Shown here piece by piece: positions 1 through 64,000 of a DNA stretch of 64,000 nucleotides. The stretch covers positions 1 to 64,000 of the forward strand of contig JAGWQH010000025.1 in assembly GCA_028870115.1 (NCBI GenBank). Reading direction: 5' to 3'. A program made the translations under genes and the position numbers. Origin of the DNA: Candidatus Methylomirabilota bacterium. GTDB taxonomy: Bacteria > Methylomirabilota > Methylomirabilia > Methylomirabilales > Methylomirabilaceae. Every line of letters starts with the position of its first letter. Position 1 is the stretch's first letter. The notes under the pieces were generated by a model that saw nothing but the letters and a program-made list of their open reading frames with translations, made no database searches and had not been told where the DNA came from.

Positions 1-2772
1 CTCGCCGTGCCGGAGCCCGGACCGGAGCCAACGCTGGACGAGATGCTGGCCGACATCGAGCGCCAGCGGCTCTTTCGCATCATCGAGAGCCTGGTGCTGT
101 GGGAAAACACCACCAACGAAAAGGTGCTGCAGGCGGCGCGCGACGAGATCTGGTCGAGCTGGCGGCGCGCCTGCGCGGAAAACGCCGACCATCCGCGGTC
201 GAAGGAGCTGTTCGACCGCAAGAAGCTGCCCGCCTTCCACGACCCCTTCGCCGGCGGCGGGGCGCTGCCGCTAGAGGCGCAGCGGCTTGGCCTGGAGGCG
301 TACGCTAGTGACCTGAACCCGGTGGCGGTGCTGATCAACAAGGCGATGATCGAGATCCCGCCGAAGTTCGCAGGGAAGCCGCCGGTGAACCCCGAGGCGC
401 GTAAGGAGAAGACGCTGCTCGCGCGCGAGTGGCGCGGCGCGCAGGGCCTCGCCGAGGACGTGCGCTACTATGGCCAGTGGATGCGCGACGAGGCCGAGAA
501 GCGCATCGGCCACCTCTACCCGAAGGTCAAAATCCCCCCTCGTTCCCCTCTTTCGCAAAGGGGGGATGGGGGGGATTTCTTCGCCGAGCGGCCAGACCTG
601 ATCCCCTACGCTGGAAAAGAACTCACCGTGATCGCTTGGGTCTGGGCGCGCACGGTGAAGAGCCCGAACCCGGCCTTCGCGCAGGTGGACGTGCCGCTCG
701 CCTCGACCTTCATGCTCTCCACCAAGGCGGGCAAGGAGGCGTACGTCGAGCCGGTGATCGAGGGCGGCGGCTACCGCTTCACGGTGAAGGTGGGCAAGCC
801 GAAGGATGCGGAGAAGGCGAAGAACGGCACCAAGCTTTCGCGTGGCGCGAACTTCCGCTGCCTGATGTCGGGGACGCCGATCGAAGGTAACTACATCAAG
901 GCCGAGGGTAAGGCCGGGTGCATGGGCGCGCGGCTGATGGCCATCGTCGCCGAAGGCGTGCGCGGCAGAGTCTATCTACCGCCCACCGATGCGATGGAAG
1001 CCGTCGCGCGCCAAGCGAAGGCGGAGTGGAGGCCGGAGGTCACGATTTCAGGAAGCACTCAGTACCTCGGCGTGAAGCCCTACGGCATGGATCGTTTCGA
1101 CCAGCTCTTCACCGATCGCCAGATCGTGGCGCTGACGACCTTCTCCGACCTGGTCCAGGAAGCGCGCGAGCGGGTGAAGCGTGACGCCCTTGCCGCCGCC
1201 TTGCGCGCAGAGGACAAGCTCCTAGACGCCGGCGGCACTGGAGCCACGGCGTACGCCAATGCTGTCGGAGTGTACCTCGCGTTCGCAGTCGACAAGGGCG
1301 CCAACTACGGGTCATCAGTTTGTGCGTGGCACATCACTCGGGACGGGATCGTCTCCACATTCGGGCGGCAAGCCATTCCGATGGTCTTTGACTATGCGGA
1401 GGCCAATCCCCTGAGTGGTTCGACAGGCAACATCCTGCTTGGCGTGGAACAGGCAGCGGAAATGATTCAAGCGCTTGGTGTAGGGCAGCATGGATTGGGG
1501 CTACAAGCAGACGCTGCAACTCAGGCCATAAGCGCTGATAAGGTTGTCTCCACCGATCCACCCTACTTCGACAACGTCCCGTACGCGGACCTCTCAGATT
1601 TCTTCTATGTGTGGCTACGTCGGTCGCTGAAATCGGTGTTCCCAAGTCTCTTTGCAACTCTCGTCGCGCCGAAAGCCGAGGAACTGGTTGCCTTCGCGTA
1701 CCGCCACGATGACAAGGCCGGCGCCGAGGCGTTCTTCCTCAGCGGCATGACGCAAGTGATGCACCGTCTGGCCGAACTGTCGCATCCGGCCTTCCCTGTC
1801 ACCATCTATTACGCCTTCCGGCAGGCCGAGACTGATGTCGAGGAAGGCACCGCAAGTACTGGCTGGGATACCTTCCTGGAAGCAGTGATCCGCGCTGGCT
1901 TCGGCATCAGCGGTACCTGGCCGATGCGCACGGAGTACACCGGCAACTTGAAGACCAAACGAAACGCCCTCGCCTCCAGCATCATTCTCGTCTGCCGCCC
2001 GCGCGTGGCTAATGCGCCTACCGCGACGCGACGCGAGTTCATCACCGTGCTCAAGGCCGAGCTGCCCAAGGCGCTCACGCACCTGCAGCGGGGCAACATC
2101 GCCCCGGTGGACCTGGCGCAGGCGGCCATCGGCCCGGGCATGGCGGTCTACACGCGCTACGCCAAGGTGCTCGACGCCGAAGGCAAGACGCTCTCGGTGC
2201 GTGAGGCGCTGGCGCTCATCAACCAGACCCTCGACGAGGCGCTGGCCGAGCAGGAGGGCGACTTCGACGCCGACAGCCGCTGGGCGCTGGCGTGGTTTGA
2301 ACAGTCGGGCTTCGCCGAGGGCGAGTACGGTGTAGCCGAGACCCTCTCCAAGGCCAAGAATACCAGCGTGGCCGGTATGGTCGAGGCGGGCATCCTGGCG
2401 TCGAGTCGCGGCAAGGTGCGGTTACTGAAGCCCGACGAACTGCCCGCCAACTGGCCTGCCTGCCGCGCCAAGCACGGCGCAGGCAGGGACCCGACGACCG
2501 ATCTGCGACTCACGGCATGGGAGATGGTGCATCAATTAATCCGATCGCTCGAAGCCGGCGGCGAAGGCGCGACGGCAGCGCTCGTCGCCAAGCTCGGCGC
2601 AAAGGCCGAGGTCGCCCGCGAGCTGGCCTATCGGCTCTACACCTTGTGTGAGCGCAAGAAGCGCGCGGCAGAGGCGCTTTCCTACAACAGCCTCGTCCAG
2701 AGCTGGCCTGAGATCACTCGCCTTGCCCGCGAAGGCGACAAGCCACGAGCGGAACAGGGCGAGCTTCTATGA
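1..2772 (+). CDS. DUF1156-family DNA methyltransferase, 5' end outside window
   Basis: The frame is already open at the window edge, two codons before the first GTG at 7. The usual N-terminus of DUF1156 proteins is missing, so the gene starts upstream. About 921 residues are visible. The S-adenosylmethionine-binding motif DPFAGGG is near residue 79 and the catalytic DPPY motif ([11 protein letters not shown]) near residue 517. DUF1156 proteins are large adenine-methylase-like enzymes often found beside DUF499 ATPases in defence islands. Residues about 175-191 come from a palindromic repeat inserted in frame (529-577). The stop overlaps the next start by 4 bp (ATGA), which suggests translational coupling. 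A role in marking self DNA is inferred from family and context; no target site can be read here. Confidence 0.85.
529..577. repeat. Palindromic repeat inserted in frame in the DUF1156 gene
   Basis: An inverted repeat of the type AAATCCCCCC...CCCCTCTTT...AAAGGGGGGA...GGGGGATTT. It belongs to the same family as 38723-38763, 39157-39204 and 50896-50941. It keeps the reading frame open and encodes a Pro/Gly-rich patch ([10 protein letters not shown]) that does not look like part of the methylase fold. The reading phase differs from that used in the two pyrK copies. Confidence 0.75.
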
Positions 2773-4289
2773 GCATGGAGCAGATATTTCTCAACAGCGC
2801 GCAGAAGGAGTTGGCGGCGGAGCGTGTGGCTGTACGCGATTTCGTGCATGGAAATGACCTACTTCGTCAGTTCTTCCGCGTATTCCTGTTTGAGGACCTT
2901 CCGCCGACTGATCGGCGGGCTGATGATGTGTATCTGGAACAAGTCAAGGCCAGTCCGATCTATCTGGGCCTCTTTGGGAACACGTATGGCAGACCGGGCG
3001 CGGACGGGGTGTCGGCGACCGAACAGGAGTTCATGCTGGCCAGCCGACTGCGCAAGCGACAGCTGATCCTGGTGAAGGGGCGGGACGATTCCCGGCGCGA
3101 GCCGAAGATGGCGGCGCTGATCCGCAGGACTGGCGATGAGTTGGTGCGGCGGCGTTTCGAGGATACTCCGGAACTGTTGCGGCTGTTGTACGGAAGTTTG
3201 ATTCAGTATCTTCAAGAGCGCGGATTCGTTGCCGCGAAGGATTTCGATGCCGCGCCGTGCGAGGGCGCGACGATGCGCGACATCTCGCCGCGCAAGGTAC
3301 GGTGGTTTATCGAGAAGGCGCGAACGGAGCGGGATTATGCGCTCGCGCCCGCCACCTCGCCCAAGGAAGCGCTGGCACATCTCAATCTGCTCACCAAGGG
3401 AAAGCCGACACGCGGGGCTATCCTGCTTTTCTGCGATACGCCGGAGCGTTTCATCCATTCCGCAGAAGCAACGTGTCTGCATTTTCACGGCATGGAGATC
3501 GCCAAGCCCATCCCAAGCCAGCAGGTCTATCGCGGGTCGTTGTTCGAGGTGGTGGACAAGGCGGTGGACTTCGTCATGGATCGGATTCGGCGAACCGTGA
3601 CACCGAGCGAGAGAACTGTCGCCGGCAACGTGAGTTATGAGGTGCCGTTCCGCGTGGTACGCGAAGCCGTCGTCAACGCGGTAGCTCACCGCAACTACGC
3701 GTCGAAGTCCGGGGTTCAGGCGATGGTCTTCGCCGATCGGATCGAGGTCTGGAATCCGGGTAGCTTGCCGGAGGACTTGACACTGGATCAGCTTCGAGAT
3801 CCTCATCCGTCGGTGCCGCGCAACCGCCTGATCTGCGAGCCGCTTTTTCTGGCGCACTATATCGAACGTGCGGGGACAGGAACGCTGGACATGATCCGGC
3901 TCTGCGCGGAGGCGGGCCTGCCGGAGCCGGAGTTTCGGAGCGACGGCGAGCGGTTCGTCACGGTGGTCTGGCGGGACTGGTTGACGGAGGAAGTGTTAGA
4001 GAAACTCGGCCTGACAGCGCGACAGAGGCAAGTTGTGGCGATTGTGAAGGCGTCCGGGCGCGTAGCGAATACTGAGGTCCAGGATCGAGTTGGAGTGTCC
4101 AAGCGCACGGCTCATCGCGAGCTTTCGGAACTCGTTCGCAAGGGAATTCTGAGGCGAGTGGGAACTACAGGAAAGGGAACTTTCTACTCCATGGGCAAAG
4201 GGGCCACAAAGGGGCCAAAGGGGCCAGATTCGGAGCACGCCAAGGCTGGTCCAAGGGGTCAGAAACGCGCCAAAGGGGCCACGCTGTGA
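2769..4289 (+). CDS. DUF4062 domain, GHKL-like ATPase and C-terminal HTH fusion protein
   Basis: 506 residues. Residues 1 to about 165 match DUF4062, a TIR/nucleoside-hydrolase-like fold seen in defence proteins: an initial [14 protein letters not shown] segment, then [10 protein letters not shown] and SATEQEF. Residues about 175-405 resemble the ATP-binding domain found in AlbA/Schlafen- and RecG-related regulators, with [13 protein letters not shown], a GSLPEDLT loop and [10 protein letters not shown]. Residues about 410-475 form a winged HTH ([18 protein letters not shown]). The tail is low complexity, built from repeated AAGGGGCCA units (4195-4285) that encode GATKGPKGP-like sequence. The start overlaps the methylase stop by 4 bp. 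A sensing or signalling role in defence is inferred, not shown. Confidence 0.8.
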
Positions 4290-4421
4290 CCTGCGAAAGA
4301 CGCAAACTGCCGACATCCATATGAGCTTGAAAATGGGGCAACTTATTGACACTTAGACACCCAGCGCACTTTGAATATGCGCGAGCTGCACTCACTACAT
4401 GCTTGGAATTGAGAGGTAGCA

Positions 4422-7790
<3,369 letters not shown>

Positions 7791-7803
7791 CCCTTTACTT
7801 AGT

Positions 7804-7866
7804 CTTGCAGATCACGGCAAAACATAGCATGCTGAAACGTGAATCTGCAACCTATCCACAACCGTG
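7804..7866 (+). repeat. Upstream direct repeat, copy A
   Basis: This segment recurs at 8661-8725 with the shared core GGCAAAACAT(A/G)GCA, then TGA(A/G)ACGTG(A/G)ATCTGCA, then TATCC(A/G)CAACCG. Copy A also contains an 8-bp inverted repeat, TTGCAGAT (7805-7812) and ATCTGCAA (7843-7850). It ends just before the ribosome site of the DUF4236 gene, and copy B precedes another small gene. A third, partial copy appears near 58882-58905. Function unknown; it could be a mobile miniature repeat or a shared leader. Confidence 0.6.
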
Positions 7867-7878
7867 AAGGGGGCGAGA

Positions 7879-8391
7879 ATGGGCTTCTTGTTTCGTAAGC
7901 GGCTTCGGCTCGGGAAATTCCTCTCGCTGAACCTGTCTAAGTCCGGCCTGGGGCTCAGTGTCGGCCCTCCAGGCGCGAAGCTCTCCGTGAATCCCAAGCG
8001 GGCGCGAATTCAGGTTGGCATCCCCGGAACCGGCCTGGGCTATCGGCGGGATGTGTCCATGCCCCAGGAGGGAGGGGAGCCGTCCATTCCGACGCGCCGT
8101 CACGGCCGCGCCTGGCTGATCATGGGACTCCTCGTGGCGTTGATGTTCCTGGTCTACCTGCTCTCCGGCTGTGGATTCGCGCAATGGCGCGATCAAGCGC
8201 TCCGTGACGTGGCCGAAGGGCGGTGGCATGTGAACCCTGAACAGGTCCCTCCCGGTAGTGCGCCCTCGCAGACCATTGAGTTTTACGATGCCGGCGGCAA
8301 GCATGTCGGGTACGGGAAGGTGCAAGGCGGGACGGCGGAGTTCTTCAACACGGACGGAAGCCGGACCGGGTCCGGTAAGGTCGGACGATAG
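7879..8391 (+). CDS. DUF4236 domain-containing membrane protein
   Basis: 170 residues from the ATG at 7879. An in-frame GTG at 7864 exists, but the AAGGGGG ribosome site at 7867-7873 favours 7879. The first ~50 residues are a clear DUF4236 domain (MGFLFRKRLRLGK, LSKSGLGLSVG, PGTGLGYR), a short beta-rich domain of unknown function. One transmembrane helix (about residues 79-98, VALMFLVYLLSG) follows, then a polar tail with a GSGKV-type repeat of glycine and serine. It is preceded by copy A of the local direct repeat. No function can be assigned. Confidence 0.75.
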   Translation: MGFLFRKRLRLGKFLSLNLSKSGLGLSVGPPGAKLSVNPKRARIQVGIPGTGLGYRRDVSMPQEGGEPSIPTRRHGRAWLIMGLLVALMFLVYLLSGCGFAQWRDQALRDVAEGRWHVNPEQVPPGSAPSQTIEFYDAGGKHVGYGKVQGGTAEFFNTDGSRTGSGKVGR

Positions 8392-8422
8392 GGAGTCGGA
8401 AGCAACTCGTGTCGCGTGTTTA

Positions 8423-8500
8423 CCGTTCACCCTGAGCTTGTCGAAGGGTCATGTTTTCAATATGTTCCATCCGTGGTTCGACAAGCTCACCACGAACGGC
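8423..8500. repeat. Dispersed inverted repeat (CTTCGACAAGCTCA family), copy 1
   Basis: Arms read CCGTTCACCCTGAGCTTGTC at the left and a matching GACAAGCTCACCACGAACGG at the right, with about 25 bp between them. A second copy in opposite arrangement lies at 57890-57968. This type of CCGTTCG...CTGAGCTTGTCGAAGG palindrome is widespread in bacterial intergenic DNA. A transcript of it would form a long hairpin. Confidence 0.8.
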
Positions 8501-8660
8501 CCATAAAGGTATTTATGACTCACTACACCAGAACTGGCACCGAGCAAAAAGACGCCGATCACATCGGGCCTTCTGGATACCGGCTTCCGTCGGTATGACG
8601 GACTCGCGGCAAGCCGCGGGGAATGAACCCTTTGTAGATTCAACCTGTTCCGAGACATAG

Positions 8661-8725
8661 CCTTACAAAACGCGGCAAAACATGGCACCCTGAGACGTGG
8701 ATCTGCAGTTTATCCGCAACCGGGA
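8661..8725 (+). repeat. Upstream direct repeat, copy B
   Basis: Second copy of the element described at 7804-7866, here upstream of the 92-residue membrane protein. The core GGCAAAACATGGCA and TGAGACGTGGATCTGCA is conserved, but the left arm of the inverted repeat has decayed (TTACAAAA instead of TTGCAGAT). Confidence 0.6.
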
Positions 8726-8752
8726 GCCATACCGGGGGAGGGTGATGACGCC

Positions 8753-9031
8753 ATGCTTGTCAGAAAATGCCTCATGGGAGCGATCGTGGGGGTATCCGGA
8801 GGATTCATCGTCGGCCTCATCGGAGGATTTGTCCTCGCACCGATTTGGATGATGGCATCTGAGGGAGATACTGGGACGGCAGCGAATATCCAGAGCTTAG
8901 CCTTGCTTCTTGCGATTCCCGTCGGCCTCATCATTGGGATCATGGTCCCGATTCGCAAGGCATCGAGGCGTCGCCAGGCAGAAAAAGCCGAGGAGGAGGC
9001 TCGCTCGCATGGTGCAGGGCGTGACGGCTGA
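8753..9031 (+). CDS. Small two-helix membrane protein
   Basis: 92 residues. Two hydrophobic helices are evident, about 8-33 (GAIVGVSGGFIVGLIGGFVL) and 47-66 (LALLLAIPVGLIIGIMV), followed by a basic/acidic tail. The glycine-rich pattern of the first helix suggests tight helix packing. A purine-rich GGGGGAGGG stretch lies upstream of the ATG. No family is recognised. It is followed closely by another copy of the 30-bp local repeat. Confidence 0.55.
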   Translation: MLVRKCLMGAIVGVSGGFIVGLIGGFVLAPIWMMASEGDTGTAANIQSLALLLAIPVGLIIGIMVPIRKASRRRQAEKAEEEARSHGAGRDG

Positions 9032-9182
9032 GTTCCTTAATGCCAATAGAAGTCGAGTGGGGTTCAGCAAGATTGTACGATAGGGTAGAGGCGCGACGAA
9101 CGCCTGGTGCCGAGCACAAAGACGCCGATCACAGCCTCTCGGCTACGATCGGTGAACCAGGCGTAATGCTGGAGAAAATCAA

Positions 9183-9258
9183 TGGTGGAGCTGACGGGAT
9201 TCGAACCCGTGGCCTCCTGACTGCCAGTCAGGCGCGCTCCCAACTGCGCCACAGCCCC
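9183..9258 (-). tRNA. tRNA-Ala (anticodon GGC)
   Basis: The reverse strand reads as a complete 76-nt cloverleaf: acceptor GGGGCTG paired with CAGCTCC, a D arm, an anticodon stem CCTGA/TCAGG around loop CTGGCAG (anticodon GGC), and the T arm GGGTTCGAATCCC. CCA is encoded at the 3' end. Confidence 0.97.
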
Positions 9259-9376
9259 ACATCGGTAAGCGTATCAACGCGAATGATTTAAGCGGACCGG
9301 GGAAAGACTGTCAAGGGAAATCGTCCCGGTGCTCTGTGATCTCAGGCTCGAATAGAGGCCGCCGATCGAGGAGAAC

Positions 9377-9562
9377 ATGAAGGAGATGCTCCGTCACTGC
9401 TTCCTTTGCGGCAAGGGAATCACACTCCAGGGAACCTTTCTCCTTGCGGAAGGGCCAACCTCAGATATTGTCCGGAGTGTCTGCCGCCCTTGCTATCTTC
9501 GCAGGAGCCTCGAAATTCGCGAGGCGGTCAAAAGAGAGCGCGAAGAAGGATTCATCCGCTAG
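9377..9562 (+). CDS. Small zinc-ribbon-like protein
   Basis: 61 residues with two CxxC knuckles (CFLCG near residues 8-12 and CRPCYL near 36-41), consistent with a single zinc ribbon, followed by a charged helix. The ATG at 9377 follows a GAGGAG ribosome site. No named family is recognised. It is convergent with the MFS gene downstream. Confidence 0.6.
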   Translation: MKEMLRHCFLCGKGITLQGTFLLAEGPTSDIVRSVCRPCYLRRSLEIREAVKREREEGFIR

Positions 9563-9622
9563 CCGGACTTATGGGGCGGTTGGCGCATACGTGAGGCATT
9601 CTCGTCAGCCGATACTGCCAGG

Positions 9623-10801
9623 TCATACGAGCTTTACCTGGGCCATCAGTATGACGCCTGACGCTGCGATTGCCAGCAGTGCTGCCATCACGAAATCCGT
9701 CCCCACAGTGCCGAGCAATCCCGCAGCCGCTCCGCCCGCGAAACTGCCGAGAAATTGCAGCGAACTGAATATCCCCAGCGCTGCCCCGTACACGGTCTTC
9801 GGTGACGCTTTGGTGATGAGGCTGGGGAGGATCGGTTGAAGGCTGGTGTAGCCGGCAAAGAAGAGTATGCCGGCAACAGTGAGGACTATGAGCGGGTGGG
9901 CTTGGAGCCCAAGGTCAGCCCCTCGAAAGAGCAGCCACCCACTGATCGCAAGAACAACGAAGGCCAACACGCCCATCGATTTTGCCCGGCCCAGGTCGGC
10001 CGCCCTGGAGGCCGCAAACATTACGACGGCAGCGACGAGGACCATCGGGCCAAGCAAGAGGTAATAGCTTTGCAGGGGCAGGTGTCGGCGAGCCAGCAAG
10101 GGAAAGTAGAAGAAGAAGCTGCTCATGAAGAACGACATGAGGAATCCACAGACACCCAGCTTGATGATGGCAGCGATCTTAAACACCGAAGCGATCGATG
10201 GCCGGTCGCCAGAGACGTCAGCCGTTCCCGGCTCCCTTGGCGGCTCCTTGACGGCCAGTGCCAGGTAGATGGATGCGACCAGGCTCAGAAGGCCGGATAG
10301 CCAGAAGAGGGACGCATAACCGGTGAGGCTGGCGATTAACGGTCCAGCCAGGATACCGCCGACGAAGGAGAGGCCAATGGAGATCCCAAGGAAGGCCATC
10401 GCGGTCGCGCGGTTCTTCTCGTCGACCGAATCGGCCACCATGGCGAATGCGACAGAGCTGACGGCGCCGGTCCCTTGGATCAGGCGCGCGGCGATGAGGG
10501 CGAAGATGTTGGGAGGGACGGCGGCCAGGATGGAGCCCACGCTGTGAAGCGTGAGGCCGATGAGCAAGAGCGGTTTTCGGCCAAATCGGTCGGACAGCCA
10601 GCCGAACGGGATCTGAAGCAGGGCATTGGCCAGCCCATAGCTACCGAAGGCAAGACCGATCAGCGGTTTTGAGCTGGTAAATTGCTCCCCATAGAGCGTA
10701 AAGACGGGAAGCACGAGAAAGATGCCGAGCATCCGAATCGCGATGGCGGCGCTCAGCGTGGCTATGGTTCGCTTTTGATCCGACGAAAATCTCGCACCCA
10801 T
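9623..10801 (-). CDS. Major facilitator superfamily transporter
   Basis: 392 residues, about 12 transmembrane helices. The conserved loop motif between helices 2 and 3 (GWLSDRFGRKPLLLIG) identifies a drug/H+ antiporter-like MFS member. The N-terminal half also carries GTGAVSSVAFAMVADS, the helix 4-5 region of this family. The substrate cannot be told from sequence; multidrug or sugar/metabolite efflux are both possible. It starts at 10801 and is divergent from the ComB-like gene, with 116 bp between them to hold both promoters. Confidence 0.85.
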   Translation of the reverse strand: MGARFSSDQKRTIATLSAAIAIRMLGIFLVLPVFTLYGEQFTSSKPLIGLAFGSYGLANALLQIPFGWLSDRFGRKPLLLIGLTLHSVGSILAAVPPNIFALIAARLIQGTGAVSSVAFAMVADSVDEKNRATAMAFLGISIGLSFVGGILAGPLIASLTGYASLFWLSGLLSLVASIYLALAVKEPPREPGTADVSGDRPSIASVFKIAAIIKLGVCGFLMSFFMSSFFFYFPLLARRHLPLQSYYLLLGPMVLVAAVVMFAASRAADLGRAKSMGVLAFVVLAISGWLLFRGADLGLQAHPLIVLTVAGILFFAGYTSLQPILPSLITKASPKTVYGAALGIFSSLQFLGSFAGGAAAGLLGTVGTDFVMAALLAIAASGVILMAQVKLV

Positions 10802-10917
10802 TGTCCGGAACCTTCCTGCCGAAGGATGATGGCCGCCCGTTCATAGCAGGTATTCAGAGGGGTGTCAATGGATTCGGTGCAGGGCGCTCGTGAGATTACC
10901 GGGCTGGGAGAACTATC

Positions 10918-11643
10918 GTGATCATCGACGTGGCATTCAGTCGATTGGATCCGACCTGTCGGTTCGCCTCCGGTCGAGCAGTGGCCGTGATCGACGTGAT
11001 ACGAGCCACCACGACCATTACCATGGCGCTGCACCACGGTTGTGCTGGTGTCATCCCTGTGCGGACGCTGAGCGAGGCCGGGGCCGTGGCGAAGAGGCTG
11101 GGCGGAGGCGTTTTGCTTGCTGGAGAACGGGAAGCAGATAGGGCAGTAGGCTTTGAACTTGGAAATTCTCCGGCCGAATATGGGCGAGATCGGGTCAAGG
11201 GTAAGGTCGTTGTCCTGACGACAACCAACGGGACCCGCGCGTTCCAGGTTGTCCCAGGGGCTCAGGCAATAATCGCCTGCTCATTCCTGAACGTATCCGC
11301 AGCCGCGCGCCGGCTCACAGATACCGGCCTCGACATCCTTATTGTGTGCGCGGGCCAACATGGCCGTTTCTGTCTGGAAGACGCTGTAGGCAGCGGGATG
11401 TTGATCGATCGCGTACTCAGCATCTCTGAACGCGCGTGTGAGCTCAGCGATTCCGCCAGGGCCGTCCACCAACTCTTCGCAACCTATCGAAACGACCTGC
11501 TTGGGATGCTCCGAGTTTGCGAATGGGGAAGAGACATCATTCAAAAAGGCTTTGGGGCGGACCTGGAGATCTGCGCGCAAACGGATCTGACCGACATCGT
11601 GCCCGTCATGCAAAAAGATCGTCTTGTGGCGAAACGCATATGA
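10918..11643 (+). CDS. comB: 2-phosphosulfolactate phosphatase family protein (ComB-like)
   Basis: 241 residues, GTG start with GGGAG seven bases upstream. Family hallmarks are AVIDVIRATTTI near the N-terminus, LLAGEREADR, GNSPAEY, VVLTTTNGTRA and CAGQHGRFCLEDAVGSG. ComB is an Mg-dependent phosphatase that makes sulfolactate in methanogen coenzyme M synthesis. Bacterial homologues occur without the rest of that pathway, and no comA or comC is seen here, so the substrate in this organism is open. Confidence 0.85.
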   Translation: MIIDVAFSRLDPTCRFASGRAVAVIDVIRATTTITMALHHGCAGVIPVRTLSEAGAVAKRLGGGVLLAGEREADRAVGFELGNSPAEYGRDRVKGKVVVLTTTNGTRAFQVVPGAQAIIACSFLNVSAAARRLTDTGLDILIVCAGQHGRFCLEDAVGSGMLIDRVLSISERACELSDSARAVHQLFATYRNDLLGMLRVCEWGRDIIQKGFGADLEICAQTDLTDIVPVMQKDRLVAKRI

Positions 11644-11707
11644 AAATCGACCAGTTGCCATATATTGTTTCCAGAGTAGTCGATAATGGCTAACAGTAGT
11701 TTATTAC

Positions 11708-11736
11708 TTGACATAGTACTGAGTTATGATTTAAAT
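11708..11736 (+). promoter_or_regulatory. Possible sigma-70 promoter of the sensor kinase gene
   Basis: TTGACA (11708-11713), 17-bp spacer, TTAAAT (11731-11736), inside a markedly AT-rich 150-bp stretch that contrasts with the surrounding DNA. The kinase start is 54 bp downstream of the -10. Confidence 0.5.
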
Positions 11737-11789
11737 TTAGTTAGAGACATTTTATATACGGTATTATGCCATATCCATGTTAGGAAACG

Positions 11790-14351
11790 ATGGAACGACT
11801 GATTAAGAGTCTCGCCGCTGTGATCGGCAGTTCGTCGGCAATGCGGTCCGCCGCCCCCGACCAACTCCTCGGAACCGTTCTGGGAGAGGTCCTGAAGGTG
11901 GTCGACGACGCGGTCCTTGGCTGGATCTGCCTGACCCGCGGTCTCCCGGACCACGTGAACTGGCCTGCCGCCACCAAGTTACCACAGGATTCGGTCTATC
12001 TTGCGGCCGTCAGACATGCCGGCAAGGAGGTTTCTACAGCTCCTACCGTTGACTGCCCGGACTGCCCCTGTTGCCGCTTCCTTACCGGCGCCGATCCACC
12101 CCCCAAGTTTAGCATCATCGATCATTGTCCGCAGCCAGCCTTATCCGAGTCGCCAGCCGGCGCTCATGCGTGCGTGCCCCTCTTCGCGCAGGATCGGCCG
12201 ATCGGTGTGCTGAATCTCGCCAAGGCGGGGTCTGCGTCCTTCTCCAACATTGAACGGCTGTTCCTCCAGGCTGTCGCGAGTCAGTTGAGTGCGGCGTTGG
12301 AGAATGCCAGCCTGATCGGTGAGACACAGGTCAGACTCAAAGAGACGCAGACGCTGCTCGAGGTGAGTTACTCCGTCAATTCTACCCTCGATCTGCAGGA
12401 GGCTATCCGACGCATCGCGCGAGCAGTCGCCCGCGTCCTCTCGGCCGATACTGCCGGCGCCTATCTGTTAGACAGCGATGGCAGACAGCTCCTCCCGTTT
12501 GCCGGTTATCGTCTGCCCAAGCATCTCTTAGACCGGCTCAAACGGACACCGATTCCAGTAAAGGGATTTCGATTTATCGAAGAAGCGTTAAGTACAAAGG
12601 GGGCCGTATATACGAGCGATACCAGCAGGGAGAGTAGAGTCGACCACTCCGTATTTCATGCTTTTTCCTGTAAATCAGCTCTTTTTGTACCGATGCTGGC
12701 AAAAAATAAGATCGTCGGCGGTCTCTTCGCCACCTGGTGGACAGAGGAGCACCACTTTACCAAAGAAGAGGTGCGGTTGGTGGATGCCATCGCTCGCCAG
12801 ACTGCGGTCGCCATCGAGAACGCCAAACTTTTTGAAGAAGCCCGAACGCATGCTCAGGCTGCCAGGGCCTCAGAGGAGAAGTATCGACTGCTGGCCGAGC
12901 ATGTTCGCGACATAATCTACGCGCTGGACGCTGAAGGTCGATTTACGTACGTGAACCCTGGGGTAAGGGCAATACTCGGCTACACGCCTGAAGAGCTGTT
13001 GGGTCGCTACTTTACCGACATCCTCACGTCCATAAGCCAGCGCCAGATCCTGGAGATCTTTGCCAGGGCGGCCAAGGGTAATGACCCATTCGGCTTCTGC
13101 GAGCTTGATATGGTGAAGAAAGAGGATTCCGTATTAGTTCCGTTCGAGATTGGAATGGTGACCATTCGGGATGTCACAGGCCAGATGACGGGCTGGCATG
13201 GGATCGCGCGGGATGTCACAGAACGGAAGCAATTAGAGCAGCAGCTTCTTCGGGCAGAAAGGCTCCGAGCCCTAGGCGAGATGGCGTCTGGAGTCGCCCA
13301 TAACTTTAACAACGTGCTGGGCGCAATCCTGGGGCGAGCTCAAATATTGCGTCGGGCAGTCCAGGAGGCGGAGGCAACGCGAGGTCTCGAAGCGATTGAA
13401 AAGGCGGCGCTGGACGGGGCCAACATGGTTCGCCGCCTGCAACATTTTACCCGCCAACGGCGAGATGAAGAGTTCTTCCCTGTGGATCTCAACCAGGTGG
13501 TCAAAGACGTCCTGGCCATCACCGAAGTCAAGTGGAAAGACGAAGCCAATCTCGCCGGAACGACCATCGAGATTGCAACCAGCTACGGTAAGATCTCCCA
13601 TGTGATGGGCAATATCTCGGAACTTCGGGAGGTCCTGACTAATCTCATCTTCAACGCTGTGGAGGCGATGCCAAACGGAGGCAAGCTTACATTGAAGACC
13701 GAAGAGATTGAAGAGTGGGTCTGCGCAAGCGTGTCGGACACGGGGATCGGAATGACCGACGACGTGAAGACCAAGGTGTTCGATCCTTTCTTTACCACGA
13801 AGGGGGTCAAGGGGACCGGGCTTGGCTTGAACGTGTCGCATGGAATCATCAGAGTACACCATGGCCAGATCTATGTGCAGAGCCAACCCGGGCAGGGTAC
13901 CACCGTGTTGGTCAAGCTGCCGATTTCCTCCGAGTGTGGATCAACCCCACAGCTCAAACCGGTGCCGTCTACTCATAAGCCGGGACGAATCCTGGTGATT
14001 GACGATGATGAAATGATCCGCGAACTTCTCTTCGAACTCCTTCAGGCGGCCGGGCATACGGTCGTTCAAGCAGGGGGTGGGCGGGAAGGGATTCATCTTT
14101 TCCAGCAGGTGAGCTTCGATCTTGTCCTTACAGACTTGGGTATGCCCGAGTGCACGGGTTGGGAAGTGGCATCGGCCATAAAGAGCATAGCCCCTCGTAC
14201 CCCCATTGGTCTCATTACCGGGTGGGGGCTTACGCTTGACCGGGGGAAGCTCAAGGAGGCTGGAGTCGATTTGGTCTTGAGCAAGCCGTTCCAGGTCACC
14301 GAGGTGATGGCGCTCGTCGCGGAGGGATTGGAGCTTCGCGAAAAGATCTAG
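11790..14351 (+). CDS. Hybrid sensor histidine kinase (GAF-GAF-PAS-HisKA-HATPase-REC)
   Basis: 853 residues with no clear membrane segment, so probably cytosolic. Two GAF-like domains (about 20-175 and 185-345) are followed by a PAS domain (about 365-485), a dimerisation/phosphoacceptor helix with His at about 504 (GVAHNFNN), an HATPase domain (NLIFNAVEAMP, DTGIGM, GTGLGLNVSHG; about 600-712) and a C-terminal receiver domain with the phosphoacceptor Asp at about 782 (DLVLTDLGMP). Cys-rich DCPDCPCC at about 88-95 in GAF1 could bind a metal or cluster; this is only a suggestion. The receiver has no output domain, so a separate response partner is expected elsewhere. Confidence 0.88.
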   Translation: MERLIKSLAAVIGSSSAMRSAAPDQLLGTVLGEVLKVVDDAVLGWICLTRGLPDHVNWPAATKLPQDSVYLAAVRHAGKEVSTAPTVDCPDCPCCRFLTGADPPPKFSIIDHCPQPALSESPAGAHACVPLFAQDRPIGVLNLAKAGSASFSNIERLFLQAVASQLSAALENASLIGETQVRLKETQTLLEVSYSVNSTLDLQEAIRRIARAVARVLSADTAGAYLLDSDGRQLLPFAGYRLPKHLLDRLKRTPIPVKGFRFIEEALSTKGAVYTSDTSRESRVDHSVFHAFSCKSALFVPMLAKNKIVGGLFATWWTEEHHFTKEEVRLVDAIARQTAVAIENAKLFEEARTHAQAARASEEKYRLLAEHVRDIIYALDAEGRFTYVNPGVRAILGYTPEELLGRYFTDILTSISQRQILEIFARAAKGNDPFGFCELDMVKKEDSVLVPFEIGMVTIRDVTGQMTGWHGIARDVTERKQLEQQLLRAERLRALGEMASGVAHNFNNVLGAILGRAQILRRAVQEAEATRGLEAIEKAALDGANMVRRLQHFTRQRRDEEFFPVDLNQVVKDVLAITEVKWKDEANLAGTTIEIATSYGKISHVMGNISELREVLTNLIFNAVEAMPNGGKLTLKTEEIEEWVCASVSDTGIGMTDDVKTKVFDPFFTTKGVKGTGLGLNVSHGIIRVHHGQIYVQSQPGQGTTVLVKLPISSECGSTPQLKPVPSTHKPGRILVIDDDEMIRELLFELLQAAGHTVVQAGGGREGIHLFQQVSFDLVLTDLGMPECTGWEVASAIKSIAPRTPIGLITGWGLTLDRGKLKEAGVDLVLSKPFQVTEVMALVAEGLELREKI

Positions 14352-14390
14352 CAGAGTGTCGGGATAGTGCACACTCTGCTAGATCTTTAC
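14344..14390. terminator. Bidirectional terminator between convergent genes
   Basis: A perfect 16-bp inverted repeat, AGATCTAGCAGAGTGT (14344-14359) and ACACTCTGCTAGATCT (14371-14386), with an 11-nt loop and short T/A flanks. The left arm contains the kinase stop codon. It serves the kinase gene and probably the convergent radical SAM fusion gene. Confidence 0.75.
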
Positions 14391-14399
14391 CACGTTGTG

Positions 14400-16853
14400 T
14401 CAATTGGCCCGCTTGACAAGCCATTCTGAGATGATGGGCCAGATCTCCTGCTGGGCCCGACGACTCGTGATGATCCGCGCATGACTGTAATCCTCTCCGT
14501 ATCCTTCGGATTTGGCGCAGAACACCATTTGCTTATCCAGGCCCCCTAATGCATTGTAGAGCCGGCGACACCCCTGATGAGGGGCAATGAACCGGTCGCC
14601 TCCTCCGGCGAAGCAGAGAGCGGGGACCTCAATCCTTCCGAGCCCCTCGAGGTAGTCGAAACCATCTGTTCCGGTCCATCGACCATTCCAATTCCAGCGG
14701 AACCACTGGTTCATCACGCCACGGAATTCGTTCTCCGGTCCCAGCTTGAACAATGGCCCTGGCGCGTATCCGATGAGATTGTTCCCCACTGCGCTCAGGG
14801 CAATCTTCGCCCAGCCTGACCAGGTGACCCCCGCATCCGTTGCCTGGCTGGCCAGCGTTACGATCCCCTTGACCTGTGCGCACGCTTCAGGATGACGCGC
14901 CAGGTGCATCAGGGGCACAAGGCCACCTCCGCTGTGCCCGATCCAGAAGAGCTGCTTGTTCTGTGTCCTTTGTCGTACTGCGCGGAGCGCTGCCGGTACG
15001 TCAAGCTCACTGAACTGCTCGAAATCCGGGTGAACCGGTCCAACCTCGCTTCGACCGTGACCTCTGAGCTCCAGGATCCAGCAGTCAAAGCCGTTTTCGG
15101 CAAGATATGTGGCTAGCCTCGTGCAAGTCTGGGCGTTTGAAAATGTCCCGTGAGAGAGAAGGACGGGAGATTCGTACCAGACCTCGCCGTAAATCCTCAG
15201 CAGTGAGAGTTCAACGCTGTCGCTGGTCAGCTCCCGATGCCATGTGAGTTCGACCGATTCGCGTCGCCGCGGTGTCATGAGCCGGAAATCAGAAGCGACG
15301 CTTTCGGATTCAGCCATCAGTTCCGTGCTGGGGATGGATTCTTCTGTGATCCGTTCTCGTCGGGTGGCTGTATTCGCGGGCAGTTGCTGTACCAATGGCA
15401 GCACATCCTCTTGGATGCGCGGTGCTGAGGTTTTGCCCTTTCTCATTTCCTCTGTCCGCTCATGCGCGAGCAAACCCTGGATCAAGGGAGTGTAGAAGAC
15501 CCCATCGCCCACCAACGTCACCTTCTCGTGATCGATCTCGACCCATCGTTTCTCGGCGAGCGCCTGCCAGATATCGGCATACTCTTCAAGCAGATCCCGA
15601 CCGAAGATCCTTTTGTACAGGTGCAGGTCCGCACTCATTCCCTGAAGCGACTGAAAGAGCCAGGCGATCCGAAGATCCTTCGCTGTGTATCGGAATCCAC
15701 GCTCAATCGGAAATCGACTCTCGTCAAGTCTACCGAAATAGTCTCCGACCTTAAGAGAGTTCATATAGGTCCAACCAGGCATCTCAGGGGTCCCAAGGAA
15801 GTACGATACACCGGCGAACCCCCAACCCCACATGTCATATCCGATGATCCCTTGCTCCTTGTCGTATGTGAAGAATCGACGCATGTGCTCTTCAAACTGA
15901 AGGTCGTCCGGTAGGTCAGCAGCCGGTTTCTCCCAGTCGTAGGCGGTCATCTGTCGGTATCCATGGCTCTCGAGGAACTGCTTGGACGTGTGATACATCT
16001 CGAGGTTCTGCTCGGTCGAAGGGATCTCATCCCGCCGATGGCGCGCGAAATCGGTCCGACCGGCCACGTTGAGTTCGTAATGAGTGATGTGTCGGACGCC
16101 TGCGCGAACGATCGCCTCCAGGTCCTTCAGCATCAACGCCATCGTCTGTCGCGGCCACCCGAAGATCAGATCGACACTGCTTCGGAGTCCCAGTTCCTCA
16201 CACCACTGGAGAGTCTGAAAAGCGTGCTTGGCCTTCTGCTTCCGCCCGCTCAGCTTGATCATCTCATCATCGAGTTGCTGCACTCCCATGCTGATCCGAT
16301 TGACCCCGGCTGTCTTCATCGCCGCGAGCTTCTCCCTGGTAAAAAGCTGAGGAATCCCTTCCATTGTGATTTCGATACCTTGGGGAATGGTTGGGAAGAC
16401 TCCTCTCACGACCTCCATAAGCCTATGGTAATCATCCGGCTTATACAGGTTCGATGTTCCTCCCCCAAAATAGATACTGGCGGGTTCCTCCCCTTCGAAG
16501 AATTGTTGATACCGTCGCCCTTCCGACTCCAGGTACTTCAAGTACGTATCCAGTTGATGCTGACCCTGGTACACCTCGCTTGGAAATAGGCAGTAGCCGC
16601 ATCGTTCGGGGTTGGTGGGAAGGCAGTATGGGGTGCCGACATACAGGTTGAGTCGCTTTGGTATGGCTGCGTTTGCGACTCTTCGCTCGATCATCACCTC
16701 CTTCATTGGCACATCCCGCTCCAGCCAGAAGAGCGGGGAGGGATGGGCGTGCAGGACCCGGTTGCTCTGTCGCCTTGTCCGTTGCTTCTCGATGTAGTTG
16801 TACACCTCCTTGACTGGATTGCGGTAGATTGTCTGAACGCTTGCATTATTCAT
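14400..16853 (-). CDS. HemN/HemW-like radical SAM domain fused to an alpha/beta hydrolase
   Basis: 817 residues. The N-terminal ~460 residues are a coproporphyrinogen-oxidase-like (HemN/HemW superfamily) radical SAM protein: YVGTPY, cluster cysteines at 77, 85 and 88 (CX7CX2C rather than CX3CX2C), the SAM-binding FGGGTSN near 130, and NRISMGVQQLDD and SVDLIFGWPRQT. A linker of about 60 residues leads to an alpha/beta hydrolase with LLSHGTFSN (oxyanion region), nucleophile elbow GHSGGG (Ser about 641), AGGGD as likely acid and a late YSHARI histidine. The start at 16853 has a strong GAGAGGAGG site. The fusion is unusual and suggests the two activities act in sequence on one lipid- or ester-like substrate; this is inference. 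Confidence 0.82.
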   Translation of the reverse strand: MNNASVQTIYRNPVKEVYNYIEKQRTRRQSNRVLHAHPSPLFWLERDVPMKEVMIERRVANAAIPKRLNLYVGTPYCLPTNPERCGYCLFPSEVYQGQHQLDTYLKYLESEGRRYQQFFEGEEPASIYFGGGTSNLYKPDDYHRLMEVVRGVFPTIPQGIEITMEGIPQLFTREKLAAMKTAGVNRISMGVQQLDDEMIKLSGRKQKAKHAFQTLQWCEELGLRSSVDLIFGWPRQTMALMLKDLEAIVRAGVRHITHYELNVAGRTDFARHRRDEIPSTEQNLEMYHTSKQFLESHGYRQMTAYDWEKPAADLPDDLQFEEHMRRFFTYDKEQGIIGYDMWGWGFAGVSYFLGTPEMPGWTYMNSLKVGDYFGRLDESRFPIERGFRYTAKDLRIAWLFQSLQGMSADLHLYKRIFGRDLLEEYADIWQALAEKRWVEIDHEKVTLVGDGVFYTPLIQGLLAHERTEEMRKGKTSAPRIQEDVLPLVQQLPANTATRRERITEESIPSTELMAESESVASDFRLMTPRRRESVELTWHRELTSDSVELSLLRIYGEVWYESPVLLSHGTFSNAQTCTRLATYLAENGFDCWILELRGHGRSEVGPVHPDFEQFSELDVPAALRAVRQRTQNKQLFWIGHSGGGLVPLMHLARHPEACAQVKGIVTLASQATDAGVTWSGWAKIALSAVGNNLIGYAPGPLFKLGPENEFRGVMNQWFRWNWNGRWTGTDGFDYLEGLGRIEVPALCFAGGGDRFIAPHQGCRRLYNALGGLDKQMVFCAKSEGYGEDYSHARIITSRRAQQEIWPIISEWLVKRAN

Positions 16854-17274
16854 GTTGCCTCCTCTCTCTGCGTAGCCCGACCTCCAATCTGGAGGACGGG
16901 GGATGGCTGGTTAGCCCTGTCCGAATTTGGAACACAGCCTTCCAGCGTTGATCGTGTTGAGTTGAGTGTAATATGGTGTAGTAAAGCCTGTACGAGTAAG
17001 CATCAAAATGATGTCTATTACCTATTTAAGTAGGCATAACATATCAAAAAATATGTTTTAATTCATATTAGATAATTAAACACATAAATATATGCAAATA
17101 GAATGCTAGATACGATCAAACAACATCACATTATATTATTTGCGAAGATATTATTATCGGATAACGTAGATGTACAATGGAAAGCTGTATAACTGAGGCG
17201 TGCAGCGAGTCAATAATTATAGGACGGATTGAATCGAGGATAGATGTGAAGAAACGAGAGGAGTGGAGAGCGGC
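16854..17274. other. AT-rich intergenic region
   Basis: About 420 bp without a gene. Positions about 16970-17230 are strikingly AT-rich, with several AT-only runs, in an otherwise GC-rich window. It lies upstream of the radical SAM fusion (minus strand) and downstream of the MqnD-like gene, so it probably carries the fusion gene's promoter. No specific operator could be named; CATCA and TGATG flank a short AAA as a weak palindrome near 17003. Confidence 0.5.
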
Positions 17275-18114
17275 TTAACCTGGAAGGAACTCCGGGTGGA
17301 TTCGCGTGGTGATCACCCCTTGCTGCCATGCTAAATTCAGGAGATGTTCGAGACCCCGTCTGCTTTCCTGGTTCCAGGCGCGAGTGTCCTCATTGACATA
17401 CATGTCGACGAACCGGTCGGCCAGCGCCGCCTCCATACCGCGGCCAAACTGCATGGCATACTGGAGCGCCTCCTGTCGGTGAGCCAAGCCATAGTCGATA
17501 CTGGCCTGGAGATATCTCGAGACTTCCAGGCAACAGGGCTCACCCAGATCCTTACGGATGGCGTTGGCCCCAAGGGGCAGTGGCAGCGCGGTCTGCTGGT
17601 GCCACCACGTTCCAAGATCGACTAGCCTGGTAAAGCCGCGGGCGTCGAACGTAAGCTGGCCTTCGTGAATGACAAGTGCGGCATCCGCCTCGCCGCTCTC
17701 GATGGCATCGAACACCTGGTCGAAGGGGACCTCAATGGCCTGGAACTCACCGAGGTACAATCGCAGCACGAGGAATGCCGTCGTGAGTCTACCGGGGACG
17801 GCAATTCGCTTGCCGCGGAGCTCGGCAGGATCAAGTCCTCGCTTCGCCACCACGATCGGCCCGTAGTTCCGTCCGATGCTGGCGCCATGGGGTAACAGTA
17901 TGTAGCGATCGGCTACATAGGTGTAGGCATGAACCGAGAGCGCCGTCACCTCCAGTTTGCCTGCCAGCGCCCAACTGTTCAGTGTGTCGATCGCTTCGAG
18001 GACATGCTGGAAGCGAAATCGCCCTGTATCGAGTCGCTCCTTCGCCAGGGCGTAAAACATGAATGCATCATCCGGATCGGGACTATGTCCGATCCGGATG
18101 AGAGATGTCTCCAT
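17275..18114 (-). CDS. MqnA/MqnD-family periplasmic-binding-fold enzyme (futalosine menaquinone pathway)
   Basis: 279 residues from the ATG at 18114; an upstream in-frame start at 18282 would run back into the preceding gene. The opening IRIGHSPDPDDAFMFYAL matches the MqnD/MqnA signature around the active-site loop (family SPCPNDTFMF), and TALSVHAY and LPLPLGANAIRKDLG follow. The family cleaves cyclic dehypoxanthinylfutalosine (MqnD) or dehydrates chorismate (MqnA). By overall pattern MqnD is favoured, but the two cannot be separated with certainty by eye. It is 13 bp downstream of the chlorite-dismutase-like gene, so the two are co-transcribed. Confidence 0.75.
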   Translation of the reverse strand: METSLIRIGHSPDPDDAFMFYALAKERLDTGRFRFQHVLEAIDTLNSWALAGKLEVTALSVHAYTYVADRYILLPHGASIGRNYGPIVVAKRGLDPAELRGKRIAVPGRLTTAFLVLRLYLGEFQAIEVPFDQVFDAIESGEADAALVIHEGQLTFDARGFTRLVDLGTWWHQQTALPLPLGANAIRKDLGEPCCLEVSRYLQASIDYGLAHRQEALQYAMQFGRGMEAALADRFVDMYVNEDTRAWNQESRRGLEHLLNLAWQQGVITTRIHPEFLPG

Positions 18115-18127
18115 ATGCGTCCGTTCT

Positions 18128-18841
18128 CTAGCCCAAGTCGTCCAGGGTCTCGTGAATAGTCTTTTGAATGCAGGTAAAGATCGGCGTATCACGAAGGGTA
18201 AAACGGCTTGCTTCGGTCTCGCGGAGCGCCATGACAAGCTCCATAAAATCAGCCGGCCTATCACTTTCAAACGCCACCACAAACTCCTGGTCGTCGAGGC
18301 CGAATGAGTAGGTAGTGTTCAGTTTCACCGATGGAAACTTGTGGCCCACTTTAATATGGACATTCATCATCTCCTGACGCCGATCAAGCGGCAGCAGGTA
18401 CCAGTCCCGTTGCTTGACAAACGGATAGACGAACAGGTACTGATGTTCACCGGGGATGATGGTCGATCGACGGCCCTCCTGGCCGGGATGCAGATGCTTG
18501 GCCACATAGATCGAGCGCCTGGCCATGGCGACGAATGAGTACGGCGTGGCCACGTAGGAGCCGAGCACCGTCCCGTTGAGCTGTCTGGACATCTCCTGCA
18601 ACAACTTCAGCGAGTTACCGATTCGCCAGAGCATAAAATCGGTGTCCGGCCGGAGTCCTACGGTCGAGTAAGGGATCAGCAGCATCCGTTCACGCCACTG
18701 CTCAATCGCGGCGCCGAACTCCTTTTTACTTGCCTCGCGTTCTTCTTTCGGAAGCCGTCGCCAGGCCAGGTCGACCTTATAAAAAGCGAAATTAATGTAT
18801 TGTTCTGCGGCTGAAGTCGGCATGTCATCGTCCTCATTCAT
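18128..18841 (-). CDS. Chlorite dismutase-fold heme protein (HemQ/ChdC-like)
   Basis: 237 residues. The conserved core is easy to see: WRRLPKEERE, YSTVGLRPDTDFMLWRI, the proximal-heme His region MMNVHIKVGHKFPSVK, and YSFGLDDQEFVVAFESD. By eye, the position that holds the distal Arg in true chlorite dismutases is not Arg, so a coproheme decarboxylase (heme synthesis) or related heme role is more likely than chlorite detoxification. It is first in a two-gene operon with the MqnD-like gene. The start codon is at the head of an acidic NEDDD stretch; a second Met six residues on is possible. Confidence 0.8.
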   Translation of the reverse strand: MNEDDDMPTSAAEQYINFAFYKVDLAWRRLPKEEREASKKEFGAAIEQWRERMLLIPYSTVGLRPDTDFMLWRIGNSLKLLQEMSRQLNGTVLGSYVATPYSFVAMARRSIYVAKHLHPGQEGRRSTIIPGEHQYLFVYPFVKQRDWYLLPLDRRQEMMNVHIKVGHKFPSVKLNTTYSFGLDDQEFVVAFESDRPADFMELVMALRETEASRFTLRDTPIFTCIQKTIHETLDDLG

Positions 18842-18984
18842 CCTTCATTAGACCGGGCTGCTGCTTGCGCCGCTCAACCCGTTTGGCCTTCTCCACTCCT
18901 CTTATACATCAGGATCAGGGTGGGCGCAAGGACTGCTTGAGGTCTCGATAGGGTTTTGACTGATTATCCTGTGGCTGATTATCC

Positions 18985-19013
18985 TTGACAAATGCGCGGG
19001 TGATGCTTATAGT
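18985..19013 (+). promoter_or_regulatory. Probable sigma-70 promoter of rpsU
   Basis: TTGACA (18985-18990), 17-bp spacer, TATAGT (19008-19013). The hairpin at 19059-19088 and the rpsU start (19145) follow, giving a leader of about 125 nt. Confidence 0.6.
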
Positions 19014-19058
19014 AAAACGTTTGTTGGTCTGAGGGCTTCGTTTACGTAGTCTGAAAGC

Positions 19059-19088
19059 ACCGCGAGGACCAGGGGCTCGCGGTTTTTC
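19059..19088 (+). terminator. Hairpin with T-run in the rpsU leader
   Basis: ACCGCGAG (19059-19066) pairs with CTCGCGGT (19076-19083), followed by TTTTCC. It lies between the likely promoter and rpsU, so it could act as an attenuator of the ribosomal protein gene rather than as an end-of-gene terminator. Confidence 0.6.
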
Positions 19089-19144
19089 CGTTTCTAAGAC
19101 CCTGATCATATCAGCGGAAAGCGATGCTGTGATGAAGAGGGATA

Positions 19145-19426
19145 ATGGCTCTTGACGATGGCACTGAGGAGACGAGCGGGGGTTCGAGGTCCGACAAAGG
19201 GACTCGACATCGCCCTCTCGAGGTCAAAGTAGACGGTCGAGGGGTCGAATCGGCTATTCGGCTCTTTAAAAAGCTCGTTTTGCGCGATGGAATCCTGAAG
19301 GAACTGAAACGAAGAGCGCATTACGAGAAACCAGGGGAGAAGCGTCGCCGAAAGGTTCGTGAGGCTGCGCGCAGACTTCGCCGTCAGGCAGCTCGCGCGG
19401 TTCGCCGCGACCAGTCGGAATTCTGA
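19145..19426 (+). CDS. rpsU: Ribosomal protein bS21
   Basis: 93 residues. The bS21 core begins near residue 25 ([42 protein letters not shown]) and ends in a very basic helix. A 24-residue polar N-terminal extension is present if the ATG at 19145 is used; this is longer than in most bS21 proteins. GAAGAGGG precedes the start. It is followed by an RRM RNA-binding protein gene, an association also known in cyanobacteria, where rpsU and rbp genes are neighbours. It acts in the small ribosomal subunit in translation initiation. Confidence 0.9.
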
Positions 19427-19545
19427 GTCCTCCGGGGAGATCCGGGAGGACGAAGCCGGCCATGGAAGGCGGGACCATGGCGACGGCATCAATCGAACTA
19501 CCCGTCAAAAGTCGGCGGTACGCCGGCGAAAGGAGTTCCAAGCGC

Positions 19546-19872
19546 ATGGGGACACGAGTGTATGTGGGCAATCTCCCGTTTGATACGGACGCATCTGCGC
19601 TCCGCGCCCTTTTCGAAGAGGGTGGTCGTCGGGTGGCTGATGTGAAGATCATTACCGATCGCGATACCGGACGACCGCGGGGCTTTGCCTTTGTCGAAAT
19701 GGAGAACCAGAGCGACGCTCAGGCTGCCATCCAGGCGTTGAACGGACGAGAGGTTGGCGGCCGACCTCTGACGGTCAATGAGGCAAAAGAGCAGGCCCCT
19801 CGCCGCGGAGGCGGAGGAGGCGGATTTCGCAGCGGTGGTGGTGGCGGCGGTCGCAGACCGCGCGGCTATTAA
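19546..19872 (+). CDS. RRM-type RNA-binding protein with Gly-rich tail
   Basis: 108 residues from the ATG at 19546, chosen because AAAGGAG lies 10 bp upstream; an in-frame ATG at 19462 lacks a ribosome site. A single RNA recognition motif has RNP2 VYVGNL at the N-terminus and RNP1 RGFAFVEM near residues 46-53. The last ~30 residues are Gly/Arg-rich ([21 protein letters not shown]), like cold-inducible single-RRM proteins of cyanobacteria and other bacteria. It is downstream of rpsU. A role in RNA remodelling or cold response is inferred from family. Confidence 0.9.
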
Positions 19873-19896
19873 TCGGGATCGCGTGCAATTTCAAAG

Positions 19897-19933
19897 GAGC
19901 AGGCCCTGTGGTGGATCAGGCCTGCTCGATTTT
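19897..19933 (+). terminator. Rho-independent terminator after the RRM gene
   Basis: GAGCAGGCC (19897-19905) pairs with GGCCTGCTC (19919-19927), followed by GATTTT. Confidence 0.75.
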
Positions 19934-20002
19934 CTCCAGCCTATTGAGGTCCTGAGATCCCTTATCCCTATCGGTAGCATTCGAACAACCGTTTTTTGAT
20001 CG

Positions 20003-21145
20003 TCATTGGCTCTGTCCGCCTCCGAGGGTCTGGTCGACCGGAGGCGACGACATGTCGGCGTAGATTTCAAGAAAGGTTGAGAGCGTCACAAGCAGTACGG
20101 GCCCCAGGATAAACCCGAGAATGCCGAATACCTGCAGACCGCCAAGCATACCGAAAAACAGAAAGAGCGTCGGGAGATTAGTCCCGCCTGAGATGAGAGC
20201 CGGTTTCAGCACATTGTCGGCGGTACTGACGACCGCCGTCGACCAGGCGAGTAACAACAGACCGCGAATCCAGCCTCCCTCCAGGAACAGATAGATGGCT
20301 GCCGGGATCCAGATCAATCCGGACCCGCCAACCGGCAGCAGCGAGAAGAGGCCGGTTGCCAGCCCGAGAAAAACCGGGTACGGGACGCCGAAGAGCCAAT
20401 ACCCTACTCCTCCGAGAAGGCCTTGCGCCAGGGCCGTGACGATGGTGCCGCGTACGACAGCCGACACAGCCTCGTAGAGGCGTGAAAAAAGCGCCTCGGC
20501 ATGCTTGCGCTCAAGTGGCAAGAGCCTCTGGAGGCTGCGAACGATCGCCTCGCCATCTCTGAGCAGGAAGAAGAGAGTAAAGACGGCGAGAAAGAGATTG
20601 ACCGTGAAGCTCAACAGGTTGATGGCGATCCCCTTCAGATTGTCGACAATGAAACTGCTGACCGCGCTCAAACCGCTCAACAGCAACGCGTTCAGATCGA
20701 AGCCCAGACGCGTGAAGGGCAGGCTCACGCGATCCCAAAGGGCCCGACCGGCCATCACCGCCGGGTGGGACGCGATCCCTGTGAGTCCCTGCTGCCGATA
20801 GACCCGTTCCGCCGCCTGATAGACGCTCACCGCTTCTTGCGCCAGCACCCATCCGCAGAGAATGGCCGGAATCACCACGGCAGCAATGACCGTAATCGTC
20901 AGCAAGAGGGCTGCGAGCCCGGACTTACCATCAAGCCGGTGTAACAGGCGGCGATAAGCCGGTTGAAAGACGACAACCAGAATGACTGCCCAGAAAATCG
21001 GGGACGCAAAAGGAACGATGATGAGGTAGGTCAGATAGAGGAGCAGGAGCAGGGACCCATAGAAGAATACCACGGAGACGCGAGTTCTGTTTCCACTCCA
21101 CCGCGCTAGCATCCCCTCATATTTCTTATCGGCTATTCTCTTCAT
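20003..21145 (-). CDS. AI-2E family transporter (PerM/UPF0118)
   Basis: 380 residues, about eight transmembrane helices. Typical family features are an N-terminal helix pair, the central FLAVFTLFFLLRDGEAI segment, the GVPYPVFLGLATGLFSLLPVGGS region and a long helix near LGGLQVFGILGFILGPV. Members are putative exporters of varied solutes (autoinducer-2 in one case, Na+/H+ in others); the substrate here is unknown. It is last of a minus-strand run with the isoaspartyl peptidase gene, 18 bp apart. The C-terminal tail is acidic and short. Confidence 0.85.
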   Translation of the reverse strand: MKRIADKKYEGMLARWSGNRTRVSVVFFYGSLLLLLYLTYLIIVPFASPIFWAVILVVVFQPAYRRLLHRLDGKSGLAALLLTITVIAAVVIPAILCGWVLAQEAVSVYQAAERVYRQQGLTGIASHPAVMAGRALWDRVSLPFTRLGFDLNALLLSGLSAVSSFIVDNLKGIAINLLSFTVNLFLAVFTLFFLLRDGEAIVRSLQRLLPLERKHAEALFSRLYEAVSAVVRGTIVTALAQGLLGGVGYWLFGVPYPVFLGLATGLFSLLPVGGSGLIWIPAAIYLFLEGGWIRGLLLLAWSTAVVSTADNVLKPALISGGTNLPTLFLFFGMLGGLQVFGILGFILGPVLLVTLSTFLEIYADMSSPPVDQTLGGGQSQ

Positions 21146-21163
21146 CCTCTGCGTCCGTTCGGC

Positions 21164-22057
21164 TCAATCGAAGAGTTCCGGATCGGCATTGTCGTTCCGG
21201 ATGCAGGCGCAGGCCATCTGCGCGGTATTCCTCGCAATGCCGATTCGGCCGTATCGATCCAGCAGGATGATACCGACCTCGGCGCCGGTCCTGGCCGTCA
21301 ATTCACCGACCGCGCGTCTGGCTGCCGCCATCGGCTCTTCGCCCATCTCAAGAAATTCGAGGGCCGTCTTTGCGAGCGCCAGCTTGATGATCGCCTCCCC
21401 ATTGCCGGTGCAACTGACCGCGCCGAGCTGATCGTCGGCATAGGTCCCGCAACCGATCAGCGCGGAGTCGCCCACGCGGCCTGGCGCCTTGAGCGGCAGG
21501 CCGCCCGTCGAGGTGGCTGCGGCCAGGTGGCCCGCCCGGTCGAGGGCAACGGCGCCGACAGTGCCGACACCCTCGGCGTTCCCCCCTCGCAGGGTAGCCC
21601 ATCGGGCGCGCTGTCGCTCCGTGATGAGCGCGTCGGCCCCGCACTCCTTGATCCCAACCGCTGCGGCGAACTGCCGGGCCCCCTCGCCCACAAGCAGGAC
21701 CGGTCCCCCCGCCTCCATCACGGCTCTCGCAAGCGTCACGGGATTGGCGATCCGCCTTACGGCGCCGATGGCTCCGGCTGCCAGATCTCGGCCGTCCATG
21801 ATCGAGGCGTCAAGCTCAATCTCTCCGTCCCGATTCAGGCAGGCGCCACGGCCGGCGTTGAAGGCCGGATCGTCCTCCAGCATCTTGACGGCCTGCTCGA
21901 CGGCCTCTACCGCGGAGCCTCCCGCTGTGAGCGCCTGCCATCCATTCAGCGCGGCCGCTCGAATACCCGCTCGTCGTAACTCAACCAGGTCGGGCGCGAC
22001 CTTTCCTGCGCCACCATGAACGAAGATCACAGGACCGAACGATCTGACGGCCATCAA
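21164..22057 (-). CDS. Isoaspartyl peptidase/L-asparaginase family (Ntn hydrolase)
   Basis: 297 residues. VIFVHGGAGK at the start, then NAGRGACLNRDGEIELDASIMDG, and the autocleavage site GTVGAVALD where the Thr becomes the N-terminal nucleophile of the beta chain (about residue 167). ATSTGG and a GCGTYAD substrate loop follow. The enzyme degrades beta-aspartyl dipeptides or L-asparagine after self-processing. It is in an operon with the M48 protease gene (10 bp upstream) and the AI-2E gene. Confidence 0.88.
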   Translation of the reverse strand: MMAVRSFGPVIFVHGGAGKVAPDLVELRRAGIRAAALNGWQALTAGGSAVEAVEQAVKMLEDDPAFNAGRGACLNRDGEIELDASIMDGRDLAAGAIGAVRRIANPVTLARAVMEAGGPVLLVGEGARQFAAAVGIKECGADALITERQRARWATLRGGNAEGVGTVGAVALDRAGHLAAATSTGGLPLKAPGRVGDSALIGCGTYADDQLGAVSCTGNGEAIIKLALAKTALEFLEMGEEPMAAARRAVGELTARTGAEVGIILLDRYGRIGIARNTAQMACACIRNDNADPELFD

Positions 22058-22067
22058 TTGTACCTCT

Positions 22068-23336
22068 TCACTGCCCCTGTCCCGCTCGGAATGCCTCAGC
22101 CATGGCGATACGCTCCAGAACCGGAGGGTGAGTATACAAGAGCCAGACTATCGCTCGCGGCGGATCGATATCGGCGAGATTCGACCTGGCAAGTTTGACT
22201 TCCGAAGCGATGAAGGCCTCGGGGTTATCGGTGAGACGGAGCGATTCGAGGTCGGCTTCGCGTTCGAAGGACCGTGAAATAGCCACCTGGATCGGTGTCG
22301 TCAGAATGGTGAGAACGAGCAAGAGGAGCAGCAGGAACGGTAACGAGACGGGGTCAGCCGGATGAATAAAACCGAAACGTTCGGAGTCGGCCGCGACATT
22401 GAGAAGACGAGCGATGAGCCACATGGCCGCCAGCGCCGAGACTGCGCTCATAGCTATCCCCTTCCAGATGTGGTGCCGTCTCCAGTGGCCCAGCTCATGC
22501 GCCACGACCAACTCTACCTCCTCAGGGGTGGAACTGGCGATCAGCGTATCGTACAGAACGATGCGTCTCGCGCGGCCAAGCCCCGTGAAGTAGGCGTTGG
22601 TCTTCGTGGTCTTACGGCTGGCATCCATCTCAAGGATCGGCCCTACCGTGAGGCCCGCCCGATCAGTTAACGCACGAATTCGCTCTACCAGCTCTTTATC
22701 CTGTACCGGTCGGAACGTATGAAACAGCGGATCAAGGAGGATCGGCGACAGCTCGGCAAGCAGGCTCATCACCAGGACGACGACAACCCATACCGGCAGA
22801 TACCAACGGACGGGATCCCTTCGGATGAACGTATAGAGCAGAATCAGCAGCGGGAGCAGGATCACTGCATTGATCAGTGTCCCTTTTATGTAATCCCACG
22901 CCCATGCAGCGAACGTCTGACGAGAGAGACCGAATGTGTGCTCGCGCAGGAAATTGCCGTACAGACTGACGGGAAAGATGACCGCATGATACAGCAGAGC
23001 CAGTAAGAGGCCGAAAACCCCGATAGTCAGCCATACACGTCCGCCGGCGACCGAGACGCTGAGATCGCGAATCTTTGCCGATAACGGGCACAAGGTCAGG
23101 AGCCCGAACAGGCCAAAGGTCAACGCTGTTCGCACACCGTACAACAGATATCGTCCGCGTGCGTATACCCGTCCTCTAGCCAACTCCGGGGCGGTAAAAT
23201 ACTGTCGAGCTTTATCGACGAACGATATGTGCAGATCCGAACGCGGAGCGTCGCTCCTAAGCGTCTGCCTGTCGAGTGAGATCGTCGCCCCGACAAGCGC
23301 CAGCAGGAGCATCAGCAGCGACCATTGCGATAACAT
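22068..23336 (-). CDS. M48 family (Ste24/CAAX-like) membrane metalloprotease
   Basis: 422 residues with several transmembrane helices. The zinc site is VVAHELGHW (HExxH), with the downstream SFEREADLESLR Glu supplying the third ligand. The N-terminal region (YFTAPELARGRVYARGR, FGLSRQTFAAWAWD) is as in Ste24-type proteases, including the loop that links membrane helices to the catalytic domain. Acts in the inner membrane, probably in membrane protein quality control. It follows the TPR gene by 30 bp. Confidence 0.88.
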   Translation of the reverse strand: MLSQWSLLMLLLALVGATISLDRQTLRSDAPRSDLHISFVDKARQYFTAPELARGRVYARGRYLLYGVRTALTFGLFGLLTLCPLSAKIRDLSVSVAGGRVWLTIGVFGLLLALLYHAVIFPVSLYGNFLREHTFGLSRQTFAAWAWDYIKGTLINAVILLPLLILLYTFIRRDPVRWYLPVWVVVVLVMSLLAELSPILLDPLFHTFRPVQDKELVERIRALTDRAGLTVGPILEMDASRKTTKTNAYFTGLGRARRIVLYDTLIASSTPEEVELVVAHELGHWRRHHIWKGIAMSAVSALAAMWLIARLLNVAADSERFGFIHPADPVSLPFLLLLLLVLTILTTPIQVAISRSFEREADLESLRLTDNPEAFIASEVKLARSNLADIDPPRAIVWLLYTHPPVLERIAMAEAFRAGQGQ

Positions 23337-23366
23337 GGGTGCGAGCCTCGAGAAGGGGTCAGCCGG

Positions 23367-23852
23367 TCAATTCAACAGACCGAGAACCTTGTGCAGCTCG
23401 ACGCGGGCCGCAGTATAATTCGGCTCAATCTCCAGGGCCTTCTTAAGCTCTTTGACCGCTTCTTCGTACCTCCCCTTCCGCACAAGAACACGGCCCATAT
23501 TCATGTGGGGGTAATGGCGAGGTTCGTACCGCTTGGCTACCATCGCCTTCTCAAGCCACGGGATCGCCTCATCATATTCCCCCTTCTCAATCAGATAAAC
23601 ACCGATGTCGTTGTACGGATTACCGAACTCAGGATCGATCCAGATGGCGGCCTCGCACTCCTTGATCGCCTCGTCAATCTGTCCCTGAAAGCTGTACGCC
23701 CACCCCAGGAAGGTATGCGCCTCAGCCGTCGGGTACAGCTCGATAGACCGCTTATAGGCCGCGATGGCGCCATTCAGATCGCCGCTCGTCTGCAATCGAT
23801 ATCCTTCTTTGAAGTAAAATTCCGCCAGTTCAAGTCGTCCCGGATCAGGCAT
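23367..23852 (-). CDS. TPR-repeat protein
   Basis: 161 residues from the ATG at 23852, preceded by AAGGAG; a start at 23912 would add 20 residues without a ribosome site. About four tetratricopeptide repeats are visible (AEFYFKEGYRLQTSGDLNGA, AHTFLGWAYSFQGQIDEA, YNDIGVYLIEKGEYDEA, NMGRVLVRKGRYEEA). Such proteins are adaptors in complexes. It heads the operon with the M48 protease, so it may help recruit substrates or partners; this is inference. Confidence 0.8.
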   Translation of the reverse strand: MPDPGRLELAEFYFKEGYRLQTSGDLNGAIAAYKRSIELYPTAEAHTFLGWAYSFQGQIDEAIKECEAAIWIDPEFGNPYNDIGVYLIEKGEYDEAIPWLEKAMVAKRYEPRHYPHMNMGRVLVRKGRYEEAVKELKKALEIEPNYTAARVELHKVLGLLN

Positions 23853-23972
23853 GGCGTTCACCGCTCCTTCCCTCAGTCGCAGCCACTGAGAGGACCAGCC
23901 TCGCGCGTTCATTCACGATTTCATTCTACCACGTGAGCAGGTACTGCGGCGTCTTGAAATGAGCCCCTGTGC

Positions 23973-25103
23973 TCAGCCGAGTTTCTTGTGAAAGCGGAGA
24001 ATGCTGGCTGTGATCAGGACAACCCCAATGGCAGCAAGAACCAGCAGATGCGTCCAGAGATACGAGATCCCGATCCCCTTCAGCATGATCCCGCGGATAA
24101 TCTCCACGTAATAAGTGAGCGGGATCACATACGCCACGGTCTTGGCCAGGGGCGGCATCCCCTCGATCGGGAAGAGCACGCCGGAAAGATAGACCGATGG
24201 GACGAAGATAAAATATGCGAGCTGCATGGCCTGCTGCTGGGTCCTGGCAACTGTGGATAACAGGATGCCGAGACCCAGAGTTCCCATAATAAAGAACAGC
24301 GATAGAAAATACAGGAGGACCAGGCTTCCACGAACCGGGATATCGAAGGCCCAGACGCCGAATACGAGGGCGAGTGTCATCTGCGCATAGGCGATCACGA
24401 CATTCGGGACGATTTTCCCGATCATCAACTCCCAGCGGCGCAGCGGGCTGACAATCAGCGCCTCGAGCGTTCCACGCTCACGCTCCCGCACTACCACCAT
24501 GGCGATGATGGTGATGGTGGTTTGCATCAAGATGAAGCTCAGGAGGCCCGGGATGATGAAGATGGCGCTGACGAGATCCGGATTGTACCAGGCCCGGACC
24601 CGGACATCCAGGGGAGTGGGGGGCGGGACCCGGCCGGTGCTCCGCTGGAGCATCTCGGACGCGATCCGTAGCGAGCCGACCTGCCCGATGGCGTTGGCCG
24701 CGTTGATGGCCGATGTCGCGACCATGGGGTCGGAGGCATCCACAATCACCTGGACCTGGGCTACGCGCTGCTGCTTGAGCGCGCGGGCATAGTCTGGCGG
24801 AAGGACGATCCCTACCTTCGCGCTGCCGCTGTCGATGAGATGGGTGATCCGTTCATAGCTTTCCACGTGATAGTCGAGGTTAAAATATTGAGAGTTGGTA
24901 AAGGCATGGAGGAGATCTCGGCTCTCAGGCGTCCGAGATTGATCGAGAACAGCGGTCACCATATGCTTCACGTCGGTATTGATGGCCCACCCGATGATGA
25001 CGAGGATCATCATCGGCATAGAGAGCATCATCCCGACGGTCAGTCGATCGCGCCACATCTGGATGAACTCTTTACGGATCATACCGAACAGGCGCGACCT
25101 CAT
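23973..25103 (-). CDS. ABC-2 type transporter permease
   Basis: 376 residues: one N-terminal transmembrane helix, a large extracytoplasmic domain (about 45-170), then five helices, as in YhhJ/YbhS-type permeases. RERERGTLEALIVSPLRRWELMIGK is the coupling motif typical of this family, and FIFVPSVYLSGVLFPIEGMP the late reentrant segment. Its start overlaps the ATPase gene by 4 bp, and the HlyD gene is just before, so the three form a tripartite-type exporter of unknown substrate. Confidence 0.88.
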   Translation of the reverse strand: MRSRLFGMIRKEFIQMWRDRLTVGMMLSMPMMILVIIGWAINTDVKHMVTAVLDQSRTPESRDLLHAFTNSQYFNLDYHVESYERITHLIDSGSAKVGIVLPPDYARALKQQRVAQVQVIVDASDPMVATSAINAANAIGQVGSLRIASEMLQRSTGRVPPPTPLDVRVRAWYNPDLVSAIFIIPGLLSFILMQTTITIIAMVVVRERERGTLEALIVSPLRRWELMIGKIVPNVVIAYAQMTLALVFGVWAFDIPVRGSLVLLYFLSLFFIMGTLGLGILLSTVARTQQQAMQLAYFIFVPSVYLSGVLFPIEGMPPLAKTVAYVIPLTYYVEIIRGIMLKGIGISYLWTHLLVLAAIGVVLITASILRFHKKLG

Positions 25104-26092
25104 ATTGCGCCTTCGCGCATTCGCTTCAGTTGCGCCCGGAGGGAGCGCCGGTCGGCTAGGCCCACGAAGGAGACAAAGATATCCTCAATCGAGGGAATCG
25201 CCGCCTCAACCCGATTGACCTTCAATCCCTCACCGGTCAGGCGGGTCTCCACGTCGGCGGGTGAAAGGCTCCTATCCTCGGTGACGACGTGAATGGTGTT
25301 CCCGAATCGCACGACCTCTGCCACGCCAGGGAGCGTTTCAAGAAATATCGTGGCCTCCCGCATCGGATCACATTCGATTTCGACGACCTGGCCTTTCAGG
25401 GCATTCGCCTTGATCTCCTCGCGGCTGCCCTGGGCTGTGATCCGACCCTGATAGATAAATCCCAGACTGGCGCAGTGCTCCGCCTCATCCATATAGTGCG
25501 TGGTGGCCACAATGGTAATCCCTTCCTCGGAGAGCCGATAGATCAGATCCCAAAAGTTGCGGCGGGAGACCGGATCAACCCCGGCCGTCGGCTCATCCAG
25601 GAAGAGCAACTCCGGCTTATGGATGATGCTGCACCCCAAAGCCAGGCGTTGCTTCCAGCCGCCCGACAGGTGGGCCGCCAGCGTGCCCTCGCGCCCGGTC
25701 AGGTCGGCCATCTGGACCATCTGCTCGATTCTGGCCCGCTTGATCCCATTAGGGACCGAGTAGAGACTGGCGTAGAAGTCCAGGTTCTCCCGGACGGTGA
25801 GGTCCTCGTACAGGCTGAACCGTTGGGACATATAGCCGATCTTTTCTTTGATCCGCTCCGGCTCCTTCGCAATATCGTGGCCCAGCACATACCCTGACCC
25901 CTCGGTCGGGTCCAGGAGTCCGCAGAGCATCCGGATGGTCGTGGATTTCCCGGCCCCGTTAGGACCAAGGAATCCGTAGATCTCGCCTCGCTTAATTCTT
26001 AAATCTATATGGTCGACGGCGACGATCTTACCGAATCGCTTTGTCAGCCCTTTCGTAATGACGGCGTAGCTGTCGAGGTCAAACTCAGCCAT
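25100..26092 (-). CDS. ABC transporter ATP-binding protein
   Basis: 330 residues from the ATG at 26092, which overlaps the HlyD stop by 8 bp; a longer in-frame start at 26167 lies inside hlyD. Walker A GPNGAGKST, signature LSGGWKQRL, Walker B LLFLDEPTAGVDP and the switch His in ATTHYMDEAEH are all present. A C-terminal extension of ~90 residues (ATIFLETLPGVAEVV) is typical of the YbhF/CcmA-like exporters. It energises the permease encoded next. Confidence 0.92.
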   Translation of the reverse strand: MAEFDLDSYAVITKGLTKRFGKIVAVDHIDLRIKRGEIYGFLGPNGAGKSTTIRMLCGLLDPTEGSGYVLGHDIAKEPERIKEKIGYMSQRFSLYEDLTVRENLDFYASLYSVPNGIKRARIEQMVQMADLTGREGTLAAHLSGGWKQRLALGCSIIHKPELLFLDEPTAGVDPVSRRNFWDLIYRLSEEGITIVATTHYMDEAEHCASLGFIYQGRITAQGSREEIKANALKGQVVEIECDPMREATIFLETLPGVAEVVRFGNTIHVVTEDRSLSPADVETRLTGEGLKVNRVEAAIPSIEDIFVSFVGLADRRSLRAQLKRMREGAI

Positions 26093-27140
26093 TGAGGAGA
26101 CTCCAACGGGCGGGCGGGCGACGGCTGGTTTGTTTTGTCCCTCTGCCTCCCATCTTGATCTCGGCATCGGCCGGCATCCCCGGCTTCAGCAGGCGGTCCC
26201 GGTTGTCCAGGCTGATCTTGACTCCAAAGACCAGGTTGACGCGCTCCTTCTTGGTCTGAACCGTGCGGGGGGTAAATTCGGCTTTCGAGCTGATCTCGAC
26301 CACCTTCCCTTCGAAGCGACGATTCGGAAATGAATCGACGGTGACCGCCGCGGCCTGGCCGATGCTCACCAATCCGATCTCCGACTCCGGGATGTAGACG
26401 CGCAGCCACAGATCATCAGGATCGATGAGAATTACAATAGGGAAACCGGGATTGACGACCTCTCCTTGCTCGGCCCGTTTGGTGAGAACGATTGCGGAGA
26501 GGGGCGCCAGAATGGTACTGTCGCGCAGTCGGACCTTGGCCATTCCAAGCGCCCCCTTCGCCCGATCACGTTCGTGGCGGGCCGCCTCAATGACCTCCGG
26601 TCGAGGTCCTACCCGGATCAATTCGTACCGTTCACGGGCGGCCTTGACCTGACTTGCGGCCACCTCTACCCGGTTTTTGGCGCGGTCCCGCTCCTGTATC
26701 GAAATGGCGCCCTCTTTGAAGAGGTTGTCGAAGCGGTCCCAATCGTCCCGTGCCAGCTTCAGGTTATCGTCGGCCTGCTGCAGATTGGCGCGTGCCTCCT
26801 CGATCTCCTGAAGGCGCGAGCCGGCCAGCAGCTCTTTGAGTTGGGCCTCGGCCTTGGCCAGTGCCGCCTGCGCTTGCGCTACCTCCGCCTCGATCTCCGA
26901 GGTGTCGAGACGAGCAATGACCTGATTGGCCTGAACCTGGTCTCCTTCCTTCACCAGGAGCTGGGCGAGACGGCCAGGCAACTTCGAGCTGACCTCGACC
27001 TCGGTAGCCTCGATCGTCCCGTTCGCCACGAGGTTGTCGCCGTCCCCCTTCTCGCGGACCAGCCTCCAGCCGACGATGAGTACTGCGCCGGCCAGTGCCA
27101 GTGCAACAAGCAACACTATCTTTCGTTTTGGTTCTGTCAC
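26085..27140 (-). CDS. HlyD-family periplasmic adaptor of ABC exporter
   Basis: 351 residues. N-terminal anchor helix (KIVLLVALALAGAVLIVGW), a beta-barrel/lipoyl strand (VEVSSKLPGRLAQLLVKEGD), a long coiled coil of Ala-rich heptads (about 85-205), and the second lipoyl half (LSAIVLTKRAEQGEVVNPG). It links the inner-membrane ABC pump to an outer-membrane channel, which is not encoded here. It is 28 bp downstream of ligA on the same strand, so at least part of its transcription may come through ligA. Confidence 0.9.
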   Translation of the reverse strand: MTEPKRKIVLLVALALAGAVLIVGWRLVREKGDGDNLVANGTIEATEVEVSSKLPGRLAQLLVKEGDQVQANQVIARLDTSEIEAEVAQAQAALAKAEAQLKELLAGSRLQEIEEARANLQQADDNLKLARDDWDRFDNLFKEGAISIQERDRAKNRVEVAASQVKAARERYELIRVGPRPEVIEAARHERDRAKGALGMAKVRLRDSTILAPLSAIVLTKRAEQGEVVNPGFPIVILIDPDDLWLRVYIPESEIGLVSIGQAAAVTVDSFPNRRFEGKVVEISSKAEFTPRTVQTKKERVNLVFGVKISLDNRDRLLKPGMPADAEIKMGGRGTKQTSRRPPARWSLLNG

Positions 27141-27168
27141 ACACCCTCTTACTTTAGTGGGTCCACGC

Positions 27169-29208
27169 TTACTTGAGGTTAAACAGCTTCTTGAAGGCGG
27201 CCTCGTCGAGGGTGGGGACGCCGAGGCGCTTGGCGTCGTCGAACTTGCTGCCGGGATCTTTGCCCACGACGGCGTAATCGGTCTTTGAGCTGACCGACGA
27301 AGTCACGCGGCCGCCGGCCTGCGCGATCAGCTCTTTTGCCTCGTCGCGGGTGAGGGTTTCCAGCCCGCCCGTTAAGACGAACGTTTTGCCCGCCAGAGGG
27401 CGAGGTCCCGCCGTGACCCCTGCTTCCTTCATGCTGACGCCTACGCCTCGCAACTGCTCAATCTGACGGCGGTTCTCCGACTGGCGAAAGTAGAGCGCCA
27501 CACTCTGGGCGATGCGAGAGCCGATGCCGTAGATCTCAGCCAGTTCTTCCTCCGGCGCTTGCTCCAGCCGATCCATCGAGCCGTAATGCTGAGCCAGGAT
27601 CGTGGCGACGTGCTCGCCCACATACCGGATGCCCAGCGCGAACAACAGGCGACTCAACCCGCGTCCCTTGCTCCCCTGGATGGCGTTGTACAGGTTGGTA
27701 GCAGATTTCTGCGCTAACCGTTCAAGCCCTGCCAGCGTGTCCACGTCAAGTCGGTACAGATCGGCGAACTCCCGGACCAGCTTCCGGTCGACAAGCTGCT
27801 CCACCACGGCCTCGCCAAGGTGCTCGATGTCCATGGCCCGGCGCGAGCCGAAGTGTAGCAGCGACTCTTTCAGCCGCGCTAAGCAGGCGGAGTTCACGCA
27901 GCGGCTGACGACCTCGCCCTCTGGCCGGAAGGCCTCGGCGCCACAGACAGGGCATCGGGTGGGAAACCGGAACGGCGTGCTGTGAGACGGCCGCTTGTCC
28001 TGAATCACCCGTAAAATGTGCGGGATCACATCCCCGGCCCGCTCGATCAGGACACTGTCTCCCTCCCGGACATCAAGACGTTCGATCTCATCGGCATTGT
28101 GGAGCGTCGCCCGGCTGATCGTGGCGCCGGCAATCTCTACGGGATCGAGCAGGGCGGTCGGCGTCAGCGCTCCTGTTCGTCCCACGCTGATGTCGATCTT
28201 TCTGATGACACTGGTCGCTTGCCGCGCCGGGAACTTATAGGCAATGGCCCACCTGGGATGGTGGGTGGTCGAGCCGAGCCTGCGCTGCTGTTCGATTGCA
28301 TCGACCTTGACCACGACGCCGTCGCAGTCGCACCCGATCTCGTCACGACCGGCCTCGACCTCAAGGCAGGTCTGGATGGCGCCCTCGATATCGGCGCAGC
28401 GCCGGCGATAGCGCTCCAGCGTGTTTTTGCGGTCGTTGGGATCAAGAAGGAATCCGGACTCAAGCAACTGTTCCATGGTCTGCCAATGGTCTGTGAACGG
28501 ATCCGGCTCTGCATAGCTGACGCCATAGATGAAGATATCGAGGGGACGGCTTACGGTAACTCGCGAGTCTTTCTGGCGGACTGAGCCGGCCGCGGCATTC
28601 CTGGGATTGGCAAACGGCTCTTCGCCTTCCGTCTCCAGCCCCCGATTTAACTTTTCAAACGCTTGACGCCACATGAAGATCTCGCCGCGCACCTCCAAGG
28701 CAGCACACGTAGCTAACGGTCCGTACAGGCGATGGGGGATCCCCCTGACCGTCATCAGGTTTTGCGTCACGTCCTCGCCATATCGACCGTCCCCTCTGGT
28801 AGCTCCCCGCACAAGCCGGCCGTCCTCATACAGCAGGGCTACGCCCAGGCCGTCGACCTTCGGCTCAACCACATAGGTGAACCGCTCGCCAGGGAGCGCC
28901 CTCTTGATACGGGCCTCGAACTCCAGAATTTCATCGGCAGTGTAGGCGTTGTCCAACGAGAGCATCGCCGCCTTGTGCTGCACCGAGGTAAACCCTTCGA
29001 CAGGCTGACCGCCAACACGTTGCGTCGGAGAGTCGGGCGTAATCAGGCCGGGATGTTTTGCTTCAAGCTGTTGCAGACGCTGAAAGAGCTTGTCGAACTC
29101 GGCGTCGGTGATCTCCGGCCGGTCCAGCACATAGTACAGGTATTCGTGGCGGCGAATGAGTCGTCGGAGTTCCTCAGCTTGCGCCCGAAGCGTAGCGATC
29201 TCTGACAT
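27169..29208 (-). CDS. ligA: NAD-dependent DNA ligase LigA
   Basis: 679 residues, full length. Domain Ia at the N-terminus (EYLYYVLDRPEITDAEFD), adenylation site Lys in VVEPKVDGLG (about residue 118), OB fold (VGRTGALTPTALLDPV), a four-Cys zinc finger (CPVCG ... CVNSACLARL), helix-hairpin-helix repeats and a C-terminal BRCT domain (LAGKTFVLTGGLETLTRDEAKEL). It joins nicks in DNA replication and repair. Start at 29208 with a normal ligase N-terminus. Confidence 0.97.
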   Translation of the reverse strand: MSEIATLRAQAEELRRLIRRHEYLYYVLDRPEITDAEFDKLFQRLQQLEAKHPGLITPDSPTQRVGGQPVEGFTSVQHKAAMLSLDNAYTADEILEFEARIKRALPGERFTYVVEPKVDGLGVALLYEDGRLVRGATRGDGRYGEDVTQNLMTVRGIPHRLYGPLATCAALEVRGEIFMWRQAFEKLNRGLETEGEEPFANPRNAAAGSVRQKDSRVTVSRPLDIFIYGVSYAEPDPFTDHWQTMEQLLESGFLLDPNDRKNTLERYRRRCADIEGAIQTCLEVEAGRDEIGCDCDGVVVKVDAIEQQRRLGSTTHHPRWAIAYKFPARQATSVIRKIDISVGRTGALTPTALLDPVEIAGATISRATLHNADEIERLDVREGDSVLIERAGDVIPHILRVIQDKRPSHSTPFRFPTRCPVCGAEAFRPEGEVVSRCVNSACLARLKESLLHFGSRRAMDIEHLGEAVVEQLVDRKLVREFADLYRLDVDTLAGLERLAQKSATNLYNAIQGSKGRGLSRLLFALGIRYVGEHVATILAQHYGSMDRLEQAPEEELAEIYGIGSRIAQSVALYFRQSENRRQIEQLRGVGVSMKEAGVTAGPRPLAGKTFVLTGGLETLTRDEAKELIAQAGGRVTSSVSSKTDYAVVGKDPGSKFDDAKRLGVPTLDEAAFKKLFNLK

Positions 29209-29392
29209 GGTTCTCGATGTGGCATCCAGTATAACTAGTTGTAAATAGAGGGATTAGTAGATCTTATCTTCAGCCTATTGGTAGCAGAATTTGTTTAGTG
29301 AGGCAAGGTAATTCGGCCCTTAAACCCTTGTCGATGTCGGCTGTCTAATTAGGTAAATGTGCTCTGCTCCTCCTACCCTCCCCTCCCTCCGA

Positions 29393-29436
29393 CCGCTAAG
29401 GGATCGATCGTCAGGTCGATCCCTTAGCGGTTTTTT
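29393..29436 (+). terminator. Strong plus-strand terminator without an upstream gene
   Basis: CCGCTAAGGGATCGA (29393-29407) pairs perfectly with TCGATCCCTTAGCGG (29416-29430), followed by TTTTTT. The nearest plus-strand gene upstream ends at 19872; ligA is on the other strand. The terminator must therefore end an unannotated plus-strand transcript starting in about 29210-29390, a small RNA candidate. The rest of the 323-bp gap shows no ORF. Confidence 0.85.
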
Positions 29437-29463
29437 GTTGTTCTTCGGGATCTATTCATCGCC

Positions 29464-29492
29464 TTGACATTTGTACGCTTCTTCTGTAGGGT
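29464..29492 (+). promoter_or_regulatory. Possible promoter of the 93-residue protein gene
   Basis: A perfect TTGACA (29464-29469), 17-bp spacer and a poor -10, TAGGGT (29487-29492). It lies 40 bp before the start at 29532 and just after the strong terminator. Confidence 0.5.
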
Positions 29493-29531
29493 GGCTTTAA
29501 CGCTCAGAGTTATACGGCGTCGGTACGCGCG

Positions 29532-29813
29532 ATGGTCGAGGCAGCAATCCTGCAACAGCTTGAAAGGTTAGCTGACCAGCTTGGCGTGAAGGTCCTCTAC
29601 GAGAGCTTGGATCACCAGGAATTCGTCGTGAGAAGCGGGACCTGCACGCTGCGAGGACAACTCGTGGCGATCATCGATTATCGTCTTGCGCCGGGCGATC
29701 GAATACAGGTCCTGGCTGATTGCCTGTCACGGTTCGATCTTTCCACCATCTACCTGATTCCGGCTATTCGTGAATTGATTGACGCGCGCCGGGCCACACC
29801 GCCTGCGGCATAG
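29532..29813 (+). CDS. Conserved small protein of unknown function
   Basis: 93 residues, no signal or membrane segment. It begins with a helix (ILQQLERLADQLGVKVLYE), has a beta-hairpin with a single Cys (RSGTCTLRGQLVAIIDY), and a helical end (LADCLSRFDLSTIYLIPAIRELIDARR). The look is of a small alpha/beta regulator or scaffold, but no family is recognised. The flavin-type gene follows 22 bp later, so the two are probably one transcript. Confidence 0.6.
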   Translation: MVEAAILQQLERLADQLGVKVLYESLDHQEFVVRSGTCTLRGQLVAIIDYRLAPGDRIQVLADCLSRFDLSTIYLIPAIRELIDARRATPPAA

Positions 29814-29835
29814 GAGGAGAAACGTGGAGGCAACA

Positions 29836-30273
29836 ATGAGCCAACAGGCCATGAACGTATTCTTGGGACAGCAGAAGGTCTGCCGGCTGGCTACTGTGGA
29901 TCGCCAAGGCCAGCCGCACGTAGTACCTGTGTGGCACATACTGCTGGATGGTGAACTTTATATAGAGACCTCACCCCGATCCAAAAAGGGCCGGAACCTG
30001 CAGGCCAATCAGAAGGTAGCCCTCGTCGTCGATGGAGGTGATGGTTTCGAGAACTACAAAGGGATCATGATCCAGGGAACGGTGGAGTTCGTCAACGATA
30101 AGCGGATGCTTCAGCAATTCCGCGATGCGATGGCGCAGCGCTACTTTGGCACAGCCGAGCACCCGGGCTATAAGTACTTGGTGAGCGGATCCGATCCGCT
30201 CCTCATGAAGGTCGTCCCTAAAAAGGTTGTCACTTGGGATTACAGTCAAAAAACTCTGAAGTCGGACGCGTGA
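29836..30273 (+). CDS. Pyridoxamine 5'-phosphate oxidase-fold protein
   Basis: 145 residues from the ATG at 29836 with GTGGAGG upstream. The split-barrel pattern is clear: KVCRLATVDRQGQPHVVPVW, LYIETSPRSKKGRNL, KVALVVDGGD and IMIQGTVEFV. Members bind FMN, F420 or heme and reduce small substrates. Which cofactor is used here cannot be told. The preceding gene is 22 bp upstream. Confidence 0.85.
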   Translation: MSQQAMNVFLGQQKVCRLATVDRQGQPHVVPVWHILLDGELYIETSPRSKKGRNLQANQKVALVVDGGDGFENYKGIMIQGTVEFVNDKRMLQQFRDAMAQRYFGTAEHPGYKYLVSGSDPLLMKVVPKKVVTWDYSQKTLKSDA

Positions 30274-30282
30274 AGATTGAGC

Positions 30283-30310
30283 TTGACAGTACTGCGCCTT
30301 CGGCTACAAT
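30283..30310 (+). promoter_or_regulatory. Promoter of the pyr operon
   Basis: TTGACA (30283-30288), 16-bp spacer, TACAAT (30305-30310). It is followed by a 140-nt leader with PyrR-box and terminator features. Confidence 0.8.
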
Positions 30311-30326
30311 AAATTAACCTTTTAAT

Positions 30327-30997
<671 letters not shown>

Positions 30998-31008
30998 GGA
31001 GGGACGCG

Positions 31009-31938
31009 ATGGGCCTCGCACATAAAGATCTGTTGAGTATGCAGGAACTGACGTCGGACGAGATCCGGCTGATCCTGGATACCGCCGAGTCGATGAAAGA
31101 GGTGGCCCGTCGCGACATCAAGAAGGTACCGGCTCTACGTGGTAAAACGATCATCAATCTGTTCTATGAACCCAGTACGAGGACCCGCACATCGTTTGAG
31201 ATTGCAGGCAAGTGGCTCAGCGCCGACGTCATCAATATCTCTACCTCAGCCAGTTCGGTGACTAAGGGAGAGAGTTTGAAGGATACGGGTCTCACGCTGC
31301 AGGCGATGCACCCGGATATTGTGGTCATCCGCCATCCGGCGGCAGGCACGGCGGGGTTCCTGGCTGGGCGGCTTGCGGCGTCGGTTATCAACGCCGGGGA
31401 TGGCGCCCACGAACACCCCAGTCAGGCCCTGCTCGATCTGTTTACCATCAGGGAAAAGGTGGGGAGACTGGAGGGACTGAAGGCCGCCATTATCGGCGAT
31501 ATCGCCCACAGCCGGGTCGCCAGAAGCAATATCTATGGGATGCACAGGATGGGGATGGAGGTGCGGATCGCAGGGCCCAGGACGATGCTTCCCCGTTTTA
31601 TTGAGCGACTCGGCGTTGAGGTCTTTACGAATCTCGATCGAGCCGTCGCCGACGTCGATATCATCATGATGCTCAGGCTGCAGACCGAGCGTCAACAGGC
31701 CGGATTGTTTCCCTCGCTGCGGGAGTACTCACGCCTGTTTGGCCTGACCGCCGAACGACTGAAAGCCGCAAAGCCCGATGTGCTGATCATGCATCCAGGC
31801 CCGATTAATCGAGGCATAGAAATCGCGCCGGACGTTGCGGATGGGCCGTATTCGCTGATCCTGAATCAGGTGGAGAACGGCCTGGCCGTACGGATGGCGC
31901 TTCTGTACCTTATGGCCGGCGGCGGCCAGGCAGGATAG
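31009..31938 (+). CDS. pyrB: Aspartate carbamoyltransferase catalytic subunit
   Basis: 309 residues. Carbamoyl-phosphate loop STRTRTSFE (about 54-62), [14 protein letters not shown], and [11 protein letters not shown] near 225 are conserved. It makes carbamoyl aspartate, the first committed pyrimidine step. No pyrI regulatory subunit is present, so control is probably through PyrR. The start follows GGGAGGGACGCG. Confidence 0.96.
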
Positions 31939-31957
31939 TTCCAAGGATGGAGCGATC

Positions 31958-33322
31958 ATGAGGATTCTGATCAGAGGTGGGCGGGTCATCGATCCGACAA
32001 GCGGATTGGATGATCTTCTCGATCTGTTTATCGAAGATGGAAAGATTGTCCGAATTGAGAAAAGCACACGAGGCGGGAGGCGGGAAGCGGGAGGCACCGA
32101 ACTACCGGAAGTCGGTAAAGCCAGGGGGTCGAAAACTGCAAAGAGCGGGGAGTCAACATCAGGCAGCGTTGATCGGGTAATGGATGCGACGGGACTGACG
32201 GTTTGTCCCGGCCTGATCGACATGCATGTCCACCTGCGCCAGCCGGGGCGTGAGGATAAAGAGACCATCGCAAGCGGAACGATGGCGGCAGCGCGGGGCG
32301 GCTTCACGGCGGTCTGCTGTATGCCGAATACCGATCCTGTCAACGACACGCGCTCAGTGACCGAGTTCATCCTGGACACGGCCAAGCGCGAGGGGGCCGT
32401 TCAGGTCTATCCCATCGGCGCTATCACGAAGGGGTTGAAAGGGGAGGAGCTGGCCGAGATCGGGGAGCTGTTCGAAGCGGGATGTGTGGCCATCTCCGAC
32501 GATGGCCGCCCGGTCATGAATGCTGAACTGATGCGGCGGGCCATGGAATATGCGGCGATGTTTGATTTACCGGTCATCCAGCATAGCGAGGATCTGCATC
32601 TGAGCGGCCGGGGAGTCGTCCACGAAGGACTGGTCTCGACTGAGCTTGGGCTGCGCGGCATCCCGTCGGCGTCGGAGGCGGTCATGGTGGCGCGCGACCT
32701 GTTGCTGGCGGAGTTGACCGGCGCGAGGCTCCACATTGCCCATGTGAGCGCGGCCGAATCGGTGCGTCTGATTCGCGAGGCGAAGGCCCGTAGGATGCGG
32801 GTAAGCTGCGAGGTCACCCCGCATCATCTGGCGCTCACAGAGGACGCTGTCCGCGGCTTCAATTCCAACGCGAAGATGAACCCGCCGCTTCGCTCCGAGG
32901 ACGATCGGCAGGCCCTGTTGGAGGGGTTGCGAGACGGGACTATCGATGTGATCGCGACGGATCACGCCCCCCACACGGTCCAAGAGAAAGAGCGGGAGTT
33001 TGATCAGGCCCCTAATGGTGTGATCGGCCTGGAGACAGCGCTCGCAGTGACGCTTACGACGCTCGTGGCTCCGGGCGTGTTGAGCCTGCCACAGGCGATA
33101 GCGAAACTCTCCGGCGAGCCCGCGCGCATCCTGAAGCTCGCGAAGGGACGGATCGCCGAGGGCGCCGATGCCGATCTCACGATCTTTGATCCCAATCGTG
33201 ATTGGACGGTGGATCCCGCAACCTTTGCCTCCAAGAGTCGGAATACGCCGTTTGCCGGGTGGCGGCTTACCGGTGCGACGGTGGCGACGCTGGTCGGAGG
33301 TAAGGTCGTGTGGGAGGCGTAA
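31958..33322 (+). CDS. pyrC: Dihydroorotase with internal insertion
   Basis: 454 residues, class I dihydroorotase. Metal-binding [10 protein letters not shown], the Asp/metal loop [17 protein letters not shown], and ATDHAPHT are present. Residues about 36-70 ([13 protein letters not shown] onward) are an insertion in the N-terminal beta-sandwich, encoded by four 7-bp repeats (32070-32097) and nearby low-complexity DNA. It closes dihydroorotate in the pyrimidine pathway. A 20-bp gap separates it from pyrB. Confidence 0.93.
32070..32097 (+). repeat. Four 7-bp repeats inside pyrC
   Basis: Units GAGGCGG, GAGGCGG, GAAGCGG, GAGGCAC in tandem (28 bp). They encode part of the N-terminal insertion. 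The same 4x7 architecture, with different unit sequences, recurs in carA and carB. Confidence 0.8.
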
Positions 33323-33335
33323 CGTGGAGAGACCT

Positions 33336-34535
33336 GTGAAAAGGGCGCTCTTGGCGCTGGCGGATGGCACCATCTTCGAGGGGCGCTCCTTTGGATCAGA
33401 GGGAGAGACCGCCGGCGAGGTGGTCTTCAACACCAGTATGACCGGCTACCAGGAGGTCCTGACCGACCCCTCATATAAGGGTCAGATGGTCGTCATGACC
33501 TATCCGCTAATCGGTAACTACGGAATCAATCCTGAAGATGCCGAATCGAGCGCTCTGGCGGTAGAGGGATTTATTGTGAAGGAGGCAAGCGCTCACCCAA
33601 GTAATTGGCGGAGCACTCAGACCCTCGACAGCTACCTTGCAGAGCAGGGCATCGTAGGCATTCAGGGGATTGACACCCGCGCCTTGACCCGCCATCTCCG
33701 GGACCATGGAGCGATGGAAGGGGTAATTTCCACACACGATCTCAAACCCGACAGCCTGATTGCCAGAGCGAAGGCCTCGCCTGGCCTGATCGGACGTGAC
33801 CTGGTGAAGGAAGTCGCCTGTGCGTCGCCGTACACCTGGCACGAGGGACCGTGGCATTTGAGCAAAGGCCACGGTAACAGCGTCGAGCGTCGAGCGTCGA
33901 GCGTCGCGTTGGCAGACCAGCTTAAGCTCTTCCCTCCACCCTCCACCCTCCACCCTAGATCCTTTAAGGTGGTAGCCTACGATTGCGGGATCAAGCAGAA
34001 TATTCTGCGAAAGCTGATAGAGGCAGGGTGCGACGTAACGGTGGTCCCACCGGACACCCCGGCGTCTACGGTCCTGGATCTGGCCCCGGATGGCATCTTC
34101 CTCAGTAATGGTCCCGGCGACCCGGAGGGCGTGCCCTATCTGATCGACAACGTTCAGAAGCTGATCGGCACAAAGCCGATCTTCGGCATCTGTCTGGGGC
34201 ATCAGATCCTGGGCCTCGCGTTCGGGGGACGGACCTACAAGCTGAAGTTCGGTCATCACGGCGGCAACCAGCCTGTCAAGGATCTGACGACGGGGAAGGT
34301 GGAGATCACCACTCAGAACCACGGCTTTGTCGTAGATATCGCGTCGATTCCGGACACTGAGATTGAGCTGACCCACGTCAACCTGAACGACCACACTGTT
34401 GAAGGGATGCGTCATCGCCGCCTGCCGATCTTCTCCGTACAGTACCACCCGGAAGCCTCCCCCGGTCCTCATGATGCGAACTATCTGTTTCAGCGCTTCG
34501 TAGAGTTGATGGCAAAGGCTGGCGCACGCAAATGA
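33336..34535 (+). CDS. carA: Carbamoyl phosphate synthase small subunit (glutaminase)
   Basis: 399 residues from the GTG at 33336 (GGAG six bases upstream); the GTG at 33324 is an alternative. N-terminal domain [24 protein letters not shown]-like [17 protein letters not shown], and a class I glutaminase with nucleophile FGICLGHQ and [10 protein letters not shown], plus the late [10 protein letters not shown]. Between the two domains (about residues 180-208) lies an insertion encoded by two 4x7-bp repeat arrays (33880-33907, 33932-33959). It supplies ammonia to CarB. pyrC ends 13 bp before this start. Confidence 0.94.
33880..33907 (+). repeat. Four 7-bp repeats (GCGTCGA) inside carA
   Basis: GCGTCGA three times, then GCGTCGC. 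Together with the second array at 33932-33959 it encodes the interdomain insertion SVERRASS...[10 protein letters not shown]. Confidence 0.85.
33932..33959 (+). repeat. Four 7-bp repeats (CCCTCCA) inside carA
   Basis: CCCTCCA three times, then CCCTAGA. It encodes PPPSTLHPR at the end of the CarA insertion. The array is on the same strand as the GCGTCGA array 24 bp upstream. Confidence 0.85.
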
Positions 34536-35191
34536 AGGCGCAGATCGGACTGATCATCCATAAGGAACAAGAGGACTATCTGGAGCGGCTGCTGCCCGAG
34601 AGGGACCTGCTGTTGCGGGAGATGGAACGCTTTGCGCATGAGCATGGCGTCCCCATCGCTGATCCTGAGGTCGCAACGTTTCTGGAGATCACAGTCCGGG
34701 CGATTCGGGCGAAGCGTGCGCTGGAGGTCGGAACCGCCATCGGGTATGCCGACATCTTCATGGCGCGGGCCATGTCGCCTCAAGGTAAAGTTATGACCAT
34801 CGACATCAGTACCGAGATGATCGGGAAGGCGAAGGCGTATGTGAAACGGGCAGGCTTGGAGGATCAGGTCGAGTTTCATGAGGGTCCGGCTCTGACGGTC
34901 ATCCCGAGTCTCGACGGGCCGTTTGATCTCATCTATCTTGATGCGGTGAAAGAGGAGTACCGGAGCTACCTGGATCTGGCCTTACCGCTGATGCGGACCG
35001 GCGGAGTTGTCGTGTGCGATAATGTCCTCTGGAAAGGGCAGATAGCGAGCAATCGGCTGTTCGGCGAGCAGTATCGTCGCTCAACAGAGGCGCTGCGCGG
35101 CTTCAACGACTACTTCGTCCACCATCCCCAGTTGCTGGCTCAGATCCTGTCGGTAGGCGATGGCCTCGCCTACGGCGTGAAGGTGAAATAG
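34532..35191 (+). CDS. Class I SAM-dependent O-methyltransferase (COG4122 type)
   Basis: 219 residues. Motif [16 protein letters not shown] near 68-82, followed by [25 protein letters not shown] (metal-binding Asp) and [10 protein letters not shown], all typical of caffeoyl-CoA/catechol-like O-methyltransferases. Its start overlaps the carA stop by 4 bp and carB begins directly after its stop, so it is tightly built into the operon. Its link to pyrimidine synthesis is unknown. Confidence 0.9.
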
Positions 35192-38100
35192 GTGCCTAAG
35201 CGAACCGACATCGAGAAAATCCTGATCATCGGGTCGGGTCCGATCGTCATCGGGCAGGCGTGCGAGTTCGATTACTCGGGGACACAGGCCTGTAAAGCCC
35301 TCCGGGAAGAAGGGTACCAGGTGATCCTGGTCAACTCAAATCCGGCCACGATCATGACCGACCCGGAGATGGCTGACCGAACCTACCTGGAGCCGCTGAC
35401 TGTGCCTGTTGTTGAGCAGATCATCGCCCGGGAGAGGCCCGATGCGCTACTCCCCACCCTCGGGGGTCAGACCGGCCTCAATCTGGCTGTTGCACTGGCT
35501 GAGGACGGGATCCTGGACCGATATGGGGTTGAGATGATCGGGGCGAAGCTCCATGCCATCAAAAAGGCCGAAGACCGCGACCTCTTCAAGCAAGCGATGC
35601 AGAAGATCGGCGTTGAGGTGCCTGAGAGCGGCTATGCCGACTCCTTCGAGCAGGCTCGTACCATCGTCGAGCGAATCGGCTATCCGGCCATTATCCGTCC
35701 GTCGTTTACGCTCGGCGGTACCGGCGCCAGTATCGCCTACAACCGGGACGAATTCGACGAGCAGGTCCAGTGGGGTCTCAATGTGAGCCCCGTCCACCAG
35801 ATCCTGGTGGAAGCCTCCGTGATCGGATGGAAGGAGTTTGAGCTGGAGGTCATGCGCGACCTGAAGGACAATGTCGTGATTATCTGTTCCATCGAGAACT
35901 TTGACCCGATGGGCGTCCACACCGGCGACTCAATTACGGTGGCTCCGGCTCAGACGTTGTCCGATAAAGAATACCAGCTTATGCGGGATGCCGCCATTGC
36001 CGTTATCCGAGAGATCGGCGTGGAGACCGGCGGTAGCAACATCCAGTTCGCCGTCAATCCCGAGAACGGACGGATGCTGGCGATTGAGATGAATCCGAGG
36101 GTCTCTCGATCCTCGGCTTTGGCCAGCAAGGCCACCGGGTTCCCGATTGCAAAGATCGCCGCCAAGCTGGCGGTGGGCTACACGCTGGACGAGATCAGCA
36201 ACGATATTACGAAAGAGACCACTGCCTGCTTTGAGCCGACCATTGATTACTGCGTCGTGAAGTTCCCTCGATTCTCGTTTGAGAAGTTCGCCGGCGCCGA
36301 CGAGACACTGACGATGCAGATGAAATCGGTTGGGGAGGCGATGGCAATCGGCCGGACCTTCAAAGAGGCCTTGCAGAAAGTGATCCGCTCGCTCGAGATT
36401 GAGGCGTATGGGCTTGAGGGCCGTATCTTCAGGGACTTGGCAGTGCGGGGTGCGGGGCGCGAGGCGCGAGATTCCGAGGTGAGTGAGGCGGACCGGATGC
36501 TGGTCCGAGACCGCCTTCGCGTTGCCAATTGGGAGCGGGTCTTTTACCTTGCCGATGCGTTTCGGCTGGGGATGACGGTAGAGGAGATTCACAGACTTAC
36601 AGCCATTGATCCCTGGTTCCTCGAAAACATCAAAGAGATTGTGGACTTTGAGGACCGAGTGATCGGTCCCAACGGGCGCCGCAGCGGGTCATCGATGCTT
36701 CGCCTCCTGACGACCCCTGTCATGCGTGAGGCCAAGGCTTTGGGTTTTTCCGACCGGCGACTGGCCGATCTCATCGGCTCTCAGGAATCCGCTGTCCGGG
36801 ATGCCAGGAAGCGGATGGGAATTGAGGCTACCTTCAAGATGGTAGACACCTGCGGCGCCGAATTCGTAGCCCATACGCCGTACCTGTACTCGACGTATGA
36901 GCAGGAGTGCGAGGCTAACCCGACCAATCGCAAAAAGATCATAATCCTGGGTTCCGGCCCGAATCGGATCGGCCAGGGGATCGAGTTCGACTACTGCTGC
37001 GTTCACGCGGCCTTCGCCCTGAAAGAAATCGGCTATGAGACGATCATGGTCAACTGCAACCCGGAAACGGTCTCGACGGATTACGATACCTCTGATCGTC
37101 TGTACTTCGAGCCGCTCTGTCTGGAGGATGTTCTGAACATTACGGAACGGGAGCGGCCGGACGGAGTGATCGTCCAGTTCGGCGGACAGACGCCATTGAA
37201 ACTGGCCATCCCGCTCGAGCGGGCGGGCGTAAAGATTCTGGGAACCCCACCCGACGCTATCGACCGGGCCGAGGACCGGGAACGGTTCAAGCAGATGCTG
37301 CAGCATCTTGGTCTGAATCAGCCGCCGAATGGGACCGCCGTTTCGGTGAGTGAGGCGCTTCGGATCGCTCGGCAGGTGGGCTTCCCGATTCTTGTTCGGC
37401 CCTCATATGTCCTCGGTGGTCGGGCGATGGAGATCATTTATAATGAGTCGAGTCTGCAGGAGTACATGACTCGGGCCGTACAGGCCTCGCTGGAACATCC
37501 CGTACTGGTGGATAAGTTTCTCGAGGATGCCATCGAGATGGACGTAGATGCCTTGTGCGATGGTCAGGATGTCGTAATCGGGGGGATCATGGAGCATATC
37601 GAAGAGGCCGGAGTCCACTCCGGCGACTCGGCCTGCTCGTTGCCGCCCCGATCGGTGGCTCAGCCGTTGCTCGATCAGATCCGGGTCCAGACGAAGGCCA
37701 TGGCGCTGGAGCTTGGGGTTATTGGTCTGATCAACATCCAGTTCGCGATCAAAGACGGTGTCGTGTACGTCTTGGAGGTGAATCCCCGCGCCTCGCGGAC
37801 AGTCCCCTTCGTCAGCAAGGCGGTCGGCGTCCCCTTGGCCAAGCTGGCAGCCAAGATTATGGCCGGGATGAGCCTGAAGGAGCTTGGCGTGACCGAGGAG
37901 CCCGGGCTTCGCCATGTGGCGGTCAAGGAAGCGGTCCTGCCGTTCGTGAAGTTTCCAGGGGTTGATGCCGTCTTAGGGCCGGAGATGAGATCAACCGGCG
38001 AGGTAATGGGAATCGACCGCGAATTTGGACTGGCCTTTGCCAAGTCGCAGGTAGGCGCGAGCGGCGCCCTCCCCTTGGAGGGAACGGTCTTCCTGAGCGT

Positions 38101-38488
38101 ACGGGACAATGACAAGCCGCATATCGTGCTGTTGGCGCGACGACTTATGGAGTTGGGCTTTCAGGTTGTGGCGACGGCCGGGACCGCGGCCGTATTAAAA
38201 GGTGAGGGTGTGATTGTTGAGGCAGTGGCGAAGGTCATTGACGGCGTGCGCCCGCATATTGTGGATAAGATGAAGAACGGGGAGATCGGCCTGGTTATTA
38301 ATACGCCGGGGGGTCACCATGCGCGTCTGGATTCCTACTCCATCCGGCGGACCGCGGTGACGATGGGCATTCCCTACTTTACTACGATGGCCGCGGCGCG
38401 CGCGGCGGTCGAAGCGATCCAGGCGATGCAGCGCGGGACGTTGAGGGTCAAAGCGCTGCAGGAGTATCACCAGGTACGAGGCACGTAG
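35192..38488 (+). CDS. carB: Carbamoyl phosphate synthase large subunit
   Basis: 1098 residues. Both ATP-grasp halves are present ([17 protein letters not shown] at the start and [17 protein letters not shown] near 590), and the C-terminal allosteric domain ([37 protein letters not shown]). GTG start immediately after the previous stop. Residues about 417-427 contain an insertion encoded by a 4x7-bp array (36443-36470) in the loop before the oligomerisation domain. It makes carbamoyl phosphate for pyrB and arginine. Confidence 0.96.
36443..36470 (+). repeat. Four 7-bp repeats inside carB
   Basis: GTGCGGG twice, then GCGCGAG twice, 28 bp in all. It encodes VRGAGREAR in a surface loop. Related degenerate heptamers appear at the end of pabC (about 41845-41870). 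Confidence 0.85.
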
Positions 38489-38530
38489 GGGCGACCGGCC
38501 GGTCGCCCATACAGGTGCGATGTGGAGGGA

Positions 38531-39505
38531 ATGATAGCGGCCTCAGAGGCTCTCGTCGAAGTGGTCGCCAACAAGCAGATCGCGCCAGAGTACTTTTCGA
38601 TGCGTCTAGCCGGCCCAGCGCGCCTGACGCGCTTCCGTCCCGGGCAATTCCTCATGCTCGGATGGATCGATGGACAAGATCCGCTGCTGCCTCGGGCCAT
38701 GAGCATCAGGCGTACGAAAACTCTCCAACTCCCCTTTTCAAAAGGGGGGCACGGGGGGATTTGGCGTGCACAGTGCGAGGTGGAGATCCTCTACAAGGTG
38801 TGTGGCCGAGGTACGACGCTTCTGGCGGGGATGCGTCCGGGAAGGTCTCTCCGCATGCTCGGTCCGCTCGGCAACGGCTTCGAGGTTCCGCGAAGGGTGA
38901 CGGACGTCGTCCTGGTTGCCGGCGGAGTCGGCGTACCCCCCATCGCTGCTCTTGCTGAGACGTTCGCTGCACGCCGAGTATCACGCAGAGCGAAGATAAC
39001 CGCCTTTCTCGGCGGGAGATCGAAGGTTGACCTGCTGTGCGTTCCGGACCTTCAGCGAGCCGGCGCGACGGTCCAGGTGGCCACAGAAGACGGCACCGCC
39101 GGTCGTAAAGGACTGGTAACCGAGCTGCTGGAGCAGTATCTCAACGCCTCGCACTCCAAATCCCCTCATCCCCCCTTTACAAAAGGGGGGCACGGGGGGA
39201 TTTATGCCTGTGGCCCGTACCCCATGTTGGCGGCTCTTGCGCCGATTGCCGAGAAATATAATCTGCCATACCAGGCCTCCCTCGAGGCGAACATGGCCTG
39301 CGGGTTTGGGGCCTGCATGGGTTGCGTTGTGCCGGTGAAGGGGGATAAGCGAGACCCGTCTGCGTGCGACGCACAGGCAGGTCGGACCTACCGCCTTGTC
39401 TGCAAGGAGGGGCCGGTCTTTGATGGTCACGACATCCTTTGGGTTAATGGGACTATCCCGCCTATCCCGTCAATTCGGTCGATAGACCAAACAGACCAGA
39501 TATGA
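38531..39505 (+). CDS. pyrK: Dihydroorotate dehydrogenase electron-transfer subunit PyrK, with two repeat insertions
   Basis: 324 residues from the ATG at 38531, longer than usual (about 250-280). FAD domain at the N-terminus (RFRPGQFLMLGWIDG), NAD domain (LVAGGVGVPPIAALAE) and the [2Fe-2S] loop with clustered cysteines (ACGFGACMGC, then a Cys 17 residues on). Residues about 64-80 and 209-225 are encoded by two copies of a palindromic repeat, each giving PF(S/T)KGGHGGI in the same reading phase. It passes electrons from PyrD to NAD. The stop overlaps the pabB start by 4 bp. Confidence 0.9.
   Translation: MIAASEALVEVVANKQIAPEYFSMRLAGPARLTRFRPGQFLMLGWIDGQDPLLPRAMSIRRTKTLQLPFSKGGHGGIWRAQCEVEILYKVCGRGTTLLAGMRPGRSLRMLGPLGNGFEVPRRVTDVVLVAGGVGVPPIAALAETFAARRVSRRAKITAFLGGRSKVDLLCVPDLQRAGATVQVATEDGTAGRKGLVTELLEQYLNASHSKSPHPPFTKGGHGGIYACGPYPMLAALAPIAEKYNLPYQASLEANMACGFGACMGCVVPVKGDKRDPSACDAQAGRTYRLVCKEGPVFDGHDILWVNGTIPPIPSIRSIDQTDQI
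38723..38763. repeat. In-frame palindromic repeat, pyrK copy 1
   Basis: CTCCCCTTTTCAAAAGGGGG-type core with a CACGGGGGGATTT right end. It encodes LQLPFSKGGHGGI between the FAD and NAD domains of PyrK. Confidence 0.85.
39157..39204. repeat. In-frame palindromic repeat, pyrK copy 2
   Basis: A longer copy of the same element: AAATCCCCTCATCCCCCC, TTTACAAAAGGGGGG, then CACGGGGGGATTT. It encodes SPHPPFTKGGHGGI just before the YACGPYPML motif. Same reading phase as copy 1. Confidence 0.88.
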
Positions 39506-40968
39506 CCCCATCGCCCTTCATGTCTGAGCTTCGTACCACCCATCAGTCTTTCAACCTCATCGCAGAGGAAGTTTCGAATCCACCTGCCCTCACGGATCTG
39601 GTTGGTCTGGTTGCCGCCGAGCCCGGTTTATGCCTCCTGGACGCCGATCCCTGGGCTGTGAATCACTGGCGGGCGCCATGCTTCGGCTACGATCCGTTCC
39701 TCACCTTCTCGGCGAAGGGCGATGAGATCACTATCTCGCTCCAGGGTGAGATCCGCCGAGTCAGGGGTGACCCGTTCCAACACCTTCAGGCGGCTCTCAG
39801 GCAGTATGGTGGCGTGACGTCTGCCGGGGACGTTCCAATAGCCGGCGCTATCGGCTACTTCGGGTATGATCTTCGACATCATCTCGAAAAACTACCGGCT
39901 GCGGCGGTAGACGACCTGAGGCTGCCTGACTGTATAATCTATTTTTACGACCGTCTCTTCTGGTTTGAGCCGGCAACGGGCGAGTTGCTCATTACCTCCT
40001 CCGGGCTGCCACTGCCGCCGGGCGTCGCCCGCGAGCGAAGGGCTCGAGAGCGGTTGCAGGAGGGTCGCGACCTGATAGCGCGCGCCAAGCTGCCGGGCGG
40101 GAGCGGGCCGCCTGAGTTGCCGCATCTTGAGGCTCCTCTCGAGAGCAACATGTCGAAAGAGCAATACTGTAAGGCGCTGGAGGCGGTGTTGGAGTATATT
40201 GCCGCCGGCGATATCTATCAGGCCAACATCTCGCAGCGCTTCGCCACGCAGTTCTCCGGCGAACCGTGGGCGCTGTATCGGCGGCTTCGGAGTCGCTTCC
40301 CCGCGCCATTCGGGGCGTACCTTCACTGTGGCCCCTTCCATGTGCTGTCCAACTCTCCGGAACGGTTCCTGCTGGTGGAGGGGAATCGGATCTCGACCTG
40401 TCCGATCAAAGGGACCCGTCCTCGCGGGATGACTGTGGAAGACGATGCGCGGATCATCGGCCATCTCCGTCACGATCCGAAAGAGTGCGCCGAACATGTC
40501 ATGATCGTGGATCTGGAGCGAAACGATCTGGGCAGAATCTGTCAGGTCGGCTCCGTGCATGTGGAGCAGTTCGAAACGATCGAAACCTACCACACCCTCC
40601 ACCACATGGTGTCAACCGTAGCGGGCACCCTGGAGGACGGGATAGATCCGATCGACTGTCTGCGAGCGACCTTCCCTGGCGGGTCGATCACCGGGGCCCC
40701 GAAGATCCGCGCGATGGAGGTGATCGACGAGGTAGAGCCAACGGCTCGTGGCCTCTACACCGGGGCGATCGGGTTCATCGGGTTCTCGGGAGGGATGGAA
40801 CTGAACATCGCCATTCGAACAGCTATCGCGACGGGCGGACGGATTTATTTCCAGACGGGCGGAGGGATTGTGGCCGACTCCTCGCCGGCACGAGAGTACG
40901 AGGAGACGCTGCTCAAGGCCGAAACCTTTTTTCGAACCCTTGGCGTGGGTGCTGGTTTTGGGAGGTAA
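39502..40968 (+). CDS. pabB: Aminodeoxychorismate synthase component I
   Basis: 488 residues, chorismate-binding family. CPIKGTRPRG has the Lys that marks PabB rather than the Ala of anthranilate synthase TrpE. HVMIVDLERNDLGRIC, TFPGGSITGAPKIRAMEVI and YFQTGGGIVADS complete the active site. With a glutaminase subunit (not in this window) it makes aminodeoxychorismate for folate. Overlaps pyrK by 4 bp; the lyase gene pabC follows after 9 bp. Confidence 0.92.
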   Translation: MTPSPFMSELRTTHQSFNLIAEEVSNPPALTDLVGLVAAEPGLCLLDADPWAVNHWRAPCFGYDPFLTFSAKGDEITISLQGEIRRVRGDPFQHLQAALRQYGGVTSAGDVPIAGAIGYFGYDLRHHLEKLPAAAVDDLRLPDCIIYFYDRLFWFEPATGELLITSSGLPLPPGVARERRARERLQEGRDLIARAKLPGGSGPPELPHLEAPLESNMSKEQYCKALEAVLEYIAAGDIYQANISQRFATQFSGEPWALYRRLRSRFPAPFGAYLHCGPFHVLSNSPERFLLVEGNRISTCPIKGTRPRGMTVEDDARIIGHLRHDPKECAEHVMIVDLERNDLGRICQVGSVHVEQFETIETYHTLHHMVSTVAGTLEDGIDPIDCLRATFPGGSITGAPKIRAMEVIDEVEPTARGLYTGAIGFIGFSGGMELNIAIRTAIATGGRIYFQTGGGIVADSSPAREYEETLLKAETFFRTLGVGAGFGR

Positions 40969-40977
40969 AGGAAGCGG

Positions 40978-41874
40978 ATGGCCTTTGTCTATCTGAACGG
41001 GCGCTATGTACAGGCTGAGCGGGCGAAGGTATCGGCGTTCGATCGAGGGTTCTCGTACGGCGATGGCCTCTTTGAAACCATCCGGGCGTATACCGGGTGG
41101 ATCTTTGGCCTCGAGCGCCACCTCGCTCGCCTCAAGAAAGGCGCCGATCAGATCGGAATCCCGTTTGAAAGTAACGTGGGCGAGTGGCGAAAGCTGATGG
41201 GTGAGCTGCTCCGGCGCAATCGTCTTCAAGTTACTGATGCTTCCTTGCGGTTGACGGTGACAAGAGGCCCGGACGTGCTGGGTTCTCTCCTGCCTCCCGA
41301 CGCGCCCCTCCCACCTACGCTACTGTTGGTCGCCAGGCCACTGGATGAGGGAATCGCTGAACGTCAGCAGGTCGGGATCGGCGCGGTTACGGTTCGCTGG
41401 GGAAGTCCATTCAACCCGCTCCAGATCAAGTCGCTTGACTATCTCTATAACATGCTGGCGATGGCGCAGGCGAAACGTGAAGGCGCAGTGGAGGCTTTAT
41501 TTGTGGAGGCCGATGGCTGCGTCATCGAGGGAACCACGAGCAACGTGTTCTCAGTCTCACAAGGGATGGTGGTGACTCCTCCTTTAAGTTCTGGGCTCTT
41601 ACCGGGTATTACCAGGGAAGTGGTTGTCGAACTGGCGAAGCGGGAAGGCTTGATCGTCCACGAAGCCCCGGTCCCTCTCGGTGGGCTCCTATCTGCGGAC
41701 GAGGCGTTCCTTACCGGCTCCCTCAAGGAGATCACGCCCTTAATTGCGGTTGGCGGCTCCAAAATCGGTACCGGCAGCCCCGGCCCAGTCACGCGCCGTC
41801 TCCAGCAGTGCTACCGGACAGCCGTTAAAAAGGAGCGGGATCAAGGTGCGCGGGGTGCGAAGGACGAGGGATAA
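40978..41874 (+). CDS. pabC: Class IV PLP aminotransferase, probable aminodeoxychorismate lyase
   Basis: 298 residues. Opens with FVYLNGRYVQAERAKVSAFDRGFSYGDGLFETIR; PLP Lys in QIKSLDYLYNMLA (about residue 149); FVEADGCVIEGTTSNVF and TGSLKEITPL follow. PabC is favoured over IlvE because pabB is directly upstream. The C-terminal ~12 residues (DQGARGAKDEG) are encoded by degenerate heptamer-like DNA and look like a repeat-derived tail. Confidence 0.85.
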   Translation: MAFVYLNGRYVQAERAKVSAFDRGFSYGDGLFETIRAYTGWIFGLERHLARLKKGADQIGIPFESNVGEWRKLMGELLRRNRLQVTDASLRLTVTRGPDVLGSLLPPDAPLPPTLLLVARPLDEGIAERQQVGIGAVTVRWGSPFNPLQIKSLDYLYNMLAMAQAKREGAVEALFVEADGCVIEGTTSNVFSVSQGMVVTPPLSSGLLPGITREVVVELAKREGLIVHEAPVPLGGLLSADEAFLTGSLKEITPLIAVGGSKIGTGSPGPVTRRLQQCYRTAVKKERDQGARGAKDEG

Positions 41875-41878
41875 AAAC

Positions 41879-42850
41879 GTGAAGCCTGTCGTGAGCCACG
41901 CTAAACGACCGGATCTGAGTGTGACTGTTGCGGGCATCACCATGCAGAACCCGGTGATGACCGCCTCCGGGACCTTTGGCTATGCTCAGGAGTTTGAGCC
42001 GTACGTAGACCTCTCTCGCCTGGGGGCCATCGTTGTCAAGACTATCACACGTACGCCGCGAGCCGGAAATCCGCCGCCTCGGATCGTGGAGACCCCCGGC
42101 GGGATGTTGAACGCCATCGGCCTCCAGAATGTCGGCGTACACGCGTTCATCGAGGAGAAACTCCCCTACCTGAGGAAGTTGGGGCCGCCTGTCATTGTCA
42201 ATATCGCCGGCGAGTCGATCGATGACTACGTGGAGCTGGCGAAGCGGCTCAGCGATCAAGAGGGGATCAGCGGAATCGAGTTGAACATCTCCTGCCCCAA
42301 CGTGGCCGACGGTCTGATCTTCGGTTGCAATGCGGTGTTGGCTCACAAACTGATATCGCAGGTACGGCAGGCAACACTGCTTCCACTCATCCCGAAGCTC
42401 TCACCAAATATTACTGATGTAGTGGAGATCGCGCAGTCGCTGGCGGATGCCGGGGCCGACGCGCTCTCCCTCATCAACACGCTGATCGGTATGGCCATCG
42501 ACGTGCGAAGCCGTCGGCCAAAGCTCGGCAACGTGACGGGTGGACTTTCCGGCCCGGCCATCCGGCCGGTCGCGGTCCGCATGGTCTGGGAGGTGGCGCG
42601 AGCGGTGAAGCTCCCGCTGATCGGAATGGGCGGGATCATAACGGCCGACGACGCACTGGAGTTCTTGATCGCCGGCGCCACAGCGGTTGCGGTCGGGACG
42701 GGCAACTTCACCTCGCCGAGCAGCGCAAAACGGGTCATTGATGGGATCGAGGCATATTTGATCGACCATAAGGTGAGGCGCGTGACCGATCTCATCGGGT
42801 CCTTGGATCTGACCGGCACCGCCCGTGAGGTCACGAAATGGTCAAGCTGA
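41879..42850 (+). CDS. pyrD: Dihydroorotate dehydrogenase B catalytic subunit
   Basis: 323 residues from the GTG at 41879 (GAGG about nine bases upstream); a GTG at 41891 is possible. FMN-binding TASGTFGYAQEF, KTITRTPRAGNPPPRI, GLQNVGV, the catalytic Cys loop LNISCPNV, and LIGMGGI...GTGNF are class 1B features. This fits the PyrK partner encoded upstream. The stop overlaps nth by 13 bp. Confidence 0.94.
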   Translation: MKPVVSHAKRPDLSVTVAGITMQNPVMTASGTFGYAQEFEPYVDLSRLGAIVVKTITRTPRAGNPPPRIVETPGGMLNAIGLQNVGVHAFIEEKLPYLRKLGPPVIVNIAGESIDDYVELAKRLSDQEGISGIELNISCPNVADGLIFGCNAVLAHKLISQVRQATLLPLIPKLSPNITDVVEIAQSLADAGADALSLINTLIGMAIDVRSRRPKLGNVTGGLSGPAIRPVAVRMVWEVARAVKLPLIGMGGIITADDALEFLIAGATAVAVGTGNFTSPSSAKRVIDGIEAYLIDHKVRRVTDLIGSLDLTGTAREVTKWSS

Positions 42851-43512
42851 GACCGGCGAAGGGCGACATTCGTAGCGCCACCCCTGCCACCGCAAAAAAG
42901 ATCCTTGCCATCCTGGAGGAGACCTACCCCGATGCCTGCGTGACGCTTGACTTCAAGAACCCGTTCGAACTGCTGATCGCTACGATCCTTGCCGCCCAGT
43001 GTACCGATGAGCGGGTTAACCAAGTTACAAAGGGGCTGTTCAAGCGGTATTCGACTCCAAAGGCGTTCGCCGAGGCCGATCCCGCCGAGCTGGAAGAGGC
43101 GATCCGGTCCACGGGCTTCTACCGGAACAAAGCCAAAAGCATCGTCGGCTGCTGTAAGAAGATCATGGAGGAGTTCGGCGGGCAGGTGCCGCAAACGATG
43201 GAGGAGTTAATCACATTGCCCGGCGTCTGGCGTAAGACCGCCAACATCGTCCTGAGCAACGCCTTGGGGATCACGGCCGGAATTGCGGTGGACACCCATG
43301 TCATGCGGGTGGCGAACCGCCTGGGCCTGGCACAGAGCGACAAACCGGATGAGATCGAGCAACAGCTCTGCCGGATCATCGCAAAGGAGAAGTGGATTCG
43401 CTTGACCCACCTGCTCGTCTTCCACGGTCGCGCCGTCTGCATGGCGAAGCGACCCGACTGCCCCCGCTGCCCCGTCCGTCACCTCTGCCCCTGGCCGGAT
43501 AAGACTGTCTAA
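42838..43512 (+). CDS. nth: Endonuclease III
   Basis: 224 residues. Helix-hairpin-helix with catalytic Lys in LPGVWRKTANIVL and catalytic Asp in VDTHVMRVANRLG; C-terminal [4Fe-4S] cluster C-x6-C-x2-C-x5-C (MAKRPDCPRCPVRHLC). The hairpin has Trp where nearly all relatives have the second Gly (GVGRKTA), a one-base change at 43228. It removes oxidised pyrimidines from DNA. Last gene of the pyr operon. Confidence 0.93.
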   Translation: MVKLRPAKGDIRSATPATAKKILAILEETYPDACVTLDFKNPFELLIATILAAQCTDERVNQVTKGLFKRYSTPKAFAEADPAELEEAIRSTGFYRNKAKSIVGCCKKIMEEFGGQVPQTMEELITLPGVWRKTANIVLSNALGITAGIAVDTHVMRVANRLGLAQSDKPDEIEQQLCRIIAKEKWIRLTHLLVFHGRAVCMAKRPDCPRCPVRHLCPWPDKTV

Positions 43513-43530
43513 TCTCACTCGATTTCCCTC

Positions 43531-43626
43531 GTCATTGCGAGCACCCCTGCCTGCCGCAGGCAGAGGCAGGGTGGGTGGTAAACTCAGCGTAACAGTGCGA
43601 GATGGCTCCACTTCGTTCGTAATGAC
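43531..43626. repeat. GTCATTGCGAG-type intergenic repeat
   Basis: Starts GTCATTGCGAGCACCCC and ends CTTCGTTCGTAATGAC, with a CTGCCTGCCGCAGGCAG palindrome inside. It is of the common GTCATTGCGAG...AATGAC class found between bacterial genes. Directly downstream of nth. Confidence 0.8.
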
Positions 43627-43662
43627 AACTTTCTGTCTCTAATATTTGGCTTGACTTTCTCC

Positions 43663-43692
43663 TTGACATCCATGGTGGGAAGAGGATGATAA
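43663..43692 (+). promoter_or_regulatory. Possible promoter of the CsgG-like lipoprotein gene
   Basis: TTGACA (43663-43668) with TGATAA (43687-43692) 18 bp further. The leader would be about 215 nt and includes the structured element at 43796-43870. Confidence 0.45.
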
Positions 43693-43795
43693 CATTGTAG
43701 TTTCTTCTTGGAATTCTTCTCCGTTGAGAGGGTAGTCATGTCAACCGACGGGGATTGGCCATTTAAGCCTCAGCGTCAGACAAGAAGAATGTGTG

Positions 43796-43870
43796 CGGCC
43801 CTTCATGGCAGCCTGCGACGAGCTAAGTCAAGGCTGGTAAGCCCTGAAGGGCCGTGGTGTTTCCGGGGGT
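43796..43870 (+). ncRNA. Structured leader element, copy 1
   Basis: CGGCCCTTCA (43796-43805) pairs with TGAAGGGCCG (43845-43854), enclosing a second stem CAGCCT (43810-43815)/AGGCTG (43831-43836). GGTAAGCC precedes the closing arm and TTTCCGGGG follows. The same order (CGGCCCTTC, GGTAAACC, GAAGGGCCG, TATCCGGGG) occurs at 48233-48279. It lies 43 nt before the lipoprotein start, so it could be a cis-regulatory RNA. It matches no riboswitch class I know. Confidence 0.45.
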
Positions 43871-43912
43871 AGACGGGCACACGTCCATCGGAGAATCCAT
43901 CAGGAGGAAGTT

Positions 43913-44947
43913 ATGAGAATGGCAAAGCAGCCTACGAGGTCGACGGCGCTCTTCATTCTTCTCGCAGTGCTGGCGGGGTGCGCCGGTACTGGCGGCGGCT
44001 CGTCGCAGCCGACTGCACCGCCGGCCTCCGGCCCCGCGGTAGGTATACCGACCATAGGCCTCCAGAGTGGACTCCCCCCGCTGATGGGCCCCAAGAAGCG
44101 GATCGCGGTCGCCAAATTCGATGCCGCCGGCGCCTTTATGGCCCAGTATGGTGTCTGGGATATTGGTGGCGGTCTGGCGGCCCAACTGACCACTGCCCTA
44201 GTCAATTCTGGTCACTTCATCGTCGTGGAGCGGGCCGAGCTTATGCCTGTGATGCGTGAGCAGGAGATGGCCATGCAGAAGATCGTCTCCAGGGAGACCG
44301 TCGCTCAGGTGAGTCGGATCCTTGGGGCCCAGCTTCTCGTCGCGGGCTCGGTCACCGAGTTTGATCAGGGGGCCGGTGGCGGGAGCTTGCATCTGGGGGT
44401 TGGGGCGGCTTCAGGGCTGCTGGGCGGTCTCCTTGGAGCCCAAACTACCAGGGGTGTGGTCGGGATGGATGTGCGTGTCATCGATACCACCACGGGCCAA
44501 GTGGTACAGTCGCACCGGGTCGAGGCGAACACATCGCAGAGCGGGATCTCGGCGGACATCAACGTGCAGCAGGTAACCTTCGGCGGCGACGCGTTCAACA
44601 AGACTGTGCTCGGACTGGCGACGCGGCAGGCTATCGAGCAGGCCGTGATGTTCATCATCCGATCGACGGAGCCGGTGCCGTGGACAGGCCGGGTGGTGGA
44701 GGTGACAGGCAACCAGGTGTACATCAACGCCGGAGCCGGCGCGGGCGTGAAGCTGGGCGATCGCTTCACCGTTACGGCCGTCGTGCGGGAACTAATGGAT
44801 CCCGAGTCAGGGGCTCTCCTGGGGATTGTGGAAGACAAACGAGGCGAGATCGAGGTGGTGAGCGTCCAGGAGAAGTTCAGCGTGGCCAAGACGCGGTCGC
44901 CCTTTCAGGCCTCGCGCGGGGACCTCGTGAAGGTTCCTAGCCCTTAG
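43913..44947 (+). CDS. CsgG-family outer-membrane lipoprotein
   Basis: 344 residues. Signal peptide with lipobox LAVLAGC (Cys about residue 23). CsgG-like core: KKRIAVAKFDAAG, GLAAQLTTALVNSGHFIVVERAEL, ILGAQLLVAGSVTEFD, VVGMDVRVIDTTTGQVV. The C-terminal ~90 residues (VEVTGNQVYINAGAGAGVKLGDRFTV) resemble a flagellar-assembly-lipoprotein-like FlgT/OB-type domain. CsgG forms secretion channels for curli; no curli genes are nearby, so the exported partner is unknown. RBS AGGAGG before the ATG. Confidence 0.85.
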   Translation: MRMAKQPTRSTALFILLAVLAGCAGTGGGSSQPTAPPASGPAVGIPTIGLQSGLPPLMGPKKRIAVAKFDAAGAFMAQYGVWDIGGGLAAQLTTALVNSGHFIVVERAELMPVMREQEMAMQKIVSRETVAQVSRILGAQLLVAGSVTEFDQGAGGGSLHLGVGAASGLLGGLLGAQTTRGVVGMDVRVIDTTTGQVVQSHRVEANTSQSGISADINVQQVTFGGDAFNKTVLGLATRQAIEQAVMFIIRSTEPVPWTGRVVEVTGNQVYINAGAGAGVKLGDRFTVTAVVRELMDPESGALLGIVEDKRGEIEVVSVQEKFSVAKTRSPFQASRGDLVKVPSP

Positions 44948-45054
44948 TTGGTGGCGTGAAGCCCGGCGATCTGAACTCGGAGTGGGGGCTTGAGCACGCC
45001 TTGATAGGCGAGGCGAAACACGTTCTTCGCGGGGAGAGAAGGAGGTCAATTGCG

Positions 45055-45387
45055 ATGAAGAAGCTGCTGACGTTAGCATTGGGCGTGGTGATACTAGTGG
45101 CCTTCACTGGCCTGGGCGCTGCGCAACAGAAGGCTGAGGAAAGAAGGAAGCCTTTGCGTCCTCCTGATGAAGCAGTGATGGGTCAGAAAGATCTATGCGT
45201 CAATCACAAGAACGATGCCAAAAAATATGCGTCCTGCCAAAACGCAGTACGGCTTGGTGGCAAAGGTGGCGGGGGTACGGTACAAAGGATCACTGTGTGC
45301 TCCGGTGGCTACTGGTGGACGATTGAGAGTCTGGCGGGACCGATAACACAGGGTGGACCATGCAAGCCAGAAGGAGCAATCCAGTAG
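45055..45387 (+). CDS. Small secreted protein with four cysteines
   Basis: 110 residues from the ATG at 45055, preceded by AAGGAGG. Signal peptide MKKLLTLALGVVILVAFTG, cleavage likely after LGAA. The mature part is basic at first, then has cysteines in DLCVNHK, ASCQNAV, ITVCSGGY and GPCKP, which could form two disulfides. No family recognised. It follows the CsgG-like gene and precedes another exported protein. Confidence 0.65.
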   Translation: MKKLLTLALGVVILVAFTGLGAAQQKAEERRKPLRPPDEAVMGQKDLCVNHKNDAKKYASCQNAVRLGGKGGGGTVQRITVCSGGYWWTIESLAGPITQGGPCKPEGAIQ

Positions 45388-45630
45388 GACATGTCCCATA
45401 TAGGTATCGCACAAGATATAGATATATGTCATGCCTGCCTCAAGTTTTCGCCGGGGGGGTAGGCTTCAACCGGCATCCAGGCGTGATCCTCATCAAAACG
45501 GGGAATCAGAACATAACGCCCTCAATTCTCGCTGAAGCTCCAGGCGCGTGACGCGGAGTGAGAATGATGACAAGCGGGCAACTCGTAGTCAGCCTACGGG
45601 GATTCTTTAAGTTGAAGGAGGTGATTGCAG

Positions 45631-46041
45631 ATGAAACGACTGTTCTTTGTGTGTGCCGTCACGAGCCTGCTCATGGCGGTGGGGTCGATGGCTTGGGCTA
45701 CGTCCAACCTTAACTTGTCGAAAAGCAACGTCAATAGGATGGTATCTGACACGACGGTCGTAACTCCGGCGCAGGCGGCCGCCATCGGAGATGAGTTGGA
45801 TAAGATTGGTCATGGGGTAACCGAGGCGTCGGTGCGAGAGGTTTTGCGAAAGCTCGGTATTAACCAACCTAATCTCATCGTTCGCATCGTACCCGCTGGA
45901 CCAGGAGGCGGGAAAATCCCGGCGGTTCTCATCCTGAAGAATCCGGCGGATGAAGCAGCCGCGAGAGAAATCGCAGTGTCGGATTCTGGTGTCGTGTCTC
46001 CAAGGCCCATCGTAATACCAAAAGGAAGGGTGAAGAACTAA
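45631..46041 (+). CDS. Small exported protein of unknown function
   Basis: 136 residues from the ATG at 45631, with a very strong AAGGAGGTGAT site. Signal peptide ending at about residue 24 (SMAWA). The mature part has a helical middle (GVTEASVREVLRKLGINQP) and a beta-rich end (AVLILKNPADEAAAREIAVS), without cysteines. It sits with the CsgG-like lipoprotein and the Cys-rich secreted protein, so all three may form an export-related group; this is inference. A terminator follows. Confidence 0.65.
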   Translation: MKRLFFVCAVTSLLMAVGSMAWATSNLNLSKSNVNRMVSDTTVVTPAQAAAIGDELDKIGHGVTEASVREVLRKLGINQPNLIVRIVPAGPGGGKIPAVLILKNPADEAAAREIAVSDSGVVSPRPIVIPKGRVKN

Positions 46042-46114
46042 GCGCGATTTGAAGCGGAGGCGTGCACCGCGGTCAGAACACAAAGGCAATAGAATTGTAG
46101 GACTGGAGAACTCA

Positions 46115-46158
46115 GCAAAGGAGGGCATCCCCCTCAAAGAGGTTGCCCTCCTTGCTTT
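46115..46158 (+). terminator. Terminator after the exported-protein genes
   Basis: GCAAAGGAGGGCA (46115-46127) pairs with TTGCCCTCCTTGC (46143-46155), followed by TTTC. Confidence 0.7.
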
Positions 46159-46225
46159 CATTGACGGAAGCGCCCGGACCGTATAGGACAAATGATATGC
46201 TGAAGGAACTCAGCAGGAGGAGAGC

Positions 46226-47014
46226 ATGAGGATCGGCCGAGCCCTCGCCGCCGTGACGATCGTGATTCTAGCCTACGCCACTGCGCAGGCTGCGGAGATC
46301 ACTGGCGACGAGCTTAAGAAGGTTTTGCAGGAGAATCCCAACATACTTATCGAGACGATCAAGGCCAACAGGAAGGCTATCTTCGACATCATCAATCAGA
46401 CTGGGCTCGAGGAACAGGCTCGCATGCAGAAGGAGGCCGAGGAAGCTGAGCGAAGGGCCTACGAGGACGCCTTCAGGAACCCTCTCAAGCCCGCGATTGA
46501 CGACAAGACCCGGATCCGTGGCAGCAAGGACGCCAAGTACACTCTGGTGGAGTATTCCGACTTCCAGTGCCCCTACTGCGCAAGGGCCTACCCCACCGTT
46601 GAGGAGCTGAGAAAGAGGCATGGCAATGACCTGCGCTTCATCTACAAGCACCTGCCCCTGCCTTTCCACCCCCAAGCCATGCCCGCGGCCCAGTGGCTCG
46701 AGGCCGTCGCGATCCAGTCGCCAGAGAAGGCCTGGAAGTTTCATGACATCCTCTTCGAGAATCAGGACAAGCTCGGAGTCGACTTCTTCAAGAAGACCGC
46801 TAAGGACCTCGGCGTCGACGTGGAGAGGTGCGAGAAGGACGCCGAGAGCCAGGCCGTGAAAGACCGTATCGCTGCGGACATCGAGGAAGCCAAGCGGTTC
46901 GGCTTCAACGGCACCCCAGGCTTCCTGCTCAACGGTATCCCGGTGAAGGGCGCCTACCCGATCGAATACTTCGAGGAGATCATCAAGAAGCTCGCCACCA
47001 CCAAAGCCGATTAG
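46226..47014 (+). CDS. DsbA-like thiol oxidoreductase (thioredoxin-4 type)
   Basis: 262 residues. Signal peptide to about residue 22 (ATAQA), an N-terminal helical extension with an acidic coiled coil, then a DsbA fold: active site FQCPYCARAY and cis-Pro loop NGTPGFLLNG. This is the DsbA/BdbD-like group that forms disulfides in exported proteins, often with a DsbB or VKOR partner not seen here. The nearby Cys-rich secreted protein (45055-45387) could be a client; this is inference. Confidence 0.88.
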   Translation: MRIGRALAAVTIVILAYATAQAAEITGDELKKVLQENPNILIETIKANRKAIFDIINQTGLEEQARMQKEAEEAERRAYEDAFRNPLKPAIDDKTRIRGSKDAKYTLVEYSDFQCPYCARAYPTVEELRKRHGNDLRFIYKHLPLPFHPQAMPAAQWLEAVAIQSPEKAWKFHDILFENQDKLGVDFFKKTAKDLGVDVERCEKDAESQAVKDRIAADIEEAKRFGFNGTPGFLLNGIPVKGAYPIEYFEEIIKKLATTKAD

Positions 47015-47102
47015 GAAACATGGGGGGGGGTTGCTCCCGCGCATCCTCCTCAGACCCGCCTTTTCCTCTGTCCCCCTTCCTTGCCGACCGTTGAGATGAT
47101 GA

Positions 47103-47160
47103 AAATGGCATTGACTCTTGCCATTTGGCATAATATAATGCCATGAAGAGGAGGGCATTG
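47103..47160 (+). promoter_or_regulatory. Autoregulated promoter with two palindromic operators
   Basis: TTGACT (47111-47116), 17-bp spacer, perfect TATAAT (47134-47139). AAATGGCA (47103-47110) and TGCCATTT (47119-47126) flank the -35. TGGCAT (47126-47131) and ATGCCA (47138-47143) flank the -10. A third GGCATTGCCATGG-type site covers the start codon. This is as expected for antitoxin-bound operators of the AbrB/MazE type. Confidence 0.8.
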
Positions 47161-47162
47161 CC

Positions 47163-47426
47163 ATGGAAACAACCTTGGATAGATTCGGTCGGGTGGTGAT
47201 CCCAAAAGACATCCGCGACGCTCTCGGTCTGAAACCAGGGGAACTGTTAAAGATAGAGCAAACGGATGACGAGGTTGTTTTGAAGCCGTTGCGGGAAGAA
47301 CCCCCGATTAAGGTGAAGAATGGCGTGCTGGTCTATGCAGGCACAGCAACAGGCATTCTGATGGAGGCTGTGAGGGCCCATCGCGAGGAACGCCTCAGGA
47401 GGGTGGCTTTGCCGGGGAGATCATGA
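47163..47426 (+). CDS. AbrB/MazE/SpoVT-family antitoxin
   Basis: 87 residues. Swapped-hairpin domain at the N-terminus: LDRFGRVVIPKDIRDALGLKPGELLKIEQ. The C-terminal half (GVLVYAGTATGILMEAVRAHREER) would wrap the toxin. It is translated together with the PIN toxin by a 4-bp overlap and probably represses its own promoter through the operators upstream. Confidence 0.9.
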   Translation: METTLDRFGRVVIPKDIRDALGLKPGELLKIEQTDDEVVLKPLREEPPIKVKNGVLVYAGTATGILMEAVRAHREERLRRVALPGRS

Positions 47427-47857
47427 AAATCCTTTTTGACACCTCTGTCCTTGTGGCTGCGATTGTAGAACCGCACCCCCTGCATGCCCCTGCTTTCCGA
47501 TGGCTCAAACGGGCGAGAGCAAAAGAGTTCGACATGCTGATTGCCGGTCATACGCTGGCTGAGCTGTATGCGGTGTTGACCACGTTGCCCATAAGCCCGC
47601 GGATTACGCCAGGGATAGCCGGGCATCTGATCCACAGTGATGTTGAAATTCTGGCAAAGATGGTTTCCCTTTCACCTTCGGAGTACAGTTCTGTCGTCAG
47701 GCGGATGGTTGATCTGGGACTATCTGGAGGCGTGATCTATGACGCCATTATCGCCAAGGCAGCGAATAAATCCGGGGTTGACCATGTGTTAACATTCAAT
47801 ATTGACGACTTCAAACGCGTGTGGCCTGAGGGCGCAGACCGTCTCATCGCGCCATAA
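47423..47857 (+). CDS. PIN-domain toxin (VapC-like)
   Basis: 144 residues. Acidic PIN residues are DTSVLVAA near the start, the Glu in AELYAVLTT, YDAIIAKAA and the late FNIDDFKRV. The family cleaves tRNA or rRNA. The ATG overlaps the antitoxin stop. The pair is complete and looks intact. Confidence 0.9.
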   Translation: MKILFDTSVLVAAIVEPHPLHAPAFRWLKRARAKEFDMLIAGHTLAELYAVLTTLPISPRITPGIAGHLIHSDVEILAKMVSLSPSEYSSVVRRMVDLGLSGGVIYDAIIAKAANKSGVDHVLTFNIDDFKRVWPEGADRLIAP

Positions 47858-48019
47858 AGTATCTGGTAATGTATGTGCGAAATCACAAGACACGCCTTCA
47901 ATCCCTCGAGATGTTTCGCGGCATTTAAATTGTCTCGTTGCGCTACGAGAATTCCTTGATCGGCGTCACTGAACTGCCATTGACGCTTATCCGCTTACGA
48001 ATCCTCGTCTTCGTTTCAA

Positions 48020-48275
48020 CTTGACATCACTTCGGTAAGCGAAGTAGCATCCGCCTAGTGATGTCAGTGTACGGGCTGCTATCATCCTACGCCAATTTAT
48101 TGGTGTAGTGACCATGATGTCGAATACGCCACGTCGGCACCCGCAACTCAATGCAGAAAAAGAGGGGCCGTGGCGGTCTGTGGGGACTATGAATTGAACT
48201 ATCCCAGCACTCCCGCTGGAGACAAATATCTCACGGCCCTTCGGGGTAGGTAAACCACGAAGGGCCGTTCTGTAT
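48020..48275 (+). ncRNA. Structured gene-free region, candidate noncoding RNA
   Basis: Within a 691-bp gap (47858-48548) with no ORF of note, hairpins follow one another. TGACATCACT (48022-48031) pairs with AGTGATGTCA (48057-48066) around an inner ACTTC/GAAGT stem. CTACGCCAAT (48087-48096) pairs with ATTGGTGTAG (48099-48108). CGCCACG near 48127 pairs with CGTGGCG near 48168. CCAGC/GCTGG lies near 48204-48219. ACGGCCCTTCG (48233-48243) pairs with CGAAGGGCCGT (48258-48268). The strand and ends of any RNA are guesses. The rest of the gap shows nothing else. Confidence 0.4.
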
Positions 48276-48548
48276 CCGGGGCGCGCCGACCTTGCCGATC
48301 AAATGGGCCGGTCACACCCTTCGACCCCAGTCTGCAACACACTGGTGGAAAACCGGTAACAAGATCAGGAACGTCCAAGAGACGCCAGGCTGCCGGGATA
48401 TGAGCGCCACGCTGATCTATGCGTATCTCCGCAATTGAAGCGGGAGAGGAATTCGCAGCCATGTCGATACACGAGTGTAATGCGTCATAAATTCATTGAC
48501 ACTTGACCTCTTTTCTTTACTCTTAGGTCTCGATCAAAGGAGAGGAAC

Positions 48549-49700
48549 ATGCGGAAGAATATCGTTTTTTGTGCCGACGGCACGTGGAACAATCCGAACG
48601 AAGACGAAAACGCCGATCGGTCCCCTGATCCAACAAATGTTTATAAATTATTCAGTTGTCTTAACGGCGTGCTGGCAGCAGGTTCACCGCTTGCCGCTGA
48701 CGAACAGGAAAAGGAATTGGTTGAGGCGGCCATCACCCAGCAGACGGCCAAATATATTCATGGTGTCGGCGACTCCCGCAATGCGATAATTAAATTGATG
48801 GGTGGCACTTTTGGGGCTGGCGTCATTTGCCGAGTTGTACGTGGTTATACGTTCATTTCTCGAAACTACGAACCAGGAGCAAACATTTATATCATCGGCT
48901 TCAGTCGTGGCGCCTACACGGCGCGCGCACTGGCTGGCCTTATCGCATCGCAGGGACTCTTGGCCGCACATATCACTCAAGACAAAGAATTGGCATACAG
49001 GCGAGGCGCCGAGGCATGGTATCGTTACCGCAAGGCAACACTTTCAAACCCATTCTCCCTGGCTCACCTCGCAGAAATCGCCGCGAACCTCCCCGCATTT
49101 CTTTTGTACAGCTCACCCAAGGAACAAGACTTAATACCTGTAGACCGTATTGCAGTTGTAGCCGTATGGGAGACCGTGGGAGCAATGGGCTTCCCTGAAT
49201 ATGTGGCCAAAGGAAAGCGCGTAGACGCCTTCAAATTCGCTGACACAAAGCTGAGCCAAAAAGTAAGCCATGGTTTTCACGCCGTAGCATTGGATGAACG
49301 ACGCAATGATTTTACGCCAACTCTCTGGGACGCGGCTCCCACGGTGACACAGGTACTGTTTCCAGGGGCCCATGCCGATGTCGGCGGAGGTTATCCGAGG
49401 ACAGACGACGAGAGTGGGCTGTCTGACATTGCCTTAAAATGGATGATTGACCGATTGGGCGAAGTCGGTGTACGCTTTACCGACGGGCTGACGTACCCGA
49501 TCAGACCAAATCCCGCCGGGACTGCCCATAAGCCGTGGGCGCATTTGCCGTGGAACCTTCCCGGCGTCTCTCTTGGAGCCAGAAGCTTTCCCGCAGGAAT
49601 GGCACAAGATCCATCCGTTGCTGAAAGAATGGCCATCGATAGCGTAGTTAGTGACCCTAACGAATCTTCCGCGCCCTACAGGCCGGCTAACCTGCCCTAG
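48549..49700 (+). CDS. DUF2235 hydrolase (Tle1-like alpha/beta fold)
   Basis: 383 residues. The family start NIVFCADGTWN is followed by IHGVGDSRN, the nucleophile elbow IGFSRGAYTARALAG (Ser about 119), VAVWETVGAMGFP, and the acid/His region LFPGAHADVGGGYP. DUF2235 proteins include type VI secretion phospholipase effectors, but many are chromosomal enzymes without secretion genes; none are seen here. RBS AAAGGAGAGG. GC content looks slightly lower than its neighbours. Confidence 0.88.
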   Translation: MRKNIVFCADGTWNNPNEDENADRSPDPTNVYKLFSCLNGVLAAGSPLAADEQEKELVEAAITQQTAKYIHGVGDSRNAIIKLMGGTFGAGVICRVVRGYTFISRNYEPGANIYIIGFSRGAYTARALAGLIASQGLLAAHITQDKELAYRRGAEAWYRYRKATLSNPFSLAHLAEIAANLPAFLLYSSPKEQDLIPVDRIAVVAVWETVGAMGFPEYVAKGKRVDAFKFADTKLSQKVSHGFHAVALDERRNDFTPTLWDAAPTVTQVLFPGAHADVGGGYPRTDDESGLSDIALKWMIDRLGEVGVRFTDGLTYPIRPNPAGTAHKPWAHLPWNLPGVSLGARSFPAGMAQDPSVAERMAIDSVVSDPNESSAPYRPANLP

Positions 49701-49930
49701 GTCAGTGAAACAGAAGAGCCCGCGGCAAGTACGTCAGGCCCAGTCATACGCTGCAAGGGCCGCCCGCACGTGGGTGCCCCCGAGCTGGTACCTGGGTGCC
49801 GAGGATGGTAAGGACCGACATAGAGAAACGGGTACTCAGAAGACTGTTGCGACAGAGACTCGTGGGGCTACTTTCTCATGCGGCATAGTGCCAGGTTCTA
49901 AAGTCACACGTATTTCAAAAGGAGGATGGA

Positions 49931-50701
49931 ATGGCCAGGGCTAAAGGGATTCACGCACATAAGATCTTTAAGCTCGGCAAGGCGCCAGCGAAGAAAGACA
50001 AGCGGACTCTTCGGTTCGTCACTCTGTTGCGGGCGACGGCACCGGCGTTGCCAAATTCCTACGATTTCGACACCGCCCATTCGGGGATCCCGACCCCGAT
50101 GTTCGGAAACGATGTCTACGGCGACTGTGTTATCGCTGGCAGAGCGCACCAGACGCTCCGTTTCGAGGATATCGAACAAGGGGCAGTGTTGATGATCGCG
50201 GACAAAGAGGTGCTCAAAGAGTATTTCAAGGAGACGGGTGGATCCGACACGGGCCTCGTTGTTCTGGACTCCCTCAAGGAGTGGCGCCACAAGGGGTGGA
50301 AGGTCGGCAAGCACACCTACAAGATCCAGGCTTTCGCCGATGTGGATTTTACGAACTACGAGGAGATGCGTCAAGCCATCTTTGCCGACGTTGGGGTCGG
50401 CTTAGGCCTCCAACTCCCCAACGCTGCCAAGACGCAAATTCAAACCGGCCAGCCATGGGACGTGACGACAGGGCCTGACTCGACGCCAGGCTCCTGGGGC
50501 GGCCACTATGTCCATGTGCCCGGGTACACCCCCAGCGGACCCGTGTGCGTGACGTGGGGACGCAAGCAACAGATGACCTGGGCGTGGCTGGATAAGTACT
50601 GTGACGAAGCCCATGCCATATTCGACGCTAAGGACCGTTTCAAGAAAACCCTGATTGATAGGGCGAAGATTACTGCCTTTCTTAGTACCTTGGCAAAGTG
50701 A
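49931..50701 (+). CDS. Papain-like cysteine peptidase-fold protein of unknown function
   Basis: 256 residues, no signal peptide. Cys66 sits in FGNDVYGDCVIAGRAH, at the head of a helix as in papain-fold enzymes. His192 or His195 lies in SWGGHYVHVPGY, and VCVTWGRKQQMTW could carry the third catalytic-region residues. Basic N-terminus (KIFKLGKAPAKKDKRT). I recognise the pattern from uncharacterised bacterial and phage proteins; enzymatic activity is inferred. RBS AAAAGGAGG. It stands 230 bp after the DUF2235 gene. Confidence 0.6.
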   Translation: MARAKGIHAHKIFKLGKAPAKKDKRTLRFVTLLRATAPALPNSYDFDTAHSGIPTPMFGNDVYGDCVIAGRAHQTLRFEDIEQGAVLMIADKEVLKEYFKETGGSDTGLVVLDSLKEWRHKGWKVGKHTYKIQAFADVDFTNYEEMRQAIFADVGVGLGLQLPNAAKTQIQTGQPWDVTTGPDSTPGSWGGHYVHVPGYTPSGPVCVTWGRKQQMTWAWLDKYCDEAHAIFDAKDRFKKTLIDRAKITAFLSTLAK

Positions 50702-50762
50702 GGGGTCAAGCCCTCCAACTCTCAATATCAGGATATCGATGGCAACTATCCGTAAGCCTTTC

Positions 50763-50880
50763 TCTGACCGGGCATACGGCGTAGACACGAATCCCATCGC
50801 CGGCCATCTCCCGCGCCAGCGCCTCCGTGAAACCGTTCAGGCCGAACTTTGGGGCGCAGTAGACTGCCAGGGAGGGAAAG
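50763..50880 (-). pseudogene. Remnant of a short-chain dehydrogenase/reductase gene
   Basis: The minus strand encodes LAVYCAPKFGLNGFTEALAR then EMAGDGIRVYAVCP, the YxxxK catalytic segment and following strand of classical SDR enzymes. Neither the N-terminal Rossmann part nor a proper C-terminus is present. A palindromic repeat abuts its upstream side, so repeat-associated deletion may have destroyed the gene. Confidence 0.75.
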
Positions 50881-50895
50881 CCGTATTTCCCTCCC

Positions 50896-50941
50896 TGAAA
50901 TCCCTCCGTACCCCCCCTTTTTTTTGCAAAGTGGGGATAAA
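50896..50941. repeat. Palindromic repeat, degenerate intergenic copy
   Basis: GAAATCCCTCCGTACCCCCC, a T-run, then GCAAAGTGGGG: a worn copy of the element found in frame in pyrK and the DUF1156 gene. It lies between the SDR remnant and the transporter fusion gene. Confidence 0.7.
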
Positions 50942-50953
50942 ATGCCACGTTTG

Positions 50954-52498
50954 TCAAGGCGCTTGAAAGAGTTTGTCGAGGAACTCCCGCGTGACGACCG
51001 CGGCATCGCGGTGGCTGACATCCACATCATAGTTCATCTGTCGCATCGCCTCCTCCGAGATCCGTCCGGCCAGCCGCTCGATGGCCGTCCGAAGCTCCGG
51101 ATGAGCTGCCAGCGTCTCCGTTCGCACGACGGGGATGGCGTGGTAGGGTGGGAAATAGTGCCGGTCGTCCTCGAGCATGAACAGATCGAGTCCTTTGATT
51201 AGCCCACTGGTCGCCTCACCGGCGATCAGATCGACGGAGCCGCCGGCGAGCGCCCGGTAGCTGAGCGTAAGATCCATCACATGCGGTGTCTCTGCGAATC
51301 GCAGCCCGTAGGTCTGCACCAGTCCTTTGTAGCCGTCTTCGCGTTCCAGGAATTCGTATCCGAACGCGGCCTTCCAGTTCGGCGTATGCGGCGCCGCATC
51401 GCTGATCGTTTTGAGGTTAAGTCGGCGCGCCTCGGCAGCCCGGATGAGGATCGCGAACGTGTTGTTGAAGCCGAGGGGCGGCAGGACCGTGCGGTCGGTT
51501 GCCGCATACGCTGCGGTGACGCGCGCGAGCACATCCGCATGATCCCGCGACACCGGCTGATGAAAGATCGCGGTCAGGGCCGTTCCCGTATACTCGACGT
51601 AGGCGTCGATGGCGCCGGAGCGAAGCGCCTGATCGGCGATAAACGTGCCGCCGAGATTGAGACGGCGCTCGACCCTGAGATCGGTTGTCCGCTCGATCAC
51701 CTGGGCCAGCAACTCGCCGAGGATGACCTGTTCGGAAAAATTCTTCGACCCGATGATGACCCGGGAGCCCCAGCGCCCTGAGACGGCGAAGCTACCCATC
51801 ACGATCAGGGTCAGCGCGATGCCGGCGGCCACCAGCGCACGGACTGTCACGCGCCGCGATCGGGCGGTCCCTGGTGTCATAGCACGCTCCAGCCATCCGA
51901 GCGACGCGTCCACCGCAAGGGCGAGGAGCGCGGCCGGCACCGCGCCTGCCAGGATCAGGATCGGTTCGGTCATGGAGAGACCTCGGAAGATGTAGTCGCC
52001 GAGCCCTCCAGCACCAATGGCGGCAGCAATCGTGGCCGCCCCGACGCCGACAACCGCTGCCACCCGTACCCCCGCCACCATCGTCGGCATCGCCAGCGGC
52101 AGTTCGACTTGCAGCAGCAACTGTTGTGGCGTCATCCCCAGGGCCACACCTGCATCCCGCGCGGCCCGGTCGATCCCCTGGATGCCGGCAACCGTGTTGC
52201 GCATGACCGGCAGCAGCGCATAGAGGATGAGCACGAGCAGCGCGCTTCTAGCGCCGACCCCTCCAATCACCGGCAGGGCCACCAGGAAACCGAACATGGC
52301 CAGGCTGGGCACCGTCTGCGCGATGTTGGCGAAGGCGAGCAGCGCGGTGCCCAGCCGTGGCCGCCGTGCCGCCACGATCCCGAGCGGTACCCCGATGGCG
52401 ATTGCCGCGACGGTCGCGACCAGCGTGAGCAGCAGATGCTGAGCGACGGCGCCCAGCATATCGGCGCGATGGACGAACCAGAAGTTAATCAGAGTCAC
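50954..52498 (-). CDS. Permease-substrate-binding-protein fusion of a betaine/ergothioneine-type ABC importer
   Basis: 514 residues from the GTG at 52498, which overlaps the ATPase gene by 14 bp; an ATG at 52459 is an alternative. The N-terminal ~215 residues form a five- or six-helix permease (LPLAMPTMVAGVRVAAVVGVG is the EAA-type loop). After a TM linker, a type F binding domain begins at VIIGSKNFSEQVILGELLAQ. This permease-binding-protein fusion is the architecture of EgtU/OpuFB-type importers. The egtD-like gene two genes upstream in the same unit favours ergothioneine or another trimethyl-histidine betaine over choline; this is inference. Confidence 0.85.
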   Translation of the reverse strand: MTLINFWFVHRADMLGAVAQHLLLTLVATVAAIAIGVPLGIVAARRPRLGTALLAFANIAQTVPSLAMFGFLVALPVIGGVGARSALLVLILYALLPVMRNTVAGIQGIDRAARDAGVALGMTPQQLLLQVELPLAMPTMVAGVRVAAVVGVGAATIAAAIGAGGLGDYIFRGLSMTEPILILAGAVPAALLALAVDASLGWLERAMTPGTARSRRVTVRALVAAGIALTLIVMGSFAVSGRWGSRVIIGSKNFSEQVILGELLAQVIERTTDLRVERRLNLGGTFIADQALRSGAIDAYVEYTGTALTAIFHQPVSRDHADVLARVTAAYAATDRTVLPPLGFNNTFAILIRAAEARRLNLKTISDAAPHTPNWKAAFGYEFLEREDGYKGLVQTYGLRFAETPHVMDLTLSYRALAGGSVDLIAGEATSGLIKGLDLFMLEDDRHYFPPYHAIPVVRTETLAAHPELRTAIERLAGRISEEAMRQMNYDVDVSHRDAAVVTREFLDKLFQAP

Positions 52499-53252
52499 GG
52501 GCGATGACCGGTACCGGTGGCATAGCGTCGAGGAACATTCGGATCCTCGGATCGCCCGTGCGGGCGACTGTCTCCGGCGTATCGAGGGCCACGAGGCGTC
52601 CCTGATCCAGGACACCGAGTCGGGTGGCGAGCGCAAATGCTTCACCCATGTCGTGCGACACCATGACGACGGTTTTATGGAGCTGTTCCTGAATGCGGCG
52701 GAACTCGCGATGCAGTTCGGCTCGTGTGAGCGGATCGAGCGCGCCGAACGGCTCATCCATCAGGATCACGGGGGGGTCAGCGGCGAGCGCCCTCGCGAAT
52801 CCTACTCGTTGGCGTTGCCCGCCTGAGAGCTCGTGGGGAAATCGCTCTTCAAAGGTTGAGGGATCAAGCCCGACAAGCTCCAACAACTCCTGACAGCGTG
52901 CATGGATACGGGGCTCCGGCCATCCGTTGAGGCGCGGTACGACCCCGATGTTGCGGCCGATGGTCATGTGTGGAAACAGGCCGACCTCCTGCAGTACATA
53001 GCCGATCCGGCGGCGCAAGGCGATCGGGTCCCACTCGAGTGTCGGTCGACCCTCTACCCGAACCTCGCCGGCGCTCGGGACGAGGAGGCGGTTGATCAGC
53101 CGCAGGATAGTCGTCTTGCCGACGCCGCTACGGCCCACAAGGACGAGCACCGCACCGCGCTCCACGGTGAAGCTGACGTCATCAAGAATCACCGCGCCGC
53201 CAGGGGCTCGGTAATGCACATGCGCAAACTCAATTGCAGATAGGTTGTTCAT
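52485..53252 (-). CDS. ABC importer ATP-binding protein (quaternary amine/EgtV type)
   Basis: 255 residues. Walker A VGRSGVGKTT, signature LSGGQRQRVGFARALA, Walker B VILMDEPFGALDP, and the switch region VVMVSHDMGEAFALA. No CBS domains follow, unlike OpuCA of classical osmoprotectant systems. It pairs with the downstream fusion subunit and follows the egtD-like gene by 39 bp. Confidence 0.9.
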   Translation of the reverse strand: MNNLSAIEFAHVHYRAPGGAVILDDVSFTVERGAVLVLVGRSGVGKTTILRLINRLLVPSAGEVRVEGRPTLEWDPIALRRRIGYVLQEVGLFPHMTIGRNIGVVPRLNGWPEPRIHARCQELLELVGLDPSTFEERFPHELSGGQRQRVGFARALAADPPVILMDEPFGALDPLTRAELHREFRRIQEQLHKTVVMVSHDMGEAFALATRLGVLDQGRLVALDTPETVARTGDPRIRMFLDAMPPVPVIARDSD

Positions 53253-53291
53253 GGCCCGCAGGAAGGGACATCCGGATGGTAGGTGGGAGGA

Positions 53292-54266
53292 TCAGGAGAC
53301 CAGAAAAAGACAAAATTGATCCCGAGGATCGGTAAAGTGACCAAGTACGTGAAACTCGTGACGAGTGAGCAGGGATTCCATTCCCAGTCGGGAGTATTTA
53401 TAGCAGTTTTCCGTGTGAATCGTTTCACCTTGACGAAAATCGATGCCGAGGTCCAGATTGGCGATGCTCACGTGCTGGTCGCGCAGGCTGACCAAGTGCA
53501 TCTCTATCCGGTTGTGCTCGCGATTCCAGGCCACCCGATGTCGAAACGCGGTGAGATCGAAGTCGGCGTGCAGTTCTCGATTGAGTCGGGTCAAGATGTT
53601 GAGATTAAACCGTGCGGTGACGCCCAGGGTGTCGTCGTAAGCCGCTTCCAGAGCAGCAGGATCTTTGATCAGGTCAACCCCCAACAGGAGCCGGTCTATT
53701 GGGCGAAGATGGCGGCGGAGCATTAAAAAAAACCGGGCAATATCTTCTTCCGCAAAGTTACCGATAGTAGAGCCCAGAAAAGCGATCAATCGAGGTCCGA
53801 TTGCGTGTGTGGTAAGGTAGCTCAGCCCATCCCCGAATTCGGCAGCTACCCCCACGACCTGCAGACGCGGGTACGCATGTACGAGTGCTCGAGTTCCATT
53901 CTGAAGTCCGGCCGGTGAGATGTCAACGGCATAGTAGGTAAGCGCCTGCTGCCGAGCCAGGCAGGAATCGATCAGGTATCGGATCTTCGTAGAGCCGCCA
54001 CTACCGAGTTCGACCAGCGCGAGGTCTGGGGGGCAGCGTTGGATAATGGAAGCGGCATGCTCGGCGAGAATGGCGGTCTCCGTCCGTGTGAGGTAGTACT
54101 CGGGCAGCTCGCTGATCTGCTCAAACAGCGCGTTTCCTTCAGGATCGTAGAAGTATTTACACGGAAGCCACTTCCTGGACGCGGTGAGTCCCTGCCGGAC
54201 ATCGTCCGCCAGCCTGCCTCGACCGCCGGTCAGCGTGACGCTGGTGTACCGAGCTTCATCCGTCAT
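53292..54266 (-). CDS. egtD: EgtD-family L-histidine N-alpha-methyltransferase
   Basis: 324 residues. KYFYDPEGNALFEQISELPE and YYLTRTE, LVELGSGGSTK (SAM loop), LIAFLGSTIGNF (the Asn that helps hold histidine) and LIKDPAALEAAYDD match EgtD. The late substrate motif reads IHTENCYKY where mycobacterial EgtD has TEVS, so a Ser that contacts the imidazole appears as Cys (alignment by eye). EgtD makes hercynine, the ergothioneine precursor. No egtB sulfoxide synthase is in the window. It heads the operon with the importer genes. Confidence 0.88.
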   Translation of the reverse strand: MTDEARYTSVTLTGGRGRLADDVRQGLTASRKWLPCKYFYDPEGNALFEQISELPEYYLTRTETAILAEHAASIIQRCPPDLALVELGSGGSTKIRYLIDSCLARQQALTYYAVDISPAGLQNGTRALVHAYPRLQVVGVAAEFGDGLSYLTTHAIGPRLIAFLGSTIGNFAEEDIARFFLMLRRHLRPIDRLLLGVDLIKDPAALEAAYDDTLGVTARFNLNILTRLNRELHADFDLTAFRHRVAWNREHNRIEMHLVSLRDQHVSIANLDLGIDFRQGETIHTENCYKYSRLGMESLLTRHEFHVLGHFTDPRDQFCLFLVS

Positions 54267-54725
54267 GATATCGCTCCGACTCAGGAAGGCGCTTGACGCC
54301 TCAAGAGCTACCTGTCCACATCACGTTGTTACCGTATTTTCATGAGGATGTATGTGTCCTGCTTACGATCGTTTCGGATTTCATCCGCTTGAACCGTGAT
54401 CGGTTGTTGAGGCTCGCGAAAGGCGAGCGATGGTATAGCTGTTACGACGGTGTAAGTATAGCATAGATTCTGCCGGCATTTTTAACCATACGATGCCTGT
54501 TCCGTGTCCCACCCACAATAACTGAAAAGACTTGCCCCATCTCTGCAGCTCTTCTATACTCGCGGGCGATGAACAGATTAGCGGTGCCCTCGACGACTGC
54601 TACCGTCAGAATCCTGCCGGTCTTGAGGCGCCTCAAGACCGGCGGCTGAGGCGCACCTCAGAGATCATACGCGGGAGATTGACGGGCAGCCGCACGAAGC
54701 TGTTCACCGTTAGAATGGAGGGGTT
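54267..54725. other. Intergenic region between divergent egtD and epimerase genes
   Basis: About 460 bp. It should hold the egtD promoter (minus) and that of the epimerase gene (plus). The striking content is the pair of palindromes at 54616-54661. A 64-residue ORF on the minus strand (54442-54636) has no recognisable features and overlaps the palindrome, so it is not called. Confidence 0.5.
54616..54661. promoter_or_regulatory. Perfect 28-bp palindrome followed by a second palindrome
   Basis: GCCGGTCTTGAGGC (54616-54629) is immediately followed by its exact complement GCCTCAAGACCGGC (54630-54643), with no loop. CTGAGG (54646-54651) and CCTCAG (54656-54661) form the next. Zero-loop palindromes are better protein-binding sites than hairpins. 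About 65 bp upstream of the epimerase start. Confidence 0.55.
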
Positions 54726-55631
54726 ATGAAGGTATTTGTAACTGGTGCAAGCGGCTACATTGGCTTCAATGTGGCCTCGGCTTTTCGCCGCGCCGGCCAT
54801 GAGGTATGGGGACTGGTCCGCAGCGAGAAAAAGGCTCATACTATTGCCACGCACGAGATCCGCCCGGTCATCGGGAGCATGCAGCATCCGGAAAGTTATC
54901 AGCAGATTGCTGAGCAATGCGGTGTGCTGATCCACGCCGCCGTGGATTACCAGGCAGACACCTTTTCGCTGGACAGACAAACGATGGAGGTGTTGCTGGC
55001 GGCCGGCAAACGCGATTCGCAGCCGAAGATCGTTGTCTACACAAGTGGGACGTGGGTCTATGGCGATACCCTCGGCAAGACAGCGGATGAGGGTGCGTCC
55101 TTGAGACCAGCGACGCTGGTCGCCAGCCGTCCCGGCATCGAGCAGATGGTACTGAACACAGCCGGGGTCTGGGGGGTCGTGGTGCGGCCCGGCTGCGTCT
55201 ATGGCCGGCAAGGGGGGCTGACCGGGATGTGGTTCGACGGCCCCGACAAAGGCAGAGTACTCCAGGTGGTTGGCGACGGCAATAATCATTGGGCGATGGT
55301 GCATGTCGACGATCTGGCCGATGGGTATCTACGCGCGGCTGAGAGCGGACTTGCCGGCGAGGTCTTCAACCTTACCGATCACTCAAGTTCCACCGTACGC
55401 GAAATGGCCGAGGCCGTTGCGCGGGTCACCGGATATGCCGGATACACGGAATTCCTCCCGGCAGACGAGGCCTCTTACATCATTAACGGTTTTGCCGAGT
55501 GTCTGACCTTGGATCAACGTGTAGATTCCAGCAAGGCCGTACGCCTGTTGGGATGGCAACCGAAACATCGCGGCTTTATTGAGCAGGTGGACACCTATTT
55601 TCAGTCGTGGAAAGCTGCCCAGTATGCCTGA
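54726..55631 (+). CDS. NAD-dependent epimerase/dehydratase (extended SDR)
   Basis: 301 residues. Rossmann start MKVFVTGASGYIGFNVASAF, a YTSGTWVYGD strand, and GVWGVVVRPGCVYG. The usual YxxxK active-site pair is not obvious; the family includes atypical members with changed catalytic residues. GGVLIHAAVDY sits where the substrate pocket begins. The substrate is unknown; sugar nucleotide or isoprenoid modification are possible. It is 86 bp before rnpB on the same strand. Confidence 0.85.
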   Translation: MKVFVTGASGYIGFNVASAFRRAGHEVWGLVRSEKKAHTIATHEIRPVIGSMQHPESYQQIAEQCGVLIHAAVDYQADTFSLDRQTMEVLLAAGKRDSQPKIVVYTSGTWVYGDTLGKTADEGASLRPATLVASRPGIEQMVLNTAGVWGVVVRPGCVYGRQGGLTGMWFDGPDKGRVLQVVGDGNNHWAMVHVDDLADGYLRAAESGLAGEVFNLTDHSSSTVREMAEAVARVTGYAGYTEFLPADEASYIINGFAECLTLDQRVDSSKAVRLLGWQPKHRGFIEQVDTYFQSWKAAQYA

Positions 55632-55717
55632 TACCGCCTTCGCCCTCGCGCGGCCCGCTATCCGGCACAGCGTGGATCGCCATTGCAAATCGCGCCCACG
55701 TGGGTTACGTTGATAGT

Positions 55718-56162
55718 GGCCGAAGTCGGTCGGATGGCTGCCGGTTCGCCTTTGGCGGACGGGAGGAAAGTCCGGACTCCGGAGGGCAGGGTGCTGGGTA
55801 ACGCCCAGGGAGGGTGACCTCACGGACAGTGCCACAGAAAAGATACCGCCCACGCGGCATTATCGGCCGCCAGGCTTCGCCGCGAGCGTAGCTGAACGGT
55901 CCCGTGGGTAAGGGTGAAATGGTGCGGTAAGAGCGCACCAGCGGCATGGTGACATGTCGGCTTGGCAAACCCCACTCGGAGCAAGGCCAAATAGGTCCCG
56001 CCCCATTATGCAGAGAGCGGCCCGCTCTCGTGCTCCTTCCAGGGCAGGCGGGACGGGTAGGCTGCTTGAGCCCGGCGGTAACGTCGGGCCTAGAGGAATG
56101 GTCATCCGGTCGGACCGCAAAGTCCGGCCGTACAGGATCCGGCTTACAGACCGACTTCGGCC
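55718..56162 (+). ncRNA. rnpB: RNase P RNA (bacterial type A)
   Basis: The ends pair (GGCCGAAGTCGGTC with GACCGACTTCGGCC). Conserved cores are GAGGAAAGTCCGGACTCC near 55763, CAGTGCCACAGAAA near 55830, GGTGAAATGGTGCGGTAAGAG near 55914, and the 3' AGAGGAATGGTCATC. About 445 nt, somewhat longer than typical, because of extended stems in the middle. It matures the 5' ends of tRNAs as the catalytic subunit with RnpA. Confidence 0.97.
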
Positions 56163-56258
56163 ATATCTATAGAATTAAGCAGTTATCACGGTTTTAAAGA
56201 ACGATAAGCGGGTGTAACATAATCTTGGTCTGTAATTCACACCGCGAGAGGCGCATTG

Positions 56259-56369
56259 ATGTGGGGACTTGACACAGACGTTATTATTTGGGCGGTTGTG
56301 GTTGGCGTCTTAGCGATCGGCTATGGCCTGTGGTGGGTTATTGTTCGAAAGATTTCTCGGAAGTCGTAG
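56259..56369 (+). CDS. 36-residue single-helix membrane miniprotein
   Basis: MWGLDTDVIIWAVVVGVLAI, then GYGLWWVIVRKISRKS. One transmembrane helix with a positively charged C-terminus, in outside-to-inside orientation by the positive-inside rule. GAGAGG lies eight bases before the ATG. Its length and shape recall small accessory subunits of transporters or oxidases, but no partner is adjacent. It is followed by an inverted repeat at 56370-56396. Confidence 0.5.
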   Translation: MWGLDTDVIIWAVVVGVLAIGYGLWWVIVRKISRKS

Positions 56370-56397
56370 GTCGGGTTAGCGTAGCGTAACCCGACAA
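56370..56397. repeat. GTCGGGTTAGC inverted repeat
   Basis: GTCGGGTTAGCG followed by TAGCGTAACCCGAC. This palindromic sequence is common between bacterial genes and may act as a transcription end for the miniprotein gene. Confidence 0.7.
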
Positions 56398-56456
56398 CTC
56401 GACCGACCGTTGACGGCTTCCCCCATGGCATGTTCATGCGCCGTGGAGCGGGAATA

Positions 56457-56476
56457 GTTTCCTCGATAGAGGAAAC
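56457..56476 (+). promoter_or_regulatory. Inverted repeat upstream of hicB-like gene
   Basis: GTTTCCTC, GATA, GAGGAAAC: a perfect 8-bp palindrome 27 bp before the start codon. A candidate operator for the encoded HicB-like ribbon-helix-helix or its own transcript. Confidence 0.45.
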
Positions 56477-56502
56477 ACGAGTCTCCGAGAAAAGAGGCGC
56501 GT

Positions 56503-56781
56503 ATGCTGACGGCGTACATCAATGCCGCGCTACGGAAAGCCCACTACGAGGTGCTGCCGGATGGAGATGGATATTTTGCCAGCATCGAAGGCCTTCAAGG
56601 GGTGTGGGCGCAGGCTGATACACTGGAAGCCTGCCGTGAGGAGTTGTGTGAAGTCTTGGAAGAGTGGATTGTCTTGGGACTCAGAATGGGCCATCCGCTC
56701 CCATCCATCGACGGCATCACGCTGACCATCCAACAGGAGATGGCTACCAGCGTTTGCAGCCGCCTAAGGCGGCTTACTTAA
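56503..56781 (+). CDS. HicB-like antitoxin without HicA
   Basis: 92 residues. The HicB fold is recognisable from YEVLPDGDGYFASIEGLQGVWAQADTLEACREELCEVLEEW. No HicA toxin is on either side, so it is an orphan or a toxin partner has been lost. Good ribosome site AGAGG. Its end overlaps a short GCCTAAG...GTTAGGC inverted repeat that leads to the next gene. Confidence 0.8.
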   Translation: MLTAYINAALRKAHYEVLPDGDGYFASIEGLQGVWAQADTLEACREELCEVLEEWIVLGLRMGHPLPSIDGITLTIQQEMATSVCSRLRRLT

Positions 56782-56790
56782 TAGTTAGGC
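56762..56790. repeat. Short attC-like end upstream of the HrgA-like gene
   Basis: GCCTAAG (56762-56768) and GTTAGGC (56784-56790) are inverted repeats; GTTAGGC fits the GTTRRRY core of integron attC sites exactly. The site is shorter than a full attC and could be a worn remnant. Confidence 0.35.
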
Positions 56791-56801
56791 CTTACAACAC
56801 T

Positions 56802-57743
56802 TTGCCAAAGCTGACATTCCTCGGTCTTGCCGAAAAGATTCTGCGCGAAGAGAAGCGCCCTCTTTCTCCCGCTGAACTCTGGAAGAATGCCCTTACGAAA
56901 GGGTACGACAACCAACTGGAGTCTCAGGGGAAGACACCCGCAGCGACATTATACTCAGCGATCTTCACTAATACGCGGGATAATCTGGACACAATATTCA
57001 TTAAGCTCGGTCAACGCCCTGCACGATACTTTCTCAAGGAGTTGCTACCAACCACCACTAAGACCGAGATTGAGAAAGCCATAACAGCATCAGATGACAC
57101 TGTTGCCACTGAATACGACTATAAGGAATTAGAGTTACACCCCTTCCTGACCTACTACTGCCGCCTCTACTTCAAGGCATTCACCAAAACAATCCGGCAC
57201 AATACCTCCCGCAAGAAGGAATTTGGCGAGTGGGTGCATCCTGATCTAATCGGCGTTTACTACGCCCTCGAAGATTGGAAGCCAGAGCTTCTTGATTTCA
57301 GTGCTGCAACGGGCAACATCGCTGTCAAACTTTACTCATTCGAGGTCAAGAAATCCATTTCCTTCGCCAACCTCCGAGAAGCGTTCTTTCAGTCGGTATC
57401 GAACTCTTCTTGGGCTCATGAGGGCTACTTAGCAGCAGCCGAGATTTCAACCGACGAGGACTTCCTCGCTGAACTCCGCCGATTGTCCGCGGCTTTCGGC
57501 ATTGGAGTAATTTCGCTTTCGGTTGAGGATCCCGACAGTTCAGAGGTTCTGTTCCCCGCACGGGAGCGTGAGGCAATTGACTGGGAAACACTAAACAAGC
57601 TCACGATGAACGCTGACGTTTTGGAGTTACTAACCAGAAACAAGAATGACCTTCAGACCAAAGAAATAATCACCGAGAAGTATGATGCTGTTCCCACAGC
57701 GGAGCAGCTTACCAGGTCGCTAAGGAAAATCAAAAGGGTCTAA
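56802..57743 (+). CDS. HARE-HTH domain protein (HrgA-like)
   Basis: 313 residues with a TTG start, giving MPKLTFLGLAEKILREEKRP, the normal start of HARE-HTH proteins. Residues 1-80 are the HARE-HTH domain, linked to DNA restriction and modification systems. The rest (WVHPDLIGVYY, FEVKKSISFANLREAFFQSV, with Glu/Lys in an ExK-like pattern) resembles a PD-(D/E)xK nuclease-like fold as in HrgA. Base composition is clearly lower in GC than its neighbours. It is flanked by attC-like sites, so it may be a gene cassette; this is inference. Confidence 0.75.
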   Translation: MPKLTFLGLAEKILREEKRPLSPAELWKNALTKGYDNQLESQGKTPAATLYSAIFTNTRDNLDTIFIKLGQRPARYFLKELLPTTTKTEIEKAITASDDTVATEYDYKELELHPFLTYYCRLYFKAFTKTIRHNTSRKKEFGEWVHPDLIGVYYALEDWKPELLDFSAATGNIAVKLYSFEVKKSISFANLREAFFQSVSNSSWAHEGYLAAAEISTDEDFLAELRRLSAAFGIGVISLSVEDPDSSEVLFPAREREAIDWETLNKLTMNADVLELLTRNKNDLQTKEIITEKYDAVPTAEQLTRSLRKIKRV

Positions 57744-57800
57744 CCAGCCGGTTTCGGCCGACCCGCAGAAAGCGCGGGCGGCTAATCCGCCGCGTTATGT
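57738..57800. repeat. attC-like site downstream of the HrgA-like gene
   Basis: GTCTAAC (57738-57744) fits RYYYAAC exactly and includes the gene's stop codon, as in integron cassettes. GTTATGT (57794-57800) fits GTTRRRY with one mismatch. The 63 bp between are an imperfect palindrome (about half of the positions pair). Length and layout match short attC sites. No integrase is in the window. Confidence 0.5.
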
Positions 57801-58374
57801 GTCTTCGGCGGGGATCTACGCATGCCTCGTGCACGGTTTGGTTGGCTCACATCTACCACATACGAGATTTTCAGATCCTACGACAGGTTCCGTTCGTGGT
57901 GAGCTTGTCGAACCCATGAAGGAAACTCATTGAAATACCTCACCCTTCGACAGGCTCAGGGCGAACGGAATATGTGACGAAGCGTTGGACACACTATACG
58001 AATATTGAGTGAACTCGAATCTAGAGGTAAGTCATGAGCGCTGTCTCTCCGCTTCGTATCACACGATTTGCGCAGATCCCACGACATGCTGCCGAGGTCT
58101 GGTAGGGTGACCTCGTGCGTCTGCCGGTCTGGTTGGAACATGGCCCGGATGGCGGGCCTATCGGCCATGGGCCGCGATCTGGGTCAGCCTGCGCACCGGA
58201 TGTCTGCACATGAAGATGCAGCCGGAGTTGGGGGGCATGACCCTGACCTCGCGTTGGAAGGCGTGGACTACTGCGTCGTGAAGGAGGCCACGGAACTCCC
58301 TTCGGTGTAGCCATTCCGGGATGATGCTGAGTGAAATGATCCGGTAGAAAGCGGAAGGGGGTAAGGAGCAGGCT
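57801..58374. other. Gene-free stretch with dispersed repeat
   Basis: No gene is supported. It contains the second CTTCGACAGGCTCA-type inverted repeat (57890-57968). Plus-strand and minus-strand frames after 58021 are open but look random or are antisense to the HhH protein gene. Confidence 0.55.
57890..57968. repeat. Dispersed inverted repeat (CTTCGACAAGCTCA family), copy 2
   Basis: CCGTTCGTGGTGAGCTTGTC at the left and CCTTCGACAGGCTCAGGGCG with AACGG at the right. Same family as 8423-8500 but in the reverse order of arms. Confidence 0.8.
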
Positions 58375-58908
58375 ATGGCGCGCTCCCCTGCACAGACGCG
58401 AGGGCGACCTGCTCCAGAGCAGGCTGAATCCAGGGCGAGGTCCCGGCCTACGGTTCGTGCCCGAGATCTCGGGATTGACCTCGAATCGGGGGCGGAGGGC
58501 GAGCGCTTTAAGTGGTTCCTGGCCTGCCTGTTGTTCGGCAAACCGATTCAGCAGGAGGTGGCCAAGCGAGCCTATCTGGAATTTGCCAGAGAGGGATTGA
58601 TAACCCCGGAGGCCCTGATCGAAGCGGGGTGGGATCGGCTCGTGAGTGTCCTGGACCGCGGCCACTATGTCCGCTTCGACTTCTCGACCGCCACCAAACT
58701 CCTTGACATCTCTCAATCCCTCATATCCCGCTATGGTTCCCTTGCGAACCTGTTCAGACAGTCAAGCAACAGGAAGGATCTTGCCAGGCGCTTCCAGGAG
58801 TTCAAGGGTATAGGTCCGGTCACCACTCGCATTTTCCTCCGCGGGATCAAGTTCTCTTCAATCACATCTTTTAGACCTAAGCTTGCAGAATGTCGCAAAA
58901 CGCAGTAG
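58375..58908 (+). CDS. Helix-hairpin-helix DNA-glycosylase-like protein, C-terminus apparently altered
   Basis: 177 residues, RBS AAGGAG. An Arg/Pro-rich N-terminal tail precedes a helical domain (FKWFLACLLFGKPIQQEVAKR, LLDISQSLISRYGSLANLFRQ) and a HhH-like FKGIGPVTTRIFLRGI. The layout recalls endonuclease III/HhH-GPD relatives but lacks a clear catalytic Lys/Asp pair. The final ~17 residues (SSITSFRPKLAECRKTQ) coincide with a partial copy of the 7804-type repeat, so the original C-terminus was probably replaced. Confidence 0.6.
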   Translation: MARSPAQTRGRPAPEQAESRARSRPTVRARDLGIDLESGAEGERFKWFLACLLFGKPIQQEVAKRAYLEFAREGLITPEALIEAGWDRLVSVLDRGHYVRFDFSTATKLLDISQSLISRYGSLANLFRQSSNRKDLARRFQEFKGIGPVTTRIFLRGIKFSSITSFRPKLAECRKTQ

Positions 58909-59020
58909 GGTGAAGGAGGGAACTATACCTATGTGCAGCTCAGGAAAACGGGTGTGGAGCTTATCTTGCCAGAAGGATAACGGGATACTGTGATCGTTAA
59001 GCGTTAATGGGGAGTTGACG

Positions 59021-59704
59021 ATGCGACCCTCCGGCCTCAATTTTTTTCCCTTAGCCCTGCCATTTGCCATTCTCTTCTTCCTTCTGGTCGCCCTCTTGAT
59101 TACTATGATCGAGATCGGCGTGCTCCGATACGCCTATGAGAAGATAGGAATCAATCGGCGGTACGTCTTTACCCTGCTGTTGCTCTCGCTGCTGGGGAGC
59201 TACGTAAATATTCCGATCGCCGAGCTACCCGCAGAGCGAGTACTTTCCGGCCAGGAGGTCACTTTCTTCGGCATGCGATACATCATTCCATTCGTCCAGG
59301 AGTGGCCGCGAACGCTTATCGCTGCCAACGTCGGTGGAGCGGTGATTCCAACCTTCGTGTCGCTGTACCTTTTGCTGAAAAATGGGATGTACAGTCGAAA
59401 CCTCATAGCCGTGGCCTTCGTAACGACGATCGTCCACATAATGGCTCATCCTGTAAGGGGGGTAGGAATCGCTGTGCCGATCTTTATCCCCCCGTTGGCG
59501 GCCGCCGGCAGCGCCCTCTTGTTGGCGCGGCGAAGGGCCCCTGCCATGGCCTATATCGCCGGAAGCCTGGGGACGTTGATCGGGGCGGACCTGTTGAACC
59601 TCAACAAGATCCAGGGACTTGGCGCCCCGGTTGCGTCCATCGGAGGAGCGGGGACGTTCGATGGGATCTTTTTAACGGGAATCCTGGCGGTTCTTTTGGC
59701 CTGA
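59021..59704 (+). CDS. DUF1614 membrane protein
   Basis: 227 residues, six or more transmembrane helices. GVLRYAYEKIGI and LGSYVNIPIAELP near the start and ANVGGAVIPTFVSLYLL in the middle match DUF1614. Late motif GTLIGADLLNLNKIQGLGAPVASIGGAGTFDGIFLTGI is strongly conserved in the family. ATG at 59021 with GGGGAG upstream. Function unknown. The ECF sigma gene follows 10 bp later, so it may belong to the same transcript. Confidence 0.85.
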   Translation: MRPSGLNFFPLALPFAILFFLLVALLITMIEIGVLRYAYEKIGINRRYVFTLLLLSLLGSYVNIPIAELPAERVLSGQEVTFFGMRYIIPFVQEWPRTLIAANVGGAVIPTFVSLYLLLKNGMYSRNLIAVAFVTTIVHIMAHPVRGVGIAVPIFIPPLAAAGSALLLARRRAPAMAYIAGSLGTLIGADLLNLNKIQGLGAPVASIGGAGTFDGIFLTGILAVLLA

Positions 59705-59714
59705 TGAGCTGGAT

Positions 59715-60275
59715 GTGTCCGCAATGGATCGAGTATCGCTGTCCGAGGACGAAAAGAACCGGTTTACCGAATCCCTGCTTGAGCACCTCGATGCGCTTTA
59801 TAGCTTCGCCTGGTGGCTGACGCATCGCCGGGAAGAGATTGAGGACCTGGTGCAAGAGACCTGCTTTCGCGCCTTACGATCCGCTCACCAGTTTCAGCCT
59901 GGAACCAATCTGAAGGCCTGGCTCTTTAGTATAATGAAGCATGAGTGGATGCGGCGCGCGGGGCTGGCCCATCGGGAAGTCTCAGCCGACTCTTTCTCAG
60001 ACAACCAAGGGGCTGGGGGTCAGGAGTGGGCGGTCGAGATAGACATCATTCGGGCAGCTCTGCAAAAGGACCTGGACGAGGCGCTCCGCGCGCTGCCGGA
60101 GGAATATCGAAGCGCGGTCCTGCTCTTTGATCTGTACGGTTTTTCGCTGAAGGAGACGGCTACGATCCTGGCTGTACCGGATGGCACCGTTAAGTCGCGC
60201 CTTTCGAGGGGGCGGCAGATGCTGCGTGGTCAACTACAGGGGTATCGCAGTATCTCTGGCAACAATGAGATGTGA
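59715..60275 (+). CDS. ECF sigma factor
   Basis: 186 residues from a GTG at 59715; an ATG at 59724 is possible. Region 2 is at about 14-85 (LYSFAWWLTHRREEIEDLVQETCFRALR, LKAWLFSIMKHEW) and region 4 at about 115-170 (LRALPEEYRSAVLLFDLYGFSLKETATIL, GTVKSRLSRGRQMLR). It directs RNA polymerase to a dedicated regulon, usually of cell-envelope stress. The next gene, its anti-sigma factor, overlaps by 11 bp. Confidence 0.93.
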   Translation: MSAMDRVSLSEDEKNRFTESLLEHLDALYSFAWWLTHRREEIEDLVQETCFRALRSAHQFQPGTNLKAWLFSIMKHEWMRRAGLAHREVSADSFSDNQGAGGQEWAVEIDIIRAALQKDLDEALRALPEEYRSAVLLFDLYGFSLKETATILAVPDGTVKSRLSRGRQMLRGQLQGYRSISGNNEM

Positions 60276-61095
60276 GACAGTAAAAGATTGCTTGGATGCG
60301 CTGCGGGACGGCACTCTTGGCCGGCCGGAGGCGGCCGAGGTACGCGAGCACCTTGCGGCCTGTAATTCCTGCGCGAGGGAGTGGGACGTGACGGAGGCAT
60401 TGCGGGCAGCGATTCGCGACCGGGTGAGTGTGCCGGCTGCCCCGGCTGCGTTCCGCGAGGCGATGACACGCCTGTTGGAGCGCCAAGCGGCACCCCTAGG
60501 CTGGTTCGCTCGCCTTCAGGATGTCTTCCGCCGCTACCCTGTAGCGGCGATGGCCCTCGCAGCGGCGATGGTGTTGCTCGTCGTGGTACCGCTGAATCTC
60601 TGGATGCTACCCGCGCGAGAGATGGTTGTGCCGCTGCTGGAAGAGTCGGTCAATGAGCACATTCGACTCGGGCTTCGAGAGGCAGTACCAGAGATTCCTG
60701 CGGCCGAACTGCAACCGCTGCTGGCCAGGCATCAGAGGCGACTCGACTTCCCCAGCCCACTCTCATTCCCTGACGATCAGGAGCATCATCTGGTCGGTGG
60801 GCACGTGAGCTATCTGCTCCACCGGAAGGTACTGACCGTGACCTATTACCATCGAGCCAATCGGCCGATTACACTGGTGGTCTTACCCGGCGCAGGGATT
60901 CGGTTTCCAGAGCAGCCGATGAGCCTGGCGGGCAAGGTCTATTGGGCCGTCCATCGGGGCTTTCGAATCGTGCACTGGCAGCAGGGGCCGCTCATCTATT
61001 CGCTTGTCTCTGATCCCGATGAAGCCGACCTGTCCCCTCTGGTCGAAAAGCTGCAGCACAGATCGGCTCAGGTTTCTGGATTGCCCCCGGGCTAG
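60265..61095 (+). CDS. Membrane anti-sigma factor with zinc-finger (ZAS) domain
   Basis: 276 residues. Zinc motif HLAACNSC (His29, Cys33, Cys36) plus Cys3/Cys9; one transmembrane helix at about 92-112; and a periplasmic domain of ~160 residues with HLVGGHVSYLLHRKVLTVTYYHR and LSLAGKVYW-like strands. It would hold the ECF sigma at the membrane until a periplasmic signal triggers release. Overlap with the sigma gene ensures joint translation. Confidence 0.9.
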   Translation: MRCETVKDCLDALRDGTLGRPEAAEVREHLAACNSCAREWDVTEALRAAIRDRVSVPAAPAAFREAMTRLLERQAAPLGWFARLQDVFRRYPVAAMALAAAMVLLVVVPLNLWMLPAREMVVPLLEESVNEHIRLGLREAVPEIPAAELQPLLARHQRRLDFPSPLSFPDDQEHHLVGGHVSYLLHRKVLTVTYYHRANRPITLVVLPGAGIRFPEQPMSLAGKVYWAVHRGFRIVHWQQGPLIYSLVSDPDEADLSPLVEKLQHRSAQVSGLPPG

Positions 61096-61214
61096 ACCAG
61101 CCTTTCTCAACTACACGTTTTGTCCTTAGGGCACCCCTGCGGGCACCCCTGCCGATTTCTTGGAACCTTCCACCCCCCTGGATGCTTAACATAGATAGAA
61201 AGGGAGGTGATACC

Positions 61215-61418
61215 ATGGAAACCTTGTACTTGCGTTGGTTGGATCCATATCTGATCACAATACTCTTTACGGGGCTCGTGATCGGCGCTGCCTGCTTTGG
61301 CCTGTCGGTGATGCCGCGATGGCAGGATGAAGAGAGGGCGCGGGCTCGGGCTCGGGAAGAAGAGACGGCGCGGACTGCGAAGCCGACGCCGGTTGTGGAA
61401 CTCCGAAAGGCGGCCTAG
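61215..61418 (+). CDS. Small single-helix membrane protein, module copy 1
   Basis: 67 residues from the ATG at 61215, chosen for its perfect AAAGGGAGGTGAT site; an in-frame ATG at 61182 lacks one. N-terminal amphipathic part METLYLRWLDPYLITILF, transmembrane helix about 14-33, then a charged Arg/Glu tail with an ERARARARE repeat. Its partner copy (62032-62220) shares the leader, METLY/MESLY start and a PAK/KPA tail ending in LRKAA. Function unknown. First of a module of two genes, probably in the ECF sigma regulon. Confidence 0.7.
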   Translation: METLYLRWLDPYLITILFTGLVIGAACFGLSVMPRWQDEERARARAREEETARTAKPTPVVELRKAA

Positions 61419-61574
61419 CCGCCTCGCAGTTGCTGCACTTAATGTATAAGCTGAACTGCCTACCCTCGGCCAAACGTCGAATGTAAGGGCGAGAGCGGGG
61501 AAGCGCAAGGACTGGGCCGATCCGGCGGTTCACGGGGATCGGTCTCGATTCCTCGAGAGTGGAAGGAGAAAATG

Positions 61575-61964
61575 ATGACACACGAAAAGAAGCTTGTCAG
61601 CCTTTCGACCGTGTTGATGCTGGTGGTGTGCGCAGCCGGGACGAGCCTCGCGGCAGTGCCCGATGCCGCCAAGTCCAAGCCTGCCGAGGTTCGAACAAAG
61701 GAGCACGCCGTGGTCCAGACGGTTTATGGAACGGTGTCTGCGGTAAAACCCGCTACCAAGACCGTCGAGGTGACGGTACCCTGGGGCAAGGCCGATGGTC
61801 TGATCGAGGGCGCTACTGTGACCCAGATCCAGGAAGGGAAGATCGAAAAGAGTCTAGCTAATCTCAAGGTTGGGGAACATCTCCGGATGAAATTCGTCGA
61901 ACATCTCCGCTCCCGCAACATTGCAAAACCGATTATCATCCCTCTGGAGCACCATCGTGGTTGA
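61575..61964 (+). CDS. Small secreted beta-rich protein, module copy 1
   Basis: 129 residues from the ATG at 61575, by analogy with copy 2; AAGGAG upstream. Signal peptide to about residue 24. The mature part (VQTVYGTVSAVKPATKTVEVTVPWGK, LANLKVGEHLRMKF) looks like a small OB-fold of the DUF5666 kind. Copy 2 (62329-62724) is clearly homologous along the whole length. Role unknown; an envelope-stress or metal/ligand-binding role is only a guess. Confidence 0.7.
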   Translation: MTHEKKLVSLSTVLMLVVCAAGTSLAAVPDAAKSKPAEVRTKEHAVVQTVYGTVSAVKPATKTVEVTVPWGKADGLIEGATVTQIQEGKIEKSLANLKVGEHLRMKFVEHLRSRNIAKPIIIPLEHHRG

Positions 61965-62031
61965 GGAAGTAACCAGGGAACCCTTCACCCCCCCCTGAAT
62001 GCTTAACATAGATAGAAAAGGAGGTGATACC

Positions 62032-62220
62032 ATGGAAAGCTTGTACTCCGGTTGGCTCTCCCATCCATTCTTGATTATGATGCTGAGCACGGCCCTGTAT
62101 GCAGAACTCGTGATCGGAGTCGTCGTCTACGGCCTGTTTGCGCTGCCTAAGACAGAAGCGAGGGGTGGAGCGCAAGCTGCCAAGCCGGCGCCGGCTGAGG
62201 GACTTCGGAAGGCAGCCTGA
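62032..62220 (+). CDS. Small single-helix membrane protein, module copy 2
   Basis: 62 residues, with the same leader TGCTTAACATAGATAGAAA and AAGGAGGTGAT site as copy 1. MESLYSGWLSHPFLIMMLST, a transmembrane helix, and KPAPAEGLRKAA at the end. The middle has diverged from copy 1 more than the two ends have. Confidence 0.7.
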   Translation: MESLYSGWLSHPFLIMMLSTALYAELVIGVVVYGLFALPKTEARGGAQAAKPAPAEGLRKAA

Positions 62221-62328
62221 ACGCCTTGTGGTTCTCAGATGAGGGGCCGATGTTACACGCCATAGAACAAGCCCTTTCGCCGCCTCAAAGGCGAAGGGGA
62301 GGTTCGCAAACGAGAAAAGGAGAAAACG

Positions 62329-62724
62329 ATGACACACGTCAAGAAACTTGTCAGCCTTTCGACCGCATTGATGCTGGTAGTGCTGGGAGCCGGTACCAGC
62401 CTTGCGGCCACTCCCGATACCGCCAAGTCCAAGCCGGCTGAGGCTCGAATGATGAAGCACCCAGCGATCCAGACGGTTGCTGGAACACTGTCGGCGGTGA
62501 ATCCCAACACCAAAACCGTTGAGCTGACGGTGCCGAAGGGTAAGGCCGATCACCTCATTGTAGGTGCAACTGTGACCGATCGGACCGTGATCAAGGAAGG
62601 GAAGGCCAGAAAGAGCCTGGCTGACCTTAAGGTCGGTGAGCACGTCCGGATGAAGTTCGAACGTGTTCGCTCAGGCGACATCGCAAAGATGATCGTCATC
62701 ACACCGGAAAGACACCGCGGTTGA
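62329..62724 (+). CDS. Small secreted beta-rich protein, module copy 2
   Basis: 131 residues. Signal peptide (KKLVSLSTALMLVVLGAGTS), then the DUF5666-like core (IQTVAGTLSAVNPNTKTVELTVPKGK, GATVTDRTVIKEGKARKSLADLKVGEHVRMKFE). Very similar to copy 1 in length and sequence. RBS AAAAGGAG. A 23-bp hairpin follows and probably ends the transcript. Confidence 0.72.
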   Translation: MTHVKKLVSLSTALMLVVLGAGTSLAATPDTAKSKPAEARMMKHPAIQTVAGTLSAVNPNTKTVELTVPKGKADHLIVGATVTDRTVIKEGKARKSLADLKVGEHVRMKFERVRSGDIAKMIVITPERHRG

Positions 62725-62736
62725 GGTGGTAACGAG

Positions 62737-62788
62737 CTTAAGCGAAGAAGCTGCTGCTCTTAACCGAGCAGCAGCTTCTTCGCTTAAG
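62737..62788. terminator. 23-bp perfect hairpin between convergent units
   Basis: CTTAAGCGAAGAAGCTGCTG begins the left arm (62737-62759) and the exact complement occupies 62766-62788, with a 6-nt loop. No T-run follows on either side. A bidirectional end for the module and the OmpH unit is likely. Confidence 0.7.
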
Positions 62789-62843
62789 ACGACTCTCGGC
62801 CGTGAACCGGAAATCTCGCTTGCTGGGTTGATACGAGGGGCTG

Positions 62844-63398
62844 CTACTTCGAGGCCCGGTCGAATCGTTTGATGATCTCAGCACTGAGGTCGAGGTTCTT
62901 GGCAAAGTACAAGATACCCGGGCGCCGCGCCTCCAGGACGACGGTAAAACCTTTTTCGGCGGCGTAGGCTTTCAGGATGAGATCGATCTGGCGGGCCAGA
63001 TCCGTAACACTCTCAGCCTCTGCCTTTTTCAGCTCCTCCGTCTTATCCTCGATGAGGCGTTGAAAGGTTGCTTCGTCACGCTCCAGCGTCGCGGCACGGT
63101 TCTGCCGCTCCGCGGGAGTGAGTCGGGACGTTGCCGCCTCAAGGTCCTTCTGGCGAGCGAGCAGCTTTGCGTCTTCGGCCTTTACCTCTTTGTTCAGCTT
63201 CTCTGCTAGTTTCTCCAATCGCGCCTTGGCGGCTTTGCCGACCTTGGACCCAAAGGCTACCTCCCGAAAGTCCACGACGCCAATCTTTTGGAGTTGTTGG
63301 CCGAATGCTGCCGACGGAACGGAGAAAGCGAGACCTGCGCTCAGAAAAGCGATGGAACACTTGCCAAGGACACCCACAACAGAGACGTTCGTTTTCAT
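62844..63398 (-). CDS. OmpH/Skp-family periplasmic chaperone
   Basis: 184 residues. Signal peptide ending near AAFG, beta-strand IGVVDFREVAFGSKVG, then a long helical pair (KARLEKLAEKLNKEVKAEDAKL, LERDEATFQRLIEDKTEELKK) as in Skp tentacles, and a C-terminal strand FTVVLEARRPGILYFAKNLDLS. It binds unfolded outer-membrane proteins in the periplasm. Its start overlaps the upstream gene's stop by 4 bp. Confidence 0.9.
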   Translation of the reverse strand: MKTNVSVVGVLGKCSIAFLSAGLAFSVPSAAFGQQLQKIGVVDFREVAFGSKVGKAAKARLEKLAEKLNKEVKAEDAKLLARQKDLEAATSRLTPAERQNRAATLERDEATFQRLIEDKTEELKKAEAESVTDLARQIDLILKAYAAEKGFTVVLEARRPGILYFAKNLDLSAEIIKRFDRASK

Positions 63399-63925
63399 CG
63401 TTGCCTCTCGTGGCGAAGCTCATCCAACTGCCGCTTCAGGCTATCCGCCACCTGCTTTGTCTTAGCCTGCAAGGCAGGAGATCCTTCCTGCGCAACAGAC
63501 GCCGTTAACTCTTCCCAGTGGGAAGCGTACAGGCGTGCGATATCGGTCAGTCGACTCACCAATCCCTCACCAATTGGGTCGGGATCGCCGCGCTCCTGGT
63601 AGGTGACGCCTGCTGAATCGAGTTGGAAGTATTCCACCCAGTGGACCGCTCCCTTATACCAATGCAATCGAAGAAGCTGAGCCTGGCAGCGCCGGTTCAC
63701 CGACTCCAGCCGCAGAAGATCGGTGGCCTCGAGATCTGCCGGTTCCCGTTGCAACTCCGGGGCGCGAGTGATCTCATACGCTTGGCGCCAGTTCATGCCA
63801 ACCGCGAGTTGAGCAAACATGGTGACATAGGGGAGCGGCGCGTTATAGTCAGCGCCCCGGCCAACTTCGGGGTATGAGAGCACCAGTAGGGCGGAAAAAG
63901 CAAGGAGCAATAGGGTGTGCTTCAT
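63395..63925 (-). CDS. Secreted protein of unknown function, coupled to the OmpH-like gene
   Basis: 176 residues. Signal peptide (LLLLAFSALLVLSYPEVG). The mature part is helical with an aromatic-rich middle (LHWYKGAVHWVEYFQLDSAGVTYQERG) and a long basic C-terminal helix. No family is recognised. Overlap of 4 bp with the OmpH-like gene points to a joint role in the envelope. Confidence 0.6.
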   Translation of the reverse strand: MKHTLLLLAFSALLVLSYPEVGRGADYNAPLPYVTMFAQLAVGMNWRQAYEITRAPELQREPADLEATDLLRLESVNRRCQAQLLRLHWYKGAVHWVEYFQLDSAGVTYQERGDPDPIGEGLVSRLTDIARLYASHWEELTASVAQEGSPALQAKTKQVADSLKRQLDELRHERQR

Positions 63926-64000
63926 TCCGCTTCCATCATCGAAGATCCAACCCCCCGTGATCGATTTAAGTTCTTGAGTTGTGGTTTCAAGGGATAAGAG

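Follow-up and report, generated by a model that had tools for sequence, protein, structure and literature searches.

Predicted translated copies of a dispersed 46-nt palindrome in PyrK of a Methylomirabilota bacterium, at protein loops that hold other repeats in sister species

The window analysed here (a 64-kb stretch of DNA, G000:C25:1-64000, from a genome of 2.81 Mb) has its closest named records in Candidatus Methylomirabilis and other Methylomirabilota/NC10. It carries a pyrimidine cluster comprising pyrB (31009), pyrC (31958), carA (about 33312), an O-methyltransferase gene (34532), carB (35192), pyrK (38522), a pabB-like gene (39502) and pyrD (about 41816). The gene of interest, pyrK, is an ORF of 327 aa (38522-39505, forward strand) for the electron-transfer subunit of dihydroorotate dehydrogenase B, identified by its domains (PF10418 and PF00175), by sequence matches to solved proteins (5ksw_B/1ep3_B) and by its fold, for which the best PDB match is 5ksw_B (TM-score 0.84 over the target, E = 7e-22).

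Two copies of a palindromic element, each of 46 nt, lie within pyrK on the forward strand and in the same phase (+0): copy 1 (38717-38762; 63.8 bits) encodes (T)KTLQLPFSKGGHGGI(W) and copy 2 (39158-39203; 70.8 bits) encodes KSPHPPFTKGGHGGI(Y). They are 85% identical, their final 24 nt being the same in both, and they give the peptides PFSKGGHGGI (38732-38761) and PFTKGGHGGI (39173-39202). The original prediction was of two near-identical in-frame palindromes; this is confirmed with one correction, namely that only copy 2 is a near-perfect hairpin (DNA fold z = -4.4, with none of 200 shuffles as good), copy 1 retaining its right arm and inner stem but having a decayed outer left arm (z = -1.8). 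Adjoining copy 1 is GGCGTGCACAGTGCGAG (38763-38779, forward strand), a remnant of a GTGCGAG-type heptamer array, sister species having heptamer arrays at the same place. Sequence alignment to PyrK proteins in the PDB and an AlphaFold2 model (mean pLDDT 84.3) place both copies in loops and mark them as insertions when compared with solved PyrK proteins. Copy 1 comes after strand 58-67 and before strand 85-92, in a block of low model confidence (pLDDT about 54); copy 2 follows helix 199-213 and precedes strand 226-230 (pLDDT 73-83).

This pair of repeats is not a product of chance, because the 22-nt right half of the element occurs 35 times in the genome at three or fewer mismatches (reversed control, 0) and the 64-kb window holds four matches to the element where 0.01 would be expected. 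A covariance model built from 20 copies found strong copies (at least 40 bits) at no fewer than 30 distinct places in the genome; both genome counts, 35 matches and 30 strong copies, are lower bounds from a census by searches and sampled stretches, in which part of the first-look candidates were scored. The consensus is AAATCCCCCCACCCCCCCTTTACAAAAGGGGGGCACGGGGGGATTT, of 46 nt, and the strong copies range from 43 to 52 nt. The third in-gene copy of the window (530-578, forward strand; 55.9 bits, phase +1) is in an ORF for a DUF1156-type DNA methyltransferase (7-2772), and a partial element at 50898-50919 on the reverse strand, with three mismatches to the right half and lacking the other arm, lies at an ORF edge. 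Of 95 genomes of the phylum, 19 have the palindrome, every one of them within the Candidatus Methylomirabilis order and 12 of them among the 15 genomes of the source genus (it is missing from G002, G006 and G011); copies are found in either orientation and in numbers that vary among species. In G009, the pyrK region has palindromes at C22:30725-30770 and 30973-31018, one in the first of the two PyrK sites and the other just upstream of the pyrK match, and further intergenic ones in the same cluster at 27488 and 36069. A viral origin was considered and rejected, as viral contigs do not contain the 22-nt core, and Rfam recognised only RNase P and one tRNA within the window. We found no report of this palindrome, or of heptamers, in Methylomirabilis in a non-exhaustive search of the literature. 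The dispersed palindrome is thus presented as a new family, palindromes in frame within genes being a kind already known.

Coding context was assessed with a home-made coding Markov model, six-frame inspection and Pfam/NCBIfam. By these means, 10 of the 30 strong copies are internal to genes and in frame, with domains or coding signal on both sides: two in PyrK, one each in TsaD (aa 239-254) and QueA (aa 194-209), where they fall within the domain, and the others in FolC (aa 181-196, reverse orientation), Mfd (about aa 285-301), CopA (aa 69-84), AsmA (aa 404-419), the DUF1156 methylase of the window and an N6/N4 methylase. A further two extend their ORFs in frame as C-terminal tails (Mfd 1088-1103 and an ORF at C82), and the other 18 are intergenic or at gene edges, mostly 5'. 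It follows from this tally that copies elsewhere in the genome are not confined to intergenic DNA, and no recognisable gene is split into two frames by any of the 30. In G005, palindromes are also found in genes named, from their translated sequence, as those for a histidine kinase, PriA, polyprenyl synthase and Lon. The earlier suggestion that the element has been selected to be translatable is not supported, and neither is selection for one phase. Internal copies occur in each of the forward phases and on the reverse strand (+0 four times, +1 twice, +2 three times, reverse strand once), so no phase is favoured enough to claim selection, and the consensus is open in five of the six frames because of its composition (runs of C and of G), each frame being open in 59-67% of shuffled consensus sequences.

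Palindromic elements of Rickettsia likewise occur in frame within genes (Ogata 2000, 2002, as reviewed in PMC2229807 and PMC10969869), and the likeness drawn in the original prediction is a good one as regards behaviour: in both cases palindromes are dispersed, intergenic as well as in frame within conserved genes for unrelated proteins, and are likely to be neutral for the host protein (judged here from open frames). It does not extend to sequence class. The Rickettsia elements are 105-146 nt long, with a long stem and terminal inverted repeats (PMC2229807) and a CGTC tetranucleotide at one end (PMC3733652), whereas the present element is of 46 nt (43-52 nt for strong copies), has no CGTC next to the ends of its 30 strong copies, belongs to a different phylum, Methylomirabilota, and has sites in common with heptanucleotide arrays and other palindrome families. 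The GTAG/CGTC REPs, too, are found in frame in genes of several species, sometimes twice per gene, and in a single case two different ones occupy about the same site in recB of two Xanthomonas (PMC3733652). Short in-frame palindromes, double insertions and DNA-repair hosts (here Mfd and PriA) are common features; on the other hand, GTAG and CGTC tags are both missing from the 30 strong copies, no RAYT was found beside the family, and site sharing is here systematic and extends to tandem heptamers.

How might such an element move? A REP- or MITE-type palindrome could be carried into genes at random by a dedicated transposase (a RAYT or another HUH enzyme); only copies in loops would then survive, and the overlap with heptamer sites would mean no more than that such loops tolerate both. 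A dispersed palindrome whose copy number varies from species to species would fit, intragenic REPs are tied to RAYTs in other species (PMC3733652), and the genome has one Y1 transposase gene with a weak match to the palindrome about 100 nt away. However, that gene has IS200-like hairpins of its own on both sides, which bear no relation to the element, the 30 copies lack a GTAG or CGTC tag at their ends, and comparison with empty alleles gives net gains of 36 nt (Mfd C-terminal site) and 39 nt (polyprenyl synthase) rather than 46 nt plus a target duplication, neither a clean insertion nor a target duplication being seen at these two sites. As regards a MITE, palindromic ends are present, the net gains at the empty sites are those just given, and no duplication was seen. 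A dedicated transposase is therefore possible but, in our opinion, rather unlikely, and a RAYT was rejected as the mover, the terminal hairpins of the only Y1 transposase in the genome being unrelated. The IS200/IS605-like tnpA with terminal hairpins of its own is located at L090:4599-5210 (G000:C67), with the degenerate palindrome about 100 nt upstream.

It is the site, and not only the element, that needs explaining, for in sister species the loops concerned are filled by heptanucleotide arrays unrelated to the palindrome, a point that the original prediction did not make. Sisters have at PyrK site 1 GTGCGAG-type arrays, TTCAAGG/ACCCGAA-type arrays or the palindrome (G003 and G009), and at site 2 they have 27-nt arrays of ACCTCGC, GACGCTC, ACCCCAC or ACCCAAC, or again the palindrome (G005 and G009). 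The peptide PF(S/T)KGGHGGI is accordingly not universal in PyrK, and the idea that PyrK loops tolerate insertion agrees with the other in-frame repeats that they carry in further Methylomirabilota and in Omnitrophota. The positions in QueA, TsaD and FolC follow the same pattern, with unrelated in-frame repeats that are mostly tandem heptanucleotides, and a second palindrome, GGGCGCAGCAAGCAGCGCCC, occupies FolC/TsaD sites (in inserts of G002, G003, G006, G007, G009, G011 and G014). In Mfd, the mid site has the family palindrome in two species and, in G007/G014, a palindrome of a different family; the C-terminal site has the family palindrome in five species and is empty in seven, the orthologous copies there decaying by substitution with the frame kept. 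Mfd of G007/G014 carries a third palindrome, of the CTCTCCCTAACCCTTCCCCC...GGGGGAGGG type, and G008 has one resembling it in polyprenyl synthase. PriA and polyprenyl synthase give the same picture of shared sites. Sharing is systematic over the eight gene sites examined.

Of the 57 sister inserts that lack the palindrome, 26 contain a heptamer array, taken as an exact run of 9 or more at lag 7; for background windows the figure is 5 of 1624 (0.3%). By site, the heptamer-bearing inserts are two of eight (PyrK site 1), five of six (PyrK site 2), seven of 12 (QueA), 10 of 13 (TsaD), two of seven (FolC) and none of 11 (Mfd); as the Mfd inserts comprise none of three at the C-terminal site and none of eight at the mid site, heptamers are not required at such places. 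The tabulated inserts (those of QueA, TsaD, FolC, CarA, Mfd, PriA and polyprenyl synthase) have lengths that are multiples of three, except in QueA of G006. A few protein loops, then, are common landing sites (here termed sockets) for unrelated repeat classes, and the presence of several repeat classes at the same loops is what is new beyond the known in-gene palindromes. Most of the genomes are drafts obtained from metagenomes, in tens to hundreds of contigs, and repeats do break assemblies; nevertheless, 15 species with separate records, including one record that is a single contig of 2.75 Mb, show the same sites and in-frame inserts, and the chance of an assembly or binning artefact is negligible.

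Might the inserted peptides have a function in PyrK (for example in contacts with PyrD or in oligomerisation), and have been selected in two copies for that reason? A single gene in a genome of 2.8 Mb does hold two copies, they have been kept without frameshift, and the Mfd C-terminal copy persists in five species. Against this, sisters fill both PyrK sites with unrelated peptides or have very short loops there, site 1 is modelled at low confidence as a floppy loop, and the same type of peptide occurs in unrelated proteins, all of which makes such a function very improbable. We see no sign in the sequences that the predicted peptide is itself useful; purifying selection on frame, together with loop tolerance, would seem to be enough.

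Tandem heptanucleotide simple sequence repeats are familiar from cyanobacteria as STRRs, which are known even within RNase P RNA; the RNase P RNA of the window (441 nt) showed no repeats on inspection. In the pyr regions of 12 species (167 kb), there are 33 exact runs of at least 11 at lag 7 and 36 of them at lag 14, whereas any other lag gives 0-4 and simulation about 0. Thirty-one of the 37 arrays in these regions are inside genes (13 in carA, 12 in pyrK, three in carB, two in pyrC and one in pabB), and none of the 37 is in pyrB, pyrD or the methyltransferase or aminotransferase genes. The window itself, on its forward strand, has AGCGTCG x4 (33879-33906) and CCCTCCA x3.6 (33932-33956), both in frame in the same carA linker, and an imperfect in-frame array of GGCGGGA type (32069-32096) in a variable linker of pyrC. 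The CarA linker is exactly 123 nt long in eight of 11 species although its unit differs (GCGTCGA, GTGTCGA, GTTTCGA, GTTCAAG or GGTGCGA), and within each array the unit is nearly homogeneous, a pattern that, on sequence comparison, suggests units evolving in concert while the length stays fixed. Heptanucleotide repeats described elsewhere, GGGNATC in Xanthomonas and Nostoc (PMC4692102) and TAACTGA in Beggiatoaceae (PMC4679880), are mainly intergenic. The arrays reported here resemble them in being tandem 7-mers, often of about four units, with several families per genome and a period of 7 only. They differ in that known heptanucleotide repeats are under-represented in genes, whereas the pyr-region arrays are mostly inside core genes and in frame (31/37), and in that the unit here differs between species at the same position.

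A uniform density of heptamers over the genome was rejected, for random stretches of the source genome gave only five arrays in 462 kb, arrays being concentrated at sockets, and species differ greatly (five in 160 kb of G005, four in 120 kb of G008 and 19 in 120 kb of G009). Near pyrK, named relatives have 17-21 arrays per 100 kb in NC10 and three per 100 kb in other phyla. Omnitrophota PyrK proteins also have in-frame heptamer arrays (e.g. AIRYPLSAI), with as many as three or four loops occupied in a single protein (the PyrK heptamer records, mostly from Omnitrophota, are L168, L170, L173, L176, L180, L182 and L202), and PyrK seems to be a preferred host of repeats across phyla.

Units of 7 nt, not being multiples of three, raise the question of contingency (phase-variation) switches, in which 7-nt slippage would toggle carA, pyrK or queA and the palindromes would be secondary passengers. 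The homogeneity of the arrays implies active turnover, and in queA of G006 (L108:1505-1530) the frame is lost exactly at a GTGCGGG array. Nearly all the arrays examined are in frame, however, the genes are for core biosynthesis rather than surface structures, and the loss of frame in G006 could stem from a slippage mutation, from a phase switch or from misassembly of a draft genome; we regard such switching as improbable.

On a species tree made from five proteins, with the insert columns removed, the presence of the palindrome takes a minimum of three changes at PyrK site 1, four at PyrK site 2, five in FolC, four at the Mfd C-terminal site and two at the Mfd mid site. With at least two to five changes per site, the same sites must have been gained or lost repeatedly, or exchanged between species, and palindromes at one site in distant species could in part reflect allelic exchange or loss. 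GTGCG/CGCAC occurs 29 times near palindromes (8.4 expected), and flanks rich in this motif are in line with palindrome entry into or beside heptamer arrays.

Overall, we think it probable that the PyrK peptides are predicted translated copies of the dispersed 46-nt palindrome, in sockets that are conserved and whose filling is exchanged. Copies spread in either orientation, as their dispersal and variable number show, and would persist within a gene only at a surface loop or linker and with a net length change of a multiple of three, as in the surviving copies, frame-breaking or misplaced ones presumably being purged. The sites of persistence would be a restricted group of loops in which other repeats, chiefly tandem heptanucleotide arrays, are already present or easily acquired, and within a socket one repeat may replace another over time with the frame kept, conserving the socket and not its content. 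Heptamer arrays probably arise and are homogenised by polymerase slippage, which has been proposed as the origin of 7-mers (cited in PMC4679880). For the palindromes, the probable route of entry is recombination or repair mediated by repeats, or else some transposase, with part of the resident sequence being replaced; this is the least certain step. A more speculative reading, which we consider doubtful, is that an active process rewrites a fixed set of loops in Methylomirabilis, and perhaps in Omnitrophota, with position constant, the length in CarA constant, and 7-mer or palindrome content exchanged in blocks between species; if true, it would give core enzymes a steady, frame-safe supply of loop diversity.

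Protein-coding palindromes are hereby extended to a free-living and ecologically important phylum, that of the methane-oxidising Candidatus Methylomirabilis. Sites of repeat entry into proteins are shown to be predictable, the same loops of essential enzymes being reused by unrelated repeat classes, and two questions become testable: by what means short palindromes move, and how essential genes keep their frame while the heptanucleotide arrays inside them turn over. Annotators and structure predictors should be wary of such loops, which are decorated, not conserved. Finally, we draw attention to the heptamer arrays of G009, which are often formed of two inverted arrays some 20-150 nt apart that make a long imperfect inverted repeat (e.g. 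L264:6276-6459, L265:16123-16247 and L266:17121-17200); hairpin formation was rejected as a common denominator of all inserts, several heptamer inserts folding no better than shuffles.
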